A DNA stretch of 64,000 nt from Vampirovibrio chlorellavorus. Its GTDB lineage: Bacteria; Cyanobacteriota; Vampirovibrionia; Vampirovibrionales; Vampirovibrionaceae. Both the position numbers and the translations under genes were made by a program. This document shows, piece by piece, positions 1-64,000 of the stretch. The stretch lies in NCBI GenBank assembly GCA_001858525.1, contig LAPX01000004.1, positions 496,001 through 560,000 on the forward strand. The letters run 5' to 3'. The notes beneath the pieces were generated by a model, which saw only the letters and a list, made by a program, of their open reading frames with translations, made no database searches and was not told the DNA's origin. The stretch's first letter is position 1. Each line of letters starts with the position of its first letter.

Positions 1-446
1 TGGGCGATTTTGCTTTTCTGGGCGGCAGTTGCGCCGTGCATCAGTTTGTGAAAATTGGCAAATTGTCCATCATGGGGGGCTTAAGTGCCGCCCGCCAAGA
101 CTTGCCGCCGTTTGCCATGCTGGATGGACGCCCGGCCATGGTGGGGGGCTTGAATAAAATAGGCTTGAAGCGTCGGGGGTTTGATTTGGCTTCTCGTACT
201 CGACTGAAACGGGCTTTCAAGATCATCTTTTTCTCACAGATGAATTACAAACAGGCCATTGAAGTCGTGCATGCCGAAATTGAAACCGATCCGCTCATTA
301 CCGAGCTGGTCAACTTTATTCAAAACTCCACCAAGGGCATTTATCGACCCTCTCGGTTGAGAGGCAATCGAGCCACCGCGCCTGGGAACATCGGCAATCT
401 GGAAGACGCGGATGAAGCGGAATTCTTATCCGATTCCATGCTTTAG
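1..446 (+). CDS. lpxA: UDP-N-acetylglucosamine acyltransferase LpxA, C-terminal part (5' truncated by window edge)
   Basis: LpxA transfers a 3-hydroxyacyl chain to UDP-GlcNAc in the first step of lipid A synthesis. Only the last ~147 codons are present; the frame opens at base 3. The sequence shows the end of the left-handed beta-helix, with the HQFVKIG and GRPAMVGGLN stretches typical of LpxA, then the helical C-terminal domain starting near KRRGF. The C-terminal tail after the helical domain is acidic and somewhat long. glmU follows 52 bases downstream on the same strand, so the two genes that use or make UDP-GlcNAc are probably cotranscribed. The presence of lpxA implies an outer membrane with lipid A. 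Confidence 0.93.
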   Translation, partial: GDFAFLGGSCAVHQFVKIGKLSIMGGLSAARQDLPPFAMLDGRPAMVGGLNKIGLKRRGFDLASRTRLKRAFKIIFFSQMNYKQAIEVVHAEIETDPLITELVNFIQNSTKGIYRPSRLRGNRATAPGNIGNLEDADEAEFLSDSML

Positions 447-498
447 ATGGCAGCCTCCCTTGAACAGCTTGCGTCATTGACTTCAGGAGAAACGGCTT

Positions 499-1920
499 AT
501 GCCCCAGCGTGAATTTAAGGCGGTTATCTTGGCAGCAGGCAAAGGGACTCGCCTGAAGAGTGAGTTGCCCAAGGTCCTGCATCCCCTGTTTGGCAAGCCC
601 TTGCTGATGCGGGTGCTGGATACGCTGGGCGGACTTCAGGCGGCGGAAGCCTGCGTGATCATCGGCCATGGCCGGGAGCAGGTGACTCAGGCTTTAGCAG
701 CTTATGAGGCCGATTACACCATTCAAACCGTGGTGCAGGAGCCCCAATTGGGCACCGGGCATGCCTTGTTACAGGTGCGCCAAAAGTTAGCCGACTGGCA
801 AAACTTTACGGGCGATGTGTTGATTCTCTCCGGGGATGTGCCTTTGCTGACCGTGGAGACCCTGGCCACACTGCTGGAAACCCATCAGGGCACCCAGAAT
901 GACTTGACGGTGCTGGTGGCCACCATGGACAATCCCTTTGGCTACGGTCGAGTGATTACCGAGGGGCACACCGTGTTGCGGGTGGTGGAGCAAAAAGACG
1001 CCAGTGAGGCTGAAAAGCAGGTTCAAACCATTAACACCGGGGTTTATTGCCTGAATTGGGCCAAAATTTCCCCTCTATTGGAACAACTGTCCAGCGATAA
1101 CGCCCAGGGCGAGTTTTATCTGACCGATGTGATTGCCTTGGCCGTGCAGGCTGGCTACCGGGTGGGCTTGTCCCATCTGGATGATCCGGATGAAGTGCTG
1201 GGGGTGAACGCGCGAACGGATCTGGCCCAATGCCATGCGGTGCTGAATGAGCGCACCCTGAACCGTCTGATGGCAGAGGGGGTCACAGTTTTACATCCGG
1301 CTTCTACCTTTATTGCCCCGGAAGTGCGTATTGGGGCCGATTCCACGGTATTACCCGGCTGCTATTTGCAAGGGGATATTACTATTGGCAAACGCTGCAT
1401 GATTGGACCCCATACCACCATGAGCGGGGTGGTGGAGATTGCCGATGATGTCAAAATCCTGCAATCCGTGGTGCGGGACAGTCGTATTGGGGCCTTTACC
1501 AACGTAGGGCCCTTTGCCCAATTGCGGGATGGGGTGGAAATCAGTCACCACGTCAATATCGGCAACTTTGTGGAAGTGAAGAAAACCCGGATTGATCACC
1601 ATACCAACGCCGCCCATCTGGCGTATCTGGGCGATGCGGAGCTGGGAACCGACGTTAATATCGGGGCAGGCACCATTACGGCCAACTACGACCCGGTGCG
1701 GGACATTAAAGAGCGCACCATCATTGCCGATGGGGCCAAGGTGGGTAGTAATTCCGTGTTGGTGGCCCCGGTCAGCGTGGGAGAAAATGCCAGCGTGGCC
1801 GCCGGATCAGTGATTACCAAAGACGTGAAGCCCTGGAATCTGGCCATTGCCCGAGGCCGCCAAGTGGAAATCAATGGCTGGGTCAAACGAGCCAAAGGCA
1901 TTACCGAGGTCACTTCCTAG
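499..1920 (+). CDS. glmU: Bifunctional GlmU: GlcNAc-1-P uridyltransferase / GlcN-1-P acetyltransferase
   Basis: GlmU makes UDP-GlcNAc for peptidoglycan and lipid A. The 473-residue length is normal for the family. The N-terminal nucleotidyltransferase domain opens with the pyrophosphorylase signature LAAGKGTRLKSELPKVLH (near residue 11). The C-terminal half is a left-handed beta-helix with hexapeptide repeats and the conserved NFVEVKK, HLAYLGDAELG and NIGAGTITANYD segments, including the histidine that serves acetyl transfer. The ATG is preceded by AGGAGA with good spacing. It lies 52 bases after lpxA. No clear terminator follows, only a weak inverted repeat (GACGCC/GGCGTC) near 1942-1962. 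Confidence 0.97.
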   Translation: MPQREFKAVILAAGKGTRLKSELPKVLHPLFGKPLLMRVLDTLGGLQAAEACVIIGHGREQVTQALAAYEADYTIQTVVQEPQLGTGHALLQVRQKLADWQNFTGDVLILSGDVPLLTVETLATLLETHQGTQNDLTVLVATMDNPFGYGRVITEGHTVLRVVEQKDASEAEKQVQTINTGVYCLNWAKISPLLEQLSSDNAQGEFYLTDVIALAVQAGYRVGLSHLDDPDEVLGVNARTDLAQCHAVLNERTLNRLMAEGVTVLHPASTFIAPEVRIGADSTVLPGCYLQGDITIGKRCMIGPHTTMSGVVEIADDVKILQSVVRDSRIGAFTNVGPFAQLRDGVEISHHVNIGNFVEVKKTRIDHHTNAAHLAYLGDAELGTDVNIGAGTITANYDPVRDIKERTIIADGAKVGSNSVLVAPVSVGENASVAAGSVITKDVKPWNLAIARGRQVEINGWVKRAKGITEVTS

Positions 1921-2018
1921 CATTTACCTGTCCAAATGAATGACGCCCGTAATGCTGGCGTCCATGAATTGCTGGTAAGTTGGCTGAAGATAACTTGTGA
2001 AGGCAGCCTTGCCTAATT

Positions 2019-2303
2019 TTATTGCGCTGAATGAGTCACTTTTTGGCACACTTCCTGGGTCAACCAGGGAAAAGCGGCTTTTTCACCAAAGCCAATACCA
2101 AATTCATTTAAAATGGAGAATTGCACCAGATCATCCAGCGGCAGTTCAGGAGGAATGGCGCTTTTCTGGTTAATGGTGGTGATATCACTCTCTGAGCTGA
2201 TTAACATATCCTTAAATTCCGAATTCAGCCAAAGCAGAATGGCGTTGAGCCGTTGGGGGTCATACAGTTCCAATACTTGGGAAAGCTGAGGATGGAGGGT
2301 CAT
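2019..2303 (-). CDS. Small protein of unknown function, 94 aa
   Basis: I do not recognise this protein. It is mostly helical in appearance, acidic in the middle (SSESD, LPLDDL) and has no signal peptide or membrane segment. The ATG is preceded on its strand by TAGGAC with about 8 bases spacing, which supports translation. It lies divergent to the ABC importer operon, so the 98 bases between the two starts carry promoters for both. A regulatory role is possible but nothing in the sequence shows one. Confidence 0.55.
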   Translation of the reverse strand: MTLHPQLSQVLELYDPQRLNAILLWLNSEFKDMLISSESDITTINQKSAIPPELPLDDLVQFSILNEFGIGFGEKAAFPWLTQEVCQKVTHSAQ

Positions 2304-2327
2304 AGTGGTAGTCCTAAAAAATTCCCT

Positions 2328-2357
2328 TTGAACGGCTTTGCTAGTAACAACTATACT
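2328..2357 (+). promoter_or_regulatory. Candidate sigma-70 promoter for the ABC sugar importer
   Basis: TTGAAC (2328-2333) and TATACT (2352-2357) are separated by 18 bases. The predicted start of transcription lies about 37 bases before the ATG at 2402. Match quality is moderate (4/6 and 5/6). Confidence 0.4.
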
Positions 2358-2401
2358 TATAAAAAGGGGCTTTCCCTTGAATTGATCCGGATAGGGCGTG
2401 T

Positions 2402-3766
2402 ATGGGCCAAAGTTTACAAAAATTCAAGGACTGTGTGTCCGCAATACCGGGCCAAACGCTGCGGGTTTTGCTGACCTTGGCTTTGGGCTGCTGTTTGGTC
2501 AATTGCGGTGGGGATGCCCAGTCTTCCAAAACCCGTATTCAGCTATCCACCTGGGGGAGTGCTCAGGAAGTTACCGTGCTGAAGACTCTGCTGAGGGATT
2601 TTGAGCGTGGCCATCCCAAAATACAGGTTCAATTGCTGCACATCCCCGAAAACTACTACCAAAAGCTGCACATTCTGGTGGCAGGGGATATGGCCCCGGA
2701 TGTCATTTTTACCAACAGTCTTAGTTTCCCCATTTACGCCTCTCAAGGCATTTTTCGGGATTTGCGGCCGTATTTGGCTCCCAAAGCCACCGGCGCGTCT
2801 GATGGGGCATCGGAGGCGTTATCAGAGGCCCAGTTTTATCCCCAAGCTTTAAAGGCGTTCACCTGGCAGCCCGCCACGGGAAAGCCCGTTTTGGGGGCCT
2901 TACCGCGCGATATTTCCAATGTGGTGATCTTCTATAACCGGGATTTACTAACCCAGGCAGGACTTAGCGCCCCCCAGCCCGGTTGGAGTTGGGAGCAGTT
3001 TCGGGAAATGGCCGACCGCTTGACCGTGGATGTGAACAATGACGGCGATCCGGATCAGTTTGGCATCTCGTTTTACAGCACCCCGCCCTTGTTCTGGTTA
3101 CCCTTTGTGTGGAGTGCCGGTGGGGACTTATTCAGCCCGGATTTGCGACAATTTACCCTGAATCAGCCGAAGGCGCTGGCGGGGCTGCGCTTTTACGCCG
3201 ACTTGCGCAACAAGTGGCATGTGGCTCCCAAAAAGGTGGAAAGTGGTGGCGCCAGTATGAGCCAGTTATTTTTACAGCAAAAAGTGGCCATGCTGGTCAG
3301 TGGGCGGTGGAGTGTCCCTGTATTTCGGGAGCAGGCCAAGTTTCACTGGGACGTGGTGCCCTTGCCGGTCGGTCCCAGTGGGCAGTCCCGGGTGGGCATC
3401 GATGCGTCTGGCTATGCCATTTCCGCCAAAAGCAAGCACCCTGCGGAAAGCTTTGAATTGATTCGGTTTCTCCTCAGCAAAACGTCGGTGCGCACGGTGA
3501 CCGAAAGCGGCCTGATTGTTCCGTCCCGCCCGGATGTGGCCACCTCGGCGGCTTTTTTATCGCCGGATCAGGCGCCGGCACACGGGCAGGCGTTTTTGGA
3601 TGTGATTCCACAGGGTGTTCCTACCCATACCCCGCCCCGCTGGAATGAAGTGGCTGAAGAACTGGGCTTGGCATTGGAGCCGGTCTGGGACGCGCAGCAA
3701 GATGCTGGAGAGGCCATGAATCAGGCCAAGCCTAAAATGGATGCGTTACTGGAGGTGAGCCCATGA
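2402..3766 (+). CDS. Extracellular solute-binding lipoprotein of a carbohydrate ABC importer (family 1)
   Basis: Captures a sugar or oligosaccharide outside the inner membrane and hands it to the two permeases encoded next. The 454-residue protein has a short basic N-terminus, a hydrophobic segment and cysteines suitable for lipid attachment (Cys30 or Cys35). The mature part has the family-1 pattern: an early LSTWGSAQE strand, DFERGHPKIQV, AGDMAPDVIF, NDGDPDQFGISF and a WVPVFRE-like late region. The stop overlaps the next ATG by 4 bases (ATGA), so translation is coupled. The substrate cannot be told from sequence. The ribosome-binding site is weak (AGGGC), so an internal start is possible but less likely. 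Confidence 0.88.
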   Translation: MGQSLQKFKDCVSAIPGQTLRVLLTLALGCCLVNCGGDAQSSKTRIQLSTWGSAQEVTVLKTLLRDFERGHPKIQVQLLHIPENYYQKLHILVAGDMAPDVIFTNSLSFPIYASQGIFRDLRPYLAPKATGASDGASEALSEAQFYPQALKAFTWQPATGKPVLGALPRDISNVVIFYNRDLLTQAGLSAPQPGWSWEQFREMADRLTVDVNNDGDPDQFGISFYSTPPLFWLPFVWSAGGDLFSPDLRQFTLNQPKALAGLRFYADLRNKWHVAPKKVESGGASMSQLFLQQKVAMLVSGRWSVPVFREQAKFHWDVVPLPVGPSGQSRVGIDASGYAISAKSKHPAESFELIRFLLSKTSVRTVTESGLIVPSRPDVATSAAFLSPDQAPAHGQAFLDVIPQGVPTHTPPRWNEVAEELGLALEPVWDAQQDAGEAMNQAKPKMDALLEVSP

Positions 3767-4659
3767 AGGCGTATTCCAAGCAAGATATTCGTTGGGCCGG
3801 GTTGTTTTTGGCCCCCTGTTTGCTGGGCCTGCTCATTTTTACCTATCTCCCCATTCTGGCCTCGTTGGGCTTGAGTTTCTCCTACTGGAACCTGCTGGGC
3901 GTTCCTAAATTTGTGGGCTTACAGAATTACACGGCGGTGGTAAACGACCCCTTATTCTGGCGGTCATTCGGCACTACCTGGATCTTTGTGCTGGTGTCCG
4001 GAATTCTGGAGTTGGTGTTAAGCTTGTGGCTGGCCGTGTGGCTCAACCGGGCCATTCGGGGGCAGAGCTTCTTCCGGGCGGCTTACTTTCTGCCCTTTAT
4101 TACCCCCATGGTCAGCGTTTCGCTGGTGTGGGGCTGGCTCTACGATCCCTCGTATGGGCTGTTTAACTGGCTGTTGCAGCAGGCTCACCTGATCGATAAG
4201 TCCATTCCCTGGCTGTATGACCCCAAAACGGCTTTGTGGGCGGTCATGATTTTGCGGGTGTGGAAAGACATTGGCTACAACATGGTCATTTTTCTGGCCG
4301 GGTTGCAAACGGTTCCCCCGTCCTTGTACGAATCGGCTCATCTGGATGGGGCCACCGGCTGGCAAACCTTTTGGCGGGTGACCTTGCCCATGATTACCCC
4401 CACCCTGTTTTTCGTGGGCATTATGACCCTGATTAACGGCTTTCAGGCCTTTGATTCGGTGTACCTGCTGACCCAGGGCGGGCCGGAGCACAGCACCGAG
4501 TTGCTGGTGTACTGGATGTTCAAAAACGCTTTCGAATTCTACAAAATTGGCCCAGCCTCAGCCATTGCCTACATTCTGTTTATGACCATTCTGGTCTTAA
4601 CCCTGCTGCAATGGCAGTTGCGCAAACGTTGGGTCATGTACGAGGATGAAACCGCATGA
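3763..4659 (+). CDS. ABC sugar importer permease, MalF/UgpA type
   Basis: An inner-membrane permease of 298 residues with six predicted helices, the usual size for this class. The coupling-helix EAA motif is clear near residues 188-212: ESAHLDGATGW followed by FWRVTLPMITP. It overlaps the binding-protein gene upstream and the second permease gene downstream by 4 bases each, forming a tight three-gene unit. No ATPase gene is next to it, so the complex probably borrows a shared MsmX/UgpC-type ATPase encoded elsewhere. Confidence 0.92.
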   Translation: MKAYSKQDIRWAGLFLAPCLLGLLIFTYLPILASLGLSFSYWNLLGVPKFVGLQNYTAVVNDPLFWRSFGTTWIFVLVSGILELVLSLWLAVWLNRAIRGQSFFRAAYFLPFITPMVSVSLVWGWLYDPSYGLFNWLLQQAHLIDKSIPWLYDPKTALWAVMILRVWKDIGYNMVIFLAGLQTVPPSLYESAHLDGATGWQTFWRVTLPMITPTLFFVGIMTLINGFQAFDSVYLLTQGGPEHSTELLVYWMFKNAFEFYKIGPASAIAYILFMTILVLTLLQWQLRKRWVMYEDETA

Positions 4660-5492
4660 TGATGGGGAGCGCTCGCTGGAAAAACGCCGCGATATTGCTG
4701 CTGATGGCCGCAGGGGCCGTGCTGATGCTGCTGCCCTTTTGGGTCATGGTCATTACGTCTTTGGTAGGGCCGGATGAAGTCTTTCAGATGCCCCCCCGGT
4801 TGTGGCCCCAGCACTGGCATTGGGAGAATTACGGGCGGCTGTTTCAGCAAGCCCCCATGGCCTTGTACTTCTTTAATAGCGTATTGGTCAGTGTGGTCAC
4901 CACGGTGGGGCATGTCCTGTTTTCGGCCATGGCCGCTTATGCCTTCTCCCGCTTGCACTTCCCGCATAAGAATAAGCTGTTTTTCGTTTTTTTGATAACC
5001 ATGATGGTGCCTCCCCAGGTCAACATTGTGCCCCTGTTCTTCCTGATGAAGACCTTTCATTGGCTGGATAGCTACGCCGCCCTGATTGTGCCGGGTTTGT
5101 TCGGGGCCTTTGGGGTGTTTATGCTGCGACAGTGGTTTAATGGTCTGCCCAAGGAGCTGGAAGAAGCCGCCCGAATGGATGGCTGCAACCCCTGGCAGAT
5201 TTTCTGGAAAGTGGCTTTGCCCCTGGCTACCCCGGCGTTGGCCGCTCTGGCCATTTTTGTGTTCATTAACACCTGGAACAGCTTTATGTGGCCCTTGATT
5301 GTGACCAATTCCGAAAGTATGCGCACTTTACCAGTGGGCATTGCCACCCTGAAGGGCAGTTTTCGGGACACCACTGACTGGACAGTGCTGATGGCAGCGG
5401 CCACCTTGTCGATTCTGCCGGTAATTGGGGTTTTCCTGATTGGGCAAAAGCAGTTTATGCAAGGGCTGCTATCGGGTGGGGTGAAAGAATAA
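4656..5492 (+). CDS. ABC sugar importer permease, MalG/UgpE type
   Basis: Second permease of the importer, 278 residues with six predicted membrane helices. The EAA motif EEAARMDGCNP / FWKVALPLATPAL is present near residues 168-190, and the C-terminus ends in the typical QKQFMQGLLSGGVKE. The start has three in-frame ATG codons in tandem at 4656-4664; I took the first because it gives the ATGA overlap with the preceding permease. The ATPase partner is missing from the neighbourhood: the next gene downstream is convergent and unrelated. Confidence 0.92.
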   Translation: MMMGSARWKNAAILLLMAAGAVLMLLPFWVMVITSLVGPDEVFQMPPRLWPQHWHWENYGRLFQQAPMALYFFNSVLVSVVTTVGHVLFSAMAAYAFSRLHFPHKNKLFFVFLITMMVPPQVNIVPLFFLMKTFHWLDSYAALIVPGLFGAFGVFMLRQWFNGLPKELEEAARMDGCNPWQIFWKVALPLATPALAALAIFVFINTWNSFMWPLIVTNSESMRTLPVGIATLKGSFRDTTDWTVLMAAATLSILPVIGVFLIGQKQFMQGLLSGGVKE

Positions 5493-5500
5493 CAATATCG

Positions 5501-5674
5501 CTAGATGAACAGGGCGTGGCGTTCCAGGGCTTTGAGCGATTCATATGACAATCCGGCTTCCGAGAGTTCTTCCGGCTCAATGTGAAAGAGTTCAATCAGG
5601 CGCAAGGCTTGGGGATGGACTTCAGAGAGGGCCAATTGATCTTGCACCTGGGCAATGGCCTGATTTCGGCTCAT
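5501..5674 (-). CDS. Small protein of unknown function, 57 aa
   Basis: A short, charged, helical protein starting MSRNQAIAQ and ending LERHALFI. I do not recognise it. A longer frame runs back to a GTG at 5752, but the ATG at 5674 has a strong Shine-Dalgarno sequence (AGGAAGG, 7 bases away) while the upstream starts do not, so I chose 5674. It converges on the ABC permease gene with an 8-base gap. Confidence 0.55.
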   Translation of the reverse strand: MSRNQAIAQVQDQLALSEVHPQALRLIELFHIEPEELSEAGLSYESLKALERHALFI

Positions 5675-6044
5675 ACTCTGACCTTCCTGAAACAGCCAGG
5701 GGGAAATCATTGATCGAATGCGTGTTTTTTGACTTTTTTTCATACTCAGCACAACTCAATAAACGTCTGGGTTTGTTTCCCAGCGTCTCTTCATCCACAA
5801 AACTACCGTGTATTCAGCATAGAGATCTCCTCAGGCGATCTCAAGCGGCAAATATACTACAATGGATCCAAGCAGGACGGAAAAAAGACAGTGGACAGCG
5901 GGATCAAGTAGGATCGATCTCATTGTTACCATTTAAACTTTTCTGTAGTTTCTTCAAGTATTATGAACAGGTACCCGTTGCGTGGTTTACATGGCTTGCA
6001 ATGGACTCAAATTTAGTCGGTTGGAGCGGTGAGGATTTTCAGGT
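5675..6044. other. Intergenic region between divergent small genes
   Basis: No convincing gene. It holds a hairpin with stem CTGGG/CCCAG at 5767-5783, extended by ACG/CGT outside a bulge, and an inverted repeat GAGATC/GATCTC near 5822-5840. The stretch from about 5920 to 6010 is AT-rich and is the likely promoter area for the gene at 6045. Confidence 0.4.
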
Positions 6045-6437
6045 ATGGCAAAAGCGATTAACTGGCCGTTGGTGTTTCGGGAGGAAGTGATTGCCGAGGA
6101 TTGCGACGCCTTGCGCTTGGCCTGCCGTTTGGGCAGCTTGTACTACGAGAATCGCTACTGGGTGCCGGATGAGGTGGTGGACATTCGGGTGAACCACAAG
6201 AAGATCCGTAAGGCCAAAGTGGTGGGCGATTTGCGCCAGTGTACCCTGAACGATCTGACCGCTGATGATTTTCAGCGTTTAAAGTCCACGTTAAAAACGC
6301 CAGAAGCGTTGCGACAATTTTTATCCCAAACCTATGATCAGCCAGTCGACGCCGACACCCTGATCACGTTGGTGACCTATCAAAACTTGCCGGTGGTGCC
6401 GGAAGAAATCGAGGCGCAGGATGATCCCCATATTTAA
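6045..6437 (+). CDS. Conserved hypothetical protein, possibly ASCH/PUA-like, 130 aa
   Basis: I cannot name this protein. It begins MAKAINWPLVFREEVIAEDC and has a pattern reminiscent of ASCH/PUA-fold RNA-binding proteins: an early W-P-L-F segment, then a strand-rich middle with NHKKIRKAKVVGDLRQCTL, then a helical LTADDFQRL region. That resemblance is weak. There is no signal peptide or membrane helix, so it is probably cytoplasmic. A GAGGAT sequence lies upstream of the ATG. It converges on the flagellin gene, with a GC-rich hairpin between them. Confidence 0.65.
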   Translation: MAKAINWPLVFREEVIAEDCDALRLACRLGSLYYENRYWVPDEVVDIRVNHKKIRKAKVVGDLRQCTLNDLTADDFQRLKSTLKTPEALRQFLSQTYDQPVDADTLITLVTYQNLPVVPEEIEAQDDPHI

Positions 6438-6484
6438 GCCGCCGCTAGTAAGCCGCCGCTAGCCCCATGAGGGCGAACGGCGGC
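6437..6484. repeat. GC-rich direct repeat and hairpin between convergent genes
   Basis: AGCCGCCGCTAG occurs twice in a row (6437-6448 and 6451-6462). The second copy also pairs with CGGCGGC at 6478-6484 (stem 6452-6458), with an inner CCC/GGG pair. It has no T-tract on either side, so it is a structured spacer or a weak bidirectional terminator. Confidence 0.5.
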
Positions 6485-6508
6485 GGGTAACTGGGGCTTC
6501 TGTGGCGG

Positions 6509-7351
6509 TTATCCGGACAATAGCGACAGGGCAATGCTGGGGAAGGTATTGACCCGAGCCAGTGCATAGGCCCCGGCTTGTTGCAGGATTTGCAATCGGG
6601 CCAGGTTGGAGGACTCGGCGGCCACATCGGTATCCCGAATGGAGGAGAGTGAGGCGGAGACGTTGGTTTTGGCAATACTCAGGTAATCCATTCGATCACT
6701 CAGCCGGTTTTCAAATCCCCCAATAGTGGCCAGGTTACTGGTCACGGTGTTAATGGCCGTATCCACTTGGCCTAGCAAGGTGGTGGCGTTGGCCGCCGTG
6801 GCCAGGGTGGTTTGGGTGATGTTCAGGCCGCTGGCCCCAGTGGTGTTATTGCTAAAGGCGGTTTTGATGTCAATGGTGTCTGAGCTATTAGAGCCGGCTT
6901 GAATGTTAAAGGCCGCTCCACCGGAGATAGAGCCATCCAGCAGGTTAAAATCGCCGTAGGTGGAGCCGGAGGCAATACTGGTGATGGCGGCCAGCTCCGC
7001 TGTCAAACTGGCCTGATAGGCTGTGTACTGGGCTGAGCTGTTGGTGCCATTGGCCGCCGATACGGCGATTTCCCGGATGTTTTGCAAGTGCTCGTTGATT
7101 TGCTGCAAGGCGCTGTCGGCGGTTTCAACCATGCTTAAGCCCTGTTGCAGGTTGGTAGTGGCCGCATCGTACCCCCGGATCTGGGTGTTCATGGTTTCGG
7201 CCAGCATCATTTGGGCAGCCCCATCGGCGGCCCGGTTTAGCTTATAGCCGGATGACAGCCGCTCCAGGCTTTTGTTCAGCCGGTTGTTGGTCAGGTTCAT
7301 GTATCGGGTAATGTTCAGCTCTAGGGCATTGCTGTTTAAGGTAATGGTCAT
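6509..7351 (-). CDS. Flagellin-like protein (paralogue 1), 280 aa
   Basis: Filament protein of the flagellum or a closely related hook-associated form. The N-terminal D0/D1 pattern is clear (NNRLNKSLERLSSGYKLNRAADGAAQMMLAE is recognisable as a divergent flagellin signature, positions ~22-52) and the C-terminal D1/D0 helices end in ARVNTFPSIALSLLSG. The central region is short. It differs from the second flagellin at 8454: it lacks the usual NT and QAAND box and has A-D-G-A-A-Q in place of D-D-A-A-G. SD AGAGGA precedes the ATG. The 77-residue gene at 7420 lies directly upstream on the same strand. Confidence 0.9.
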   Translation of the reverse strand: MTITLNSNALELNITRYMNLTNNRLNKSLERLSSGYKLNRAADGAAQMMLAETMNTQIRGYDAATTNLQQGLSMVETADSALQQINEHLQNIREIAVSAANGTNSSAQYTAYQASLTAELAAITSIASGSTYGDFNLLDGSISGGAAFNIQAGSNSSDTIDIKTAFSNNTTGASGLNITQTTLATAANATTLLGQVDTAINTVTSNLATIGGFENRLSDRMDYLSIAKTNVSASLSSIRDTDVAAESSNLARLQILQQAGAYALARVNTFPSIALSLLSG

Positions 7352-7419
7352 AAGGCTTGTTCCTCTTGCTCACCATTTGGGTCCTGTTCCTGTAACCGGT
7401 TTGTCCTGATTGGACAACC

Positions 7420-7653
7420 TTAGGCGGAACTGTAGGGTGAGCGATTGGCTCGCAGTATTGCTTTTGCGGCAATATCGGCCAGATGAACTGAAATCTGGTG
7501 GCTGTGCTGATTCTCTTGGGTGACTTGCACCTGACTGTCGTTGTGAGGCAGGCCATACTGCTGCTTCCAGCTGCTAAAAGCGCCATGATGCAGGGCGGGC
7601 GCAAAGGCGCTGGATGGATTTGAAAGGGGTTGAGGATTTGGCTGATGTTGCAT
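7420..7653 (-). CDS. Small flagellin-associated protein of unknown function, 77 aa
   Basis: Not recognised. The protein is rich in Gln, His, Pro and Ser (MQHQPNPQPLSNPSS...) and ends in an Ala-rich segment IAAKAILRANRSPYSSA. It has a strong ribosome-binding site (AAGGAGA, 6 bases before the ATG), which is the main reason to call it real over the longer overlapping frame on the same strand. It sits 68 bases upstream of flagellin 1 and is probably cotranscribed. A FlaG-like or chaperone-like role is possible by position only. Confidence 0.6.
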   Translation of the reverse strand: MQHQPNPQPLSNPSSAFAPALHHGAFSSWKQQYGLPHNDSQVQVTQENQHSHQISVHLADIAAKAILRANRSPYSSA

Positions 7654-8112
7654 ACCACGTCTCCTTACATTGTCTGGGCTGTGTTAAAACCCGGCACTCA
7701 CTTCCTGAGAGTGCGATAGCCCGATGCGTCTGATGAACTAACCGTTTGATAAACTGACCTTGGAAACCAGGGTAGACAGGGCGGGAAAACCAGAACAGGC
7801 CAAATTCCCAGCCTTGATGATGTGAACAACGATTGTTCAATGTTAGAAGGTATCTGGTGTTCCCTATATCCCTGATGACCCTGAGCCGGATAACCCGGGC
7901 CGAATGACTCCGCTTGCATCAGCACCCTTCAGAGGGTGCTTGCGCTTCAATACGCTGATTTGGAATCACGGCTGTCTGTGGTGTTATCCGAAGTTTGATG
8001 AACTTGTTTTTATCCAATACTTTCTATCGGTCGTGATGCTGATTTGCTGAAGGCTTTTGGATTAAACCGTTACATTTCTTGATGTTCGATCTTGATGCTC
8101 TTAAAAACGCAA
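7654..8112. other. Intergenic region upstream of the flagellin 1 pair
   Basis: No gene is supported. It contains two perfect small hairpins: GCACTC/GAGTGC at 7694-7714, and AGCACCCT/AGGGTGCT with a TCAG loop at 7921-7940. Neither is followed by a T-tract. The minus-strand stretch near 7983-8013 loosely resembles a flagellar sigma-28 promoter, but the spacer is too long. Confidence 0.4.
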
Positions 8113-8140
8113 AAGCCCCGCTATTCAATAAGCGGGGCTT
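8113..8140 (-). terminator. Rho-independent terminator of the flagellin 2 unit
   Basis: A perfect 10-bp stem AAGCCCCGCT/AGCGGGGCTT with an 8-base loop. On the minus strand it is followed by TTTTGCGTTTTT. It lies 30 bases after the stop of the 63-residue gene at 8171. Confidence 0.85.
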
Positions 8141-8170
8141 CGGCAACCGATTTGCTTGGGGCAGACTCAC

Positions 8171-8362
8171 TCAGGCCCGTCGTCGACCGGCCATGGCCAG
8201 GGCCACTCGACAACTGGAGAGTGCTGCTTCTGAAGCGGCCATATTCTCCATAATCACTTTCAGTGTCTGGCTGGAAACACCCGTTGGCAGGGCTGGTCCT
8301 CCCAGACTGTTGATTTGTTGAATGGCGCTATCGGGAATAAACGTCATCGGGCTTTTGGGCAT
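8171..8362 (-). CDS. Small flagellin-associated protein of unknown function, 63 aa
   Basis: Not recognised. It begins MPKSPMTFIPDSAIQQI and ends RVALAMAGRRRA, with a helical, Ala/Ser-rich second half. The ATG at 8362 has AAGGAGA 7 bases upstream, which beats the in-frame GTG/TTG starts further up. The gene lies 91 bases after flagellin 2 on the same strand and ends 30 bases before a strong terminator, so it is the last gene of the flagellin 2 transcript. That the two flagellins each have a small partner gene suggests a role in flagellin export or assembly; this is inference. Confidence 0.65.
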   Translation of the reverse strand: MPKSPMTFIPDSAIQQINSLGGPALPTGVSSQTLKVIMENMAASEAALSSCRVALAMAGRRRA

Positions 8363-8453
8363 ATAGGGTTCTCCTTGGTTGAAAGGGCAACACAAAATAA
8401 TCCAAACGAGTTTGGGATGATGAGGACGAAGTTGCTTTAACTAGAACGGTGGT

Positions 8454-9326
8454 TTACTGCCGTTGCAGCAGGCTGAGAATTAAACGGGGGAGCTGGTTGG
8501 TCTGAGACAGAACAGTTGTGGCTGCCTCTGTCAGGATTTGCGCCTGGGTCATTTCGGCGGTTTCTGCAGCAATGTCTACATCTCGAATTCGGGAGTTGGA
8601 GGCTGAAAAGTTTTCCACGCCTTGTTCAAGGTTGCTGCTCACGCTTTCCAGCTCATTTTGAAAAGAGCCCACACGGGCGCGCTGCACGTTAACGGACCGC
8701 AATGCGGTGTCCACATCGGTGAGAAAGCTGGTGGCTACTGTGCTAGAGCTTAAGTCAATGGCCGCAATGCTTAGAAAAGTTGCTGGTGCGGACCCCACAA
8801 TGCCTAACCCGTCTGCGCTGGCATCGGTTAAGGCAGAGCTAAGATCCAGCGTATTGGTGCCCGCATTGGAGTTTGGGCCAATCTGGACTTGGGCGTTGGT
8901 GGTTGTGCCGTCCAATAAATTAATGCCATTGAGGTTGGTGGCCGCCGCGATGCGGTCAATGTCGTTTAAGAGTGACTTGATTTCATTGCTGATGGATTGC
9001 CGGGAGACTGCATCGTTGGTGTCGTTGGCCGCTTGAACCGTCAGTTCCCGCACCCGTTGCAGGTTATCCCCAATAATACTCAGAGAGCCTTCTGCGGTCT
9101 GCAGCACGCTAATGCCATCCTGCGTATTTCGAGAGGCCTGATTCATCCGGCGAATGGAACTGGTCAGGTTTTGAGAAATGGTCAAACCGGCTGCGTCATC
9201 GGAGGCCCGGTTGATTCGATAGCCTGAGGAGAGGCGCTCTAGAGATTGCTTGAGATTTTTGGAATTGGTCCCCAGCCGACGTTGGGCAATCAGCGAGGTG
9301 ATATTGGTATTTGGCACTAAAGACAT
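8454..9326 (-). CDS. fliC: Flagellin (paralogue 2), 290 aa
   Basis: Main filament subunit by its canonical sequence. The N-terminus has the full flagellin signature: NITSLIAQRRLGTNSKNL, SLERLSSGYRINRASDDAAG and the QAANDTND box near residue 100. The C-terminal helices include RARVGSFQNELE, SRIRDVDIAAE and end in LPRLILSLLQRQ. The ATG at 9326 is preceded by AAGGAGA; the longer frame to 9566 has no family match and was rejected. The central domain is short, as in compact flagellins. The gene is divergent from the ugd homologue at 9598. Confidence 0.95.
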   Translation of the reverse strand: MSLVPNTNITSLIAQRRLGTNSKNLKQSLERLSSGYRINRASDDAAGLTISQNLTSSIRRMNQASRNTQDGISVLQTAEGSLSIIGDNLQRVRELTVQAANDTNDAVSRQSISNEIKSLLNDIDRIAAATNLNGINLLDGTTTNAQVQIGPNSNAGTNTLDLSSALTDASADGLGIVGSAPATFLSIAAIDLSSSTVATSFLTDVDTALRSVNVQRARVGSFQNELESVSSNLEQGVENFSASNSRIRDVDIAAETAEMTQAQILTEAATTVLSQTNQLPRLILSLLQRQ

Positions 9327-9597
9327 AAGGCACGTTCTCCTTAACGTTTCCGCCATCGCCATTCCTTGGCGACAGTGTTTGGCAGGTTTGTTGATTTTGC
9401 TTTCGGTGGGTTTGGGTAAAAACTTGATAGTGACCGGCGGGGATTTCCTCCCAATGGATGACCCCAATATGCCGAAAGAGCTTGGTGTCTTGATGACACC
9501 TCCATTTTTGGGCTCAAACCCCTTGAAGCGTCTAGTTTTATGGTAAAGTAGAGGAAGAGAGTTCACGTGATACTTGTACGAAAGCGAGGGTTGGCCA
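9327..9597. other. Divergent promoter region between flagellin 2 and the ugd homologue
   Basis: No gene. A hairpin GGTGTC/GACACC with a 5-base loop lies at 9484-9500, within the likely 5' leader of the flagellin transcript. I found no good sigma-28 or sigma-54 consensus. Confidence 0.35.
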
Positions 9598-10926
9598 GTG
9601 AAAATCGCTGTGATTGGGTCGGGCTATGTGGGAACCGTAACCGGAACTTGTCTGGCTGAAATGGGCCATCAGGTGGTTTGCGCCGATCTAAAAGAAGGTC
9701 GCATGCGGGATCTCCAGCAAGGCAAAGTCCACTTCTATGAAGAAGCTTTGGAGCCCTTAATCCGAGGGAACCGGGAAGAGGGCCGTCTGGAATTTACCAC
9801 TGATATTGTGCAAGCCGTCCGGAATTCCGAAGTCATTTTCCTGTGTATTGGCACCCCGCTGTTGCCCTCTGGAAAGCCGGATTTTAGTGCCCTGACCGCG
9901 GCGGTCAAAAGCATTGCCGAAGGCATTAACGGCTATCGCCTGATCATTGAAAAAAGCACCCTGCCCATTAAAACCGGCGAGTGGTTGCAGTCTCTCTTGC
10001 AAGAGCAAGTGCCTGAGGGCATTGAATTTGATATTGCCGCCGTTCCTCAGTTCCTGCGGGAAGGCCACGCGGTGAATGACTTTATGCACCCCGATCGCAT
10101 TATTGTGGGGGCCGAAAGCAAACGGGCCATCGATATCATTGTGGAAATCTATCGTCCCCTGAATGCCCCCATTTTGATGACCGATACCAACAGTGCCGAG
10201 CTGATTAAGCACGCTACCAATGCCTTTTTGGCCACTAAAATCTCCTTCATCAATTCCATTGCTCAAATTTGCGAAAAAACGGGCGCCGATATCACCAGCG
10301 TGGCCCGGGGCCTGGGGCTGGATCGCCGTATTGGGCAAGAGTATCTGAACGCTGGTATTGGCTACGGCGGTATCTTTTTCCCCAAGGATCTCAACTCCCT
10401 CATTAATATTGCCGAAGAGTACCATTTGAACTTGGATCTGCTGAAGCAGGTGGATGTGATCAACCGCTATCAGCGCATCAGCTTTATTGAGAAGATTGAT
10501 GAGGCGCTGGGTAAAAATCTGTCCGGTAAAACCATTGCCATTTGGGGCATTGCCTACCGTCCGGATACCGATGATCTTCGAGACACGCCCAGTTTAACCA
10601 TCATTCGGGGATTGGAAAAACGAGGCGCCAAAATCCGGGCCTACGATCCGCTGGCCATGGAGCCCGCCAGAGAGTTGCTCCCCGATGTCACCTACTGCCA
10701 ATCCGCTTACGAGGCGGCCCAAGGTGCTGATGCCATTGCCATTTTGACCGAATGGGATGAGTTTGCCTACATCAACTTTTTGCGCCTGCGCCAGGAAAGC
10801 GACTGCCGTCTGATTGTGGATGGCCGCAACCTGTTCAATCCGGAGCGCATGAAGAATCTGGGGTACCACTATGTCAGTATTGGTCGTCGCAAAGTCACTG
10901 CCGATAAAATACCGACCAAAGTTTGA
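9598..10926 (+). CDS. UDP-glucose 6-dehydrogenase family protein with altered active site
   Basis: By fold this is a UDP-glucose/GDP-mannose dehydrogenase: N-terminal Rossmann motif MKIAVIGSGYVGTVTG, FLREGHAVNDFMHPDRI, IKHATNAFLATKISFIN, and a C-terminal nucleotide-sugar domain with WGIAYRPDTDDLRD. Length (442 aa) is normal. However, the catalytic segment that normally reads GGSCFPKD is GGIFFPKD here, with Phe260 at the cysteine position. PEFLREG is PQFLREG (Gln151), and FINE is FINS. The two-step oxidation to a uronic acid needs that cysteine, so normal activity is doubtful. I chose GTG at 9598 (GAGGG upstream) over the TTG at 9574. Confidence 0.85.
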   Translation: MKIAVIGSGYVGTVTGTCLAEMGHQVVCADLKEGRMRDLQQGKVHFYEEALEPLIRGNREEGRLEFTTDIVQAVRNSEVIFLCIGTPLLPSGKPDFSALTAAVKSIAEGINGYRLIIEKSTLPIKTGEWLQSLLQEQVPEGIEFDIAAVPQFLREGHAVNDFMHPDRIIVGAESKRAIDIIVEIYRPLNAPILMTDTNSAELIKHATNAFLATKISFINSIAQICEKTGADITSVARGLGLDRRIGQEYLNAGIGYGGIFFPKDLNSLINIAEEYHLNLDLLKQVDVINRYQRISFIEKIDEALGKNLSGKTIAIWGIAYRPDTDDLRDTPSLTIIRGLEKRGAKIRAYDPLAMEPARELLPDVTYCQSAYEAAQGADAIAILTEWDEFAYINFLRLRQESDCRLIVDGRNLFNPERMKNLGYHYVSIGRRKVTADKIPTKV

Positions 10927-10989
10927 AAGAAACACGGCAATGTGCCAAGATTCATTTAAAATAGTGGGTATCCGCTCATAAGGGGGTTC

Positions 10990-11018
10990 CTGACGCGTGG
11001 TTATTTCCTTCCTAGAAT
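10990..11018 (+). promoter_or_regulatory. Candidate sigma-70 promoter for the gene at 11039
   Basis: CTGACG (10990-10995) and TAGAAT (11013-11018) are 17 bases apart. The leader would be about 15 bases. Confidence 0.4.
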
Positions 11019-11038
11019 AGAGGCGTGGTTAGCGTTTT

Positions 11039-11713
11039 ATGGCAAATTTACAAGATCAATCGCTCCAAGGTGGCTCTTTGCCCCGCAAGATTGCCGATGT
11101 ATGGCCAGGCACCGTGTTTTATGAACCCAACGCGGTAAAGGCCATTCAGCAAAAAGTGGACATGCTGGCCGCCCACATGCAAAAGCAGTTGAGCGAGCAT
11201 GAAGCGGCCATGCGAAACACGCATCAGGTCTTTGATTACCTGTTGCAGGATATGGAAAACTTTGTGGAATGCTTCCAGTCGGCCTTTGAAGCCAGAAATC
11301 TGGAAAACGGGGAAGCCCAACTGCCACGCATCCGCTCGCAAATGGATCCGGATCGCTCCGTGGGCATTCTGCAAATTCTGTGGCATGCCATTAGCTTTAC
11401 CACACGGGGCAATACCAAGCCGTTGGCTTTAAACCGACCGGGACGTCCTCCCGTATTCACCGGGCGTATTATTGCCCTGACTGGCGATTTTCTGGACACC
11501 CGCAGCAACCTGCATGCGGCCTCTTTTACGGAGCTCATTCATCAGGAAATTGCTTCTTTATATGTGCCTGCCGACCCCTCGGCACCGGCGGTTATGAGCA
11601 TGAAGCATTTGTCCGGGGAAGAGATTTATTTTCATCAGGCCGATGCCCCCCGTCGCTTTTTACTTAAGGTGGTGGAGATTGTCTGCGGGGGCGGTTTTTT
11701 TCACGAGCAATAA
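11039..11713 (+). CDS. Hypothetical protein, 224 aa
   Basis: I do not recognise this protein. The first half is helical (VKAIQQKVDMLAAHMQKQL, MRNTHQVFDYLLQDMENFVECF). The second half is more strand-like, with NRPGRPPVFTGRIIAL and a C-terminal KVVEIVCGGGFFHEQ. There is no signal peptide or membrane segment. A candidate promoter lies just upstream. It stands alone between the ugd homologue and a convergent RWYD-repeat gene. Confidence 0.7.
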   Translation: MANLQDQSLQGGSLPRKIADVWPGTVFYEPNAVKAIQQKVDMLAAHMQKQLSEHEAAMRNTHQVFDYLLQDMENFVECFQSAFEARNLENGEAQLPRIRSQMDPDRSVGILQILWHAISFTTRGNTKPLALNRPGRPPVFTGRIIALTGDFLDTRSNLHAASFTELIHQEIASLYVPADPSAPAVMSMKHLSGEEIYFHQADAPRRFLLKVVEIVCGGGFFHEQ

Positions 11714-11770
11714 CGGGCACGAACAATAAAGGGAAGAGGCTTGCTGATTGCGCTTCACTCTGCTTCACTC

Positions 11771-12142
11771 TTAGGACTGGATGGTCTTTTCAATCATCTG
11801 GGCGATGGAAGGGATGATTTTGACCTGCAAATCCTCAGGGCAGTCTCCCAATAGCTGAATGGCCGAACTCAAGGTCTCGTGCATATCATACCAGCGCCGA
11901 TGCTGGCGATGGTCATCCCAGGAGCGCCGATAGGGCAAAGCGCTGTCCAGGTCTTCAATGGCCCCATTGCTTTGGTCTTCCAACTGGTGTTCCACCACGA
12001 TTTTGATGATATTGAGGGCCACCTGAGCCTGTTGTTTATCGGTGGCCTGATGCAATTGTCCCAATGCTCTTTGAAGCACCGGATCATTGTCATACCAACG
12101 ATTTGCCGGATTGAATTCGGGATCTTCCTTGGGGCTGTTCAT
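11771..12142 (-). CDS. RWYD-repeat protein 1, unknown function, 123 aa
   Basis: The protein holds two copies of a ~40-residue unit that starts with RWYD: NRWYDNDPVLQRALGQL near residue 14 and RRWYDMHETLSSAIQLL near residue 82. Each is followed by a Q-rich amphipathic helix. The gene at 59040 encodes a second protein with two such units, so this is a paralogous family. No function is known to me. The ATG at 12142 has AGGA upstream; earlier in-frame starts (12160, 12205) lack a ribosome-binding site. The gene is divergent from the tRNA promoter. Confidence 0.7.
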   Translation of the reverse strand: MNSPKEDPEFNPANRWYDNDPVLQRALGQLHQATDKQQAQVALNIIKIVVEHQLEDQSNGAIEDLDSALPYRRSWDDHRQHRRWYDMHETLSSAIQLLGDCPEDLQVKIIPSIAQMIEKTIQS

Positions 12143-12194
12143 GTTTCCTGATGGGGCCATATTAACAATATGGTTATTATAGCGGCGCCCTTGG

Positions 12195-12224
12195 TTGACA
12201 AGCACCCTCCATTCAACCCATAAT
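12195..12224 (+). promoter_or_regulatory. Promoter of the tRNA-Met gene
   Basis: A perfect TTGACA (12195-12200) is followed after 18 bases by CATAAT (12219-12224). The tRNA starts 10 bases downstream. Confidence 0.75.
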
Positions 12225-12234
12225 ATTCACCCAT

Positions 12235-12308
12235 GGCATAGTAGCTCAGATGGCTAGAGCACGCGGTTCATACCCGCGGTGTCGCTGGTTCGATTCCAGC
12301 CTATGCCA
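12235..12308 (+). tRNA. tRNA-Met (anticodon CAT)
   Basis: A complete 74-base cloverleaf can be folded: acceptor GGCATAG/CTATGCC plus discriminator A, D-arm GCTC/GAGC, anticodon stem CGCGG/CCGCG around loop TTCATAC, and T-arm GCTGG/CCAGC around TTCGATT. The G1:C72 pair excludes a typical initiator tRNA. It is therefore an elongator tRNA-Met, or tRNA-Ile2 if C34 is modified to lysidine; sequence alone does not decide. CCA is not encoded (CATT follows). A run of T follows directly. Confidence 0.95.
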
Positions 12309-12414
12309 TTTTTTATTGCGCATTTTTAGGGGGTGGGCTGGGCAATGGTTGCGCTTATTGTCATAAGCCTTTATAAATAAATACAGTCGGGAAAAGTGAA
12401 AGTGAGAGAGGACT

Positions 12415-12681
12415 ATGTCAGCCAGCCAATCGTCGTTACCGCCGAATATGCAGGTTTCCGTACTGGTCTTTATGCGCTCTCTGGCAACCCCGCTGGTTTT
12501 ATACGCTGATAATGCCACCCAGCTTTATGAAGACATCAAGCAACTGATTAAAACCGCCAATCCGGGCGCTCCCAAATTGATTGAGAAACAAGGCGCAGGT
12601 CCCCTGAAGAAAGTGGCCTTTCTGGACACAGAGATTTCCGGGGTGGCTATGCAACTGGAGCAAGTGTTCGGGCAGCGATAA
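12415..12681 (+). CDS. Small conserved-looking hypothetical protein, 88 aa
   Basis: Not recognised. The sequence reads as a compact alpha/beta protein: VSVLVFMRSLATPLVLYAD, then LYEDIKQLIKTANP, then GPLKKVAFLDTEISGVAMQLEQV. This strand-helix-strand-helix order suits a small cytoplasmic domain. AGAGGA lies just before the ATG, closer than usual. It converges on the TPR gene with a 20-base gap. Confidence 0.65.
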   Translation: MSASQSSLPPNMQVSVLVFMRSLATPLVLYADNATQLYEDIKQLIKTANPGAPKLIEKQGAGPLKKVAFLDTEISGVAMQLEQVFGQR

Positions 12682-12701
12682 CTCGACCGAGAGAAGCGGT
12701 T

Positions 12702-13682
12702 TTATTCCAGCATTTTTTTCTTGAGCAAATCGATATGCTCTCGAATTTCCATTTCCTCTTCCGCGTCGGTGCCGATTTTCAGGTACTGTTCAAACATCTC
12801 AATGGCCTCGGCATAGCGCCCTGTTTTTTGGTAGGCGTAGCCCAGGTTGTTGAAGGCATTGCCGTAGGCAGGATCGATTTCGATGGCCTTTCGGTAGAAC
12901 TCGATGGCCTCTGGCATTTCTTCCTTGCAGTAGTGGGCCAGACCAAGCTGGTTGTAGGCTTTGGCATAGTTGGGATCGATCTCAATGGCTTTCTGGCTGT
13001 ACTGAATGGTACCCTCCCAATCCCCTTTTTTGGCCAAAGAGATGGAAAGATCGTAGTTGGCCTCCAGATTGTTGGGGTCTAATTCCAGCACTTTTTTAAA
13101 GTTTTGAATGGCCTCAGCCAGTTGGACAGTTTGATCTTGTAACTTGCCCAGGAACAGAAAGGCATTGATATTGGTCGGATCGTATTCCGTAGCCTTTTGA
13201 TAAGCCTCCATGGCTTCGGCCAGTTTTTTCTGGGCCTCATAAACCAGGCCCAGGGTATAGTAGCAATCCGGGTCTTCTGGCGCCATTTCCAGGGCTTTCA
13301 GCAGTAAGGGTTCTGCTACCGTAAAGCCTTCGTCGTCGTATTCGATCAAGGCCAGGTTGAAGAGGGCTTCTAAATCATCGGGTGTTATGTCGAGTACGCT
13401 TTGGAAGCACTGCTTGGCATTGGGAGCGTCTTCCTGTTGCTGATAAATCAGGCCCAGGTTGTAGTGAGCTTCGGCAAAGTCCGGTTGCAGCGTGGTAGCC
13501 CGGGTAAAAGACTCAATGGCCTTGGGCAAATTACCGTTTTGATAATAATCAACGCCTTTATTGTAGTACCAGGAGGCGTTTCGTTTGCTCAATTTCAGAT
13601 AAACCACCCCCCCGCCCAACGCCAAAATACAGGCGAATCCGCCTGCCACGATTAAAATCAGGTTCCAGGGAGCTGCGGTCAT
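12702..13682 (-). CDS. Membrane-anchored TPR protein, 326 aa
   Basis: A scaffold-type protein. Residues ~5-29 form one membrane helix (LILIVAGGFACILALGGGVVYL). The rest, from about residue 39, is eight or so tetratricopeptide repeats with clear consensus: NKGVDYYQNGNLPKAIESF, AHYNLGLIYQQQED, AYNQLGLAHYCKEEMPEAIEFY, AFNNLGYAYQKTGRYAEAIEMF. It probably faces the cytoplasm or periplasm as a protein-binding platform; topology is not certain. It lies 40 bases after the lptC-like gene on the same strand, so a link to envelope assembly is possible but unproven. Confidence 0.85.
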   Translation of the reverse strand: MTAAPWNLILIVAGGFACILALGGGVVYLKLSKRNASWYYNKGVDYYQNGNLPKAIESFTRATTLQPDFAEAHYNLGLIYQQQEDAPNAKQCFQSVLDITPDDLEALFNLALIEYDDEGFTVAEPLLLKALEMAPEDPDCYYTLGLVYEAQKKLAEAMEAYQKATEYDPTNINAFLFLGKLQDQTVQLAEAIQNFKKVLELDPNNLEANYDLSISLAKKGDWEGTIQYSQKAIEIDPNYAKAYNQLGLAHYCKEEMPEAIEFYRKAIEIDPAYGNAFNNLGYAYQKTGRYAEAIEMFEQYLKIGTDAEEEMEIREHIDLLKKKMLE

Positions 13683-13722
13683 GAAAATGTCCGTCGAACT
13701 GTCGCAAATTTGGCGTTGGAAT

Positions 13723-14325
13723 TTAAAGCGGGCTGAGTGAAGAGTTCACGCCACCCTCTAATTGAATATTAGAGAAATCCAGCGTAAATCGACACGTTTG
13801 GGCAGTGGATTTTCCTTCCGGAAATACCAGTTCCGCTCCCCCATTTGCTGTAATCCAATCGGACTTGCCACTCCAGGTCATGGTGGGCGCCTTCATTTGG
13901 CCACCTTTTCCCCCACTGCCTTCCCCGTTTTCCTGTTTTTGAGCCGAATTGGCAATGACACCACCACTCAAGGTCACCGTATTATTTTTGGTCAAATAAA
14001 GGCCTTTGGGGGCGGCAAAGCGCAGTACCGGCTTTCCTTGGGCATCATAAAATTCGCCCTTCACCTCGGTTAAAGTGGCTTGAGCCCGATTCTCACTGTA
14101 AATGGCCTTGGCGGCTTCCAGTTTCCACTTTTTCACCCGGCCTTCGGTCACTGTAAAAGAGACATTCTCCCCGGTCATGCTGTCCTCTTTGTTTTGAGAG
14201 GCCTGTTGCTGATGACGCAGGGACTCTTCCTGCTTCAGTTTCTGATCGGCATTCCAGATAGCCCAGCCTCCCCCCAGAATCAGGGCAGCCAGAACGAAAA
14301 TAACCAGTTTACGATAGGAATTCAT
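13723..14325 (-). CDS. lptC: LptC-like LPS export periplasmic protein, 200 aa
   Basis: LptC bridges the LptBFG exporter and the periplasmic LptA in lipopolysaccharide transport. The protein has an N-terminal membrane helix (LVIFVLAALILGGGWAIW), then a beta-jellyroll pattern: NVSFTVTEGRVKKWKLEAAKAIY, LTEVKGEFYDAQGKPVLRFAAPKGLYL, NNTVTLSGGVIANS, and SDWITANGGAELVFPEGKS. This is typical of LptC/YrbK. An unusual Gly-rich insert (GEGSGGKGG) occurs at about residue 137. The TPR gene follows. The presence of lpxA in the same window agrees with an LPS transport role. Confidence 0.75.
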   Translation of the reverse strand: MNSYRKLVIFVLAALILGGGWAIWNADQKLKQEESLRHQQQASQNKEDSMTGENVSFTVTEGRVKKWKLEAAKAIYSENRAQATLTEVKGEFYDAQGKPVLRFAAPKGLYLTKNNTVTLSGGVIANSAQKQENGEGSGGKGGQMKAPTMTWSGKSDWITANGGAELVFPEGKSTAQTCRFTLDFSNIQLEGGVNSSLSPL

Positions 14326-14434
14326 AGTGGAAAGGCAATCACAAAGTTAAGGAGGGCACGCAGGGTGACCCAACCAAAACCGGCAGGTCACCGAAAATTT
14401 AGCTCATCATACCAAAATAACAGCGGGAGTTCTC

Positions 14435-15304
14435 TCAAACGCTAACCCGATCAAGGGCCTCTGTGACGACTTGCCACTGTCTCTGTCGACAGAGTTGAGA
14501 CAGTGCTTGGCGGGCTTGGGTCAATCCTGGCTGAAAGAGCAACGATAGCTGGCCTTGTAGGGTATCCATAGAGATTTCAAGCATTTGCAGGCTTTGGCTG
14601 AGCTGCCTCAGATCCATTGGTCGACTGAGCAGCCCCTGTTTCAATCCAGCATCAAACACAGAAAGCAAGGTCAGTTTGTGAGTGACCCGATGCAACTTTA
14701 AAATATCCAGCACCGGCCAATCCGGACTGTTTAATTCAGCAGCCAAGGCTTCCAGCAAGGGCGCTTTGAGGGCTTCAAAAATTTCAGGGCGAGCCAACAG
14801 CGTCTGAATCAGTTTTTGGGCGGCGGCCTCTCGTTGCTCGGGGAAGTAGCGAAAATCGACCAGCGGGGTGAGTAACTCCGCTGCGGAAATACAGGGAAGG
14901 CCCGGGCTCTCCAGTAGCTCCTGACACAGGGTGTTGCGCCGTTTGGCTACACCGTCTGCCTCTTGATAACAAAGCGCTCCGTTACAGTACAGGGACCAAA
15001 CCGCCTGTCCTTGCCAGGATTCTGTTTCCCACACCAATAGGTATAGTTCATTCTGATGCTCGTTCCAGCCCAACGTCCATTGCCGGGCCTGATTGTTAAA
15101 CAGCATGCCAATGGGGTCATCGTATTCAGAACTCAAGCGCTGCCAACGATTCTGGCGCAAGTCGCTCAGCAAGGCTTCCGCCGCTTCTGGATGAAGCAAT
15201 GTCTGGGTCGGAAGTTGGGTCGGAGATGAAGGGGGAAACGTGGGCGTAAACGTTGTGGAGGCAATGGCCATAAGGGTTGAACCACTCAATGAATGCTGTA
15301 ACAT
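14435..15304 (-). CDS. Hypothetical protein, 289 aa
   Basis: I do not recognise this protein. After a Ser/Thr/Pro-rich N-terminal stretch (about 40 residues) comes a strand-rich domain with WQRLSSEYDDPIGMLF, RQWTLGWNEHQNELYLLVWE and AVWSLYCNGALCYQE. This resembles a substrate- or chaperone-like sandwich, but that is only an impression. A long helical C-terminal half follows. No clear signal peptide. The start is uncertain: ATG 15304 has no good ribosome-binding site and neither does the in-frame ATG at 15271. Confidence 0.6.
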   Translation of the reverse strand: MLQHSLSGSTLMAIASTTFTPTFPPSSPTQLPTQTLLHPEAAEALLSDLRQNRWQRLSSEYDDPIGMLFNNQARQWTLGWNEHQNELYLLVWETESWQGQAVWSLYCNGALCYQEADGVAKRRNTLCQELLESPGLPCISAAELLTPLVDFRYFPEQREAAAQKLIQTLLARPEIFEALKAPLLEALAAELNSPDWPVLDILKLHRVTHKLTLLSVFDAGLKQGLLSRPMDLRQLSQSLQMLEISMDTLQGQLSLLFQPGLTQARQALSQLCRQRQWQVVTEALDRVSV

Positions 15305-15388
15305 CAATCAGGCAACGGCATAAACACGCTGCCAGACTATAAAACCCCCACCAGCCATTTTAATGCTAGACGACCCCTTGCCTGCCTG

Positions 15389-16177
15389 TTAACTGTGCTT
15401 CCAAACCGGCGAACGCTTGTCCTGAAAGGCTTGCATCCCCTCTTTTTGATCCTCTGTGGCAAAACTCAGGTAAAACAACTTGCGCTCATAATCCAGCCCT
15501 TCTTCCAGAGTGGTTTCAAAAGCTTTCAGGATGGTTTTCTTGGCCAACTGCACCGCAATGGCCGGTTTTTCGGCAATGGTGTGGGCCATGGCTTTGGCCT
15601 CGGTCAGTACCTGATCATCTGCCACCACTTTGTTAATCAGCCCCATATCCAAAGCTTCCGCTGCCTTGAACGGGCGTCCGGTTAAAATCAATTCCATGGC
15701 CTTGGCTTTGCCCACCGCTCGGGTCAATCGCTGAGTGCCACCGGCCCCCGGAATGACCCCAATATTGATTTCCGGCTGACCAAATTTGGCGTTTTCACCG
15801 GCAATAATCAAATCACACATCATGGCCACTTCACAGCCACCACCCAGCGCATAGCCATTGACGGCGGCAATAATCGGTTTTTTGATGAGTCTGATGCGAT
15901 CCCAGACCGCCAAATCATCCTGACTCAGCATCTCTACAGCAGAAGCCTGAGCCATTTGCTTAATATCCGCTCCGGCGGCAAACGCTTTTTCTCCCCCGCT
16001 CACCACCACGCAGCCAATGGTGGCGTCTGCGTCCAGTGTTTCCAGCACCAGAATCAGTTCTCGCATCAACTCCCCATTCAGGGCATTCAACGCCTCTGGG
16101 CGATGCAGTTGTACCAAACCCACCCGTTGTTCCCGGTTGACCCGCACGTATTGCAGGGTGCCAAAAACGTCATCCAT
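15389..16177 (-). CDS. Enoyl-CoA hydratase/isomerase (crotonase) family protein
   Basis: A crotonase-fold enzyme of 262 residues, likely hydrating short-chain enoyl-CoA in fatty-acid or butyryl-CoA metabolism. The oxyanion-hole segment AFAAGADIKQM is present, and both catalytic glutamates are in place: GGGCEVAMMCDLI and FGQPEINIGVIPGAGGTQRL. The C-terminus has the usual KRSPVWKH. It is closest in pattern to Crt/PaaF-type 3-hydroxybutyryl-CoA dehydratases; the precise substrate cannot be told. It lies 17 bases after an unknown 125-residue gene on the same strand, with no other beta-oxidation genes nearby. Confidence 0.92.
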   Translation of the reverse strand: MDDVFGTLQYVRVNREQRVGLVQLHRPEALNALNGELMRELILVLETLDADATIGCVVVSGGEKAFAAGADIKQMAQASAVEMLSQDDLAVWDRIRLIKKPIIAAVNGYALGGGCEVAMMCDLIIAGENAKFGQPEINIGVIPGAGGTQRLTRAVGKAKAMELILTGRPFKAAEALDMGLINKVVADDQVLTEAKAMAHTIAEKPAIAVQLAKKTILKAFETTLEEGLDYERKLFYLSFATEDQKEGMQAFQDKRSPVWKHS

Positions 16178-16194
16178 GATAATTCATCATGTAA

Positions 16195-16572
16195 TTAGTT
16201 ATCGCTCCCTCGGGTCATTTCAAAAATATCACCATTGGGAGATTCTTTGCGGATCCGATTGACGACTTCCGTGGGCGGAATGTCCTGGCCGGTCAGCATG
16301 CGGTGTAAATTCCGAATGAAACCACTGCCATAGGCCAAGGCCCGGGAGTCTTTTTTGTTGGTGACCAGTTCTATAATAGCGCTGTTTTCTTGGGCGCTGT
16401 TTTCCGGGCCACCGTTGGCTTGGTGATTTTGCTTGATGAAGACATCCAGGTCTTCACCAAATAAAACAGTGGAGTCTTTTTTGAGTCGATCAGCTTCCAA
16501 TTGCTTGAGCACTTGTGGCTGAACGCCTGAAAATCGAAGGATTCGTTGTGATAACGGACTTAGAGGATCCAT
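16195..16572 (-). CDS. Hypothetical protein, 125 aa
   Basis: Not recognised. It is hydrophilic and largely helical (VLKQLEADRLKKDSTVLFGEDLDVFI), with an Asn/Glu-rich middle (GGPENSAQENSAI). There is no signal peptide. The ATG has AAAGGAA upstream at good spacing. It directly precedes the crotonase gene, 17 bases apart, and may share its transcript; a functional link is not shown. Confidence 0.6.
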   Translation of the reverse strand: MDPLSPLSQRILRFSGVQPQVLKQLEADRLKKDSTVLFGEDLDVFIKQNHQANGGPENSAQENSAIIELVTNKKDSRALAYGSGFIRNLHRMLTGQDIPPTEVVNRIRKESPNGDIFEMTRGSDN

Positions 16573-16985
16573 CGGGATTTCCTTTTTAAGTTTGCTCTCT
16601 CTATTGCGTAGATCAATATCTGAAACAGACTACGGGATCACTCGTAGATGGAGAAAATTGGAATTATTCCGTTACAATTGCCCCGTTTTAGCACCTGTTT
16701 TTTATGTTTTTAGAACCTAAAAGACCCTTTCCATGCTATTTTTCAGGTCTACAGCCCTACCTCTTTAACACTTTTAGTCGGAATTACTCAGTGCTGGATA
16801 ACTTGGATCAAAATATCAACAGCTAATCAGTGTTTTTTATCCATAAAAAAATGTTCATTTAGATACCCCTATATTTTACATTTAAAAACATTTAAGTCAA
16901 ACCCACTAAATTCATTATATCGGGGTCAGATCCGATTGTGGGGCTTTGCGAAGGACTGTAAAGATTCCGGCGGATCGATCCGGGA
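16573..16985. other. AT-rich intergenic region
   Basis: No gene seen on either strand. GC drops sharply between about 16680 and 16925. Small inverted repeats occur: CTACG/CGTAG near 16630-16647 and TTTTAG/CTAAAA near 16707-16721. It holds the promoter for the 125-residue gene and receives transcription from the glc operon, but no convincing terminator for the latter was found. Confidence 0.4.
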
Positions 16986-17870
16986 TCAAAGTCGACTGGG
17001 AAATCCATCCAGTTGATCGATCAGCGCGTTACAAAAGCGAGAGAGGTCTGCCTGTGTCAGATGAAAGGTCAGGTACTCGCTATTCAGGCGTTTGTCAGGC
17101 ATGCTGCCCAATTCACTCAAACTCAGTGCGCATTGGCACAGATTATCAGGCTGTAAAGTCATCTCAATGCTGAAAACCGGCTCTAAAAAATCGGAGCGAA
17201 AATGGGTGATTTCTCCCGTGGCTATTTTTTGGCAGGCATTCAGCCAGTCCTCAATTTCATGTCGCAGTAAAAAAGCACCCTTATAGACTTTGGAGGCGCC
17301 CTTATGGTGGGTCACCGCCTGACAGACCAGCCATTCATCATACCGGGAGCAGGGGAACTGTCCGGTTTCCCACTTCAATACCTCAAACTCAAGTCCATGC
17401 TGGCCATCACTGGCGCGCAATACCGCGGGAGGGACTTCAGCGGTCTGGGTGGTGCTTGGCAGAGAGGCCGCTGGAGAGGGGCAAGCCGCCGGTGTTGCCG
17501 TGTATAGCTTTTGCTTGGAAATCAGGGCTTGGGTTAAGGTACCCTCGCCAATTTTTTGAATACCGTACCAGGCTTCCACCCGACTGATGACTTTGCGGGC
17601 CTTCACCTGGGTTACGGTGGAACCAATACGAACCGTGGCTCCCACGGGGGTGGCCGCCAGATGCTTTAAATCGATGTGATAACCCACACTTTCCTCATCC
17701 GGTTCCAGATAAGGCAAGACATGCTGCCGGGCGGCCCATTCCATATGGTTCAGCATACTGGCCGTGGCGTAAAGCGGATGAATCACCTGCGCCCCAAACT
17801 GTGGGCGCATGGCGTCGGTCACCTGAACAGAAAATTCAAAGTGGTGCCCCACCTGCAAGCCGGGTCTCAT
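16986..17870 (-). CDS. FlK-like hot-dog thioesterase fused to an unknown C-terminal domain, 294 aa
   Basis: Residues 1-~120 match the fluoroacetyl-CoA thioesterase (FlK-like) hot-dog family: SVQVTDAMRPQF, YATASMLNHMEWA, and KHLAATPVGATVRI. Thr36, Glu44 and His70 have the same mutual spacing as the FlK catalytic triad. Residues ~165-294 form a separate strand-rich domain (LEFEVLKWETGQFPCSRYDEW, FSIEMTLQPDNLCQCALSL, YLTFHLTQADLSRF) that may be a WapI-type immunity/DUF fold; this is uncertain. The two are joined by an Ala/Pro/Ser linker. The ATG shares one base with the glcF stop (TAATG), so the gene is coupled to glycolate oxidase. Confidence 0.75.
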   Translation of the reverse strand: MRPGLQVGHHFEFSVQVTDAMRPQFGAQVIHPLYATASMLNHMEWAARQHVLPYLEPDEESVGYHIDLKHLAATPVGATVRIGSTVTQVKARKVISRVEAWYGIQKIGEGTLTQALISKQKLYTATPAACPSPAASLPSTTQTAEVPPAVLRASDGQHGLEFEVLKWETGQFPCSRYDEWLVCQAVTHHKGASKVYKGAFLLRHEIEDWLNACQKIATGEITHFRSDFLEPVFSIEMTLQPDNLCQCALSLSELGSMPDKRLNSEYLTFHLTQADLSRFCNALIDQLDGFPSRL

Positions 17871-19186
17871 TAGCGTTTTCCTTTGGGGCTAGTGCTGCTT
17901 TGTTGTGGGGAGCGATAGGCTTCCGCCAAAACCGAGATAGGGTGCCGGACTTGCATGGGCAAATGCTGCGTTTCAATGCCTTTTTGCAATTGCAACATGC
18001 AGCCAGGGTTCCCGGTGACCACGGTGCTGGCGCCATTGGCCTGACAGGCGGTGGTCAGATGCGCCATCTTCTCCTGCAAAATTTCTCCGCTCAGTTCCGG
18101 GTGCTCCAGATTAAAAATGCCAGCGCTGCCGCAGCAGGCTTCCATCTGGGTCAGGGGCACCAGTTCCACACCGGGCACTTGGGCCAGCAGATCCATGGGC
18201 TCCTGTTTAACTTTTTGCACATGATAAAGATGGCAAGCGGCATGATAGGTGATTTTTTCATGCAGGCCGTAATTCTTGAAGGGAGCCAGCGGCTTTTTGG
18301 CCAACAGAGCCATCACATCAATCAATTTTTCAGAAAACTCCGCAGCTTGGGGCGCAATGCTGGAATCACCGGCCAGCAGTTTGCCGTAGTCCTTCATGGT
18401 CGATCCGCAGCCCGCCGAGTTGACCACAATCCATTGGGGATGAATGCTCAGGGTTTTGGTAATGAGATCTTTGGCCCGCTCGCGGGTAATGTCAGTGTCT
18501 CCGGCGTGGTGGGCCAAGGCCCCGCAACAGCTCTGCTCCGGAATCACCACCCAGTAACCATTGGCGGCCAGCGCTTCAATGGTATCCCAGTGCACCGGAT
18601 TGTAAAAAATGTCCATCACGCAGCCGGTCAGCAAGGCCACGGTTTCCCCGGCGGAATTGCCAAAACCCATGCCGGGGGTGAGGGCTCGGCGGGCTGGAAT
18701 CTCGGGCAGTAAACTTTCCTGATGGGCCAGGGCTGGCGCTATCTTCAATAGGCCTAAACCCCGCACCAGCATTTGCAGTCCACTGCGCTGATACAGTCTC
18801 AAGAACCGCCCACCCCAGACCAGTAAACGATGGTTGGGCAACACCCGGCTGAACACAAACCGTTTGAGTCGGCGGCTCAGGCTGTGATCCCGTTGGGCCA
18901 AATCCTCCCGGGTGCTCAGCAAAATATTGCCGTACTGCACCGCAGACGGGCAGACCGTTTCGCAGCCATGGCAGGCCAGACATTGATCCAGATGGGGTTT
19001 AACCGCCTCTGGTTCCAGTTGGCCTTCCAGCAGTTTTTTCATCAGGTACAAACGCCCACGAGGCGATTCCGCTTCTGAGCCGGTGGCCTGATAGGTGGGG
19101 CAAGCTGGCAGGCAAATACCGCAGTGGATACAAGCCTTGAGCTTGTCCAGTTCCAGTTGCAGATGTGGCAGGGGTGTTTGGCTCAT
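17870..19186 (-). CDS. glcF: Glycolate oxidase iron-sulfur subunit GlcF
   Basis: Electron-transfer subunit of the membrane-associated glycolate dehydrogenase that oxidises glycolate to glyoxylate. It has two 4Fe-4S motifs in the N-terminal quarter (CIHCGICLPACP and CLACHGCETVCP) and two CCG domains (PEQSCCGALAHHAGD and MEACCGSAGIFNLE), as expected. Length 438 aa is normal. I chose the ATG at 19186 (GAGAGG upstream) over a TTG at 19198. It is the third gene of glcD-glcE-glcF and overlaps the thioesterase gene by one base. Confidence 0.95.
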   Translation of the reverse strand: MSQTPLPHLQLELDKLKACIHCGICLPACPTYQATGSEAESPRGRLYLMKKLLEGQLEPEAVKPHLDQCLACHGCETVCPSAVQYGNILLSTREDLAQRDHSLSRRLKRFVFSRVLPNHRLLVWGGRFLRLYQRSGLQMLVRGLGLLKIAPALAHQESLLPEIPARRALTPGMGFGNSAGETVALLTGCVMDIFYNPVHWDTIEALAANGYWVVIPEQSCCGALAHHAGDTDITRERAKDLITKTLSIHPQWIVVNSAGCGSTMKDYGKLLAGDSSIAPQAAEFSEKLIDVMALLAKKPLAPFKNYGLHEKITYHAACHLYHVQKVKQEPMDLLAQVPGVELVPLTQMEACCGSAGIFNLEHPELSGEILQEKMAHLTTACQANGASTVVTGNPGCMLQLQKGIETQHLPMQVRHPISVLAEAYRSPQQSSTSPKGKR

Positions 19187-19218
19187 ACGGCCTCTCAATA
19201 CCTGGGCTGGGAGTCAGA

Positions 19219-20460
19219 TCAGGTTAAGGGTAACTGGGGCGCAAATAGGATGTTACTGGGATCATAGCTGTTTTTTAAACGCCGGAGCAAGTCCCGCACC
19301 GCATCATCCTGCGGCAAGTTGGCGTCGGCGTAAAGCCTCATGGCTTCCGAAGCGTTGGTCACATCGCCGGGAGCGATTTGCCTGATTTGCAGAAAGCCCT
19401 GATGGGCCTCTGCCTGCTCTTTTAAATAGCGCAAAGCGGCGAAGGGAAGCTGATCGGCAAACAGGTAAACCAGTCCGGCAGGCGGGCGCACTTGAATCCG
19501 CATGGCGCCAAGAGAGGGTTGCTTACTGACCTGACTCACAAAGCCCTGCCATTGGCTCAGGGGAAAGGCCGCTTCCAGAATGGTTTGCTGAGTTGGGAAT
19601 TGTTGCAGATCAAACAGCAAGGCCTCTCCGCTGCGGGTGTCCAGCACTGTGGGAGAACCGACAAACTGTCCTGACAAGCTCGAGGCCTGAGCCTTCACAA
19701 TGGCCTCATCTCCGGCCAGTTCAATCAGCAAGCGCCACTGGCCCTGATCCTGCTCCTGAAACAGTTCGCACACGCTGAGGGCCAGACTGCTGGAAAGCAC
19801 TTGCTCCACCAGAGTAAAAGCACTGTTCAAAGAATCTGGCGACAAGCACCATTGCTGGCGTGTTTCAGGCAGGGCGGCCAGCTTGAGGGTCACGGAAGTC
19901 AGCACCCCGAATTGATGGTAGCCGCCAATGTGCAGCTTGGCCAAATCGTAGCCGGTCACGTTTTTAACCACGTCCGCCCCGCTGATGGTCACTTGCCCAT
20001 CCGGCGTGGCTAGTTCCGCCTTTAAGACATAGTCCCGTGGATAACCCCGCAAGCCGGTTTGTAGAGCTGGGCGTTCCTCCGCCAGAATTTGTCCAAGGGT
20101 CAGGCTGGGTGGATAGCTGAGCGGCAAGGTCTGCCGGTGCGGGGCCACGGTGGCCAGCAATTCCCGATAGGTCATGCCGCATTCCACCTGAATGATGAAA
20201 TCGGCCACGGAATGCTGACGTACCTGATTCAGGGCGGCGCAATCCAGCCACAGGGACTCGGGCAGTAAGGTGGCATCCGCTGGAGTCATGGCCACTGGCT
20301 TATTCTGAGACTGAGCCCACTGCAAGAGCTTGGCCACCTGAGAGGCCTTCGTTGGGGTGAGCCTGAAGCCACTGCGGCCTTCAAATTCCCAAGGGCAGGC
20401 CAAGCCCATTTGCTGAAGGGCTTGGAGGCTTTGCACGGTTTCTGAGGTCTTTAAATCCAT
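19219..20460 (-). CDS. glcE: Glycolate oxidase FAD-binding subunit GlcE
   Basis: A 413-residue FAD_binding_4 protein that partners GlcD. The FAD-binding domain has GFRLTPTKASQVAKLLQW, IIQVECGMTYRELLATV, SYPPSLTLGQILAEERPALQTGLRGYPRDYVL and SGADVVKNVTGYDLAKLHIGG, all typical of GlcE. The C-terminal part ends in DAVRDLLRRLKNSYDPSNIL. The ATG at 20460 is preceded by GGGAGG and lies inside the end of glcD (10-base overlap). The longer frame to 20550 is simply the overlap with glcD. Confidence 0.95.
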   Translation of the reverse strand: MDLKTSETVQSLQALQQMGLACPWEFEGRSGFRLTPTKASQVAKLLQWAQSQNKPVAMTPADATLLPESLWLDCAALNQVRQHSVADFIIQVECGMTYRELLATVAPHRQTLPLSYPPSLTLGQILAEERPALQTGLRGYPRDYVLKAELATPDGQVTISGADVVKNVTGYDLAKLHIGGYHQFGVLTSVTLKLAALPETRQQWCLSPDSLNSAFTLVEQVLSSSLALSVCELFQEQDQGQWRLLIELAGDEAIVKAQASSLSGQFVGSPTVLDTRSGEALLFDLQQFPTQQTILEAAFPLSQWQGFVSQVSKQPSLGAMRIQVRPPAGLVYLFADQLPFAALRYLKEQAEAHQGFLQIRQIAPGDVTNASEAMRLYADANLPQDDAVRDLLRRLKNSYDPSNILFAPQLPLT

Positions 20461-21896
20461 AAACCCTCCCCGGTCAGCAAGGCCGGACTGATGGCATGGC
20501 GGGCTTCGCCGCAGGCCGTGCGCATGGGGAAAATTTTCTCCGGGTTGCACAGCCCCAAGGGATCCACGGTGCGTTTGAGCTGCCGCATTTTTTCCAGCGA
20601 TTCCGGGGAAAATTGCAGGGGCATCAACTCTGATTTTTCAATGCCAATGCCATGCTCACCGCTTAAAGCGCCGCCCACCGCCAGACAAGCCTGTAAAATT
20701 TCCTCACCCGCTTGCATGGCCCGGCGCACCTGATCGGGAATGTCCGGATCAAACAGTACATGCGGGTGCAAGTTGCCATCGCCCGCATGGAACACGTTGC
20801 AGATAATGACCTCGTAGCGCTCGGCCACGGCGTAAATTTTTTCCAGCAGGTTCACCAACTGGCTGCGGGGAATGACTGTGTCATTCAGATAAAAGGCCGG
20901 GGCATAACGCCCATAAGCGGCCACTGTGGCTTTACGAGCTTTCCACAGGGCCAGGCGCTCGGCTTCGGTTTCACCGGTGCGTACCTGGCTAACCCGGTGA
21001 TCTTCCAGAATGGACAGTAACTTTTTTTCATCCTGCAACACCTGGGCGGCGGGACCATCCAGTTCAATCAGCAACACCGCTTCCGCGTCTTCCGGAAAGC
21101 CCACCTGAAAGGCCTGATTGACGGCGGTGACCGTGAAGGCATCCATAAACTCCAGCGCTGAAGGCACCAAGCCGCTGCGGATAATTCTGGCCACCGTGCC
21201 CCCGGCATCGGCAACACTGTCAAAAGCGGCCAGATAGACCCGTACTTTTTCCGGCACCGGCGTTATTTTTACAATGGCCTGGGTGATGATGCCCAAAGTG
21301 CCTTCGGAGCCCACCATTAGGCCCACCAGATTGGGGCCATGGCTGCGGCGGTTCTGGCTGCCAATCCAGGTCAGCGATCCGTCGGGCAAGACCATTTGCA
21401 GGGCCAGGACGTGATCGGTGGTGACCCCGTATTTAATACAGTGGATGCCCCCAGCGTTTTCGGCGATATTACCGCCTAAGGTACATGCGCTTTGCGAGGA
21501 TGGATCGGGAGCGTAAAACAGGCCGTAAGGCTTTAAGGCGGTGTTCAGGCTGGCGTTGATCACCCCCACTTCCACAGTGGCCGTTCGGTTGGGCACATCG
21601 ATTGCCACAATGCGGCTCAGGCGGTTCAGCCCGATTTGCACCCCACCTTGCATGGGCAAGGCTCCCCCGGATAAGCCGGTGCCAGCGCCCCTGGCCGTAT
21701 AAGGAACCCCCGCCTGAATACAGGCCTGAACCACTTGGGCCACTTCTTCAGGGGTTTTAGGGAGGGCCACTATGTCCGGTTTTTTTTGAATCAGGGTGCA
21801 AGCATCACACTCGTAAGCCATCAATTCTTCGGGTTGATCCAGAACATATCTGGCCCCCAAAATACTGCGGAGGGTGTAAACCAAGGCTTGCGACAT
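20451..21896 (-). CDS. glcD: Glycolate oxidase subunit GlcD (FAD-linked)
   Basis: Catalytic flavoprotein of glycolate dehydrogenase, 481 residues. It shows the FAD-binding signatures TARGAGTGLSGGALP, TLGGNIAENAGGIHCIKYG and VGSEGTLGIITQ, plus the C-terminal NVFHAGDGNLHPHVLFD and GGALSGEHGIG histidine motifs. It is the first gene of the glcD-E-F-thioesterase unit. Glycolate is a major product excreted by photosynthetic organisms, so this operon fits a life near or on algae; that is inference. Confidence 0.96.
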   Translation of the reverse strand: MSQALVYTLRSILGARYVLDQPEELMAYECDACTLIQKKPDIVALPKTPEEVAQVVQACIQAGVPYTARGAGTGLSGGALPMQGGVQIGLNRLSRIVAIDVPNRTATVEVGVINASLNTALKPYGLFYAPDPSSQSACTLGGNIAENAGGIHCIKYGVTTDHVLALQMVLPDGSLTWIGSQNRRSHGPNLVGLMVGSEGTLGIITQAIVKITPVPEKVRVYLAAFDSVADAGGTVARIIRSGLVPSALEFMDAFTVTAVNQAFQVGFPEDAEAVLLIELDGPAAQVLQDEKKLLSILEDHRVSQVRTGETEAERLALWKARKATVAAYGRYAPAFYLNDTVIPRSQLVNLLEKIYAVAERYEVIICNVFHAGDGNLHPHVLFDPDIPDQVRRAMQAGEEILQACLAVGGALSGEHGIGIEKSELMPLQFSPESLEKMRQLKRTVDPLGLCNPEKIFPMRTACGEARHAISPALLTGEGLWI

Positions 21897-21907
21897 GGTG
21901 AAAAATC

Positions 21908-22120
21908 TCAGGATTTGAACAGGGCTTGATCGTTGGAAGGTTCATCCACATCAGGGGGCAAAACACGCTTGCGATCCTGATCGGACTTGGCAAACAGGCG
22001 GCAATCCAGAAATCCGGCAAACCAGCCTAGACCCAGTAAAACCATCCAGCCATACTGATCGGGCGGATGACCGGTGCCTAATAAAGCGGCAATTCCTAAG
22101 CAAAGCAATATAAAAAACAT
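21908..22120 (-). CDS. Small membrane protein, 70 aa
   Basis: Two predicted membrane helices (FFILLCLGIAALLGTG and YGWMVLLGLGWFAGFLDCRLF) separated by a short polar loop, then a charged C-terminal tail (DQDRKRVLPPDVDEP). Not recognised. It lies 11 bases upstream of glcD on the same strand and may be the first gene of that transcript. Confidence 0.6.
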   Translation of the reverse strand: MFFILLCLGIAALLGTGHPPDQYGWMVLLGLGWFAGFLDCRLFAKSDQDRKRVLPPDVDEPSNDQALFKS

Positions 22121-22237
22121 ACTGCTATTGTAGCTTTAAAAGGGACCGATGCAAATGTCGATTCCCCCGATCAGGCTTTCCTTCCATTGCCAAAATCCGC
22201 TAGAGTAGAAGGGTTCCCAATCATTGATTTTTAACCG

Positions 22238-22831
22238 ATGTCTGATTTGACCGACGCCAGCAATTTGCCCTGTACGGCGCATCCGCAAACGCTGACCCGC
22301 TTGCGCTGTACCGAGTGCGAAACCCCCATTTGCCCCCGGTGCATGGTGATGTATGAGGTGGGCTTTAAATGTCCGACTTGCGCCCGAAAGCGCCCCAATA
22401 GCCTTGAGCAAGTAAAGGCCAAACAGTGGTTGGCCGGGGGCTTCAGCAGTGTGGGTCTCGGTTGGCTATATGGCTGGTTGCATCCCGTTTTAATGAGTGT
22501 GGGGTTGTTGTGGTTTTTTGGACTGCCGATACTGGCCGTATTGGTGGCGTATGCTTTGGGCAAGCAGGCGGGTTCGCTGGCCCATCGTGCAGCCGGCTAC
22601 AAACGCCATCGGGGGTTGGCTTGGCTGGCTTTCAGCGGGGCTATTTTGGGGGCTTTGCTAGCCGCCCCCATTCAATCAGAATGGTGGATGCTGTGGACGG
22701 TTCTCAGCACCGCCTCCAACGATCCGGCTGTTTCAGGCACCTCCAGCACCTTGTATGTGCTGGGGCAAGGCTTGCGGCTGTTGGGCCTGTTTGGCTTTTT
22801 ACGGGGATTCCGTCAGGCTTTTCGGGTTTAA
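22238..22831 (+). CDS. Membrane protein with N-terminal B-box zinc finger, 197 aa
   Basis: Residues ~10-48 form a B-box-type zinc-binding domain: CTAHPQTLTRLRCTECETP followed by CPRCMVMYEVGFKCPTCA, with Cys/His ligands in the right order. The remainder holds three to four hydrophobic segments (GLGWLYGWLHPVLMSVGLLWFFGLP, AGAILGALLAAPI and a C-terminal one). B-box-plus-membrane architectures occur in bacterial rhomboid-like and DUF proteins; no catalytic Ser/His pair is visible here. Function unknown. Its stop overlaps the convergent mutY by 4 bases. Confidence 0.75.
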   Translation: MSDLTDASNLPCTAHPQTLTRLRCTECETPICPRCMVMYEVGFKCPTCARKRPNSLEQVKAKQWLAGGFSSVGLGWLYGWLHPVLMSVGLLWFFGLPILAVLVAYALGKQAGSLAHRAAGYKRHRGLAWLAFSGAILGALLAAPIQSEWWMLWTVLSTASNDPAVSGTSSTLYVLGQGLRLLGLFGFLRGFRQAFRV

Positions 22832-23964
22832 ACAGACTGGGGCTGATTGGTTTGCCATTCGGTCAGCATTTTTTCCAGTACCGTTTTATTGGCCTTGGGA
22901 AAGGCGTATTGGGGTAATTCATCGGGGGTGACCCAGCGCCAAGCTTGAGCCGCTTTGGGCTGCAAATCGCCACTGATGTATTGGCAATGATAAGCGTGCA
23001 AGGTGATTTTAAAATGGGTGTAGGCGTGTTTCACCGTTGTAATCAATTCGCCCACTTGCACATTAATGCCCAGCTCTTCCTCAATTTCTCGCAAGACCGT
23101 ATCAGTCAGAGTCTCTCCAGCCTCCTGCTTGCCACCAGGAAATTCCCACAGGCCACCCAGCAAGCCGCCTTCCGGACGCTGCTGAATAAACACCTGATTG
23201 TCTTTCCAAATCACCCCCACGGCAATGGTATGGTGCGGCGTTTTGGCCTTGGCCGCTTTTACCGGACGATCATGTTGAGTGCCTACATCGCAGGCCTGAC
23301 AAAAGGATTTAACCGGGCATAGCAAACAACGGGGGTTTTGCGGTAGACACACCGTGGCCCCCAATTCCATAATGGCCTGATTGTATAAATGGGGTTCCTC
23401 GCTTTCCGAGAGCAATGTCTCCGAGGCCTGCCACATTTGGTTGATGACGGCGGTTTGCTGAACATCCTGATCAATATCAAAAATGCGGCTGATCACCCGC
23501 TTGACGTTGCCATCTAATAAAGGATGTTTTTGCCCGTAAGCAAAAGTCAAAATGGCGCCCGCGGTACTGCGACCAATGCCGGGCAAGGCTTCCACTTCTT
23601 CTAAGGTGTTGGGGAAAATACCGTTGTGTTTTTCCATAATCTGTTGGGCCGCTTTTTGCAGATTGCGACAGCGGGCGTAATAGCCCAGGCCCTCCCACAG
23701 TTTCATGACGTCATCTGGCGGGGCTTGGGCCAAGGCCTGAATGGTAGGATATTGGGCCAAAAAACGTCGGTAGTAATCCAGTACGGTTTTCACCTGGGTT
23801 TGTTGCAGCATGATTTCTGACAGCCAGATGGCATACGGATCGGTGGTGTCCCGCCAGGGTAGCTCTCGATGATCCGCTTTGTACCAATCCGTTAAGGCTT
23901 GGGCGAATCCTGTTTTTAAACAAGGCGGGTTGACTTGGGAATGCATTGAAAACAACCGTTTCAT
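22828..23964 (-). CDS. mutY: A/G-specific adenine glycosylase MutY
   Basis: Removes adenine mispaired with 8-oxoguanine. The 378-residue protein has the HhH-GPD core with LPWRDTTDPYAIWLSEIMLQQTQV (read in parts) carrying the catalytic Glu, the helix-hairpin-helix LPGIGRSTAGAIL, the catalytic Asp in LLDGNVKRV, and the 4Fe-4S ligand set C-X6-C-X2-C-X5-C (CLPQNPRC, LLC, PVKSFC). A C-terminal NUDIX-like 8-oxoG recognition domain follows (GGLLGGLWEFPGGKQEAGET, REIEEELGI). No strong ribosome-binding site before 23964; a second ATG at 23946 is possible. Confidence 0.96.
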   Translation of the reverse strand: MKRLFSMHSQVNPPCLKTGFAQALTDWYKADHRELPWRDTTDPYAIWLSEIMLQQTQVKTVLDYYRRFLAQYPTIQALAQAPPDDVMKLWEGLGYYARCRNLQKAAQQIMEKHNGIFPNTLEEVEALPGIGRSTAGAILTFAYGQKHPLLDGNVKRVISRIFDIDQDVQQTAVINQMWQASETLLSESEEPHLYNQAIMELGATVCLPQNPRCLLCPVKSFCQACDVGTQHDRPVKAAKAKTPHHTIAVGVIWKDNQVFIQQRPEGGLLGGLWEFPGGKQEAGETLTDTVLREIEEELGINVQVGELITTVKHAYTHFKITLHAYHCQYISGDLQPKAAQAWRWVTPDELPQYAFPKANKTVLEKMLTEWQTNQPQSV

Positions 23965-24063
23965 ACAGAGACAATTCGCGAAGCGTAAAGCATGCAGGCA
24001 AGTTTACTCAGGTTCATCATAGTGTTGAAAAGGGCTTTGGCAAGTGTTTTAACAATTGGCAAC

Positions 24064-24112
24064 AAAAGGCAATTAGAACCATTTGATTGTTTTTATTTTA
24101 TCAAGTAAGCGT
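24064..24112 (+). repeat. Upstream element of collagen-like gene, copy 1
   Basis: A 49-base AT-rich block with AAAAGGCAATT, six variable bases, CATTTGATTG, a TTTTTATTTT run and TAAGCGT. A near-identical block lies at 24794-24840 before the second collagen-like gene. It sits ~100 bases before the ATG at 24215 and is a candidate promoter/operator. Confidence 0.65.
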
Positions 24113-24214
24113 AAATTAAGAAATTTTTAGCAGGTCGTTATTAAAGTATTTAATTTTATTTCTTGAGAGTTGATTTGAAATTTTAGAGAGAGCGCAAATT
24201 AAGGAGAAAGATTG

Positions 24215-24676
24215 ATGGCTTCATTAGGTTTAGGTGCAGGTCTTGGCGGTTATTCACCTTATGCTGCATTACGTCCCCCTGTTTATCCATTAGCGGCTGA
24301 TGCGGCCGGACTGGGTGGAGTAGGCTCCACTGGTTTACTCGGTGGTTTAGGTGGAGCAGGTTCTGCCAGTTTATTGGGTGGGGCTCCCGCCGCAAGTCCT
24401 TTGAGTGCGGGAAGCGCTTTGGCGGGTCCTGGTGCCGCTGGTGGCGGCGATTCAATGGTTCAGTTAATGTCTGCAGTAGTTCAATTAATACAAGCTTGTA
24501 TGACCCTGATGTCAGGTGGTGCGGCAGGGGCCAGTCCGTTTGGTGGTGCACTGGATGGTGCTAAACCTGGTGCTCCGGGTGCGCCTACTGGTGCTACGGG
24601 TAATACCGGAAATACCGGTGCTGCAGCAAAACCGCCCGCAGCGGCTGCCGGTGGTGGCGGTGGTGGTGGCTACTAG
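24215..24676 (+). CDS. Gly/Ala-rich collagen-like protein 1, 153 aa
   Basis: A low-complexity protein: an N-terminal Gly/Leu/Ala-rich region, a Met-rich hydrophobic helix (MVQLMSAVVQLIQACMTLM, residues ~80-100), a conserved GASPFGGAL, then GAPTGATGNTGNTG collagen-type G-X-Y triplets, and a tail of Ala/Pro then eight glycines. The protein at 25074 has the same helix-GASPF-collagen arrangement at its C-terminus, so they are paralogues. No signal peptide is visible. A strong AAGGAGA lies 8 bases upstream of the ATG. Function unknown; surface or extracellular fibres are a guess from the composition. Confidence 0.75.
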   Translation: MASLGLGAGLGGYSPYAALRPPVYPLAADAAGLGGVGSTGLLGGLGGAGSASLLGGAPAASPLSAGSALAGPGAAGGGDSMVQLMSAVVQLIQACMTLMSGGAAGASPFGGALDGAKPGAPGAPTGATGNTGNTGAAAKPPAAAAGGGGGGGY

Positions 24677-24710
24677 GCCTCTTCTGTTCCGCAAAACCGC
24701 CTAAATTTAG

Positions 24711-24740
24711 AAAGCAGTCCTATTTTAGGGCTGCTTTTTA
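24711..24740 (+). terminator. Rho-independent terminator after collagen-like gene 1
   Basis: A 12-bp stem AAAGCAGTCCTA/TAGGGCTGCTTT with one G-T pair and a TTT loop, followed by TTA and a second T-run (GATGTTTTTT). It lies 35 bases after the stop. Confidence 0.85.
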
Positions 24741-25073
24741 GATGTTTTTTATTGAGTAGAAATTTTGCTTAAAATTTATAGAAATTAATTAAAAAAAGGC
24801 AATTCCTGGCATTTGAATGTTTTTATTTTGATATAAGCGTGGTGTCAATGTATCCCATCCAGCATTTGTCCGATGCGCGGAGTGCATTGACCGTAATGAG
24901 AGAGTTAATTGATTTTTAGATTTGAATTAAAAACACAGTCAATAAGATGAGTTTGAAAAGTATCAGGAATTCTTAGCCCCTTGGTTTGAATGAGTCGAAT
25001 AACAGAATTTAATTTATTTCTAGTTTAGATCCAGTTTTTGAAAGAGATGAGCGCAAATTAGGAGAGTTAATCA
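24741..25073. other. AT-rich leader region of collagen-like gene 2
   Basis: No gene seen. It contains copy 2 of the upstream element and an AT-rich 5' leader. The last 25 bases carry AGCGCAAATTAGGAG, closely matching AGCGCAAATTAAGGAG before collagen-like gene 1. Confidence 0.45.
24794..24840 (+). repeat. Upstream element of collagen-like gene, copy 2
   Basis: Matches copy 1 (24064-24112) over its whole length apart from a six-base variable block, one A/T change and two or three missing bases before TAAGCGT. It lies 233 bases before the ATG at 25074 and just after the terminator of gene 1, as expected for an independent promoter region. Confidence 0.65.
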
Positions 25074-26162
25074 ATGCCTTATGCAGTTAGTCCATACAGT
25101 GTATCCCCATATGCAGCAGTTCCCGGTGCAGCTCCCGCTGCGGCTCAGGCCGTTCGGCAGCAAATTGCCAGTTTGAAACAGCTACAAGGTTATTCGGATG
25201 CGGCCGATAATGGCGGAAACATCGATCAGGGTAAAGCCAGACAAGCAGGTTTAACCCGTGCTTCTGTAGTAGAAGCTTACGCTGGTGAATTTATCCTGGG
25301 ATATCGTCCTGAGGGCGCTGGTGCCGGGCAAAAGCTGCAGCAAGGTGTTGGTCAGGTTTATCAGGATTTGAACTCTGCTGATCCCAATGCTAAAAATGCA
25401 GCCACGTTTGGTTTGGTGGCCTCGCGTTACAAAAACGCTGGTGGCAACTACAACAATGGCAAATTAAAAAAGATTTTGGAACAAAAAGCACCAGAATTCG
25501 CCAAAGGCGAGGGCGTCGGTAATAAAGACGTACAAACTTTGGGTGCCGTTTACAAGGCCATTAAAGCCGGTAAAGTGCAACTGAGTGACGTGTTTGATGG
25601 CACTGGTAATGATGCCGTTGACGATGATGGTAAATACCAAAAAGCCATTGATGCCGTCAAAGCCGGTGACCTTAACTCCGATATACAAGGCAAAGGTAAA
25701 GGCAAAGGTACGGGTGCTACCGGAAATACCGGTAACACAGGCAATACCGGTGGCGCTGGCGGTGCTGGTGCTCCTGGTGCGGGCGGTGCTGCCTATGATG
25801 CAGGAGCCCCTGCAGGAGCCGGAGCTGCCCCTGGTGCGCCTTCATCCGCCCTGGATGCCAGTGCTGCGGCCAATGGCCCAATGGCAATGATAATGGCCTT
25901 ACTGCAGATGCTGATGGCTATTTTGCAAATGTATATGGGTGGTGCCAGTCCCTTTAGCGGTGCCTTGGGTGCTGCGCCTCCCGCTGGAGCTGCTGCTACA
26001 CGAGCTCTCCCCGCTGCCGGTGCACCTACTGGCGCTACGGGTAACACCGGCAACACGGGTAACACCGGCAACACGGGTAATACCGGAAATACCGGCAATA
26101 CTGGCAACACCGGCAACAGCAAAAAAGGTGGTAAAAAAGGCGGCGGCGACGACGAAGATTAA
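25074..26162 (+). CDS. Collagen-like protein 2 with N-terminal helical domain, 362 aa
   Basis: Domain order: a Tyr/Ser/Pro start (YAVSPYSVSPYA); a helical domain at ~20-205 with no known family (SLKQLQGYSDAADNGG, ATFGLVASRYKNAGG, LGAVYKAIKAGKVQLSDVFDG); a first collagen tract at ~215-240 (GATGNTGNTGNTG then GAP/GAG triplets); an Ala/Pro region; a Met-rich helix (MAMIMALLQMLMAILQMYM) with GASPFSGAL; and a second tract GAT followed by eight GNT triplets and GNS. It ends KKGGKKGGGDDED. The C-terminal third mirrors protein 1. No signal peptide. The 'EF-hand-like' look of DGTGNDAVDDDGKYQ is noted but unproven. Secretion route and function are unknown. Confidence 0.8.
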   Translation: MPYAVSPYSVSPYAAVPGAAPAAAQAVRQQIASLKQLQGYSDAADNGGNIDQGKARQAGLTRASVVEAYAGEFILGYRPEGAGAGQKLQQGVGQVYQDLNSADPNAKNAATFGLVASRYKNAGGNYNNGKLKKILEQKAPEFAKGEGVGNKDVQTLGAVYKAIKAGKVQLSDVFDGTGNDAVDDDGKYQKAIDAVKAGDLNSDIQGKGKGKGTGATGNTGNTGNTGGAGGAGAPGAGGAAYDAGAPAGAGAAPGAPSSALDASAAANGPMAMIMALLQMLMAILQMYMGGASPFSGALGAAPPAGAAATRALPAAGAPTGATGNTGNTGNTGNTGNTGNTGNTGNTGNSKKGGKKGGGDDED

Positions 26163-26202
26163 CCACTTTCAAACCAAATGCCATAATACAGTTTGTATCA
26201 AA

Positions 26203-26232
26203 CAAAAGGTGACTCATCCGAGTCACCTTTTG
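26203..26232 (+). terminator. Terminator hairpin after collagen-like gene 2
   Basis: A perfect 13-bp stem CAAAAGGTGACTC/GAGTCACCTTTTG with an ATCC loop, 40 bases after the stop. The T-rich right arm serves as the U-tract; the A-rich left arm makes it work on both strands. Confidence 0.8.
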
Positions 26233-26618
26233 TGCTTAGGGCCTTCTTTTAGCGAACCCGGTAACTGTTCCTGAAGCGCTCCTTTTATATAGAACGATAG
26301 CATCATACCCTTGCTTGGCCTCGTCATGGATTCGTATCCGCTTCTCAATTGATCGGCACTTGCTTTGCAGTCTAAGCTGAATCCATTATTTTGCTCAGAG
26401 TGCTTGGCATTATGTATTGATGTTAAGTAAAAACTTGTATCCAAAGAAAGACTCTTTTCACCAATAAGGATAGACAGTCAATGGGCAGAGGATATGCGTG
26501 TTTTATCGCTTGGATACATTGAACTCAACGCAAGGTAAGACGGTTTATTTTGAATGATTGTTTTTAATTTCTAATGTTGTAATATGAAATCAGTGGAGAT
26601 GTTCATCGGCGGGCTGAA
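26233..26618. other. Intergenic region, no gene recognised
   Basis: Only a weak minus-strand frame (26223-26444, TTG start, no good ribosome-binding site) exists and I do not support it. The region is AT-rich towards its right end. Confidence 0.35.
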
Positions 26619-26648
26619 GATTAATTAATCACAATTAATCGATTAATT
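26619..26648. promoter_or_regulatory. Two adjacent perfect AT-rich palindromes (candidate operator)
   Basis: GATTAATTAATC (26619-26630) and AATTAATCGATTAATT (26633-26648) are each perfect palindromes, two bases apart, ending 55 bases before the ATG at 26704. They share the core ATTAAT in four copies. A tandem protein-binding site is the simplest reading; a weak AT-only terminator is an alternative because TTTTG follows. Confidence 0.5.
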
Positions 26649-26703
26649 TTTTGTCACCTGGGTGTTGAATCAAGTGTGTGTGTGTTGAGAAAGGCTGAGT
26701 GAT

Positions 26704-26907
26704 ATGCAATATTTTCCAGATGCCAAAGCATTGGCTTACAGTGAATTGAATTTCGTTTCTACCGTTGATGGTTTGACCGAAATTAAAGTGTCCTACGATA
26801 TGGATGCTTTATTGGACGAAGTTTCCCAAGCAGTATTTGCCTTATTTATCGGTGAACCAAGATCGATTGAGGCTTTGGAAGTGGTTCGCCAGGCTCAAAT
26901 GGTATAA
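26704..26907 (+). CDS. Small hypothetical protein, 67 aa
   Basis: Not recognised. It begins MQYFPDAKALAYSELNF and has an acidic helix DMDALLDEVSQAVFALF. No signal peptide. The ribosome-binding site is weak (AAGG 11 bases upstream). It stands alone between the paired palindromes and a strong terminator at 27222, which supports an expressed unit. Confidence 0.45.
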   Translation: MQYFPDAKALAYSELNFVSTVDGLTEIKVSYDMDALLDEVSQAVFALFIGEPRSIEALEVVRQAQMV

Positions 26908-27221
26908 ATTCATCACATGGATTTTCCAACCGATATGAGCATTGGTGGGAACGCCATCGATTTATAAAATTGATTTTAATGGAAGCAATAGGCGACTGGA
27001 CTGAACAGGGTGGACGTTTAGCCAACAGGCCACACAGGCCTTTAGGCAATCAGAATCGGTTCAAAATCAGTGAGGTGATTTATATATTGCCCACTGGTTT
27101 TAACCGAGGCTCCCGGGTTTGAATGGACCCGGCCATAAAACAGAATTTTTAGCTTTCTCTTTCTCTCTCTCTTTTTTGATGCGAACATTCGCTCTTCGTT
27201 CTCATCAAGCTCTTTTCTTTC
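26908..27221. other. Intergenic region, no gene recognised
   Basis: It contains a hairpin CCGGGT/ACCCGG at 27113-27132, a polypyrimidine stretch at about 27155-27178, and an imperfect inverted repeat GATGCGAAC/GTTCTCATC at 27178-27207. No RNA gene could be folded with confidence. Confidence 0.35.
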
Positions 27222-27260
27222 AACCCTTTTGTGGCAATGGCCGCGAAAGGGTTTTTATTT
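27222..27260 (+). terminator. Rho-independent terminator upstream of the methyltransferase
   Basis: AACCCTTTTGTGG pairs with CCGCGAAAGGGTT (27222-27234 with 27241-27253, two G-T pairs, loop CAATGG), followed by TTTATTT. It insulates the methyltransferase gene, which starts 33 bases later, from upstream transcription. Confidence 0.8.
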
Positions 27261-27292
27261 TCTTCCGTTGGGATATGACGTAAGATAACGCT

Positions 27293-29380
27293 ATGCTCAC
27301 CACACCATCGCCATCAGATGTAAATACTCACCCTGAAAGCCTTTCCGACCTGGCGTGGCAAAGCTTGCTGCGCCAATTGGCTTCAACGATTTCTGAAGAG
27401 AATTCTTCGTCGGGTTTGCAAATCCCCCCCGGTTTACAGCTCTCGCAATGGCCGGGCCATGAAACGATATTAAGCCAAACCAACGATGCCTGGGTGGGTT
27501 TGTATGAGCAGACTCAGGAGCAATTGGCCCGACAAAATCGCCAGAAAAAGGGCGCATTGCAGCAAGGTGTTTTTTATACCCCAGAACCCATTGCCCACTA
27601 TCTGGTGCAGCAAACCCTGGGTGTTTTTCTCAAACGGCAATATCAGGCCATCGAAGCGGCGATTTTGACGAATCAGGTGGAAGCGGCGCAAACGATAGTG
27701 GATGAAGTACACACTGTCCACGTGATTGATCCGGCTTGTGGCACCGGGGTATTTTTGGTGGCCGCTTTGCAGTGTCTAAGCGAATTTTATCAACGGCTTC
27801 GAGAGCAGTTTTCGACCATCACCATTCAGGGCAATGCCCACTTCGCAGTCAGGCATCAGTTATATGGCATCGATATCGATCCGCTGAGTGTGGCCATTAC
27901 CGAATGTCGATTGTTTCAATGGGCCATCCGGCTGGATGGTCAAAACGTACTGGAATCGCCTTTGACGGGCACTGAAAATTTGATGGCGGCAGATACCTTG
28001 AACGCATCGCCATTTCCAGATCCGCCCTGGCAGTTTATTGTGGGAAATCCACCGTTTGTATCGGAAGTGCGCAAGCAGGCTGGGCGGTTTCAATCGCTTC
28101 AACACAGCGATTTTTATCAGGCCAAAATGGATTTATGCGATGCCTTTACCGCCTGGGCCATTCAGCACCTTTCGCCCAACGGACAACTGGCTTACGTGTT
28201 GCCCATATACTGGATGCAGCGAACCAGTAGCCAGCCCCTGCGAACGCTGTTGTGGGAAAAGGGAGCGTTCCAGCAATTGTGGCGCTTTGGGGACAATCCC
28301 ATTTTTAAAAACGCACCGGGTCATCATCCTTCGTTGCTCATTTGGCAGAAAGCGTTGCCTAATCTTGAGAACGCCGAGAAGGCCAGCACGCAATCCATCC
28401 AGTGGGGAACAGCGGATACGGTAGAAAGCCTCTCTGAGTCTCGGCTTTCGGCGGCCTGTATTTTAAGAGATGCTCGTTCCGGAAAATTTTTAGTGGGTAA
28501 AAAAAAGGAAATGAATTTATTGGATCGTTTGTCGGGATTGCCGCCACTGATTCCTGAAAACGCCATTCAGCAAGGTATTTTGCTGCCACAGGGGCGTTTG
28601 AAAAAATCGGATTGGCAACAACAAAGCCCACCATTTCAAGCTCAATTCCCCCCGGATGCGGGCATTTTTTTGCTGAAGGATGCAGAAGTTTCAGCACTCA
28701 ATTTCAACGATTCTGAACGGGCGTTGCTGAAGCCTTATTTTGGGCCCACCGGCTTTTTGCCCTTCCAAGGATTTCAAACGCCTCAAGCACCGTATCAACT
28801 GATTTACACCGATGCCGCAGCCCGCAAAAAAATAGTGGAAAATCCTGAGCAGTATGCGAATCTTCGTGCCCATTTAGAGCGCTTTACCCCGGTGTTGACC
28901 TCCGCGTTCAAGCCCTATGGATTGCACCGTCCCCGGCAACCCCATTGGTTTGAAAACGACAACAAAGTACTCTGTCCCCGACAAGTGCCGCGCCCGGCCT
29001 TAGCCGTGGTGGAGCAACTTGCTTATGTGTCTGAGGGGTTTTATATTTTGCAGCCAGACAATACAGGGCAAGCACTTGTCTGGATGGCCCTGCTGAACAG
29101 CCAGTTGGGCTGGTTCTGGTTTTATCATCAAAAACGCAAAGGCCAACGGTTGCAAATCGATAAAGACGTCTTGTGCGTGTTTCCCCAGCCGCCTTCAGTC
29201 ACTCAGGAACAAATGCAAACGCTTGCAAAAATCAGCCAAAGTTTGGCCCAGCCTGTCTCGGCATCGGAGCGCAAAACACTTTTGCACCGACTGAATGAAC
29301 AGGTCTTTAAACTCTACCAATGCGCCCCGGAAGAAGTGGCCTGCGTGACGGCTGCTTATAGCGCTATGAGCTTTGATTGA
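27293..29380 (+). CDS. Eco57I/TaqI-type adenine-N6 DNA methyltransferase, 695 aa
   Basis: Modifies adenine in DNA. The methyltransferase core has GVFYTPEPIAHYLV (~92-105), the SAM-binding motif DPACGTGVFL (146-155), acidic motif YGIDIDPLSVAI and the catalytic NPPF (252-255). The last ~250 residues resemble a TaqI-like target-recognition domain (PYFGPTGFLPFQGF, YTDAAARKKIVENPEQY, VCRQVPRPALAVVE-like, LNSQLGWFWFYHQKRKGQRLQIDKD in parts). At 695 residues it lacks the N-terminal nuclease domain of type IIG enzymes, and no restriction endonuclease is nearby, so it looks like an orphan. The ATG has no clear Shine-Dalgarno. Its end overlaps convergent hemY by 17 bases. Confidence 0.85.
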   Translation: MLTTPSPSDVNTHPESLSDLAWQSLLRQLASTISEENSSSGLQIPPGLQLSQWPGHETILSQTNDAWVGLYEQTQEQLARQNRQKKGALQQGVFYTPEPIAHYLVQQTLGVFLKRQYQAIEAAILTNQVEAAQTIVDEVHTVHVIDPACGTGVFLVAALQCLSEFYQRLREQFSTITIQGNAHFAVRHQLYGIDIDPLSVAITECRLFQWAIRLDGQNVLESPLTGTENLMAADTLNASPFPDPPWQFIVGNPPFVSEVRKQAGRFQSLQHSDFYQAKMDLCDAFTAWAIQHLSPNGQLAYVLPIYWMQRTSSQPLRTLLWEKGAFQQLWRFGDNPIFKNAPGHHPSLLIWQKALPNLENAEKASTQSIQWGTADTVESLSESRLSAACILRDARSGKFLVGKKKEMNLLDRLSGLPPLIPENAIQQGILLPQGRLKKSDWQQQSPPFQAQFPPDAGIFLLKDAEVSALNFNDSERALLKPYFGPTGFLPFQGFQTPQAPYQLIYTDAAARKKIVENPEQYANLRAHLERFTPVLTSAFKPYGLHRPRQPHWFENDNKVLCPRQVPRPALAVVEQLAYVSEGFYILQPDNTGQALVWMALLNSQLGWFWFYHQKRKGQRLQIDKDVLCVFPQPPSVTQEQMQTLAKISQSLAQPVSASERKTLLHRLNEQVFKLYQCAPEEVACVTAAYSAMSFD

Positions 29381-30740
29381 GGATGGCTTGGGCGGCAGAC
29401 TGGCCGGATTGCACACAGGCATTCAGGGCAATCCCATGCAGATAATTCCCCGCTAAATGCAGGCCTTTGTGCTTTTGCAAAGCGGCTTCAATGCCGGCAA
29501 TGCGTTGCACATGCCCCAGGTTATATTGCGGAATGGCGTTTGGGTGATGCTGAACGTGGCCAAAGGCAGGCTCCAGCGAGCCGTTGAGGTGGAAAACCGT
29601 TTGCAGATCCCGAGTGACTTGCCGCTGAATTTGGGACGCTTTTTGCTTCAGAATTTCGGGATAATGGGCGCCCCCAATAAAATTACTGAGCAGCACATGG
29701 CCTTGGGGGGCTCGTTCCGGGAACAGGCTGCTGGCCCAGATAGCGCCTAGGAGCGGCATGTTTTCCTTGCGGGGAATCAGGAAGCCAAAGCCATCCAAAG
29801 CATGCGGTATTTGCTCCGCCCGAAAGCCCAGATGAGCCACTGCCAAACTGCTATAAGGAATGTGCCGGAGCAGGCTTGCCGCATCGGGCATTAGATTGTC
29901 CAGCAATGTGGCGGCCACAAAGGCAGGCACCGCCAAAATAACGTTCTGAGCCTGCCAGATTTCCCCGTCGTTCAGCCGCACTTGATAACTGGTGGTACCT
30001 GTTTTATCGGCGCCTATTTTTTCGATGGCTTGAACCGGGCACTGCAAGCGAATGGCTGGGGCGGGCAATGCTTGGGCCAAGCTGTGGGTGAGGGTTTGTA
30101 ATCCTCCCGTTACGCTCATAAGTTGCATTTTGGGTTTGGGTTGAGTGGGATCTTTTTTCGGACGATGACGCAAACCCTGAAAAATACTGCCATAGTCCTG
30201 CTCCCACTGCCACAGCTTGGGGAACACGGCAGGCATACTGAGGGTGTTCACGTTGCCAGCGTAAATGCCGCTAATAAAGGGATCGACCAGATTCTCCACA
30301 ACCTCTCGCCCCACTCGGTGCGTTAGAAAACCGGCCACGCTCATGTCATCGGCTTGGCATTTGGGTTGAAACGGTTCTTTCAGCAATCGGAGTTTGGCCA
30401 GAGGAGACAGCACCGGGGTGGTCAGGGCTTGCCATGGTTTTTGCGGCAAGGCGGTCAAATTACCATTGAGGTACAAATAGCGTTTGCTGGCCGATGCCTG
30501 GGTGGCTTGGGGTTCCAGCTGCAATTCCCGGCACAAGTCCATCAATTCCTGCCCCGTGCTGGGGAAAGTATTGGGGCCACCCTCAAAGGTGTAGCCCCCT
30601 TCGTGGTGGGTTTGAATCCAGCCACCTACCCGGTCGGCCGCTTCCAGCACCATCACCGATCGGTTTTGTTGATGCAAGCGATACGCCGCCGTCAGGCCAC
30701 TCAGGCCCGCCCCAATAATCAGGGTGTCCACGGTTTGCAT
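29364..30740 (-). CDS. hemY: Protoporphyrinogen oxidase HemY/HemG (FAD-dependent)
   Basis: Oxidises protoporphyrinogen IX to protoporphyrin IX. The FAD-binding N-terminus TLIIGAGLSGLTAAYRL and the VLEAADRVGGWIQT, GYTFEGGPNTF segments are classic for this flavin-containing family; the C-terminus ends GLHLAGNYLHGIALNACVQSG, in pattern. Length 458 aa. The ATG at 30740 comes one base after the hemH stop (TAAC ATG), so translation is coupled. It is the last gene of the hemE-hemN-hemH-hemY operon. The oxygen-dependent HemY alongside oxygen-independent HemN is noted separately. Confidence 0.94.
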   Translation of the reverse strand: MQTVDTLIIGAGLSGLTAAYRLHQQNRSVMVLEAADRVGGWIQTHHEGGYTFEGGPNTFPSTGQELMDLCRELQLEPQATQASASKRYLYLNGNLTALPQKPWQALTTPVLSPLAKLRLLKEPFQPKCQADDMSVAGFLTHRVGREVVENLVDPFISGIYAGNVNTLSMPAVFPKLWQWEQDYGSIFQGLRHRPKKDPTQPKPKMQLMSVTGGLQTLTHSLAQALPAPAIRLQCPVQAIEKIGADKTGTTSYQVRLNDGEIWQAQNVILAVPAFVAATLLDNLMPDAASLLRHIPYSSLAVAHLGFRAEQIPHALDGFGFLIPRKENMPLLGAIWASSLFPERAPQGHVLLSNFIGGAHYPEILKQKASQIQRQVTRDLQTVFHLNGSLEPAFGHVQHHPNAIPQYNLGHVQRIAGIEAALQKHKGLHLAGNYLHGIALNACVQSGQSAAQAILNQSS

Positions 30741-30741
30741 G

Positions 30742-31794
30742 TTAACGGCTGGCCTGCGCTTCAATCAGCTCTGGAAAGGAGGAAAATTCAGCAGGATTGT
30801 CTGATTTATTTTCCAGTTGATCAATGGTTAATTCGCACAGGGCCTGAATGAAGCTGGCGTTGGTATTCAGCGATGGGGCCCGGTAGCAATGCTGAATCCC
30901 CAGTTCGTGGGCCAGCGGAATGTACTCCTGATCAATTTCCACCAAGGTTTCCACGTGATCGGACACAAAGCTGAGGGCCACCATCAAAATATTGTCCCGG
31001 TTATTGGCGGCAAAATACGGCAGAACACCTTCTGTGGCTGGCCCTAACCAGGGCATTTTACCCACCTGACTTTGGTAGGCCAATTCCCAGGGATTCTTGG
31101 GGAAAAAGCGGGTGGCAATGGTTTCCGCACAAGCGTAAATCTGCTCCGGGTAAGGATCTTTGGTGCGTTTAACATGCTTCACCGGTAAGCTGTGGGCGCT
31201 GAATAGAATCTGCACCTCGTCCTTGGGGCAAGTCCACGGGTTACTGTTCAGGCCTTCCTCGATGCATTCCCGCATGGCTTCCAGATACAGCGGGTGATCG
31301 TGATAGGGCGGCACCACGCGCAGTTCAAACTGAACGTTTTTTTGATCCAGAACTCGTTTCAACTCGTTCAGGCTACTGCCGGTGGTGGTGTAGGAGAAAT
31401 GCGGGTACAGAGGCACTACAATCACCCGCTGAATGCCATCTTTCACCATGGCGTCCACCGCTTCCTCGGTGAAAGGGTGCCAATAGCGCATGGCGATATA
31501 AACGGGTAAGGCCGGGTAGCCTTTCTCTGCCAGCGCCTGCGAGAGCGCTTCTCCTTGGGCTTCCGTAAATTTGAGAATGGGTGAACTGCCGCCCATGAGT
31601 TCGTAGTTTTCCTGGGCCAACTCTTCACGCTTGGTGGAAATAAGCCAGGCCAGCGGCTTTTGAAAAATAAAGGACAGGGGCAACTTAATGATGTCGGGGT
31701 CAGCAAACAGGTTGAACAAAAAATGTTTGACGTTCTCCAGGCTATCCGGGCCGCCCAGATTGAGAAATAGAATGCCGGTTTTCGGTGAACTCAT
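30742..31794 (-). CDS. hemH: Ferrochelatase HemH
   Basis: Inserts Fe2+ into protoporphyrin IX to make protohaem. The 350-residue protein has GILFLNLGGPDSLENV, the active-site segment ILFSAHSLPVKHV with the catalytic His, and SFVSDHVETLVEIDQEY with the conserved Glu. AAGGAG lies 7 bases before the ATG at 31794; the longer frame to 31812 is less likely. It is third in the haem operon. Confidence 0.96.
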   Translation of the reverse strand: MSSPKTGILFLNLGGPDSLENVKHFLFNLFADPDIIKLPLSFIFQKPLAWLISTKREELAQENYELMGGSSPILKFTEAQGEALSQALAEKGYPALPVYIAMRYWHPFTEEAVDAMVKDGIQRVIVVPLYPHFSYTTTGSSLNELKRVLDQKNVQFELRVVPPYHDHPLYLEAMRECIEEGLNSNPWTCPKDEVQILFSAHSLPVKHVKRTKDPYPEQIYACAETIATRFFPKNPWELAYQSQVGKMPWLGPATEGVLPYFAANNRDNILMVALSFVSDHVETLVEIDQEYIPLAHELGIQHCYRAPSLNTNASFIQALCELTIDQLENKSDNPAEFSSFPELIEAQASR

Positions 31795-31826
31795 GTGGAA
31801 GCTCCTTGGCAATCAAACGTGAACCA

Positions 31827-33224
31827 TCAAACAGTTTTGGAAAAAGTCGGTTTATCCCCACTCAGTTGGGGCAAATAAGCATCAAAGGGCATGGCGATAT
31901 TGCGGCTGAACAGGCGACCCAAGGGGGTAACGATCAAGCCGGTTTCGGCCAATTCCACCAGACCATCGGCGGCCATGTCCTCCAGCTTGGGGAAGGCATC
32001 GGCAAAGTGGGATTTAAAATCCACATCAAAGCGTTGCTGGAAGTCGGTGTAGCTGATTTTACCGGGGCATAAAATAGCCAATATAACGGCTTGCCTTAGG
32101 CGATCTTCCGCGCTCAGTTCGTAGCCGCGCATCGTGGCAATGCGTCCAGCTTCAATGGCCTCATAATACTGGGACAATTTGCGCCAGTTCTGGGCGAATT
32201 GACCTTGCAACCCGCTGATGGCGCTGACCCCAAAGCCGTATAAATCGCTGGGCAGGTTACCGTGCTGCACCGTATAGCCCATAAAGTTGCGGTGCAAATT
32301 CCCGCTTTGCAGGGCCAGACTCAGTTCATCGGTGGGTTTGGCAAAGTGATCCATGCCAATATAGAGGTAACCGGCTTCAGTCAGCATTTGCTGGGCGGTT
32401 TGCAGAATATTGAACTTGGTTTCGCTTTCAGGCAGGGCCGCTTCCGGAATCTGGTTCTGGTGGGGGCTCAGCCAAGGCACATGGGCGTAACTGTACAGGG
32501 CAATGCGATCCGGGCTGAGTTGAATCACGTCTCGCACTGTTTTTTCAAAACTTTCCACCGATTGATGGGGCAGCCCGTAGATTAAATCGAAATTCAGCCC
32601 TTCAAAACCCAGTTGTCGGCAATGTTCGGTGGTGGCTGCGGTCATATCCAGCGGCTGGATGCGGTGGATGGCCTCTTGCACCTGTGGATTGAAATCCTGA
32701 ACGCCAAGACTGATGCGGTTAAAACCCAGTTCCTTGAGTAACTCGATCTGGGCCGGGGTGGTGACTCGAGGGTCTACCTCAATGGCCACTTCGGCGCCGG
32801 GGGCCAGTTGGAACAGTTCAGTCTGGAATTTGAACAGGCGGGCCATTTGTTCTTCAGATAAATAAGTGGGTGTGCCGCCTCCCCAATGGAATTGCACCAC
32901 CGGGCGGCTGCGATCCATCCAGTTGGCAATGGTTTCCATTTCCTTGAACAGATAACCCAGATACTTTTCGGCTTGATCGCGTTGTTGGGTAATGACCACG
33001 TTGCAGCCGCAAAACAGGCAGCGGCTCTCGCAAAAGGGCAAATGCACGTACAAAGACAAAGGATGGGGGTTGCTGCCCAACGGTTGGTTGGTGTCCCGAA
33101 TGGTTTTTTCGTGTGCAGCGGCATTGTAGCTGTCCTGCCACATGGGCGCGGTGGGATAGCTGGTGTATCGGGGGCCGGAGGTATTGTATTTTTGCAACAG
33201 TGCTTTGGATGCCAGGCTTTGCAT
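31827..33224 (-). CDS. hemN: Oxygen-independent coproporphyrinogen III oxidase HemN
   Basis: Radical-SAM enzyme that decarboxylates coproporphyrinogen III to protoporphyrinogen IX without oxygen. The cluster motif is at residues 65-74 (HLPFCESRCLFCGC), followed by HWGGGTPTYL, ISLGVQDFNPQVQ and GFEGLNFDLIYGLPHQ. The Cys-X3-Cys-X2-Cys-X-Cys pattern and the N-terminal YTSYPTAP mark true HemN rather than HemW. Length 465 aa is normal. It follows hemE by 16 bases. Confidence 0.96.
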   Translation of the reverse strand: MQSLASKALLQKYNTSGPRYTSYPTAPMWQDSYNAAAHEKTIRDTNQPLGSNPHPLSLYVHLPFCESRCLFCGCNVVITQQRDQAEKYLGYLFKEMETIANWMDRSRPVVQFHWGGGTPTYLSEEQMARLFKFQTELFQLAPGAEVAIEVDPRVTTPAQIELLKELGFNRISLGVQDFNPQVQEAIHRIQPLDMTAATTEHCRQLGFEGLNFDLIYGLPHQSVESFEKTVRDVIQLSPDRIALYSYAHVPWLSPHQNQIPEAALPESETKFNILQTAQQMLTEAGYLYIGMDHFAKPTDELSLALQSGNLHRNFMGYTVQHGNLPSDLYGFGVSAISGLQGQFAQNWRKLSQYYEAIEAGRIATMRGYELSAEDRLRQAVILAILCPGKISYTDFQQRFDVDFKSHFADAFPKLEDMAADGLVELAETGLIVTPLGRLFSRNIAMPFDAYLPQLSGDKPTFSKTV

Positions 33225-33240
33225 GATGATATCCCTGCGT

Positions 33241-34296
33241 TTAAGGGTGCGCCGGAGTTAAGGCGCTTTCTTTAACCAAATCCACCAGTAAGCGAACATT
33301 TTCCACAGGCGTAGGCGGCAATATGCCGTGACCCAGGTTGAAGATGTAGCCCTGATTGCCGCCTTCAGCAATCAAGGATTGCACCAGTGGCGTCAAGACC
33401 TCAGGGCTGTTGAACAAGGCGATGGGATCTAAATTGCCTTGCAAGGCAAACCGGGAACCCACAATCTGGCGGGCTGCGCTGATGGAAGTAAGCGGGTCAA
33501 TACTGATCACATCGGGGTCAGCTTCGGCCATCAGGGGCAAAATCCCCCGGCTGTTGTTGACGTATAAAATGACCGGCGTCTCATCCCGTTTTAAGTTGCG
33601 GATAATTTGCTGATGGTAAGGCAAAATAAAGCGGCGGTAATCGGCTTCATTCAAAATGCCGCCCCAGGTGTCAAACAGTTGCACGGCCTGGGCGCCTGCT
33701 TCAATCTGGGCATTCAGGTATAAGGTGACCGTTTCGGCCAGTTTGCCCAGCAACCGGTGCAAAACATCTGGCGATTCGTACATCATGCCTTTAATTTTGG
33801 CAAAGTGCTTACTGCCGCCGCCCTCAATCATGTAAGTGGCCAGCGTCCAAGGGGAACCGGCAAAGCCCACTAATGCTTTATCGGGATGACTGGCCAGTTC
33901 TTGGCGCATGCGGCGAATGATTTCCATGACAAAGCCGGTTTTTTCAACCGGATCGGGAATAATCAAGCGATCCACATCGGCGGCGCTGCGCAAGGGGTTG
34001 GGGAACTGGGGGCCACCATCGCCAAAGACCACTTCCATGCCCATGGCTTCCGGGGGAATTAAAATATCGGAGAAAATAATGGCCGCATCCATGCCAAAGG
34101 CGTTGATGGGCTGCATGGTGACTTCTACCGCCGCATCCGGCGTTTTACAGAGTTCCAGAAAGCTCAGTTTTTCCCGCACGGCCCGATATTCGGGCATGTA
34201 GCGACCCGCTTGGCGCATCAGCCAAACAGGCGGACGATCCAGCACTTCTTTACGGCAAGCTTTGATCAGGCGGGGAGTGGTGTTTGGGGAAGTCAC
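33241..34296 (-). CDS. hemE: Uroporphyrinogen decarboxylase HemE
   Basis: Converts uroporphyrinogen III to coproporphyrinogen III. It carries the two family signatures PPVWLMRQAGRYMPEYR and GFAGSPWTLATYMIEGGGSK (in parts), and DAAIIFSDILIPPEAMGM. Length 351 aa. I chose GTG at 34296 (AAGGAT upstream) over the frame to 34332. It is the first gene of the haem operon. The 314-base gap upstream separates it from a divergent membrane-protein gene. Confidence 0.96.
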   Translation of the reverse strand: MTSPNTTPRLIKACRKEVLDRPPVWLMRQAGRYMPEYRAVREKLSFLELCKTPDAAVEVTMQPINAFGMDAAIIFSDILIPPEAMGMEVVFGDGGPQFPNPLRSAADVDRLIIPDPVEKTGFVMEIIRRMRQELASHPDKALVGFAGSPWTLATYMIEGGGSKHFAKIKGMMYESPDVLHRLLGKLAETVTLYLNAQIEAGAQAVQLFDTWGGILNEADYRRFILPYHQQIIRNLKRDETPVILYVNNSRGILPLMAEADPDVISIDPLTSISAARQIVGSRFALQGNLDPIALFNSPEVLTPLVQSLIAEGGNQGYIFNLGHGILPPTPVENVRLLVDLVKESALTPAHP

Positions 34297-34610
34297 GGGG
34301 CATATCCTTATTGCGGGTTGGCCTGTGGGCATCGGATCAGGTGGGTGATTTCAGTGAGAGATGGCAAATGAGGCATGAGTCACACCCGTTATCATACTCC
34401 AAACTTTCTGGAATCAAAAACAAGTCCAGCTTGAACGCTGGGGCCAAAAAATTACAGATGCGCTGAATTTTGCAGGCTTGAGATCATAAGAGGCTTGTAG
34501 TAAGTTCATGGTCAAAGATATCGGGGTGCTGGCGTCAAGCTGGCTGAGAGCACCGTCTGTTCGGTGAAACCCTTGAACCTGCTCTGGATAATGCCAGCGA
34601 AGGAAACGCC
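34297..34610. other. Divergent intergenic region upstream of hemE
   Basis: No gene seen. On the minus strand, TATGAT near 34390-34396 could be a -10 box for hemE, but no good -35 lies at the right distance. Confidence 0.3.
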
Positions 34611-35573
34611 ATGTCATCACCTGTTTTGCCTCACTTGCCGCAACAGTCCGAGCTTTCACCGGCTCAGGCCCGTTTTGTTTACTGGCTGAACGGGTTGGCC
34701 CCTGTGGTCACCAACGTGATCACCCCGTTGGTGGTCTTTTGGAAAATGGGCGGCTCCAGCAAATTGCCCTTGGTGAAATATAATCAGCAAGTCAACGAGG
34801 TGGTGCGCCAGTTTATCAGCGGCACCATTGGTCTGGTTAGTTATTTTGGCGGCGGGGAGCTGACCAAAGGGGCCTTGAACCGGATCTTCGATAAAAATGG
34901 CCGCACGCTGGATGAATCCAGCAAGCAAGTGGCCATGATTGTGGGCGGAGTGGCCATGAGCTTTATCGGCTTTGCCTTTGTGCGCCCTTACGTCAGCACC
35001 GAGCTGATTTGTAAATTTCTGAAGCAGGAAAAAGGGCTGGAGCAAAGCATTTCCGATAAAAAGGCGCAAGAGATCCTGGAAGCAGCTTGCCCCAATCCGC
35101 AAAGCCTGCAAAAAGGACGCAATCTGCTGGAACGCACCTTGAAGGAACAGGCTGCTGAATTGGCCGGGGCCAAATCCAACAATGCGGCCATTCGCTGGCT
35201 GCAAAACAAGGTGGATCAGCATTTACTGCCCGGTGGTCAGCCGAATTTGAAGAAGACCGCCCTGGTTTCCACGGCGGCCCTGTCTGGGTATTTGGCCCTG
35301 CTGACCGGGGCGCTTTGGGGCGTGAACCGTGCCCTGAATCAAAAAACCAACCCGGAAATGATGGTGGCTCAGCGTTTAATAACCCTACCGTACCCCATCC
35401 CTCAACCCTTGATGGGCGCTTTGCCTTCTTCGTCTGCCTCTGCGTCTGGGGCGCTCTACTTTGCGCAGGGGCGCATGAGCAATGGAGCCGCCCCCGTCGG
35501 ATTCTTTCCAACGCAAACCACTGCGCCCGCGTATCGCCAACCCCGCTCCCCGTGGCCAACCAGTGGCCTATGA
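34611..35573 (+). CDS. Multi-spanning membrane protein of unknown function, 320 aa
   Basis: Not recognised. About four membrane segments: FVYWLNGLAPVVTNVITPLVVF, QFISGTIGLVSYFGG, IVGGVAMSFIGFAFV and VSTAALSGYLALLTGALWGV. A charged helical stretch lies between the third and fourth, and the last ~60 residues are a Pro/Ser/Ala tail without structure. AAGGAAA precedes the ATG closely. It converges on the SSF symporter gene. Confidence 0.7.
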   Translation: MSSPVLPHLPQQSELSPAQARFVYWLNGLAPVVTNVITPLVVFWKMGGSSKLPLVKYNQQVNEVVRQFISGTIGLVSYFGGGELTKGALNRIFDKNGRTLDESSKQVAMIVGGVAMSFIGFAFVRPYVSTELICKFLKQEKGLEQSISDKKAQEILEAACPNPQSLQKGRNLLERTLKEQAAELAGAKSNNAAIRWLQNKVDQHLLPGGQPNLKKTALVSTAALSGYLALLTGALWGVNRALNQKTNPEMMVAQRLITLPYPIPQPLMGALPSSSASASGALYFAQGRMSNGAAPVGFFPTQTTAPAYRQPRSPWPTSGL

Positions 35574-35588
35574 GTGGCGGCGGCTGAA

Positions 35589-37067
35589 CTAGCCCAAATC
35601 CGCTAAAGCAGTGCCCGGGGAGTTTTCAGTTTTGTCAGTTGGCATTTCAGAAGGCGGTATTTCTGGCTGGCTGAAGCGACTGGGCTGCAACACATAGCCT
35701 AGGGCAAAGCCCAACCCGCTGAGGCCAATGCCAATCAGGGTGGAATACGGCCAGCCGGGCAGACCCAGCACATTGGGCAGGATGCCGTTTTGGGTCAGGG
35801 CGCTGAGGATGACTGCGCTGATGCCAAAGCCCATGGCCAATACCCCGCTCCATTTAGGCGGATTCTTCAGGTACAACATACCCACCACTGGGAAAAACAT
35901 GCCAGAGGCGTAAATATCGGCGGAAATCCACAAAATATGGATGAGATCTTTGAAGGCCAAAGCCAGAGCCATGGCCGGAAGCACCATGAATACCGTGGCG
36001 ATGCGACTGACATGAATCAGCTCCCGATTCGAGGCATTGGAACGCAGGAAACCCTGATAAATATCCCGGGTGAGGGTCAGGCTACCCACGTTGAGCGAGG
36101 AATCCATGGTGGAGGTGACTGCCGATAAAAAGCCCAGCAGCACCAGCGCACTGAAGAAAGGCACCGGAATTTTCAAGGCCAGATCAATGAGTACCGCATC
36201 GCTTTTACCGATGATTTGGGTACTCAGCAGGCCGATAATCACGATGATGGAAAACAACAGCAACATCAGGCACAGGGCTTGCCACCCGGCTTTAAAGGCC
36301 AGCTCCGGGCTTTTGGTGGAAGACATGCGCTGCCACATTTCCGGAGCAATGCACCAGGCCAGCACAAAGGTGATCACCAAAAAGCTATTTTCCTGCCAGC
36401 CGTGGGTAAACTCCCAAAAGTGGGGCGGCTGATGGCTCAAAAAATGCTGCCAGGCGGCCGTATCGGGGAGGGCCGTGGTGGCCGTATATACCAGCAAAAT
36501 GAGGAAGCCCAGCATAATAAACACCATTTGGGCGATATCGGTAATGACCACCGTAAAATAACCACCCCACATGGCGTAACTGACTACAGCCAGCGTACTG
36601 AGCACAGTGGCCCACACCAAATCCAGCCCGAACACGCTGTGAAATAACTGTCCGGCGGCCACCATCTGGGAGCCAATCAGGGTGGTGGTGGCGGCCAAAA
36701 TAATGCAGGCCAGCAGAAAGCGTCCCGGTTTGCCGTAGTATGCGGCCACCGCTTCCGGTTGGGACAGGTAAGACTGTCTGGCCACGGGTTTGGCCATAAA
36801 CAGGGTAATGACCACAAAGGACAACAGTGAAGGCAGCACCAGCTGCCAAGCCCCACTCAAGCCCTGATGGTGAAAGGCATTAATGGAGCCCATGGTGGAA
36901 GAAGCCCCAAACCACGATGCTGCCAAGGTCAGGGCCACCGGAAAGGCACCCATTTGGCGTCCGGCCAGAAAGAAGTCTTTCAGCGTTTCCACCCGCCGGG
37001 AAAAAAACCGGGCGATCAGCAGAATGACTACGAAGTAACCAAGTAAAAAAACGGGGGATAGGTTCAT
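35589..37067 (-). CDS. Sodium:solute symporter family (SSF) transporter
   Basis: A 492-residue membrane protein with about 13 helices. The start FLLGYFVVILLIARFFSRRV, FFLAGRQMGAFPVALTLAASWFGASSTMG and GGYFTVVITDIAQM fit the SSF core and its sodium site; AVTSTMDSSLNVGSLTLTRDIY in helix 8 carries the Ser/Thr Na+ ligands. The substrate (proline, pantothenate, acetate or other) cannot be assigned. The P-loop gene at 37095 lies upstream on the same strand, 27 bases away. Confidence 0.9.
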   Translation of the reverse strand: MNLSPVFLLGYFVVILLIARFFSRRVETLKDFFLAGRQMGAFPVALTLAASWFGASSTMGSINAFHHQGLSGAWQLVLPSLLSFVVITLFMAKPVARQSYLSQPEAVAAYYGKPGRFLLACIILAATTTLIGSQMVAAGQLFHSVFGLDLVWATVLSTLAVVSYAMWGGYFTVVITDIAQMVFIMLGFLILLVYTATTALPDTAAWQHFLSHQPPHFWEFTHGWQENSFLVITFVLAWCIAPEMWQRMSSTKSPELAFKAGWQALCLMLLLFSIIVIIGLLSTQIIGKSDAVLIDLALKIPVPFFSALVLLGFLSAVTSTMDSSLNVGSLTLTRDIYQGFLRSNASNRELIHVSRIATVFMVLPAMALALAFKDLIHILWISADIYASGMFFPVVGMLYLKNPPKWSGVLAMGFGISAVILSALTQNGILPNVLGLPGWPYSTLIGIGLSGLGFALGYVLQPSRFSQPEIPPSEMPTDKTENSPGTALADLG

Positions 37068-37094
37068 GGGGAAATAAAAACCGTCCGGGGTCGC

Positions 37095-37784
37095 TTAGTG
37101 TGCGTGCGGGTGCAGGGGAATATTCAGCCTCAGCAGGCAATCCCCAAAGGCGGTGGAAAACTGACGGGCCCGTTCTTCTTCGGATGGATAATGGGGCAGC
37201 TTGCCAATCAGTTGAATCTGTTGGCCCTGCAAGGCATCTTCCAGCGAGGCGGGCAGATCTTCTTTGTTGTACTGATTCAGAATGAGAGCCGGAGTACGCA
37301 CAAAGGCTCGTCCATTGCTGAGATGCCACCCTGAAAAATCTCGGGGCGTTACAATATCCAGCAATTGCAAGGTTTCTTCCGGCAATAGCCCGTGCAAAAC
37401 CGCATGGTGTCCGTCCAGAATGACGTAATCGTAATTCTTAATCAGACGAGTCAGGCCGTACTGCAACTTTTGCAACTGTACTTCCCCCAGTGTCAGGGGC
37501 AATTCACCCACGGTGAGCAGTTCCTGATCTTCCCCCACGGAAACGGTTAAGTCTTGAAAGACCCAATCCACGGCTTCCCGGCTGGGGGCTGCCGCTGAAT
37601 GTTCAGAAACCAGTCGGCCCAAGGTCAGTTCCGGTGGGGTGGGGGCCAGTGCTTCGGTCAGTTGTTGATCCGGCGAGGCGTCTATATACAGAACGGATGC
37701 GGGTGTTAACTCTTCTCCCAGACTAATGACTACACTGGTTTTGCCTGAGCCGGGCTGCCCGGTGACTTCGATAATGGCTTTCAT
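37095..37784 (-). CDS. P-loop ATPase, CooC/MinD-like, 229 aa
   Basis: A SIMIBI-type nucleotide-binding protein. The Walker A is GQPGSGKTSVV (residues ~9-19); VLYIDASPDQQL follows, and YDYVILDGHHAV is the Walker B/switch region. It lacks the deviant K-G-G-x-G-K start of ParA/MinD and is nearer to CooC or a generic AAA-like maturation factor. The C-terminus has a His cluster (HPHAH), which might bind metal. Function not assigned. It is upstream of the SSF gene. Confidence 0.7.
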   Translation of the reverse strand: MKAIIEVTGQPGSGKTSVVISLGEELTPASVLYIDASPDQQLTEALAPTPPELTLGRLVSEHSAAAPSREAVDWVFQDLTVSVGEDQELLTVGELPLTLGEVQLQKLQYGLTRLIKNYDYVILDGHHAVLHGLLPEETLQLLDIVTPRDFSGWHLSNGRAFVRTPALILNQYNKEDLPASLEDALQGQQIQLIGKLPHYPSEEERARQFSTAFGDCLLRLNIPLHPHAH

Positions 37785-37814
37785 GAATTCGGTGGAACCC
37801 TGTCCTCGTCAATA

Positions 37815-38183
37815 TTACTTGGATTGTTGGCTTTTAATGGCCGCACTTAGTGCTTTTTCCAGTGTTTCCACTTTATTTTCCAGAACTTTGACCTTGCTTT
37901 CAGCCTCTTCGCGAGAAACATCCTTGCGTTCCAGATCCCGGCTGGCTTTTTTATACTGATTCCCCAAGTCCAGCGTTCGCTCCCAAGCCTTGAGCAGAAT
38001 AGAGGCACCTACCATCAACTCCACCAGCGCGATCAATCCCCCCAAGGGCAGATCAATCAGTGTACCCCCTAAAAATCTGACGTTTTGCTCGGGAATATCC
38101 ATATTCTGAAACACCAGTATCAGGGCAGAGCCCAAGAGCAGCAGGGCCACCAGATTTAAAAGCAATTTTTGGACTTTCAGCAT
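37815..38183 (-). CDS. LapA-domain (DUF1049) membrane protein, 122 aa
   Basis: Two membrane helices (LLLNLVALLLLGSALILVFQN and LPLGGLIALVELMVGASILL) joined by the short NVRFLGG-type loop, followed by a coiled coil of about 60 residues (KKASRDLERKDVSREEAESK, KVLENKVETLEKAL). This is the LapA/DUF1049 layout. In other bacteria such proteins act with LapB in envelope assembly; here the role is not shown. It diverges from the microprotein at 38241. Confidence 0.75.
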   Translation of the reverse strand: MLKVQKLLLNLVALLLLGSALILVFQNMDIPEQNVRFLGGTLIDLPLGGLIALVELMVGASILLKAWERTLDLGNQYKKASRDLERKDVSREEAESKVKVLENKVETLEKALSAAIKSQQSK

Positions 38184-38240
38184 TTCGCACCGCCTTCGCA
38201 GTTGAAATTGAATGTAAAAAGCAAATTAAAGGAGAAAAGC

Positions 38241-38306
38241 ATGGATTCGCTCATTTTGCCTGAAACGAATTTTAGTTTCAATTCAATATTGAAGCCTTTG
38301 TTGTAG
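38241..38306 (+). CDS. Candidate microprotein, 21 aa
   Basis: An ATG-TAG frame (MDSLILPETNFSFNSILKPLL) preceded by GCAAATTAAAGGAGAAAAGC, a near-ideal ribosome-binding site 7 bases away. The leader is strikingly close to that of collagen-like gene 1 (GCAAATTAAGGAGAAAG). The frame contains an inverted repeat TGAAAC/GTTTCA. It could be a real peptide or a leader; conservation cannot be tested here. Confidence 0.4.
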   Translation: MDSLILPETNFSFNSILKPLL

Positions 38307-38327
38307 AGGGGGCGTTTGAATGTCACT

Positions 38328-39305
38328 TTAGCCGCCTGCATGGACCTTATCCGCCAGTAATTGCCACATTCGGCTAATTTCTGCATCTTGGGGAATTTCA
38401 AAGGTCAGCCTTTCTCCGGAAGGGTGTATAAAGCTCAGGCGAAAGGCTTGCAGCATTTGGCCCGGTGTTTTCAGCTTCAGGGTTTTCTCCAGGCCACTGC
38501 CATACAAGGGATCGCCGAACAAAGGGTGCCCAATGTGGCTCATATGAACCCGAATCTGATGGGTGCGCCCCGTTTCCAAGCTCAGTTCCAGCAGGGCGAA
38601 CTTATCGTTCAGGCGTTCCTGCACCCGCCAGTGGGTGACGGCGTTTCGTCCGTCTTCCAAAATGGCCATCTTATCCCGATGCTTGGGATTCCGTCCAATG
38701 GGGGCATCCACGGTGCCGGTGTCTTCTGTAAACTTGCCCTGGGCAATGGCCCGGTAATCCCGGCGGGCGGTTTTGTCTTTCAGTTGCGCCGATAAATGAA
38801 AGTGGGCGGCATCCGTTTTGGCCACCATCAGTAGGCCACAGGTATCCCGATCCAGCCGATGCACAATCCCCGGTCGGATTTGCCCGTTAATGCCGGACAA
38901 ACTAATGCCACAATGGGCCAGCAAGGCATTGACCAGCGTATCTTCCCGCTCCCGGCCGGTAGGGTGGGTGAGCATGCCACGGGGCTTGTTGATCACCAGT
39001 AGTTGATCGTCCTCAAACACCACACTCAGCGGAATGGCTTGTGGCTGCAAGGCAATGGGCTGGGCTTCTGGGATGTGGATGGTAACCCGATCCCCTTCTT
39101 TTAACCGCAGGGAGGCTTTTAGGGCGGGTTGATCATTGACCCGCACATGGCCTTCTTTAATCAGCGTTTGCAAGCGCTCCCGAGAAAGCGAGAATTCTTC
39201 CAATTCGCTGGCCAGCAGCTTATCCAACCGCTCGCCCTGATCTTCCTCGGAAATCAGCAGGCCGTGTTGCGTGCCTGCTTGATTAAGACTGGGCGGGTGG
39301 TTCAT
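38328..39305 (-). CDS. rluD: RluA/RluD-type pseudouridine synthase
   Basis: Converts uridine to pseudouridine in rRNA. The 325-residue protein has an N-terminal S4 domain (RLDKLLASELEEFSLSRERLQ in parts, VRVNDQPALKAS) and the catalytic motif GIVHRLDRDTCGLLMVAKT with the essential Asp; GRTHQIRVHMSHIGHPLFGD is also present. These fit the RluD subgroup, but the exact target uridine is not proven. The ATG at 39305 overlaps the lspA end by 23 bases; no strong Shine-Dalgarno, consistent with coupling to lspA. Confidence 0.92.
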   Translation of the reverse strand: MNHPPSLNQAGTQHGLLISEEDQGERLDKLLASELEEFSLSRERLQTLIKEGHVRVNDQPALKASLRLKEGDRVTIHIPEAQPIALQPQAIPLSVVFEDDQLLVINKPRGMLTHPTGREREDTLVNALLAHCGISLSGINGQIRPGIVHRLDRDTCGLLMVAKTDAAHFHLSAQLKDKTARRDYRAIAQGKFTEDTGTVDAPIGRNPKHRDKMAILEDGRNAVTHWRVQERLNDKFALLELSLETGRTHQIRVHMSHIGHPLFGDPLYGSGLEKTLKLKTPGQMLQAFRLSFIHPSGERLTFEIPQDAEISRMWQLLADKVHAGG

Positions 39306-39792
39306 GGGAATTGGCACCAGCAGTGGTGACTTTGACGGGGGCGTTTTTAAAAACAGTGCCAATCATCAAAACCACGCCCACAAAAATAAAACTGTCGGCC
39401 ACATTAAAAATAGGATAATGAATGGCAATCACGTCAAAATAATCGGTAACCCGCCCCGTGGACAGCCGATCCACCAAATTCCCCAGCGCCCCGCCTAAAA
39501 TCAGGGCCATGGCCAATTGTTCGCCTTTGACAAACTGACTGCGAACCAGGGCATACGTCAGCAAAACAATAAATAATAAAGTGGTAAAAATGCTCAGCAA
39601 CTGCGGTTGATGCCGCAGCAAACTGAAAGCGGCCCCGGTATTAAAGGCCAAACTCAGCTGAAAAACGCCGGGAATGATTGGCAGCGAGACGCCGGGAGAT
39701 AAGTAGGCTTTGGCCAGCCATTTACTCCCCTGATCCAGCAACGCAAAACAAACGATCCAGAGAAGTAAATTCCAACGGTTGCTTTTTATCAT
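39283..39792 (-). CDS. lspA: Signal peptidase II LspA (lipoprotein)
   Basis: Cleaves the signal peptide of prolipoproteins in the inner membrane. The 169-residue protein has four hydrophobic segments and the two catalytic aspartates in conserved context: GNLVDRLSTGRVTDYFDV and FNVADSFIFVGVVLM. It lies directly upstream of rluD on the same strand with overlap, a pairing seen in many bacteria. It agrees with the presence of lipoproteins such as the sugar-binding protein. Confidence 0.96.
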   Translation of the reverse strand: MIKSNRWNLLLWIVCFALLDQGSKWLAKAYLSPGVSLPIIPGVFQLSLAFNTGAAFSLLRHQPQLLSIFTTLLFIVLLTYALVRSQFVKGEQLAMALILGGALGNLVDRLSTGRVTDYFDVIAIHYPIFNVADSFIFVGVVLMIGTVFKNAPVKVTTAGANSHEPPAQS

Positions 39793-39827
39793 CGTGTGTC
39801 AGGGCTTATTGGGGATTGGCTGCTGCA

Positions 39828-40856
39828 TTATTCTTGCGGGCTATCCGGTTCCATGTCCACCGGGCCTTCGTCGCTATCATCGGCTGGGCCAGCTTGATTG
39901 GTGGATTCCACCTTGACTTTGCCGTCCGCAGTGCTGCGGGTTACTGACTGTTCCGGATTTTCTGCTTTATACGTGCTTTTGGGAATGACATTGACCCGCT
40001 TCACCACCGTCAAAATCCCCTTCAGGTTGATGGTGGGACGCTCCTGATCATCCTGGCCGATTTCGGTGAATCCGACAGTGGCTGTGACCACCTCGTTATT
40101 GCTGGTCGTGTTGGCTTTAAAAATGCGTTCCAAGTCGGTTTTTTCAGCGGACAGGGTGCGAAACTTGTCTTTGCTGCTTTGTTGTGGATAGGTCAAAGGC
40201 TCTTGCGTCAGGGTGGCAAAGGCGATATTGCCAGCGGGTACATCCACCTGAACTTTGGCGGTGTAGGAATCTCCGGCAAAGACCTGCTCGGGTGTTTCTA
40301 CATCGATATTAACCCCATCAAACGGCCCGTAGGTAATGGTGGCTTTTTCAAACAAGGTGGCATCGCTAATAATTTCCCAGGCTTTGCCCACCCGGTGCAG
40401 ATACAACATCCCTCTGGAGCGGCTTTTCATGGTGCCGGGTTTGGCGCTGACCACCGGGTCCACTTTGGCTGTCGCGGTGGCTGTATCCAGACTTTCAACG
40501 GTGGCCCACTTGCCGTTAATGCGGATTTCCATAATCTGGCTGTTGTATTTAATATCGGGGAACATCTGCCAGGTGTCTTTAATCAAGCCTCGAATGTCAG
40601 CAAGGCTCAAACTGTCCCCACTGGAGAAATTGGGAGAGTAATGCTTGAGAACGCCGTCCAAATCGTGCCGGTTGGATGCGGCCATTAAATCACGCAACAC
40701 CTCTTGCACCGCATTGGCATCCTGAAGTTCGGCTTTGCTGGCCTCTAAGTGTGGGGTGGAGGGATTCGCAGTTTTTGCTGAAAAAGCCTGAGGAGCGATA
40801 CTGCCGGACAGCGCCAGGGTTAAAATAAGGGCAAGGGGAAAGAGGTTTTTACGCAT
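39828..40856 (-). CDS. Secreted NTF2/SnoaL-like protein, 342 aa
   Basis: It has an N-terminal signal peptide (LFPLALILTLALSGSIAPQAFSA, cleavage likely after residue ~27). Residues ~45-165 look like an NTF2-like cone fold: VQEVLRDLMAASNRHDLDGVLKHYSPNF, DIRGLIKDTWQMFPDIKY, GMLYLHRVGKAWEIISDATLF (in parts). A second beta-rich domain (TYGPFDGVNIDVETPEQVFAGDSYTAKVQV in parts) and an acidic tail (DDSDEGPVDMEPDSPQE) follow. No catalytic residue can be assigned. TACAAT upstream may be its -10 box. Confidence 0.75.
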   Translation of the reverse strand: MRKNLFPLALILTLALSGSIAPQAFSAKTANPSTPHLEASKAELQDANAVQEVLRDLMAASNRHDLDGVLKHYSPNFSSGDSLSLADIRGLIKDTWQMFPDIKYNSQIMEIRINGKWATVESLDTATATAKVDPVVSAKPGTMKSRSRGMLYLHRVGKAWEIISDATLFEKATITYGPFDGVNIDVETPEQVFAGDSYTAKVQVDVPAGNIAFATLTQEPLTYPQQSSKDKFRTLSAEKTDLERIFKANTTSNNEVVTATVGFTEIGQDDQERPTINLKGILTVVKRVNVIPKSTYKAENPEQSVTRSTADGKVKVESTNQAGPADDSDEGPVDMEPDSPQE

Positions 40857-40970
40857 GATTTACTCAGTCTGGTTTAACGAACGTGACATTATTGTACCCG
40901 ATTCAACACCTGGACGCCTTTAAAAAATAAAGTTCAGCTTTCAATAGGGTTTTTGACAGTTTTCTTTGAT

Positions 40971-41924
40971 CTAACGTAGATAATTCAGCAGGCTGCTTTG
41001 CATCAGCCGCCCTGTAATATTCAGGGAAGCCTCAAATACATTTTGTTGCTGGTTAATATTGGTAATCAGGCTGGGCATATCAATATCCTGAATACTGGCA
41101 AATTCCTGGGTCAGAATGGATTTACGCTCGTCAATGCGATCCTGGGTCAGGCTGAGGCGGTTTGAAGTGGCCCCAATAATAGATTGCTTGCTCAGGACGG
41201 TGTTCATGTTTGTGGTTAATTCGTCCAGTCGGGTGCGGATGTCAGCCAATTGAGTGGGGTTGCTGGAATCAGCCAGGTTTTGTTTGAGCTGAACCAGCGT
41301 GCGAAAAATACCCGATCCACCCACCGTAACCGGTGGGCCTACAGCAACCGTACTGTTGCCCATCATGTCTGCGCCATTGACATTAATGGTTACTTTGACC
41401 CCCCGAGCGATTTCCACTTCCCGCTCCCAGGACTCCGTAGTGGGGTTTCCGGTATAGGTCACATCATCGCCAGTGCGGCTAAAGGGTGGCCCATCGGTTT
41501 TGAAGCCGCCAAAGATGTATTTCCCCCCAATATCGGTATTGCCCAGTTGCACCAACTGGTTGATGATCTGGTCAATTTCCAGTCCGATGGCGTTTCGCCC
41601 ATCCTGGTTATTGGTAAAGTTGGCCGCCTGAGTGGTTAATTCCTGGGCCCGCTGAATGAGAGACACCATGCTGCTGATGGCATTATCGGCGGTATTGACC
41701 TCGGCAATGGAGTCCTGAACATTGCTGCTGTATCGCTCATCACTTTTTAGGGTGTTGGAAAGGGTCAAAATGCGGGTTAAGCCCACCGGATTATCGGAAG
41801 GGGCGTTGATGTTTTGTCCGGAAGATAAGGTCTGCTGCAAGGAAGAAAGCAGGGACATGTTGGTATTCAGGTAACCAAGGGCCTGATTTCTCATGTAGCT
41901 GGTGGTGACTCGGCTGATACTCAT
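40971..41924 (-). CDS. flgL: Flagellar hook-filament junction protein FlgL (HAP3)
   Basis: Joins the hook-associated FlgK to the filament. Of 317 residues, the N-terminal part has the flagellin-like helix MSLLSSLQQTLSSGQNINAPSDNP; the C-terminal part ends with QDIDMPSLITNINQQQ and LMQSSLLNYLR. Both ends match FlgL. It is the last gene of the flagellar cluster, 43 bases after flgK. No clear terminator was seen after it. Confidence 0.93.
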   Translation of the reverse strand: MSISRVTTSYMRNQALGYLNTNMSLLSSLQQTLSSGQNINAPSDNPVGLTRILTLSNTLKSDERYSSNVQDSIAEVNTADNAISSMVSLIQRAQELTTQAANFTNNQDGRNAIGLEIDQIINQLVQLGNTDIGGKYIFGGFKTDGPPFSRTGDDVTYTGNPTTESWEREVEIARGVKVTINVNGADMMGNSTVAVGPPVTVGGSGIFRTLVQLKQNLADSSNPTQLADIRTRLDELTTNMNTVLSKQSIIGATSNRLSLTQDRIDERKSILTQEFASIQDIDMPSLITNINQQQNVFEASLNITGRLMQSSLLNYLR

Positions 41925-41967
41925 GGCAGATGATCCTTACGATTGTCCAAAGTTTCACAGGCAGGCG

Positions 41968-43521
41968 TTAATTGACCATGCCGATAATAGTTTGGGTTAC
42001 CTGATCCAGAATGCTGATGGTTTTGGAAGTGGCTTCCAGCATGCGTTGATAGCGTAAGAGATCGATGGTTTCCTCATCGATATTCACCCCAGAGATGGAC
42101 TGACGCTGCTGTTCCACAGAGGTATTCAGGTTTTTCTGGTTTTGGCTGCCATTTTTGTAGCTTTGGGAGTCGATGCCCAATTTGGCGGTGGTGCTGTTAA
42201 AGTAATCCACCAGCCCGGTACCCAGGGAGGCAAAGGTCTGGTTTTTTAATTTGGCCATGGCTAAAGCGTTCCGACCATCGCCCACTCCGGCAAACCCGCC
42301 AGCCACAGTACTGTCATCGATGGCCGCGGCAATCAGCTTGGGATCGGCCAGAATGGCGGGATTCACTTTCCAGTGGAAGATGTTCAGGGTTTGCCCGGGA
42401 TTGAGTGTGGCGTCATTCAGAAAAAGCGGATCCGTGGCCAGGTTGCCACTCTGATCCCGCCCGGCTGGCAGGGGTGGGGCGGCCTGCCCCACTTGCAGAA
42501 TATTCAACTGGTCCACAATGGTGCCCATCAGGTTGTCCAGCTTGCCCATCATGTTGCGCACACTGCTCAGGTTGGGATCATTCCCCCCCATATCCAGAAT
42601 GCCCTTGATTTTTCCGCTGGTGATTTCAGCGCCACTACTGTCATTGAGAACCACCCCCCCATTGACCGTACTGACCAAGGCCGGAACATCATCCGGGGTG
42701 GGAGCGGCACCGGTATTTTCAAGGGCTTGCAGGCTATCCAGCTGGCTGACACCCTTGATCATGGATTGTCCGGCAATATCTAAATCAATTTGGCCGTTGT
42801 CATAGTAGGTGACATCAATGTTCACCAGATTGGACAGTTCATCCAGCAGTTTGTCCCGTTGATCCAGCAGATCGTTGGGTGCTGCGCCGGAGGCTTTAAT
42901 GCTGACAATGTTTTGGTTCAGGCCAGTAATGCTGGCCAGTTTCTGGTTGATATCATTGACCGTGATGGCCAGCTGGCTGGTTTCAAAACTATTGGGCGCC
43001 AATGGACTGCCCACCAGGTTTTGTCGCAGATCGGACAGTTGCAAGGCTTGTTGTTGGAAAACATCTACCAAATCCATGGCCTGTTGAACAAAGGTGGAAC
43101 GCACGGCGGCGTTTTGCGGGTTAATACTCAACGCTTGGGCAGAATCAAAGAAGCTTTGCAAGGCATCGTTCACCCCGCTGGTGGAGGGTTCATTCAGAAT
43201 TCCTTCCAGCTGTTTGAGGGCATCACGGGTGGATTCGTTTTGTCCCAGAGACCCGTTGGACAGGCGAAACTGGGCATCCAGAAACTGATCCCGCATCCGG
43301 GTGACCTGTTCCAAAATGGGGCCTTGTCCAATTTGCCCATTGGAAAGCTGTGAGGTGTTGGGGATAGAGTAGGCGTTATAGGCCATTAGATCCACCCGCT
43401 GACGGCTATAGCCTGGGGTGTTGGCGTTGGAGATGTTATGGTTAATGGTACTCAGGGCATTTTGAGCTGCGATTAGGCCACGGTGGGCGTTATAGAGACC
43501 GAAGAATCCCGGTGTAATCAT
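41968..43521 (-). CDS. flgK: Flagellar hook-associated protein FlgK (HAP1)
   Basis: A 517-residue hook-filament junction protein. The N-terminus GFFGLYNAHRGLIAAQNALSTINHNISNANTPGYSRQRVDL (read in parts) is the rod/hook signature typical of FlgK, and the C-terminus ends NIDEETIDLLRYQRMLEATSKTI (in parts) as expected. SD AGAGAGGT precedes the ATG. It lies between flgN and flgL, the usual order. Confidence 0.95.
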   Translation of the reverse strand: MITPGFFGLYNAHRGLIAAQNALSTINHNISNANTPGYSRQRVDLMAYNAYSIPNTSQLSNGQIGQGPILEQVTRMRDQFLDAQFRLSNGSLGQNESTRDALKQLEGILNEPSTSGVNDALQSFFDSAQALSINPQNAAVRSTFVQQAMDLVDVFQQQALQLSDLRQNLVGSPLAPNSFETSQLAITVNDINQKLASITGLNQNIVSIKASGAAPNDLLDQRDKLLDELSNLVNIDVTYYDNGQIDLDIAGQSMIKGVSQLDSLQALENTGAAPTPDDVPALVSTVNGGVVLNDSSGAEITSGKIKGILDMGGNDPNLSSVRNMMGKLDNLMGTIVDQLNILQVGQAAPPLPAGRDQSGNLATDPLFLNDATLNPGQTLNIFHWKVNPAILADPKLIAAAIDDSTVAGGFAGVGDGRNALAMAKLKNQTFASLGTGLVDYFNSTTAKLGIDSQSYKNGSQNQKNLNTSVEQQRQSISGVNIDEETIDLLRYQRMLEATSKTISILDQVTQTIIGMVN

Positions 43522-43569
43522 AGTGAACCTCTCTCACTGGGGTTGAAATTTTCCCTGGGTGTATTCCGT

Positions 43570-43639
43570 GATGAACCTGAAAAACTGGATGAACCTGAAA
43601 ATTGGATGAATTAAAAATCAGAACTGGATGAAAAATGGA
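43570..43639. repeat. Degenerate tandem repeat between flgN and flgK
   Basis: Four imperfect units beginning GATGAA: GATGAACCTGAAAAACTG, GATGAACCTGAAAATTG, a longer third unit and a truncated fourth. It lies in the 130-base spacer and would appear in the flgN-flgK mRNA. Confidence 0.55.
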
Positions 43640-43651
43640 CTAAACCCTGAA

Positions 43652-44176
43652 TCAAGCGGAGTGACTGATGGTTGATTGAGTGGCGTTACTGGGGTGATGG
43701 TTGCCCTTGGCCTGCTTTTCGCCGTGAGCGTTGTAACTGGCCGCATCCGGGTTCAGGGCGCTTCGAACCACCGCAATGGTGTCCTGAGTCCACTTGAGGG
43801 ACAGGGCCAACAAGTCCCGGTTTTCCCGATTTGATTGCTCCACGTCCAGGGCCAATCGCTTTAACTGTTCCCGCAATTGGGTTAGGCGCGGCACATATTG
43901 GGCGGGGAGTTGGGCAATGATGTGCTTGAGGGGTTGCTGCCCCCAGCCGGAATTTTGCGACAGTTCATTTCTTTTTTTGCTCAGGGTGGCGCATTGCTTG
44001 CCAATGCTGCTGAGTTCGCGATCAATGGTTGGCAGTTGATCGATGCTTCCGGTGACCAGGGCCTGTTGTTTCAACTGAAGCTGATGGCGTGCGGCTTCCA
44101 GCTGCTGGCTTTCCTGTTGCAATAAGGCGATCAGATCCTGAATGTGTTGCGGTATGGGTTGATGGTCGGCACTCAT
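43652..44176 (-). CDS. flgN: FlgN-like flagellar export chaperone
   Basis: A 174-residue, nearly all-helical protein. Its N-terminal LIALLQQESQQLEAARHQLQ and the later QQPLKHIIAQLPAQY, LTQLREQLKRLALDVEQSNRENRDLLAL-type (in parts) helices fit FlgN, which escorts FlgK and FlgL to the export gate. Its position just upstream of flgK supports this strongly. The last 30 residues are His/Asn/Ser-rich and not typical. GGAG precedes the ATG. Confidence 0.78.
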   Translation of the reverse strand: MSADHQPIPQHIQDLIALLQQESQQLEAARHQLQLKQQALVTGSIDQLPTIDRELSSIGKQCATLSKKRNELSQNSGWGQQPLKHIIAQLPAQYVPRLTQLREQLKRLALDVEQSNRENRDLLALSLKWTQDTIAVVRSALNPDAASYNAHGEKQAKGNHHPSNATQSTISHSA

Positions 44177-44192
44177 GGCTTTTTCGCTCCTC

Positions 44193-44492
44193 CTATACCC
44201 GGTAGTCGGCCAGCAGGCTTTCGCCCTGCTGGTAAGCCCGACGGATGTCTTGTTCGGTCACGCCCACAAAACCTGCTTTGGCCGCAATATTCTGAATGTC
44301 ATTGACCTTGCGCTGCCATTGCGGAGAGAGGGGCTGGCTTTGCATGGCCGCTGGGGCTTCTGGGGTTTCAATTTTAATTCGGGTGGCAGGGAAGTCACTG
44401 GCAGGTGCTTGCGGCTTGCTGGCACGACGTGCCTCCCAAGCCTGTTGGGCTTTGAGCATTTGTAACGACTGGGCACCGGATTCAATACGCAT
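44193..44492 (-). CDS. Small flagellar-cluster protein, possible FlgM (anti-sigma-28), 99 aa
   Basis: A basic N-terminal half, a Pro/Ala-rich linker and a helical C-terminal (QWQRKVNDIQNIAAKAG, VTEQDIRRAYQQGESLLADYRV). In many bacteria flgM sits next to flgN, and the length (~100) and C-terminal helices fit. However, the typical FlgM C-terminal motif (a G-x-Y-x-[VI]-D-x-x-x-[VI]-A pattern) is not clear. I therefore give no symbol. The GAGGTG site is good, and it starts two bases after the flgJ stop. Confidence 0.6.
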   Translation of the reverse strand: MRIESGAQSLQMLKAQQAWEARRASKPQAPASDFPATRIKIETPEAPAAMQSQPLSPQWQRKVNDIQNIAAKAGFVGVTEQDIRRAYQQGESLLADYRV

Positions 44493-44494
44493 GC

Positions 44495-44914
44495 CTATTT
44501 CACCTCACCATTTGTTCCCTGAACCATCGTTTGAGGGGCACCCGTTGCCCCGCTCGTTCCACTCTCGCTTTTTTTGCTGTTTTGAGACATTTGCCGATAG
44601 ATGCTTTCTGCCAGCCCAAAGCCACTGCCGCCTTGCTTGCTGGTCATCGATTTGGAGATTTCCTCGTTCAGCATGCTGCGGAAATACTCTTCGCTGCTGC
44701 CGCCATTTAAAAAGCTATCTTTGCGATCAATGGTTTTGTCCATGGCATCCAGCATTTGCTGCACGAAGATGGCTTCAAACTCTTGAGCGGCTTTTTTCAG
44801 CTTTTTCTGATCCTGATTTTCAGGATTCTGATATTGGCGCTGTAAATCCAGTAGCTTGGCCGTTTGGGCTTGGCCTTGCCATTGGGTGCCGCTGGTTGGT
44901 AAGTTTAAATCCAT
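44495..44914 (-). CDS. flgJ: Flagellar rod-binding protein (FlgJ N-terminal domain only)
   Basis: A 139-residue protein equal to the rod-capping half of FlgJ: KKLKKAAQEFEAIFVQQMLDAM, GSSEEYFRSMLNEEISKSM, GFGLAESIYRQM. The muramidase half is absent. The lytic enzyme needed to pass the rod through peptidoglycan is probably the separate transglycosylase at 49312 in the same cluster. It lies 35 bases after flgI. Confidence 0.88.
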   Translation of the reverse strand: MDLNLPTSGTQWQGQAQTAKLLDLQRQYQNPENQDQKKLKKAAQEFEAIFVQQMLDAMDKTIDRKDSFLNGGSSEEYFRSMLNEEISKSMTSKQGGSGFGLAESIYRQMSQNSKKSESGTSGATGAPQTMVQGTNGEVK

Positions 44915-44949
44915 CTTACTAATCCCTGTTTTTTTTAGATGATCTCAGG

Positions 44950-46089
44950 CTAGATAATCTCAAGCGTTGCTTCCAAGCTGCCAGACGCTTTGAGGGCTTG
45001 CAGCACGGAAATCAGATCACTGGGCGTCACGCCCAATGCGTTCAGGGCGGCCACCAGATCTTGCAGGGTGGCGTTAGCCCCCAGCTTGACCAAACTGCCC
45101 TGGGCTTTATCAATGGAAATTTTACTGTTGGAAACGCCCACGGTTTGTCCGCCTTGGCTAAAGCTATCCGGCTGAGAGACACTGTTGTCGGTACTTACGC
45201 TGACGGTAATACCCCCGTGAGCCACGGCGGCGGGCAGCAGTTTTACATTGTTGCCAATGACAATGGTGCCGGTGCGTTCGTTAATAACCACTTTGGCCAC
45301 TTCTTCAGTGGCGTTCACGGTCACGTTTTCCACCTTGGATAAAAAGGCCACCCGGTTATCAATAAACTGATCGGGGAACAGCACCCGCACGGTGCTACCA
45401 TCAATGGCTCGTGCCGGGGCCACGGTTTTACTGATGGACTCTGCCACCCGGCTGGCCAGGGTAAAGTCGGTGCGGTTCAGTACCAGGTCCATGCCATTTT
45501 CATCGCCAATATCCGTATGAATTTCCCGTTCCATAATGGCCCCACCGGGAATGCGGGCAGACGTGGTAATGGCCGTCCGCTTGGAAGAACCGCTGGCATC
45601 CACGGAGGTGCCGCCGGTGGATAAAGGGCCCTGGGCCAGTGCCACCACTTCCCCGTTGGGAGCGCGCAATTCGGTATTCACCAAAACGCCGCCTTCCAAG
45701 CTGGAGGCATCGGCCATGGAGGAAACCATCACATCCAGCGGATCGCCCTCTTTGGCAAAGGGCGGCACAATGGCGGTGATAATGACCGCAGCGGTATTGG
45801 TGGAGCGGATGTCGTTGTCGTTGTTCAAACGGCCGTTGAAGTTATTAATCAGGTTGGCGGTGCTGGTTTGGGTGGAGCGGCTTTTGTCCCCGGTTTTGCT
45901 CAGGCCCACCACCAGACCGTAACCCACCAATTGGTTGTTACGAACCCCTTTGACGTGAGAAATATCTTTCACCCGAAGGGTGGCCGCCGAAGCGCTGAAT
46001 CCCAGCAAGGCATGTCCTACGATGCTACCGAAGAGAAGCCCCCAGGCGATGATTTTGGTTTGAGTTGAATTCAATCCACGCATATCCAT
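44950..46089 (-). CDS. flgI: Flagellar P-ring protein FlgI
   Basis: Forms the peptidoglycan-level bushing around the rod. The 379-residue precursor has a signal peptide (GHALLGFSASAATLRVKDI; cleavage after ASA) and the conserved core DISHVKGVRNNQLVGYGLVVGL (in parts), KEGDPLDVMVSSMADASSLEGG (in parts), and INERTGTIVIGNNVKL. The C-terminus LQDLVAALNALGVTPSDLI is typical. Two ATG codons stand close together; the first has an acceptable AAAGGCGAG. Confidence 0.95.
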   Translation of the reverse strand: MDMRGLNSTQTKIIAWGLLFGSIVGHALLGFSASAATLRVKDISHVKGVRNNQLVGYGLVVGLSKTGDKSRSTQTSTANLINNFNGRLNNDNDIRSTNTAAVIITAIVPPFAKEGDPLDVMVSSMADASSLEGGVLVNTELRAPNGEVVALAQGPLSTGGTSVDASGSSKRTAITTSARIPGGAIMEREIHTDIGDENGMDLVLNRTDFTLASRVAESISKTVAPARAIDGSTVRVLFPDQFIDNRVAFLSKVENVTVNATEEVAKVVINERTGTIVIGNNVKLLPAAVAHGGITVSVSTDNSVSQPDSFSQGGQTVGVSNSKISIDKAQGSLVKLGANATLQDLVAALNALGVTPSDLISVLQALKASGSLEATLEII

Positions 46090-46098
46090 CTCGCCTTT

Positions 46099-46800
46099 CT
46101 AGTTAAAGAACTGGTAAATCTTGTTGGCGATACCGTCGTTTTGCTGACGGCTGATAATGCCTTTGCCGCCTTGCATCATCTGGAAGTTGGCCACCATATT
46201 GGAGCTAATCTGATTGTTTCTGTTGAGATAATAGGGCTTGATAATGCCGGTCACAATCAAGTCGGTGCGCTCTTTGCTGCCCTGTACCGTTTTTTGACCT
46301 TGCACCATCAAATCGCCGTTGGGCAGTATTTGTACGACCTGACAGGTAATGGTGTCTACCAGTCCGGTGGTGCGGTTAATTTCGGCCCGGCTGTTCAGTT
46401 CGTTGGAATTATCCAGTCCGTTGAAGTTGGGGGCTTGCAAGGCATTGTTAATGCGGCTGGTGTTGAAGGGCAGTTTGCCCAACATAAAGGTCACCATGGT
46501 GTTAAACAGACTACTGCCGTTTTGGGTGATGGTTTGATCCTTGGTCATGCGGATTTCGCTGCGCACCAGATTTTGGGTGGTTTCGTTGATCTGGATGGTC
46601 ACCAAATCGCCCACAGCCCGGGCAATGGGCGGGGTGAACAGGGAGCGGGACTGCACCGGCTCTTGGCCGCTATAGGTGGTGCTGGCCCGAAACAGGGATT
46701 CAGCAGAAGCGGGAGCCGTCTGGCTGAGTGAAGCCAGCAAGAGCAGGCCAACCAAAATGGCTTGGAGCGGCTGGCGTTTTTGAAGGGTGTTGCTTTGCAT
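46099..46800 (-). CDS. flgH: Flagellar L-ring protein FlgH, apparently without lipidation site
   Basis: Outer-membrane ring subunit of the basal body. The 233-residue protein has GDLVTIQINETTQNLVRSE, INRTTGLVDTITCQVVQILPNGDLMVQGQKTV (in parts) and GIIKPYYLNRNNQISSN, all FlgH hallmarks. FlgH is usually a lipoprotein, but this N-terminus (LLLLASLSQTAPASAESLF) has no cysteine and instead ends in a type I site (ASA). The ATG at 46800 has AGGGAGAA upstream; the frame to 46980 has no family match. Confidence 0.93.
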   Translation of the reverse strand: MQSNTLQKRQPLQAILVGLLLLASLSQTAPASAESLFRASTTYSGQEPVQSRSLFTPPIARAVGDLVTIQINETTQNLVRSEIRMTKDQTITQNGSSLFNTMVTFMLGKLPFNTSRINNALQAPNFNGLDNSNELNSRAEINRTTGLVDTITCQVVQILPNGDLMVQGQKTVQGSKERTDLIVTGIIKPYYLNRNNQISSNMVANFQMMQGGKGIISRQQNDGIANKIYQFFN

Positions 46801-46864
46801 CTTGTTTGGTTCTCCCTGACGTTCCCTGAGTGTTTGGACGAGTGTACTGACCGGGGGGAATGAT

Positions 46865-47629
46865 TTACATTTCAACCAGTACCTTGTTTTTATCCACGAT
46901 TTTGGCGCTGTAATACTTGCGCTGAAACACAGCCTGACGCACCCGGATGATTTCCCCGATTTTGCCGTTGGCCAAGGCAATGCCCGGCACAGTAACGGTC
47001 ATGCCATCCCCGTTGGACATAAAAATACGCACCGGGCTGTTGTAGCTAACATCCGGCGGAATGACGATTTTACGGGCATCCAGAATATCGCCGGGCCGCA
47101 GGTTGACCCGTGCCAGATAGGTTCCAAGATTGCGATCGGCACCCACGGCATAGTTGTAGCAGTTGCTCACATCCTTGCTTTGCAGGCTAAAATCGGAGGC
47201 TCGCAGCGGTTCATTGGCGTTGACCACGTTTTTGATCACCCAAACCGGCTTCTGAATGATAATTTGTACCGGCACCCCAATTTCCCGCTGATGACCACTG
47301 CCATCTTGCAGGGAAACCTGTACGATGCCCCGGGGGGAGTACACTTCCCCCAACCGGGAGGTGATGCTGATTTTAATATCCTGCGGTGTTTTGGCTGCCG
47401 GGAAATCAAAGGGGGCTGCCGGAACCCGGATAATGGAAACGCTGATGTTTTTGGCATCCGCAGGGTCCACCACCTGAGCCACTTTTTCCTGAACGTGGGC
47501 CACCACTTTGTCTTTAATTTGCCCTTCGGTCAGCACCACCGCTTCAGAGGAATGCCACAACCCACCGCAAAGCCCCAGCAGGACACCTGCCAGGGAGAAA
47601 AGCGCAGATTTTAATGCAATGCGGGTCAT
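46865..47629 (-). CDS. flgA: Flagellar P-ring assembly chaperone FlgA
   Basis: Periplasmic chaperone for FlgI. The 254-residue protein has a signal sequence (SALFSLAGVLLGLCGGLW) and a C-terminal SAF domain: VVNANEPLRASDFSLQSKDV, YLARVNLRPGDILDARKI and PVRIFMSNGDGMTVTVPGIALANGKIGEIIRV (in parts). It lies between flgG and flgH, as in many clusters. Confidence 0.92.
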   Translation of the reverse strand: MTRIALKSALFSLAGVLLGLCGGLWHSSEAVVLTEGQIKDKVVAHVQEKVAQVVDPADAKNISVSIIRVPAAPFDFPAAKTPQDIKISITSRLGEVYSPRGIVQVSLQDGSGHQREIGVPVQIIIQKPVWVIKNVVNANEPLRASDFSLQSKDVSNCYNYAVGADRNLGTYLARVNLRPGDILDARKIVIPPDVSYNSPVRIFMSNGDGMTVTVPGIALANGKIGEIIRVRQAVFQRKYYSAKIVDKNKVLVEM

Positions 47630-47662
47630 GGAATTATCCTTGGTTTAGGGCGGGGGTTAGGG

Positions 47663-48454
47663 TTAAATGGTGTTATTGGCCGTTTTCAGCAGTTCATCGG
47701 AAGCCTGAATGACCTTGGAGTTGGCTTCAAAAGCCCGCTGAGCGCTAATCAGGTTGATCAGCTCTTCCACGATTTGCACGTTAGAGCCTTCCAGAAAGCC
47801 TTGGGTGATGATGGTTTTGGAGAAATCACCCTGTCCGGCGGTGCCTTGCACGGCGGACCCGGATGCGGGGGTTTCCTGAAACAGGTTACGCCCGATGCTT
47901 TCCAAACCAGCGGGGTTGGAGAAGCGAACCAGCTGCAACTGCCCAATTTGGTTCAGGGTGGTCGAACCAGCTTGGCGCACAGAGATGGTACCGTTCAGGC
48001 CAATGACAATTTCAGTGGCATCATTGGGAATGGTAATGTTGGGCTGTACCGGGTAACCATCGGAAGTTACCAGCGTGCCGTTGGCATCGCGTTTAAAGCT
48101 GCCATCGCGGGTGTAGCCAATACTGCCGCCGTCGGTTTGCACCTGAAAGAACCCTTCCCCTTGCAGGGCCAGGTCCAATGGGTTGCCGGTTTGCTGAACC
48201 GATCCCGGCAGGAAGATACGTTGCGTGGCGGAAACCTGAACCCCCAAGCCCACCTGAATCCCCACGGGATCAGTGGTTCCCTGATCGCCAATGGAACCAG
48301 CCGCAGAATAAGTCTGGCTGAGCAAGTCCTCAAATTCGGCCCGGGCCTTTTTGTAGCCAGTGGTATTCACGTTGGCCACGTTGTTGGCGATGACATCGAT
48401 ATTGAATTGTTGGCTGTTGGAGCCGGTGGCTGCGGTGTATAGGGCTCTTAGCAT
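47663..48454 (-). CDS. flgG: Flagellar distal rod protein FlgG
   Basis: A 263-residue rod protein. LYTAATGSNSQQFNIDVIANNVANVNTTGYKKAR (in parts) and LDLALQGEGFFQVQ, SIGYTRDGSFKRDANGTLVT are FlgG signatures, and the C-terminus ENVQIVEELINLISAQRAFE-like reads as SNVQIVEELINLISAQRAFEANSKVI. GGAGG precedes the ATG. It is directly downstream of flgF. Confidence 0.95.
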   Translation of the reverse strand: MLRALYTAATGSNSQQFNIDVIANNVANVNTTGYKKARAEFEDLLSQTYSAAGSIGDQGTTDPVGIQVGLGVQVSATQRIFLPGSVQQTGNPLDLALQGEGFFQVQTDGGSIGYTRDGSFKRDANGTLVTSDGYPVQPNITIPNDATEIVIGLNGTISVRQAGSTTLNQIGQLQLVRFSNPAGLESIGRNLFQETPASGSAVQGTAGQGDFSKTIITQGFLEGSNVQIVEELINLISAQRAFEANSKVIQASDELLKTANNTI

Positions 48455-48531
48455 GCGGGCCTCCGATTGTGGGTTGGATTCCGGTGAAAAGATTTTTAGG
48501 GTGGAAAGTTCTGACGATTTTGTTTCAGGGT

Positions 48532-49308
48532 TTAGCGGGGACGACCGACTTCGTTCACCGCTTTGCCCAAGGTGTCGTTATGCACGTGGATATTCTTTTG
48601 CAGGGCCTCGTAAAGGCGCAGGCCCTGAATGTTGTTGACCAGTTCGGCCACGGGGTTGATATTGGACTCTTCCAGCATGCCAGCACTCACTTTGTAGTTA
48701 AACGATTCCCCCACTTTGGGATCGGGCAGTTTTTTACTGGCGCTGGTGGTTTGATACAAGTTTTCGCTGACCTTTTCCAGGGTACGATTGTCTTCAAAGC
48801 GCACCACCTGGAGTTGATCAATGGTGCCATTGCGACCGCTAACGTTCCCTTGTCCGTTGATGTTAAAGGGGCCACCGTCCAGCGCCAGCTGGATGTTGCC
48901 CAATTTCCCCTGTACAAAATCACCGTTCACAGTGGTTAAAAATCCGTTTTGGTCCATGGTGAAGTTGCCGGCGCGGGTGTAGTAGGTGTTGCCATTGATT
49001 TTGGATTTCACGGTAAAAAAGCCATCGCCTTGAATGGCCAGATCAAAGGTATTGCCGGTTTGTTGTAGGGCGCCGGGGGCAAAGTTGATATAGCTACCGC
49101 GTACTTTGCTACCAGTCACCAGACTGCCTACCCGCTCTTGCCCCTGACTGCTCATACGGTTGATCAGCATTTCGGGGAAGGTTTGGTAGTTGACTTTATT
49201 TCCTTTAAAGCCCACCGTGTTGACGTTAGACAGGTTACTGGCCAGCGTATCGGTGCCCGTGGTGGATGCCAGCATCCCGGCGGCAGCGGTGTATAGACCT
49301 TTCAACAT
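48532..49308 (-). CDS. flgF: Flagellar proximal rod protein FlgF
   Basis: A 258-residue FlgF/FlgG-family rod protein. It has GLYTAAAGMLASTTGTDTLASNLSNVNTVGFKGN (in parts), LDLA-like FDLAIQGDGFFTV and YYTRAGNFTMDQNGFLTT, and ends with NINPVAELVNNIQGLRLYEALQKNI. The absence of the full ISAQRAFE motif argues for FlgF rather than a second FlgG. Its ATG comes three bases after the transglycosylase stop (translational coupling). Confidence 0.88.
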   Translation of the reverse strand: MLKGLYTAAAGMLASTTGTDTLASNLSNVNTVGFKGNKVNYQTFPEMLINRMSSQGQERVGSLVTGSKVRGSYINFAPGALQQTGNTFDLAIQGDGFFTVKSKINGNTYYTRAGNFTMDQNGFLTTVNGDFVQGKLGNIQLALDGGPFNINGQGNVSGRNGTIDQLQVVRFEDNRTLEKVSENLYQTTSASKKLPDPKVGESFNYKVSAGMLEESNINPVAELVNNIQGLRLYEALQKNIHVHNDTLGKAVNEVGRPR

Positions 49309-49311
49309 GGG

Positions 49312-49881
49312 TTAACCCCCTTGGGCGTTTTGATACGCCTGATAGGATTGCATCACTTTTTGCACGTACTGGGTGGTTTCCCGGTAAGGTGGAATGCCGT
49401 TGTACTTATCCACAGCACCGGGACCGGCGTTATAAGCGGCCACCGCCTGGGGTACGGAATGATATTTGTTCAGCAGATTTTTCAGGTACTTGGCCCCACC
49501 GGCAACGTTCTGAGCCGGGTCAAAACTATTGGTCACGCCCAGTCCGGCTGCCGTACCGGGCATCAGCTGCATCAATCCCTGGGCACCGACAGGAGAGACC
49601 GCCTTGGGGTTAAAGTTGGATTCGTTCTTGATGATGGCTTTCAGCAGATCCCCATCCAGCCCATTGGCTTGAGCCTGATCGTCAATCAACCCGGACAATG
49701 CGGCTGGCACCGGAGCGGCGGCATTGCTGTCCAGTGTTTGATTAAGCGCTTGCCCCAGAGCCTGATCGAAACTGGGCGTCCCTTCTGGCACGCTGGGTTT
49801 GGCATTGGGCAGTAAGCTGCCTAAACGGCTTTCAATGTCCGCAATGCGCTGCAAGGTCGATTGGAGGTTTTCCAAGCTCAC
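49312..49881 (-). CDS. Lytic transglycosylase (SLT family) in the flagellar cluster
   Basis: Cleaves peptidoglycan. The C-terminal domain (~77-185) is a lysozyme-like SLT fold: LLKAIIKNESNFNP with the catalytic Glu, GAQGLMQLMPGTAAGLGV, DPAQNVAGGAKYLKNLL, AVAAYNAGPGAVDKY and IPPYRETTQYVQKV. The N-terminal ~75 residues are Pro/Ala-rich without a clear signal peptide, so it may leave via the flagellar export apparatus. It probably supplies the muramidase activity missing from the short FlgJ. Start is GTG with AGGA upstream. Confidence 0.9.
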   Translation of the reverse strand: MSLENLQSTLQRIADIESRLGSLLPNAKPSVPEGTPSFDQALGQALNQTLDSNAAAPVPAALSGLIDDQAQANGLDGDLLKAIIKNESNFNPKAVSPVGAQGLMQLMPGTAAGLGVTNSFDPAQNVAGGAKYLKNLLNKYHSVPQAVAAYNAGPGAVDKYNGIPPYRETTQYVQKVMQSYQAYQNAQGG

Positions 49882-50311
49882 GGTATGGTTTCCTACGCTC
49901 TTTCACTGGTTCCCTGGGTATTTGCCGTTGACCACGACGGCGGTGAGAAAAGCCCTGATGGGGATGTCTGTTTGAACCGACTTGAAGGTGGTTCGGACAC
50001 CTTCGCTCAGAATAGCCTTTTACAGAAGGCCTTTCATCGGTTGTCTGAAGGAGGGTCGGTTGTAGCTTCCACCTGTTCTTGTATTTTTCCTCTTCAGACT
50101 CCTCACAAAACTTGATCCTTTGGTCGGTTTTTCCTATGGATGGAGGTCAATCTTTTGGATGATTGAGAATAATAATTTCAGAGCGCAGGGTTGCCCGGCC
50201 CCAATCATGTCCGCAAACAGCCTTTAGGGTTGGGTGGGTGTGGTCAGGCCGATAGATTTCAGATACAGTATTGATAACTTGGTAAACCTTGAGTGGAAGG
50301 AGCTGTGAAAA
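49882..50311. other. Divergent intergenic region between flagellar cluster and LOR/argZ
   Basis: No gene is supported; a plus-strand frame at 49861-50115 looks random. It should hold the promoter of the whole flagellar cluster on the minus strand, but I could not find a convincing sigma-28 or sigma-54 site. Small inverted repeats occur: GAACC/GGTTC near 49976-49996 and GCCTT/AAGGC near 50017-50032. Confidence 0.4.
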
Positions 50312-50791
50312 ATGGGCGGTTTGGTCGAACAGGCCGGTTTGGCTCGCACCGTTGAGTTAAAGGGGCACGTCATTGATTCCCTGACCCTGTCCAAGGTCAT
50401 TGACCGGGTTCAGCAGTTGGGCGGCGATTACCGCATCAACGATATCCACGTGGGCAGCCTCAAAAAAGACATTTCCTCCATCAATCTCACCTTATTGGCC
50501 CCCGATTCGGCCACTTTGGAGCGACTTCTGGAAGCGGTGACCCCGTATGGGGCCGTGCCGGAAGTCGGCGATGCCGAGACCCTCCTCTGTACCGAAGATG
50601 GTGTGCTTTCTGAGGAAGCGTACCGGGTGCGTTTGCCCCGAAAAATCAGACACAATGGACAGTGGGCCACTGTGGAAAACGGCAGCGACTGGTGTTTACT
50701 GATTCAAAACGGGCAGGCCAAAATGACCCCGGTCACCCAGGTTCGCAAAGGAGACACTGTGGTTCGCGGCGCTCACGGTTTGGACTGGTAG
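50312..50791 (+). CDS. Stand-alone LOR/SDH conserved domain protein, 159 aa
   Basis: The sequence ARTVELKGHVIDSLTLSKVIDRV, GGDYRINDIHVGSLKKDISSINLTLLAPD (in parts), and RLPRKIRHNGQWATVENGSDW matches the LOR/SDH bifunctional-enzyme conserved region. In cyanobacterial AgrE/ArgZ proteins this domain follows the arginine dihydrolase domain and precedes an ornithine cyclodeaminase domain. Here it is a separate gene, lacks the cyclodeaminase part, and lies 9 bases before the ArgZ gene, in the reverse order. AAGGAG precedes the ATG. It probably forms a complex with ArgZ. Confidence 0.8.
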   Translation: MGGLVEQAGLARTVELKGHVIDSLTLSKVIDRVQQLGGDYRINDIHVGSLKKDISSINLTLLAPDSATLERLLEAVTPYGAVPEVGDAETLLCTEDGVLSEEAYRVRLPRKIRHNGQWATVENGSDWCLLIQNGQAKMTPVTQVRKGDTVVRGAHGLDW

Positions 50792-50800
50792 GGGCATGTT

Positions 50801-51685
50801 ATGAGCCCATCATCGTCTCAGCCATTGAGTAGTGACTGGTTTAATCCTCACCCGGTGGGACGTACGCCCTTTTCCAAATCGGGCAAGCCAACCATCCTGA
50901 TGTGCCCGCCCACTTACTTCACCGTATCCTACGCCATTAACCCATGGATGCAGGAAGCCCCGCCTTGCAATGAGGCTCTGGCCCAGCGGCAGTGGGAAAC
51001 CTTGTATAAAACCATCCTCAAAAAGGCCGGGGCCAATGTGGAATTGCTCACTCCCGAGCCAGGCGTCCCCGATTTGGTATTTACGGCCAACGCCGCCTTT
51101 GTTTACAACGATATGGCCATTATCGCCCACTACAAACATCCGGAGCGTCGGGCTGAGGAGCCCATTTGCGCCCAGTGGTTCGAGGAGCACGGCTTTTTGC
51201 CGGTGCTAATGCCAGATCACGTCTTTTTTGAAGGGGCGGGCGATGCCCTGATTTGGCAGGATCGAGTCTTTGCCGGTTATAAAACCCGCACCGATATTGC
51301 TTCTCATAGTTTGCTGACTGCCGCCACCGATTTGCCGGTGCTGTCCATGGAGCTGATTAACGATCGCTATTATCATATTGACGTGTGCCTGTGCCCCTTG
51401 CAGGATGGCCACCTGATTTATTCCCCCGATGCCTTTGATGAATATGGTCTGGCTGTGATTGAGGCCAACGTGCCAGAGAAAAAACTGATACCCGTGTCTG
51501 CGGAAGAGGCGGCCCGTTTTGCCTGCAATTCGGTGAACATTGGGGATACGGTCATTCTGAATCAGGGGTCCGGCAAACTGGTGGATGACCTGAAGCAGCG
51601 GGGCTTTCAGGTCATCGAAGTGGATCTCAGTGAATTTCTGAAGGCAGGTGGTTCCGCCAAATGCCTGACCCTGCGAATTGCCTGA
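50801..51685 (+). CDS. argZ: Arginine dihydrolase ArgZ-like (amidinotransferase fold)
   Basis: A 294-residue guanidine-modifying enzyme. Active-site features visible: TVSYAINPWMQE, PDLVFTANAAFVYND, FEGAGDALIWQ, YYHIDVCLCPL with the catalytic His, and near the C-terminus AGGSAKCLTLRIA with the nucleophile Cys. The INPWM and FTANA segments resemble ArgZ, which turns arginine into ornithine, CO2 and two ammonia, better than a classic DDAH. Dihydrolase versus deiminase activity cannot be proven by eye. It pairs with the LOR protein just upstream. Confidence 0.85.
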   Translation: MSPSSSQPLSSDWFNPHPVGRTPFSKSGKPTILMCPPTYFTVSYAINPWMQEAPPCNEALAQRQWETLYKTILKKAGANVELLTPEPGVPDLVFTANAAFVYNDMAIIAHYKHPERRAEEPICAQWFEEHGFLPVLMPDHVFFEGAGDALIWQDRVFAGYKTRTDIASHSLLTAATDLPVLSMELINDRYYHIDVCLCPLQDGHLIYSPDAFDEYGLAVIEANVPEKKLIPVSAEEAARFACNSVNIGDTVILNQGSGKLVDDLKQRGFQVIEVDLSEFLKAGGSAKCLTLRIA

Positions 51686-51715
51686 GCCCGAAGTAGCCGC
51701 TTTTCAGAGCGCTTC

Positions 51716-52408
51716 CTAGATCATTCGGTTGCTAAAGGTATCCAGCGGGCTATCGTTGGTGGGCATTGGCGGTGGTTGCAAAGTCGGTGCCTGATTCTCA
51801 TCGGGGGACAAGGGATCGCTTTCTTCTTCCCCCAAGCCGTCTTCGTCGGAGGGTGATTTGGCTTCTCCGCCCGCTTTTTTGGGAATGGTAATGACTAACT
51901 CGGTCTGCTTGTCATTTTGCTCGGTTTGTCGATGCAGTTGTCCCGGCACCAGTTCATGAGCGGTGCTGAAGGTCTGCATAAAGCTGGCGGAAACCGTTTG
52001 TCCATCGCTTTGGCTGCCCGTTTGCCCGGATACGTCAATGCGATGCGGGGAAACCTCCACCTTGATGGCAGAAGAGTCTTCTGGCTTGGCCAGGGGGACC
52101 CGAAGCACATACGCACTGGACGTTTCTTCCACCATAATGTCCGTGGTGGAAACAGGCATGCCGAAGATAGAATTTTCCAGATCCGGGAACTTGAGGGGAT
52201 CGGGCAAGGAGGGAGCAGCGGCCTCTGGGGTAGCTTCAGCCTCTGGGGCAGCTTCAGCCTCCGGGCCGTTGGCATTGGCCTGACCCAACAGGTTATCCAG
52301 GTGTTGTCGGGCATCGTTGGAGGAGGAACCTTGCCATAGCAGGGTAACGGCCAGTAATAGAGCCGCCCCTGTGAACACGGTTAGCCCGGCGACACGTCGG
52401 TTTCTCAT
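51716..52408 (-). CDS. Membrane-anchored protein with Hsp20/alpha-crystallin-like domain, 230 aa
   Basis: Residues ~6-26 form one membrane helix (VAGLTVFTGAALLLAVTLLW) after a basic MRNRR, predicting the rest to be outside. An Ala/Glu/Pro linker (~40-68) contains the repeat PEAEATPEAAA. Residues ~88-185 resemble an alpha-crystallin domain: TDIMVEETSSAYVLRVPL, SSAIKVEVSPHRIDVSG, ASFMQTFSTAHELVPGQL, KQTELVITIPKK. The acidic, Pro-rich tail is disordered. It overlaps queF by 4 bases (ATGA). Confidence 0.7.
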   Translation of the reverse strand: MRNRRVAGLTVFTGAALLLAVTLLWQGSSSNDARQHLDNLLGQANANGPEAEAAPEAEATPEAAAPSLPDPLKFPDLENSIFGMPVSTTDIMVEETSSAYVLRVPLAKPEDSSAIKVEVSPHRIDVSGQTGSQSDGQTVSASFMQTFSTAHELVPGQLHRQTEQNDKQTELVITIPKKAGGEAKSPSDEDGLGEEESDPLSPDENQAPTLQPPPMPTNDSPLDTFSNRMI

Positions 52409-52818
52409 GGCTTGAATTCAAATCCTTCTTTGCGGTAAGTGGCCACAATGGTGCTGGAAATAGCGCCACGAGCGCTAAATTCGCCAGTCACTTCCATAAA
52501 GCGGGGCTGACAGGTGGCAACCAGGTCATCCAGAATCTGGTTGGTCACCGCTTCATAAAAAATGCCCCGGTTCCGGTAGCTGAGGAAGTAATACTTCAGG
52601 GATTTCAGCTCCAGGCATTTTTGATCGGCCACGTAGTCAATACTGATGGTGCCAAAGTCCGGCAGGCCGGTTTTGGGGCAAACCGAGGTGAATTCGGCCA
52701 CTTTGATGGAGTTGACGTAATCCCGGTTGGGGCGAGGATTGTCAAAGGTATCAATCTCCGGGGCTTCGGAGTACATTTTTTGCTTTTCAAGTTCGCTTAA
52801 GCTGCCAGTGGGGGTCAT
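52405..52818 (-). CDS. queF: NADPH-dependent 7-cyano-7-deazaguanine reductase QueF
   Basis: Reduces preQ0 to preQ1 for queuosine in tRNA. The 137-residue protein is the single-domain form: EFTSVCPKTGLPDFGTISIDY holds the active-site Cys; LELKSLKYYFLSYRNRGIFYE and the later GEFSARGAISSTI complete the fold. GGAAAG lies 7 bases before ATG 52818, better than the start at 52833. Other queuosine genes are not in the window. Confidence 0.93.
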   Translation of the reverse strand: MTPTGSLSELEKQKMYSEAPEIDTFDNPRPNRDYVNSIKVAEFTSVCPKTGLPDFGTISIDYVADQKCLELKSLKYYFLSYRNRGIFYEAVTNQILDDLVATCQPRFMEVTGEFSARGAISSTIVATYRKEGFEFKP

Positions 52819-52897
52819 AAGGCGTCTTTCCATTAATCTGCTACAACAAGCACATTATACGGAACATAGTCCCTAAATTCCATTCGCGAACGCAGTT

Positions 52898-54970
52898 TCA
52901 ACCGCTATTTTGATCTTCCTGGGCAAAATAGGCATCCACCAGGCGATCGATACTACGGCCCAGAAACCGGTTGCTATGCAGCAGGACGTCTTGGCTAAAC
53001 GTATTCATTGCGTCTAAAATGGATTCGCTGTGAGGGAATACCGGCTCCGCATCAACTTTTGAGGCCGGTGAGACCGCTGGTTCCGCCATTTTTTCAGGCA
53101 GAGGCTTTGGCTGCTCAGGCTGCAACTCGGCAATTTCTGGAGCTGATATCAACGGAGGGGCTGACTCCTGTAATTCTTGCGTAGGTTCTTTTGGCGCCGG
53201 TGTTTTAGCCGGTTCGGGATCGGCCATGGCTTGTGGCGCCTCGGGTTCAGAATCGAACTGGGGCCAGCCTTGGGACTCGGCTGTTGCATCGGCGTTTTCA
53301 GACCCGAACAAGAAGGAGGTGTAGCCACTTTCTGGAACTGCTTCCGGGATCTGCTCTTCAAGACTGCTCTCCTCATCTGCGGATGACAGCTTGGCGCTGA
53401 AGCTCAGCTCATTATCCGGGGCGGAGTAGTACTGATCGTAAGACAGGTTATTGAGGATGGAAGAAGCGGGTTCTTCATCCAGAACAAAGGCCTGTGCCGG
53501 GGCATCGGGATCTTCGTAATGACCAAAGTCGTAGGACTCCAAATTGTCATTTCCCTTCAGGCCTTGGGCCTCATCCCCAAAATAGTGATCCAGAATATCC
53601 GTATCGGTAGACTCGGCTTTATCAATGGCGGTATCGATCTGATTCGTATTGGCCGAGGGCGTGGGCTGCGAAGGGGGCTCGATTGGTTCAGCAGCGCCCA
53701 GTAGAATGCTATCCAGATCAAAGGTCTCATCATTTAAGATGTCGGTCACAGGCTCGGCGAAAGCATTGGTGGGGTTGTTGACCTGCATCTCGAAGTTTGC
53801 GGTCATGGCTTCAAGAGCGTCCAGATCCGCTGAGGTCATCGGGGAGCTCATGGCAAAGTCATTCAGCACCGTTTCCGAATGTTCAGGCTGGGGGGGGGAA
53901 CCCGCGCTGAACTGCTCCGTCAGGGCGGGCGATTCAGTCTGGGCTTCCGGCATCCCTTCTGGCATCCATGGTTCCGTCGGACTCAAGTCGCTGGCAGTTT
54001 CCCTGGAAGGCGTCATGGAAGGTTCCAGGGGGTTCAAGAAGCCCCCAAACAAGTGGCTGTTGTCCATCTGGGAGGCTGGGTCGGCATTTTCAGTGGGGAA
54101 GAGATAAAAATTATCTGGGCTCTGGTTCGGGTTATTGGCACTGCCTTCCGGATTGGGTGCAAAAGATGCTTGAGTCTGCTCAGGGACAGCAGAGACTTCA
54201 CCCATCATGGTTTGAGGTGCTGGGTCTTGTAAGCTGCTTTCAAAGCCGAATAGCTCTTCGCTAGGGCTTGTTGCCAAGGGCGTTTCCGTAGTCGAACTTT
54301 CGGGTGCGGGATAAGTCCACTCCAGACTGGCCGTTTCCTCAATGGTAGGCTGAAACGGATTTTCCGCCGCCAGAGGGTCACTGTTTGTGGCCGGAGCAAA
54401 GTTGAAATCCGGACTCAGGGAATCCATAAGGGTATTCGTGTTGGCATTCGGCAAGTCGGGAAAAAGAAGGAAGGGGTCGCTGGCGGCAGTTGCCTCCACT
54501 GGTGGCATTTCTGGCCCTAAGTTGGACTGTTCCGTTTCTAGTGAAACGCTGGGTGCTTCTACCCCACTCTCAAGCGCCATCCCTGGAGTTTCAGGCGTAT
54601 CGGCGTTATTGATTTCAGGCAGACTGTCCTGATGGCTTGCGTCGGGCTGTGAACCCGTTGAAATCATTTCCAGCTGATGCTTTTCAAAAAAGTCGGAGAG
54701 GTCTTTGGGTTCATCGGCGGTTGAGGTGGCTTCTGTTACGGGGAGTAACGCCAGATCTTCCAGGGTGTGAGTTTCTGGGGCGGATGCTTCGGATGGCGTT
54801 GCCGACTCAGGTTCAGCAGCAGTTGCAGCGACTGGGGCCGGTTGTTCGGATGAGAGATCCAGTTCATCCGGACTGGCCAGCATTACGCCGGGTGGTAGCT
54901 CCATTTTTCCAGACGGCTTTGATATCGTGGGGCTTGAGTCAGTTTTTTTGGAAAAAGGCCAGAGATTCAC
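52898..54970 (-). CDS. Large acidic, disordered protein of unknown function, 690 aa
   Basis: Most of the protein is rich in Glu, Asp, Pro, Ser, Ala and Gln and should be disordered. It has no signal peptide or membrane segment. Two ordered-looking ends stand out: the start MNLWPFSKK and a C-terminal helix DAMNTFSQDVLLHSNRFLGR followed by SIDRLVDAYFAQ. Short hydrophobic motifs recur through the acidic part: FLLFPDLPNAN, FYLFPTENADPA, HLFGGFLNP, ELFGFES, SFLFGSENADATA, DHYFGDE. I chose GTG 54970 (AGAGGAGA upstream). Function unknown; a scaffold that recruits partners through these motifs is a possibility. Confidence 0.75.
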   Translation of the reverse strand: MNLWPFSKKTDSSPTISKPSGKMELPPGVMLASPDELDLSSEQPAPVAATAAEPESATPSEASAPETHTLEDLALLPVTEATSTADEPKDLSDFFEKHQLEMISTGSQPDASHQDSLPEINNADTPETPGMALESGVEAPSVSLETEQSNLGPEMPPVEATAASDPFLLFPDLPNANTNTLMDSLSPDFNFAPATNSDPLAAENPFQPTIEETASLEWTYPAPESSTTETPLATSPSEELFGFESSLQDPAPQTMMGEVSAVPEQTQASFAPNPEGSANNPNQSPDNFYLFPTENADPASQMDNSHLFGGFLNPLEPSMTPSRETASDLSPTEPWMPEGMPEAQTESPALTEQFSAGSPPQPEHSETVLNDFAMSSPMTSADLDALEAMTANFEMQVNNPTNAFAEPVTDILNDETFDLDSILLGAAEPIEPPSQPTPSANTNQIDTAIDKAESTDTDILDHYFGDEAQGLKGNDNLESYDFGHYEDPDAPAQAFVLDEEPASSILNNLSYDQYYSAPDNELSFSAKLSSADEESSLEEQIPEAVPESGYTSFLFGSENADATAESQGWPQFDSEPEAPQAMADPEPAKTPAPKEPTQELQESAPPLISAPEIAELQPEQPKPLPEKMAEPAVSPASKVDAEPVFPHSESILDAMNTFSQDVLLHSNRFLGRSIDRLVDAYFAQEDQNSG

Positions 54971-55348
54971 GAGTGGAGGTCTCCTCTCAGTCGGTATGGC
55001 AAATGTGCTTATTCGGTTATTCGGCAAATCCAAAAATATCTTCAATCTTTTTTGGTGGTTTTTATGGCGAACCCTTGAAGATCTTTGTTCTGTCTGCCTT
55101 TTGGGGGTATAAATTGCTTAACATACCTTTATGCTTAGCATAAAAAGACCAAGCCTCCACAATGTTTTCGGTATACTCTTGCTGTTCAGTTTTTGGACAC
55201 GTTTTTTCTGGGGTTGGTAGCACGATTTCTTTTTGTGCGGCGTTAATAAAATCGAGCGGAACGTTACAAATGAACGTTATGAATAAGGACTGGTAATGGC
55301 GCTTTCTTGCAAACAGTGGACTTTTTTAGACAGTAAGGGGGCAAATTA
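54971..55348. other. Divergent intergenic region with hairpin and tandem repeat
   Basis: No gene. TTTATGC/GCATAAA with a TTA loop (55128-55144) is a perfect 7-bp hairpin. A 13-base unit, GAACGTTACAAAT then GAACGTTATGAAT, is repeated in tandem at 55259-55284, about 65 bases before the symporter start. Both may bind regulators. Confidence 0.5.
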
Positions 55349-56677
55349 GTGGGAATCTCTATGGCGAGGCTGACTAAGCCCTCATTGGTTGTTCAGGTGA
55401 TTGCAGGTATGGTGCTGGGTATTGCCCTGGGTCACTTCTGGCCGGAAGTGGGCGTTCAAATCAAGCCCCTGTCCGACATCTTTTTACGCATGATCAAAAT
55501 GCTGATTGCCCCCCTCATTTTTGCCACGTTGGTCATTGGTATTGCGGGCACCGGCAGTCATAAAAATCTGGGACGTTTGGGCGCCAAAACCCTGATTTAC
55601 TTTGAATTGGCGACCATTCCCGCCCTGATTATCGGGATGGTGGTGGCCAACCTGTTCCGTCCGGGCGATGGTATTGATATGAGCACCCTGAGCGCCAAAG
55701 GCGTGGCTCAGCTTGGCGCCATTACCGGCAATATCGAAACCGTTCAGCACCACACTTTGTGGGATACCCTGGTCAATATGGTTCCTACCAGCGTTATCGA
55801 TGCCATGGCCAAAGGCGATATTTTGCAGTTGGTGGTGTTTTCCGTGTTTTTTGCCCTGGCCATCCTGTCAGCCGGAGAAAAAGCCAGACCGATTTTAACG
55901 GTACTGCAGTCTCTGTCTGAAATTATGTTTGAGTTCGTGAACAAAGTGATGGCTTTCGCCCCCATGGGGGTCATGGCAGCCATTGCGGCCACGGTTGGGG
56001 CCAACGGACTCGATATTTTGAAGGTATATGTCAAATTGGTCGGCTCTTTGTATTTTGCGTTGGCTGTTTTTGTCCTGCTGGTGCTGTGTACCGCCTGCTC
56101 GATTGCCCGCATTCCCTTTTTGCGCCTGATGAAAGCCATTAAAGAGCCTTTCTTGCTGGCCTTCTCCACGGCCAGCAGCGAATCCGCCCTGCCCAAGGCC
56201 ATGGAAGTGATGGAACGCTTTGGGGTTCCTAAAAATGTGGTCAGCTTTGTAATGCCTACCGGCTACAGCTTCAATCTGGATGGCAGCACCTTATATGTGG
56301 CCCTGGCCGCCTTGTTCGTGGCGCAAATGGCCCATGTGGAGATGAGCTTGCAAGATCAGTTGGTCATGTTGCTGACCCTGATTCTGACCACCAAAGGGGT
56401 GGCCGCAGTACCCAAAGCGTCGCTAGTGGTTCTGGCCGCCACGCTCAGTGCGTTTCACCTGCCCATGGAAGGAGTGGCTGTCATCTTGGGAATCGATCAT
56501 TTCCTGGATATGGGTCGCACCTCCATTAACCTGGTGGGCAACTGTGTGGCTTCCGCGGTGGTGGCCCGTTGGGAAGGCGTTTTTGATGATGAGAAAATGG
56601 GCGTTTTCGGCACCGAAAAGGAAGTGTTTGAAGAGGAGCCCGTCACGGAATCCATTCGTACCCCTTTACTGGTATAA
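55349..56677 (+). CDS. Dicarboxylate/amino acid:cation symporter (DAACS, GltP-like)
   Basis: Imports glutamate, aspartate or C4-dicarboxylates with cations. The 442-residue protein has about eight helices and two hairpins; FSTASSESALPKAMEVMERF is the serine-rich HP1 signature, GYSFNLDGSTLYVALAALF helix 7 is typical, and KGVAAVPKASLVVLAATL matches HP2. The N-terminal VVQVIAGMVLGIALGHFWP and IFLRMIKMLIAPLIFATL fit. GTG start with AAGGGGGC upstream. The last 40 residues form an acidic cytoplasmic tail. The exact substrate is not assignable. Confidence 0.93.
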   Translation: MGISMARLTKPSLVVQVIAGMVLGIALGHFWPEVGVQIKPLSDIFLRMIKMLIAPLIFATLVIGIAGTGSHKNLGRLGAKTLIYFELATIPALIIGMVVANLFRPGDGIDMSTLSAKGVAQLGAITGNIETVQHHTLWDTLVNMVPTSVIDAMAKGDILQLVVFSVFFALAILSAGEKARPILTVLQSLSEIMFEFVNKVMAFAPMGVMAAIAATVGANGLDILKVYVKLVGSLYFALAVFVLLVLCTACSIARIPFLRLMKAIKEPFLLAFSTASSESALPKAMEVMERFGVPKNVVSFVMPTGYSFNLDGSTLYVALAALFVAQMAHVEMSLQDQLVMLLTLILTTKGVAAVPKASLVVLAATLSAFHLPMEGVAVILGIDHFLDMGRTSINLVGNCVASAVVARWEGVFDDEKMGVFGTEKEVFEEEPVTESIRTPLLV

Positions 56678-56706
56678 CAAAGCCGCGCATTGGTCATTAA
56701 GTTTGG

Positions 56707-56741
56707 AAAGGATGGTCACAGGATCGTCCTTTTCGCTTTTT
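56707..56741 (+). terminator. Rho-independent terminator after the symporter
   Basis: AAAGGATGGTC pairs with GATCGTCCTTT (two G-T pairs, loop ACAG, 56707-56732), followed by TCGCTTTTT. Confidence 0.8.
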
Positions 56742-56834
56742 GAGCCATTCGGCGTTTGAGGGGCATGCCTTGCCTCAGGCCTGGCTTCAGGAGACAATAA
56801 GGCCAGTTTGCCCAAACCCCAAGGAGCGTATCCA

Positions 56835-57707
56835 ATGACCTCGCCTGCCACCGCATGTATTCTGGATGGGAAGCTGACTTCCCAGAATTTGCTGGATTCC
56901 TTATCCCTGGAATTGGCCCAAATCAAAGCGCAAGGGGCGCCATTGCCCAAACTGGTGGTGGTTCTGGTGGGCGATGACCCGGCCAGTCAGGTTTATGTAG
57001 GCAAAAAGGCCAAAACGGCCCAAAAAATCGGCATGTTGTCCGAGTTGTTGACCTACCCCGCCGATACAACGCAAGCGGAACTGCTGGCCGTGATTGCCCG
57101 CTTGAATCAGGATGCCAGTGTGCACGGTATTTTGGTGCAACTGCCCCTGCCCAAACACATCGATACCTTGTCTGTGATTCGGGCCATTGACCCCAAAAAG
57201 GACGTGGATGGCCTGCATCCCCTGAATATGGGCCTGTTGATGACGGGCGATCCGTCTGCCTGTAAGCCCTGCACCCCGGCTGGGGTCATGACTCTGTTAA
57301 AAGCCTATAACGTGCCACTGGCGGGTCAAAATGCCGTGGTGCTGGGGCGCTCTAATATTGTGGGCAAGCCCATGGGCATGCTATTGCTGCAAGAGAATGC
57401 CACAGTGACCTATTGCCACAGTAAAACCGCCGATTTAGCCGCGGTCTGCCGGGAGGCCGATATTCTGGTGGCGGCAGTGGGTGTGCCCAATCTGGTGACC
57501 GCCGATTTCGTGAAGCCGGGGGCTGCCATCATTGATGTGGGCATTAATCGCCTGGATGGCAAGCTGGTGGGCGATGTGGACTTTACCAGCGCCAGCCAAA
57601 AGGCCGGTTTCATTACCCCGGTGCCCGGCGGCGTGGGCCCCATGACCATTGTCACGCTCATGGCCAACACCCTGTTTCTGTATCGGCAAGGTCAGCCAAC
57701 CGCATAA
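56835..57707 (+). CDS. folD: Methylenetetrahydrofolate dehydrogenase/cyclohydrolase FolD
   Basis: Interconverts methylene-, methenyl- and formyl-tetrahydrofolate. The 290-residue protein has [22 protein letters not shown] (in parts) with the catalytic Lys, [33 protein letters not shown] and [17 protein letters not shown], and ends with [25 protein letters not shown] lies 8 bases before ATG 56835; the frame to 56808 is an extension. Confidence 0.97.
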
Positions 57708-57821
57708 TCAAAGTTAGCGCCTGTTTCCGGGAGCGTGTCAGGGTTTAAAGCCTGATTGGGCGCAGGGACAAGCCTGCCTATTTATGATATAGTGACCCCA
57801 ATTGTTCGGGTTTGATTTCTG

Positions 57822-57827
57822 TATAAT
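57822..57827 (+). promoter_or_regulatory. Candidate -10 box of the superoxide dismutase gene
   Basis: A perfect TATAAT, 35 bases upstream of the ATG. TTGTTC at 57802-57807 could be the -35 but the spacer is only 14 bases. An AGAGGAGG ribosome-binding site follows, so the gene is probably well expressed. Confidence 0.5.
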
Positions 57828-57856
57828 CTCAACTGAAATGAAAGAGGAGGCCCATT

Positions 57857-58453
57857 ATGCCCGCCACCCAAGTAAAGCCCTATGAGGCGATTGCTTACAA
57901 TTTGCAATTAGATGGTATTTCCGCTGAGCAGCTGGAAACCCACTACGCCCTGTACAAAGGCTATGTGACCAACACCAACACTCTCAACGACAAACTGTCT
58001 GAGCTGCGGGAAGCCGGAAAAGTAGGCACCCCGGAGTACAACGAAATTCGTCGTCGCTTGGCCTTTGAATACGACGGCATTCGCTTGCACGAATACTATT
58101 TTGAAAACATGGTTGGCAACGGTGGCGCTGCCCCCACCAGTGGCAAGCTGGCTGAAGCCTTGAAAGAGTACTTTGGCAGCGTGGATGCCTGGGTTGCCGA
58201 TTTCAAAGCCACTGGCGCCATGCGTGGCATCGGCTGGGCGGTGTTGTACCAGGATCCCATCACTGGCCGCCTGCAAAACTTCTGGATTACCGACCACGAG
58301 AACGGCCACCCCGCTGGCTTCACCCCCATTTTGGTGATGGATGTATGGGAGCACGCTTATGTGGGCGACTACAAAGCCACCGAGCGCGGCAAATACATCG
58401 AGGCCTTCTTCCGCAACATCAACTGGAAAGTGGTCGAATCCCGCCTGAAATAG
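57857..58453 (+). CDS. Fe/Mn superoxide dismutase family protein, atypical
   Basis: A 198-residue SOD-fold protein. Metal ligands can be aligned: His29 (LETHYALYKGYV), His78 (IRLHEYYFEN), Asp162 and His166 (VMDVWEHAYVGDY). GIGWAVLYQ and FFRNINWKVV are also typical. The region after His29 reads ALYKGYV where most SODs have GKHHQTYV, so the gateway histidines are lost. DHENGHPAGF replaces the NQD/NAG segment, placing His151 where some archaeal SODs have an outer-sphere His. It may have altered metal use or activity. Strong SD and a strong terminator frame the gene. Confidence 0.88.
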   Translation: MPATQVKPYEAIAYNLQLDGISAEQLETHYALYKGYVTNTNTLNDKLSELREAGKVGTPEYNEIRRRLAFEYDGIRLHEYYFENMVGNGGAAPTSGKLAEALKEYFGSVDAWVADFKATGAMRGIGWAVLYQDPITGRLQNFWITDHENGHPAGFTPILVMDVWEHAYVGDYKATERGKYIEAFFRNINWKVVESRLK

Positions 58454-58475
58454 GCGAACAGCCCTATAAACTTTA

Positions 58476-58523
58476 AAAATACCCTGATGCCGCTTGTTAC
58501 AAGAGATGTCAGGGTATTTTTTT
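58476..58523 (+). terminator. Rho-independent terminator of the superoxide dismutase gene
   Basis: AAAATACCCTGA (58476-58487) pairs with TCAGGGTATTTT (58509-58520) and is followed by more T. The 21-base loop can form an inner CTTGT/ACAAG stem. Confidence 0.85.
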
Positions 58524-58587
58524 AGTGGGTTGGTCCAATTTTTGAATGCTAATCAATTCTTAAATGGGAGAAGTTTCTAGTTAAGAA

Positions 58588-58974
58588 TCAGTCTAATTTA
58601 GGAATTTCTGATTCTGGATAGGGAGGCAGGCTGCCGCTCTCTTGTTCAAGCAGCCTGTTCAAAAGCACCCGAGAGGACGGAATGATTTGCGTCATGGAGT
58701 ACGGCGGTTGGTATTGCACTTGCTGAGCCACGGCTTCCAGTTTTTCCAGCCCCGATTGCAATTTATTACGGGCCCCTACGGCATTGCCACGCTGCCAATG
58801 GTAAAACCCCACCCCCACTTGGAGCAAGCCTTGCAAGTAGGTCTTTTCCGGGCCCGGCGGTAGCGGGCGCCACAGATCTTCCAGCACCTCGTGGCATTCA
58901 AAAAACGCCTGCCGATTGAACAGGTCAATCGCCTCTGACAATAAGGGCTTTGAATCGCTTTTTAAATCGTCCAT
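58588..58974 (-). CDS. DUF309 domain protein, 128 aa
   Basis: The sequence AIDLFNRQAFFECHEVLEDLW, GPEKTYLQGLLQVGVGFYHWQRGN and AGARNKLQSGLEKL matches DUF309, a small helical family found in many bacteria and in cyanobacteria. The E-C-H-E motif suggests metal or hydrolase chemistry, but no activity is established. An inverted repeat ATTCTTAA/TTAAGAAT brackets its stop (58555-58562 and 58581-58588). It follows the RWYD-repeat gene. Confidence 0.88.
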   Translation of the reverse strand: MDDLKSDSKPLLSEAIDLFNRQAFFECHEVLEDLWRPLPPGPEKTYLQGLLQVGVGFYHWQRGNAVGARNKLQSGLEKLEAVAQQVQYQPPYSMTQIIPSSRVLLNRLLEQESGSLPPYPESEIPKLD

Positions 58975-59039
58975 GCTTTGAACCGTTCAGGGCGCACCAT
59001 CTCCAACAACCACTGCCAAGCCATTATACCCGAGTGATT

Positions 59040-59405
59040 TTAGGTGGCAGGGGTGTCCGTTTTCAGCAGGCCAGGGGAAATGCCCTGTTTTTTCATGGCT
59101 TCCAAAAAGCGATTGGCCGCTTGACGCTGAATGGCCGGGGGGACCACGCGCAGTAGTTCCACCGCTTTAGAGACAATGGGGTCCTGATCATACCAGCGAT
59201 TGCCCATTTTCTCGGGCTTGGCCAGTTGATAGAACTTCTCCAGGGCCTCTTTGCCGATTTGCTCTTCGACTTTGCCTAAAAAGGTTTCAGCCTGCTCCCG
59301 CACATCCGCAGGATAAGCCCGCAGCAACTCCAGCACCTCGCCGAGCAGGGGGTCCTGATCGTACCAGCGACGGGGGTTACCCGAGGGATTGAATGTTTCG
59401 CTCAT
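59040..59405 (-). CDS. RWYD-repeat protein 2, unknown function, 121 aa
   Basis: Two units of the RWYD repeat: RRWYDQDPLLGEVLELLRAYP near residue 12 (read as RRWYDQDPLL) and NRWYDQDPIVSKAVELLRVVP near residue 69. Each is followed by a Q-rich helix. The start MSETFNPSGNP resembles EFNPAN of RWYD protein 1 at 11771. The ribosome-binding site is poor. It lies between murA and the DUF309 gene on the same strand, 53 bases from murA. Confidence 0.75.
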   Translation of the reverse strand: MSETFNPSGNPRRWYDQDPLLGEVLELLRAYPADVREQAETFLGKVEEQIGKEALEKFYQLAKPEKMGNRWYDQDPIVSKAVELLRVVPPAIQRQAANRFLEAMKKQGISPGLLKTDTPAT

Positions 59406-59458
59406 GGAAGAATACCGATTACTCTCTCTATCCTGCCAAGATAGGTGTGTTTTATGCT

Positions 59459-60763
59459 TTAAGCAGAAGTCTCTTCGCTGACCGGACGTTCGGAATTGTC
59501 CGGGACACGCTCAATGGTGGCTCCCAAGGTCTGCATTTTAGCCACCACATCTTCGTATCCCCGATCCAAATGGTGGAGATCAAAGACTTGCGTAGCGCCT
59601 TCGGCCATCACACCGGCAATCACCATGGCGGCACCGGCACGCAGATCGTGCGCGTTGACTTCCGCACCGCTAAGATGTGGAACACCCGTAATTACGGCCA
59701 CATCACGCTCTACGGAAATATCGGCGCCCATGCGCTTGAGTTCACCCACTTGTTTAAAACGATTTTCATAAATGGTTTCTTTGACGATGCTGACCCCATC
59801 AGCCGTGCTTAGCAGCGTCATAAACGGCGCTTGCAGGTCGGTGGGGAAGCCCGGATAAGGCTGCGTCACAATATTTTGGGCTTGCAGACGGCGTTCGCTG
59901 CGAATGCGGATGCTGTTGGGAGTGGGCATTTCGATATCCGCGCCCATTTCAATCAGTTTGTGGGTTAAGGAGCTTAAATGCACCGGCAACACGTTGTTGA
60001 CCGTCACATCTCCCAGGGTACCCACGCCAGCCATCAGGTAAGTGGCCGCTTCAATGCGGTCAGGCATTACGCTGTAGGTGGTGCCGTGCAATGTACCGGG
60101 TTTCACCCCGTTGATCACGATTTCGTTGGTTCCTGCGCCGCTGATATCGGCACCCATGGCGTTCAGGAAGTTGGCCAGGTCTACAATTTCAGGTTCCTGA
60201 GCGGCGTTAGACAAAATAGTAGAGCCTTCCGCCATGGTGGCAGCCAGCATGATATTTTCAGTGGCGCCCACGCTGGGGGTGTCCAGCAAAATTTCCGCGC
60301 CAACCAGTCGACTGGCCTTGGCTTCCACGTAGCCGTGGTTGATTTCGACTTCGGCACCCAAGGCCATCAGGCCCTTCACGTGCAAATCGACGCTGCGCTT
60401 GCCAATGGAACAACCACCGGGCAGGGCCACACGGGCCTCCCCAAAGCGGCCGAGCAAGCTGCCGAGCACATCGAAGCTGGCCCGCATCTTGCGTACCAGA
60501 TCATAAGGGGCTTCGCAGCTGGTAATATTTTTGGCCTGAATGTACAGGCGATCATCGTCCTGCTGGTCCACATCGCAACCCAGATGCTTGAGTACCTGAG
60601 TCATGACGCCCACATCACTGAGGTGGGGAACATTTCGCAGTTCGATGCTGTCTCCAGTCAACAACGTGGCTGCCATCAGTTTGAGAACGGAGTTTTTGGC
60701 GCCCGAGATTTCAACTTCACCGCGAAGGGCTTTACCGCCGTGAATGATTAATTTTTCTGTCAA
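59459..60763 (-). CDS. murA: UDP-GlcNAc 1-carboxyvinyltransferase MurA
   Basis: First committed enzyme of peptidoglycan synthesis. The 434-residue protein begins KLIIHGGKALRGEVEISGAKNSVL and has the active-site LPGGCSIGKRSVDLH with the catalytic Cys (the fosfomycin target). GYPGFPTDLQAPFMTLLS (read as PGFPTDLQAPFM) and LRAGAAMVIAGV are also typical. The start is uncertain: TTG 60763 (GGAG 9 bases upstream) fits the family N-terminus; GTG 60778 is a second choice, and the frame to 60883 overlaps the divergent glycosylase gene. Confidence 0.95.
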   Translation of the reverse strand: MTEKLIIHGGKALRGEVEISGAKNSVLKLMAATLLTGDSIELRNVPHLSDVGVMTQVLKHLGCDVDQQDDDRLYIQAKNITSCEAPYDLVRKMRASFDVLGSLLGRFGEARVALPGGCSIGKRSVDLHVKGLMALGAEVEINHGYVEAKASRLVGAEILLDTPSVGATENIMLAATMAEGSTILSNAAQEPEIVDLANFLNAMGADISGAGTNEIVINGVKPGTLHGTTYSVMPDRIEAATYLMAGVGTLGDVTVNNVLPVHLSSLTHKLIEMGADIEMPTPNSIRIRSERRLQAQNIVTQPYPGFPTDLQAPFMTLLSTADGVSIVKETIYENRFKQVGELKRMGADISVERDVAVITGVPHLSGAEVNAHDLRAGAAMVIAGVMAEGATQVFDLHHLDRGYEDVVAKMQTLGATIERVPDNSERPVSEETSA

Positions 60764-60839
60764 CCCTGGATTCTCCACGCTGTCTTCGTAGGGGGCATAT
60801 TGGTTAATATAACATATATTAAGAAACGGTGGCACCGCC

Positions 60840-61442
60840 TTGTTGGATGAATTAAAACCTACCCAGCCCCCCGATTGCCTCATTCTGCCTGACGCGTTTT
60901 TTGAACGGGGGACAGTGACTGTGGCTCGTGCGTTGTTGGGCTGCCAGTTGTGGCAGTTTCATCCCCTCGCTGGGGCATGGCGCGCCTTCCATATTGTGGA
61001 GACAGAAGCCTACACCCAAAACGATCCGGCCTGCCATGCCTACAATCGCACAAAGGGCCGGGCGGAAACGTTATACAGTCATCCCGGTACTGCCTATGTG
61101 TACCTGATTTATGGCATGTATCACTGTTTGAACGTGGTGACCGAACCCCATGGTACCGCAGGCGCCGTGTTATTCCGGGCCTTGGAGCCGGTTGATGACC
61201 ATTCTCTCAAGACCCACGGGCCGGGGCGTTTGACCAAAGCATTGGGGATTAATCGGCAAGCGGTGAATGGAATCCCTTTAACCCAATGGGAGCATGGTCT
61301 TTGCCTCAGTGCGGGGCAGGAATACCCTGATGCCCAAGTGGTTCAGACCACCCGTATTGGCATTACCAAAGCGGCGGATTATCCCTGGCGCTTTTATGTA
61401 AAGGATAATCCCAGGGTCTCCGTCAGGGAACCAGGGCATTGA
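60840..61442 (+). CDS. 3-methyladenine DNA glycosylase (AAG/Mpg family)
   Basis: Removes alkylated purines from DNA. The 200-residue protein has FFERGTVTVARALLGCQL, HIVETEAYTQNDPACHAYN with the catalytic Glu, YVYLIYGMYHCLNVVTEP and GPGRLTKALGI, all clear AAG features. The start is a TTG (60840 or 60843) since no ATG lies before the conserved core; the ribosome-binding site is weak. It diverges from murA, 77 bases apart, and ends at a bidirectional terminator. Confidence 0.92.
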   Translation: MLDELKPTQPPDCLILPDAFFERGTVTVARALLGCQLWQFHPLAGAWRAFHIVETEAYTQNDPACHAYNRTKGRAETLYSHPGTAYVYLIYGMYHCLNVVTEPHGTAGAVLFRALEPVDDHSLKTHGPGRLTKALGINRQAVNGIPLTQWEHGLCLSAGQEYPDAQVVQTTRIGITKAADYPWRFYVKDNPRVSVREPGH

Positions 61443-61492
61443 GGGCAAAACTGGCAAGCTTATGGATAAAAGGATGGGATCCCTACCATATA

Positions 61493-61523
61493 AAAAATCA
61501 GGCAGACAAGCTGCCTGATTTTT
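61493..61523. terminator. Bidirectional terminator between glycosylase and rplI
   Basis: AAAAATCAGGCAG (61493-61505) pairs perfectly with CTGCCTGATTTTT (61511-61523), loop ACAAG. It has a T-run on both strands and serves both convergent genes. Confidence 0.9.
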
Positions 61524-61542
61524 GGGTTGCCGATGGCAAGTT

Positions 61543-62046
61543 TTAGTTTTCTTCGCCCGCGAAAGCGTCTTCCAGTACGAATTCTTCGTGCTTGGCTTTG
61601 ATGGCTTTCACAGCCAGTTTCACTTGAGCGGAAACTTTGGCGGAGAATTTCACGTAAACCGTGTATTCGCCCACTTTATTGATGGGGTGATCCACGTTGA
61701 CGTTACGGCGTTCGATTTCGTAGCCGGTTTTTTCTTGCAGAACTTTGGATAGTTCTTTAGTGGTGATGGTGCCGTACAGTTTACCGGTGTCGCCAGCGTT
61801 GGCTTCCAGGGTAATCAGTTGCAGGGCGTTCACTTTTTCGGCTTTGGCCAAGTCTTCCTGATGTTTTTTCTCAGCTTTGGCACGAATGCGATCGATGCGG
61901 CGCTGTAAGTCAGCCAGGGATCCTTTGGTGGCGATGACGGCCATATTACGTGGGCCGAGGTAGTTGCGGTAATAACCGTCGGAAACCTCGATGATATCGC
62001 CGTTGCTACCCAGCGTATCCACATCTTTGGTTAAAATTACCTGCAT
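61543..62046 (-). CDS. rplI: 50S ribosomal protein bL9
   Basis: Large-subunit ribosomal protein. The 167-residue sequence starts MQVILTKDVDTLGSNGDI, continues with VSDGYYRNYLGPRNMAVIAT (the bL9 N-domain signature), a long central helix, and the C-terminal domain LYGTITTKELSKVLQEK. TTGGAGA lies 8 bases before ATG 62046; the frame to 62139 is not real. It is a single gene here, away from rpsF/rpsR. Confidence 0.97.
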   Translation of the reverse strand: MQVILTKDVDTLGSNGDIIEVSDGYYRNYLGPRNMAVIATKGSLADLQRRIDRIRAKAEKKHQEDLAKAEKVNALQLITLEANAGDTGKLYGTITTKELSKVLQEKTGYEIERRNVNVDHPINKVGEYTVYVKFSAKVSAQVKLAVKAIKAKHEEFVLEDAFAGEEN

Positions 62047-62246
62047 GGGGTGTGTCTCCAATTCCTTTCCAGAGTGTAGGGGGCCATTAATATAACACAA
62101 AAGCAAAGCTGGCAAGCAGCCCCCATGATCATGCGCCACGGCGTTCGTCCATTCGATTGTGACGAGATAGAAACATGAGCTTCATCAATTGTTTCTTCCG
62201 TTATATCCTTATATAACCAACGTGACTAAAGGGTCATAAAGCCACA

Positions 62247-62255
62247 TGCTACAAT
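62247..62255 (+). promoter_or_regulatory. Candidate extended -10 promoter of the TrmB-type regulator
   Basis: TGCTACAAT fits the extended -10 pattern TGnTAnAAT. It lies 68 bases before the ATG at 62323. No clear -35. Confidence 0.4.
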
Positions 62256-62322
62256 CAGTAGTGTTAAAAATCAGTACGCCAATCGTGGTTTCTTGGCGAT
62301 ATTTGGGCTTTCGAGGGTTTTA

Positions 62323-63144
62323 ATGGTGTCAGATAACCTGATAGACAAACTAAAAGAGCTGGGTTTCAATACCTACGAAGCAAAAGTCTATCTGGCACTG
62401 CTGAAACAGCATCCCGCCACAGGATACGAGGTGAGCAAAGAGTCCGGTGTTCCCCAGGCCAGGGCGTACGATACTCTAAAGGCGTTGGAATCGGCCAACG
62501 CCGTGGTGGCCATTGGTGGCAAGCCAGTGACCTATATGCCCATTCGCCCGGATGAGTTGCTGGACCGCTGGGAAAAGTCGTTTCAGGGGTCTATTGATTT
62601 CCTACGGCAGGCCTTGCCCAGTATTGCCGATGAAACCGTGGAGCCGGTGATCAACATGCGCGGGCAGGAGTCCATTTTCAAGTACGCCCTGGATATGATT
62701 AACAGCGCCAAGCGTTCTATATTTATGGAATTCTGGAAAGATGACGCCTCAGTCTTGCATTCGGCCCTGTTGGCGGCCAAAGATCGGGGCGTGGATGTGC
62801 GCCTGGTTGGCTACGATTATTGTGAGCTGGAAGGCTTAGACGTTTATCAGCACGGACTGGCCTGCAGTATTGAACAATCGCTCGGTGGGCGCTGGATGAT
62901 TCTTTCCGTGGATGACAAAGAAGGTCTGGTTGGTACGGTTTCCCAAACGGATCGTCCCCCTCAGGCTGTGGTGACTCGGAATCCGGGGATTGTGCTGGTG
63001 ATCAAAGAGCTGATTGTGCACGATATTTTCCTCTTGGATATTGAAAGCAATTTGCAGCCGGAATTGGAAAAACTATACGGCAAGGACATGTTGCGGTTGC
63101 GTCGACAAATTTTGGGAAACGTGGCGGCTGGCGTTGGGGTTTAA
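62323..63144 (+). CDS. TrmB-family transcriptional regulator, 273 aa
   Basis: N-terminal winged helix-turn-helix typical of TrmB (LKELGFNTYEAKVYLALLKQ, YEVSKESGVPQARAYDTLKAL). The C-terminal half (~115-240) resembles the TrmB regulatory/PLD-like domain: SIFKYALDMINSAKRSIFMEFW and ALLAAKDRGVDVRLVGYD. In other organisms TrmB proteins sense sugars and control ABC sugar importers; whether this one controls the importer at 2402 is unknown. GAGGGTT precedes ATG 62323; the frame to 62293 lacks a site. Confidence 0.88.
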   Translation: MVSDNLIDKLKELGFNTYEAKVYLALLKQHPATGYEVSKESGVPQARAYDTLKALESANAVVAIGGKPVTYMPIRPDELLDRWEKSFQGSIDFLRQALPSIADETVEPVINMRGQESIFKYALDMINSAKRSIFMEFWKDDASVLHSALLAAKDRGVDVRLVGYDYCELEGLDVYQHGLACSIEQSLGGRWMILSVDDKEGLVGTVSQTDRPPQAVVTRNPGIVLVIKELIVHDIFLLDIESNLQPELEKLYGKDMLRLRRQILGNVAAGVGV

Positions 63145-63199
63145 TGGGCTTGTGCTACACTAGGGGCGTTCCTCAACCCGAATCAGGATCGACCTCGTT

Positions 63200-63412
63200 A
63201 TGACCTCACAATCGCCGAAGCTGGAAAAGCCAAAGTCTGCCGCTCCCCGTAAAAAATTCTCGCAAGAGCGGCTGATGATTATGTTCACCCTCTTTTTTAT
63301 TGCTGGCATTCTGTTGCTGGTGGTGATTCCGGAAGGAAGCCCGGTCCGGGGCGTGGCCATGACCCTTTATTCCGTGTCTGTTTTTTGGGCCATGTTCAAA
63401 TTCTGCATGTAA
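63200..63412 (+). CDS. Small membrane protein, 70 aa
   Basis: A Lys/Pro/Ser-rich cytoplasmic start (KLEKPKSAAPRKKFSQE), then two hydrophobic helices (LMIMFTLFFIAGILLLVVI and GVAMTLYSVSVFWAMFKF). Not recognised. AGGAT lies 11 bases upstream of the ATG. It follows the TrmB gene by 55 bases and may share its transcript. Confidence 0.65.
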   Translation: MTSQSPKLEKPKSAAPRKKFSQERLMIMFTLFFIAGILLLVVIPEGSPVRGVAMTLYSVSVFWAMFKFCM

Positions 63413-63781
63413 ATCACACTTGTCCTCTATAAAAACGGGAGTGGCCTCTTTCGGTCGTTTTTGGATAATGAACCGGCCCTACACATTGGGAAATAAAATC
63501 AAAGCGACCAAAAGATTCCACTCCGTAAAAACGAAGATATGTCATTTAAAACTTCGGTTTTGTGTAAAAACCGAATATTTACCTGCTTTGTTAAGCTTTT
63601 GTTTTCGGTATAAAGATAGAGGTGAGTGCTGGGATAGCCGCTGAGAAAGCAGTGTGTTGAAAGATGAAACGGATATTGGGAAATCGATTTGGGGAAATAC
63701 GTGCAAGCAACGGTCGTTCAAGCGTCCCAGCCTAAAAAGTACAATGCGGAGGAGGTAACTTGGCGATGGATACTCAGGAGT
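63413..63781. other. Intergenic region, no gene recognised
   Basis: A hairpin TTCGGTTTT/AAAACCGAA with a 5-base loop lies at 63553-63575 and could end transcription of the minus-strand gene at 63782. Two short plus-strand frames (63701 GTG and 63766 ATG, the latter after GGAGGAGG) exist but I do not trust either. Confidence 0.35.
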
Positions 63782-64000
63782 TTATAAAGGGTCTTCTTGA
63801 ATTAGTGAAAACAGCGCATGCCGCTTACTTGCAAGGCTTGGGGGAACACCGTCCCGCTCCATGCTGGCCTGAAGGTTCTGAAAAAAATCTTTAGGGAGCC
63901 GTTCAATTTCACCTTGGCGAATGTACTCCACCAAGGCCAGTATCAGCTCTTCAAACCTATATTCATCCACTGCCCGTAAGGCCCTGAGTTGGCTGAGTGT
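63782..64000 (-). CDS. Hypothetical protein, C-terminal part (5' end beyond window)
   Basis: An open frame runs off the right edge; at least 72 codons are visible. The sequence is helical and charged (FEELILALVEYIRQGEIERL, KDFFQNLQASMERDG) with no known family. A GTG at 63970 could be an internal start, but the frame continues upstream, so the gene is probably longer. A competing plus-strand frame overlaps it. Confidence 0.45.
   Translation of the reverse strand, partial: TLSQLRALRAVDEYRFEELILALVEYIRQGEIERLPKDFFQNLQASMERDGVPPSLASKRHALFSLIQEDPL

What the first reader, a model, noticed from the sequence alone, without database searches (positions are those of the whole stretch)
24215..26162. 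Two-gene family of collagen-like proteins sharing helix-GASPF-GNT architecture
Seen: both proteins carry a Met-rich hydrophobic helix, a GASPF(G/S)GAL motif and GAPTGATGNT triplets; the second adds a 185-residue helical domain and eight GNT repeats. Neither has a signal peptide. The region is AT-rich between genes. Inference: a surface or extracellular fibre system, perhaps used for attachment to prey or host, with an unknown export route. The helix-GASPF unit could be the export or assembly signal.
Basis: partly seen in the sequence, partly recalled or inferred. Interest (0 to 1): 0.65.

Follow-up and report, generated by a model that had tools for sequence, protein, structure and literature searches.

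The report
Co-regulated collagen-like proteins of predatory bacterium
Two neighbouring genes of an alga-killing bacterium belong to a previously undescribed family of long, repetitive proteins that share their own genetic on-switch with dozens of other probably exported proteins, and that may form part of the surface the bacterium uses on its prey.

Summary
In detail: window 24215-24676 (153 aa) and 25074-26162 (362 aa) encode signal-peptide-less proteins sharing a Met-rich helix, GASPF(G/S)GAL and GNT triplets. "Two-gene family" is too small. The second protein's helical domain (AlphaFold pLDDT 93.8) matches no Pfam family and no fold in the PDB or viral libraries. It recurs with the same helix/GNA-repeat architecture in other Vampirovibrionales and in genomes labelled Eremiobacterota, Myxococcaceae, a Chromatiales symbiont and others. 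The main new finding is upstream: each gene has its own 32-bp element, RGCAATT-N13-TGTTTTTATTWW (24068-24099, 24798-24829). It precedes 18 of 21 family genes and 0 of 44 other window genes, with no reversed-pattern hit in 240 genomes. It also precedes unrelated, mostly signal-peptide-less proteins (calpain-like protease, metallopeptidases, VWD, RTX-like), many with a similar helix; flagellin and secretion-apparatus genes lack it. The genome has a second, non-flagellar type III secretion core. I infer an exported prey-contact regulon, perhaps type III substrates. Export, fibre formation and prey binding are not shown, and the tracts are almost proline-free, so a triple helix is uncertain.

The parts
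24068..24099 (+). upstream element 1 (GGCAATTAGAACCATTTGATTGTTTTTATTTT), 115 bp before the P0001 start
24190..24209 (+). leader gagcgcaaattaaggagaaa with ribosome-binding site of P0001; near-identical leader before P0002
   Evidence: same leader in relative L015
24215..24676 (+). P0001, 153-aa Gly/Ala-rich protein, no signal peptide, C-terminus GGGGGGGY
24455..24511 (+). P0001 hydrophobic Met-containing helix (aa 81-99)
24527..24553 (+). GASPFGGAL of P0001 (aa 105-113)
24590..24616 (+). GATGNTGNT triplets of P0001 (aa 126-134)
24705..24743 (+). terminator-like hairpin after P0001 (18-pair stem, T-rich tail): the two genes are probably transcribed separately
   Evidence: consensus match only; 2 found in the region, 3.0 expected in shuffles
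24798..24829 (+). upstream element 2 (GGCAATTCCTGGCATTTGAATGTTTTTATTTT), 244 bp before the P0002 start
25049..25069 (+). leader gagcgcaaattaggagagtta with ribosome-binding site of P0002
25074..26162 (+). P0002, 362 aa, no signal peptide
25161..25691 (+). P0002 all-helical domain (aa about 30-206), conserved across several phyla, no solved or viral fold match
25713..25748 (+). first Gly-X-Y tract of P0002 (GATGNTGNTGNT, aa 214-225)
25881..25937 (+). P0002 Met-rich hydrophobic helix (aa 270-288)
25941..25967 (+). GASPFSGAL of P0002 (aa 290-298)
26031..26120 (+). second Gly-X-Y tract of P0002 (GAT, eight GNT, GNS; aa 320-349)
26121..26159 (+). basic-acidic C-terminal tail KKGGKKGGGDDED (many other members end in GGxY, two in acidic residues + Cys)

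Best explanation
P0001 and P0002 are two members of a large, modular protein family made as part of a dedicated regulon of mostly signal-peptide-less proteins. Shown: the shared upstream element, the repeated helix module, the conserved domain of apparently new fold, the Gly-X-Y tracts, and two type III-type export cores in the genome. Inferred: the proteins are exported without the Sec pathway, most likely through the second (non-flagellar) type III apparatus; the Met-rich helix and following motif act as a docking, membrane or assembly segment; the Gly-X-Y tracts act as extended spacers, perhaps trimeric; and the helical domain is the functional head at the surface that contacts prey or host. 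P0001 would be the short helix-only partner and P0002 the domain-bearing one, each with its own promoter.
For: Element before 18/21 family genes (111-338 bp upstream, sense strand) and 0/44 other window genes; homologues found by protein search alone carry it. 72 distinct sites in 12 order genomes, no reversed-pattern hits. The same element precedes helix-bearing or disordered proteins joined to calpain-like protease, metallopeptidase motifs, VWD-like, RTX-like and EF-hand-like parts. Only 4 of 76 predicted proteins have a strongly hydrophobic N-terminal segment. Two export gates, two FliP/SctR and two FliF/SctJ ring proteins per genome, with flagella-less relatives keeping only the second set; its cytoplasmic ring protein scores best as SctQ. 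11 of 12 domain-carrying genomes outside the order have an FlhA/SctV gene. V. chlorellavorus is reported to attach by a pad of unknown composition (PMC4451040).
Against: No family gene lies beside a type III gene and no chaperone gene was seen. The element is absent from flagellin and type III structural loci, so nothing ties the regulon directly to an apparatus. FlhA/SctV is common (186/240 in the class), so co-occurrence is weak evidence. 47 of 76 predicted element proteins fall below the hydropathy threshold used for the helix, although that scale scores Met-rich helices low. One G190 element precedes motA. The Gly-X-Y tracts have almost no proline. No localisation data exist.
Confidence: 0.4

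Rival explanations
1. The proteins are exported, but by another route: type I, the conjugative type IV system proposed for V. chlorellavorus, or the flagellar export gate.
For: A published proposal puts a type IV system at the attachment pad (PMC4451040); an RTX-like protein is in the regulon (L068), and such proteins usually use type I (general knowledge); the flagellar gate is present.
Against: No type I or IV gene was seen next to family genes, but I did not search those systems genome-wide. Flagellar late genes in the window (flgK, flgL, flagellins) lack the element.
Confidence: 0.25
2. The proteins are intracellular: a cytoplasmic scaffold or condensate-forming set made at one stage of life, and never exported.
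For: No signal peptides; one regulon member is a SAM-dependent methyltransferase-like protein (L028, L097) and others look like cyclases (L104, L121), which fit the cytoplasm.
Against: Protease, metallopeptidase, VWD-like and RTX-like members suit an outside role; the Tanganyikabacteria homologue L252 starts with a signal-peptide-like segment.
Confidence: 0.22
3. The element is the flagellar late-gene promoter of this lineage and the two proteins are flagellar or motility accessories.
For: A site lies before motA in G190; motif-rich genomes are mostly flagellated; flagellar genes flank the pair in the window.
Against: 16 flagellin loci and the flagellar clusters examined have no site; G227 has no flagellin and no flagellar-type FlhA but 10 sites.
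Confidence: 0.08
4. The Gly-X-Y tracts are low-complexity drift without a triple helix; only the domain and helix matter. (This can be true together with any of the other readings.)
For: Almost no proline; tract length varies from 4 to 41 triplets.
Against: Glycine every third residue is kept in distant phyla, with mixed synonymous codons in P0002.
Confidence: 0.3

Closest known systems
Bacterial collagen-like proteins (Scl1/SclA, BclA, Pasteuria Pcl)
   Same: Gly-X-Y tracts of variable length joined to a globular domain; often adhesins
   Different: no LPXTG or exosporium leader, no signal peptide, tracts are GNA/GNT with almost no proline, head domain unrelated; the NCBIfam SclA match is chance level (E 9.2)
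Type III secretion substrates (effectors, translocators)
   Same: no signal peptide, low-complexity N-terminus, some with hydrophobic segments; regulon includes protease-like proteins
   Different: not encoded with apparatus or chaperones; export untested
Needleless T3SS* of Myxococcus xanthus (PMC12075869)
   Same: a predatory bacterium with a type III-like basal body used at prey contact; the domain also occurs in genomes labelled Myxococcaceae
   Different: no shown link between these proteins and that complex
Phage tail fibres with collagen-like repeats (PHROG 8745)
   Same: Gly-X-Y repeats (E 3.4e-5)
   Different: the match lies in the repeats only; no phage relative of the domain was found

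Membership tests
Bacterial collagen-like proteins | uninterrupted Gly-X-Y tract | tested here: met
   10 triplets in P0002, up to 41 in relatives
Bacterial collagen-like proteins | proline-containing triplets | tested here: not met
   proline in 0.7% of 1026 triplets
Bacterial collagen-like proteins | trimeric triple helix | not testable with these tools
   single-chain model leaves the tracts disordered
Bacterial collagen-like proteins | surface export signal or anchor (signal peptide, LPXTG) | tested here: not met
   sequence reading; no Pfam or NCBIfam domain
Type III secretion substrates | no Sec signal peptide | tested here: met
   hydropathy of N-termini
Type III secretion substrates | genome encodes a type III export apparatus | tested here: met
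   two FlhA/SctV, two FliP/SctR, two FliF/SctJ
Type III secretion substrates | linkage to apparatus or chaperone genes, or shared control with them | tested here: not met
   neighbours are housekeeping genes; element absent from the apparatus loci examined
Type III secretion substrates | type III-dependent export | not testable with these tools
   needs an experiment
EF-hand proteins | match to the EF-hand profile or fold | tested here: not met
   DNGGNID-like loop only by eye; no Pfam hit, no fold match
Phage tail fibres | relatives in phages | tested here: not met
   no relative in viral contigs

The most novel reading that the evidence does not exclude
A predatory non-photosynthetic cyanobacterial lineage has an undescribed prey-contact secretome: dozens of Sec-independent proteins, many with a common Met-rich helix module, switched on together by one dedicated promoter-like element and exported by a second, non-flagellar type III apparatus; part of it is shared across phyla with other presumed predators or symbionts.
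Probability: 0.3. Interest if true: 0.85.

Novelty: new variant of a known kind. Interest (0 to 1): 0.62.

Why it matters
If true, it would give a molecular candidate for the unidentified attachment pad of Vampirovibrio and a list of co-regulated candidate predation proteins that can be read directly from genomes by one DNA element. The domain is a conserved protein family with no described structure or function, found in several phyla. The idea is testable by simple localisation and expression experiments.

Tried and rejected
Pfam, NCBIfam and PHROG scans of the two proteins: nothing beyond repeat-driven matches. PDB sequence search: only TG-linker repeats; profile search gave no credible hit. 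Phage origin: none. EF-hand reading of the domain: not supported. Flagellar-promoter reading of the element: contradicted by flagellin loci. Sigma-70 promoter at the element: the consensus scan finds none there. Element in distant phyla: not found near the Eremiobacterota, Myxococcaceae and similar loci. The coiled-coil MGFAASQAR proteins in the regulon: no informative match. Rfam and tRNA search of element sites without an ORF: nothing. Held paper library: nothing on a type III system in Melainabacteria beyond passing mentions, and no collagen-like protein report for Vampirovibrio seen among the titles.

Full report
WHAT IS THERE. The two ORFs are real and correctly placed. P0001 (24215-24676) is a 153-aa Gly/Ala-rich protein; P0002 (25074-26162) has 362 aa. 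Shared parts are a hydrophobic Met-containing helix, GASPF(G/S)GAL and GNT triplets; pairwise similarity is confined to the helix-GASPF stretch. P0002 adds a helical domain, which AlphaFold models at pLDDT 93.8 from a 22-sequence alignment. In the full-length model only this domain and the helix at 270-288 are structured. Neighbours are housekeeping genes (mutY upstream, a methylase and haem genes downstream, by reading the translations); flagellar genes flgL, flgK, flgI and flgG and two flagellins lie about 15-25 kb away on either side.

A LARGER FAMILY. P0002 homologues occur in 9 of the 18 genomes of the own order (own included), often several per genome, with two weak hits elsewhere in the class. 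Modules are shuffled: helix before or after the domain, GNA tracts up to 41 triplets, C-terminus often GGxY. A profile of the domain found 31 loci in public genomes. They include Vampirovibrio and genomes labelled Eremiobacterota, Myxococcaceae, Deltaproteobacteria, a Chromatiales symbiont, Tanganyikabacteria and unclassified bacteria, at about 30-50% identity, most with the same helix and GNA architecture. These are mostly metagenome bins, so labels and completeness are uncertain. Foldseek found nothing alike in the PDB or in viral models, and no Pfam family matches. I therefore call the fold apparently new, with the reservation that no library of predicted cellular structures was available.

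THE UPSTREAM ELEMENT. The two genes have 82%-identical 39-bp stretches upstream. A genome scan for the pattern gave ten sites with no reversed-pattern control hit; a scan of 12 order genomes gave 78 sites, again with no control hits. The exact core occurs in 63 of 240 class genomes, 16 of 18 in the own order, with no control hits in any of the 240. As a check, family genes found by protein search alone carry it: 18 of 21 within 500 bp upstream in sense, against 0 of 44 other window genes (Fisher p 2.7e-13). Related genomes are not independent, so the p-value overstates the case. Ten of the 21 genes contributed sites to the weight matrix; of the 11 others 8 score, and a ninth (L013) has a site starting about 509 bp upstream. 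Sixteen flagellin loci and 22 type III or flagellar structural loci have no site. The element therefore marks a regulon. Whether it is a sigma-factor promoter or an activator site is not known.

WHAT ELSE IS IN THE REGULON. Downstream genes encode mostly signal-peptide-less proteins, many with a Met/Leu/Gln-rich helix, joined to a calpain-like protease (L094, Pfam 2.7e-9), metallopeptidase motifs (L067, L076, L099, L112, L117), a VWD-like domain (L105, below the Pfam cut-off), RTX-like repeats (L068), EF-hand-like acidic proteins by eye (L029, L078), a methyltransferase-like protein (L028, L097), cyclase-like proteins (L104, L121) and coiled coils (L102, L114). Only 4 of 76 predicted proteins have a strongly hydrophobic N-terminal segment. 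ORF choice downstream of sites was automatic, so a few assignments may be wrong.

EXPORT ROUTE. The genome carries two sets of type III core genes; relatives without flagella keep only the second set. NCBIfam does not clearly assign the second FlhA/SctV, which falls below both cut-offs, while the cytoplasmic ring protein is nearest SctQ, also below its cut-off. Of 12 domain-carrying genomes outside the order, 11 have an FlhA/SctV, but that gene is common. Type III export is thus an inference from missing signal peptides and co-occurrence, not a demonstration. Published work proposes a type IV system at the attachment pad of V. chlorellavorus (PMC4451040), and a needleless type III-like complex serves prey killing in Myxococcus (PMC12075869); neither tests these proteins.

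HOW SURE. Family and regulon: high. Exported prey-contact function: moderate to low. Type III route: low to moderate. Fibre or triple helix: unproven, and somewhat disfavoured by the near absence of proline.

Noticed in passing
G000:C26:467000-486500 (L182), G000:C23:1-3000 (L156), relatives L183-L187: A second, non-flagellar type III secretion core (SctQ, SctR, SctS, SctT together; SctL-SctV elsewhere) in Vampirovibrionales, kept by flagella-less members of the class (G020, G227).
   Followed up: partly
G240-G244, G246, G247: Genomes carrying the domain, several labelled Eremiobacterota, have many extra proteins matching only the C-terminal cytoplasmic part of FlhA/SctV (about profile 320-656), up to 15 matches per genome.
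   Followed up: no
L064, L074, L091 downstream of the element: About 390 nt of strongly conserved sequence without a clear ORF and without an Rfam or tRNA match: possible small RNA in the regulon.
   Followed up: partly
L278:7751-9499 and L279:12252-14009; L281:12489-13733: Related B12-binding radical SAM proteins sit close to the domain gene in two unrelated genomes (Chromatiales symbiont, Tanganyikabacteria); a tryptophan halogenase lies near another domain gene.
   Followed up: partly
window 6509-7351, 8454-9566, 40971-49308: Two flagellins and a flagellar axial cluster (flgL, flgK, flgI, flgG); the own genome has 11 Flagellin_N matches.
   Followed up: partly
L151:1900-2655 (G190): motA preceded by the same element in another family of the class.
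   Followed up: yes
L092 (G002:C211:3217-8200): Three tandem genes instead of two: an additional P0001-like gene before the pair, each with its own element.
   Followed up: yes
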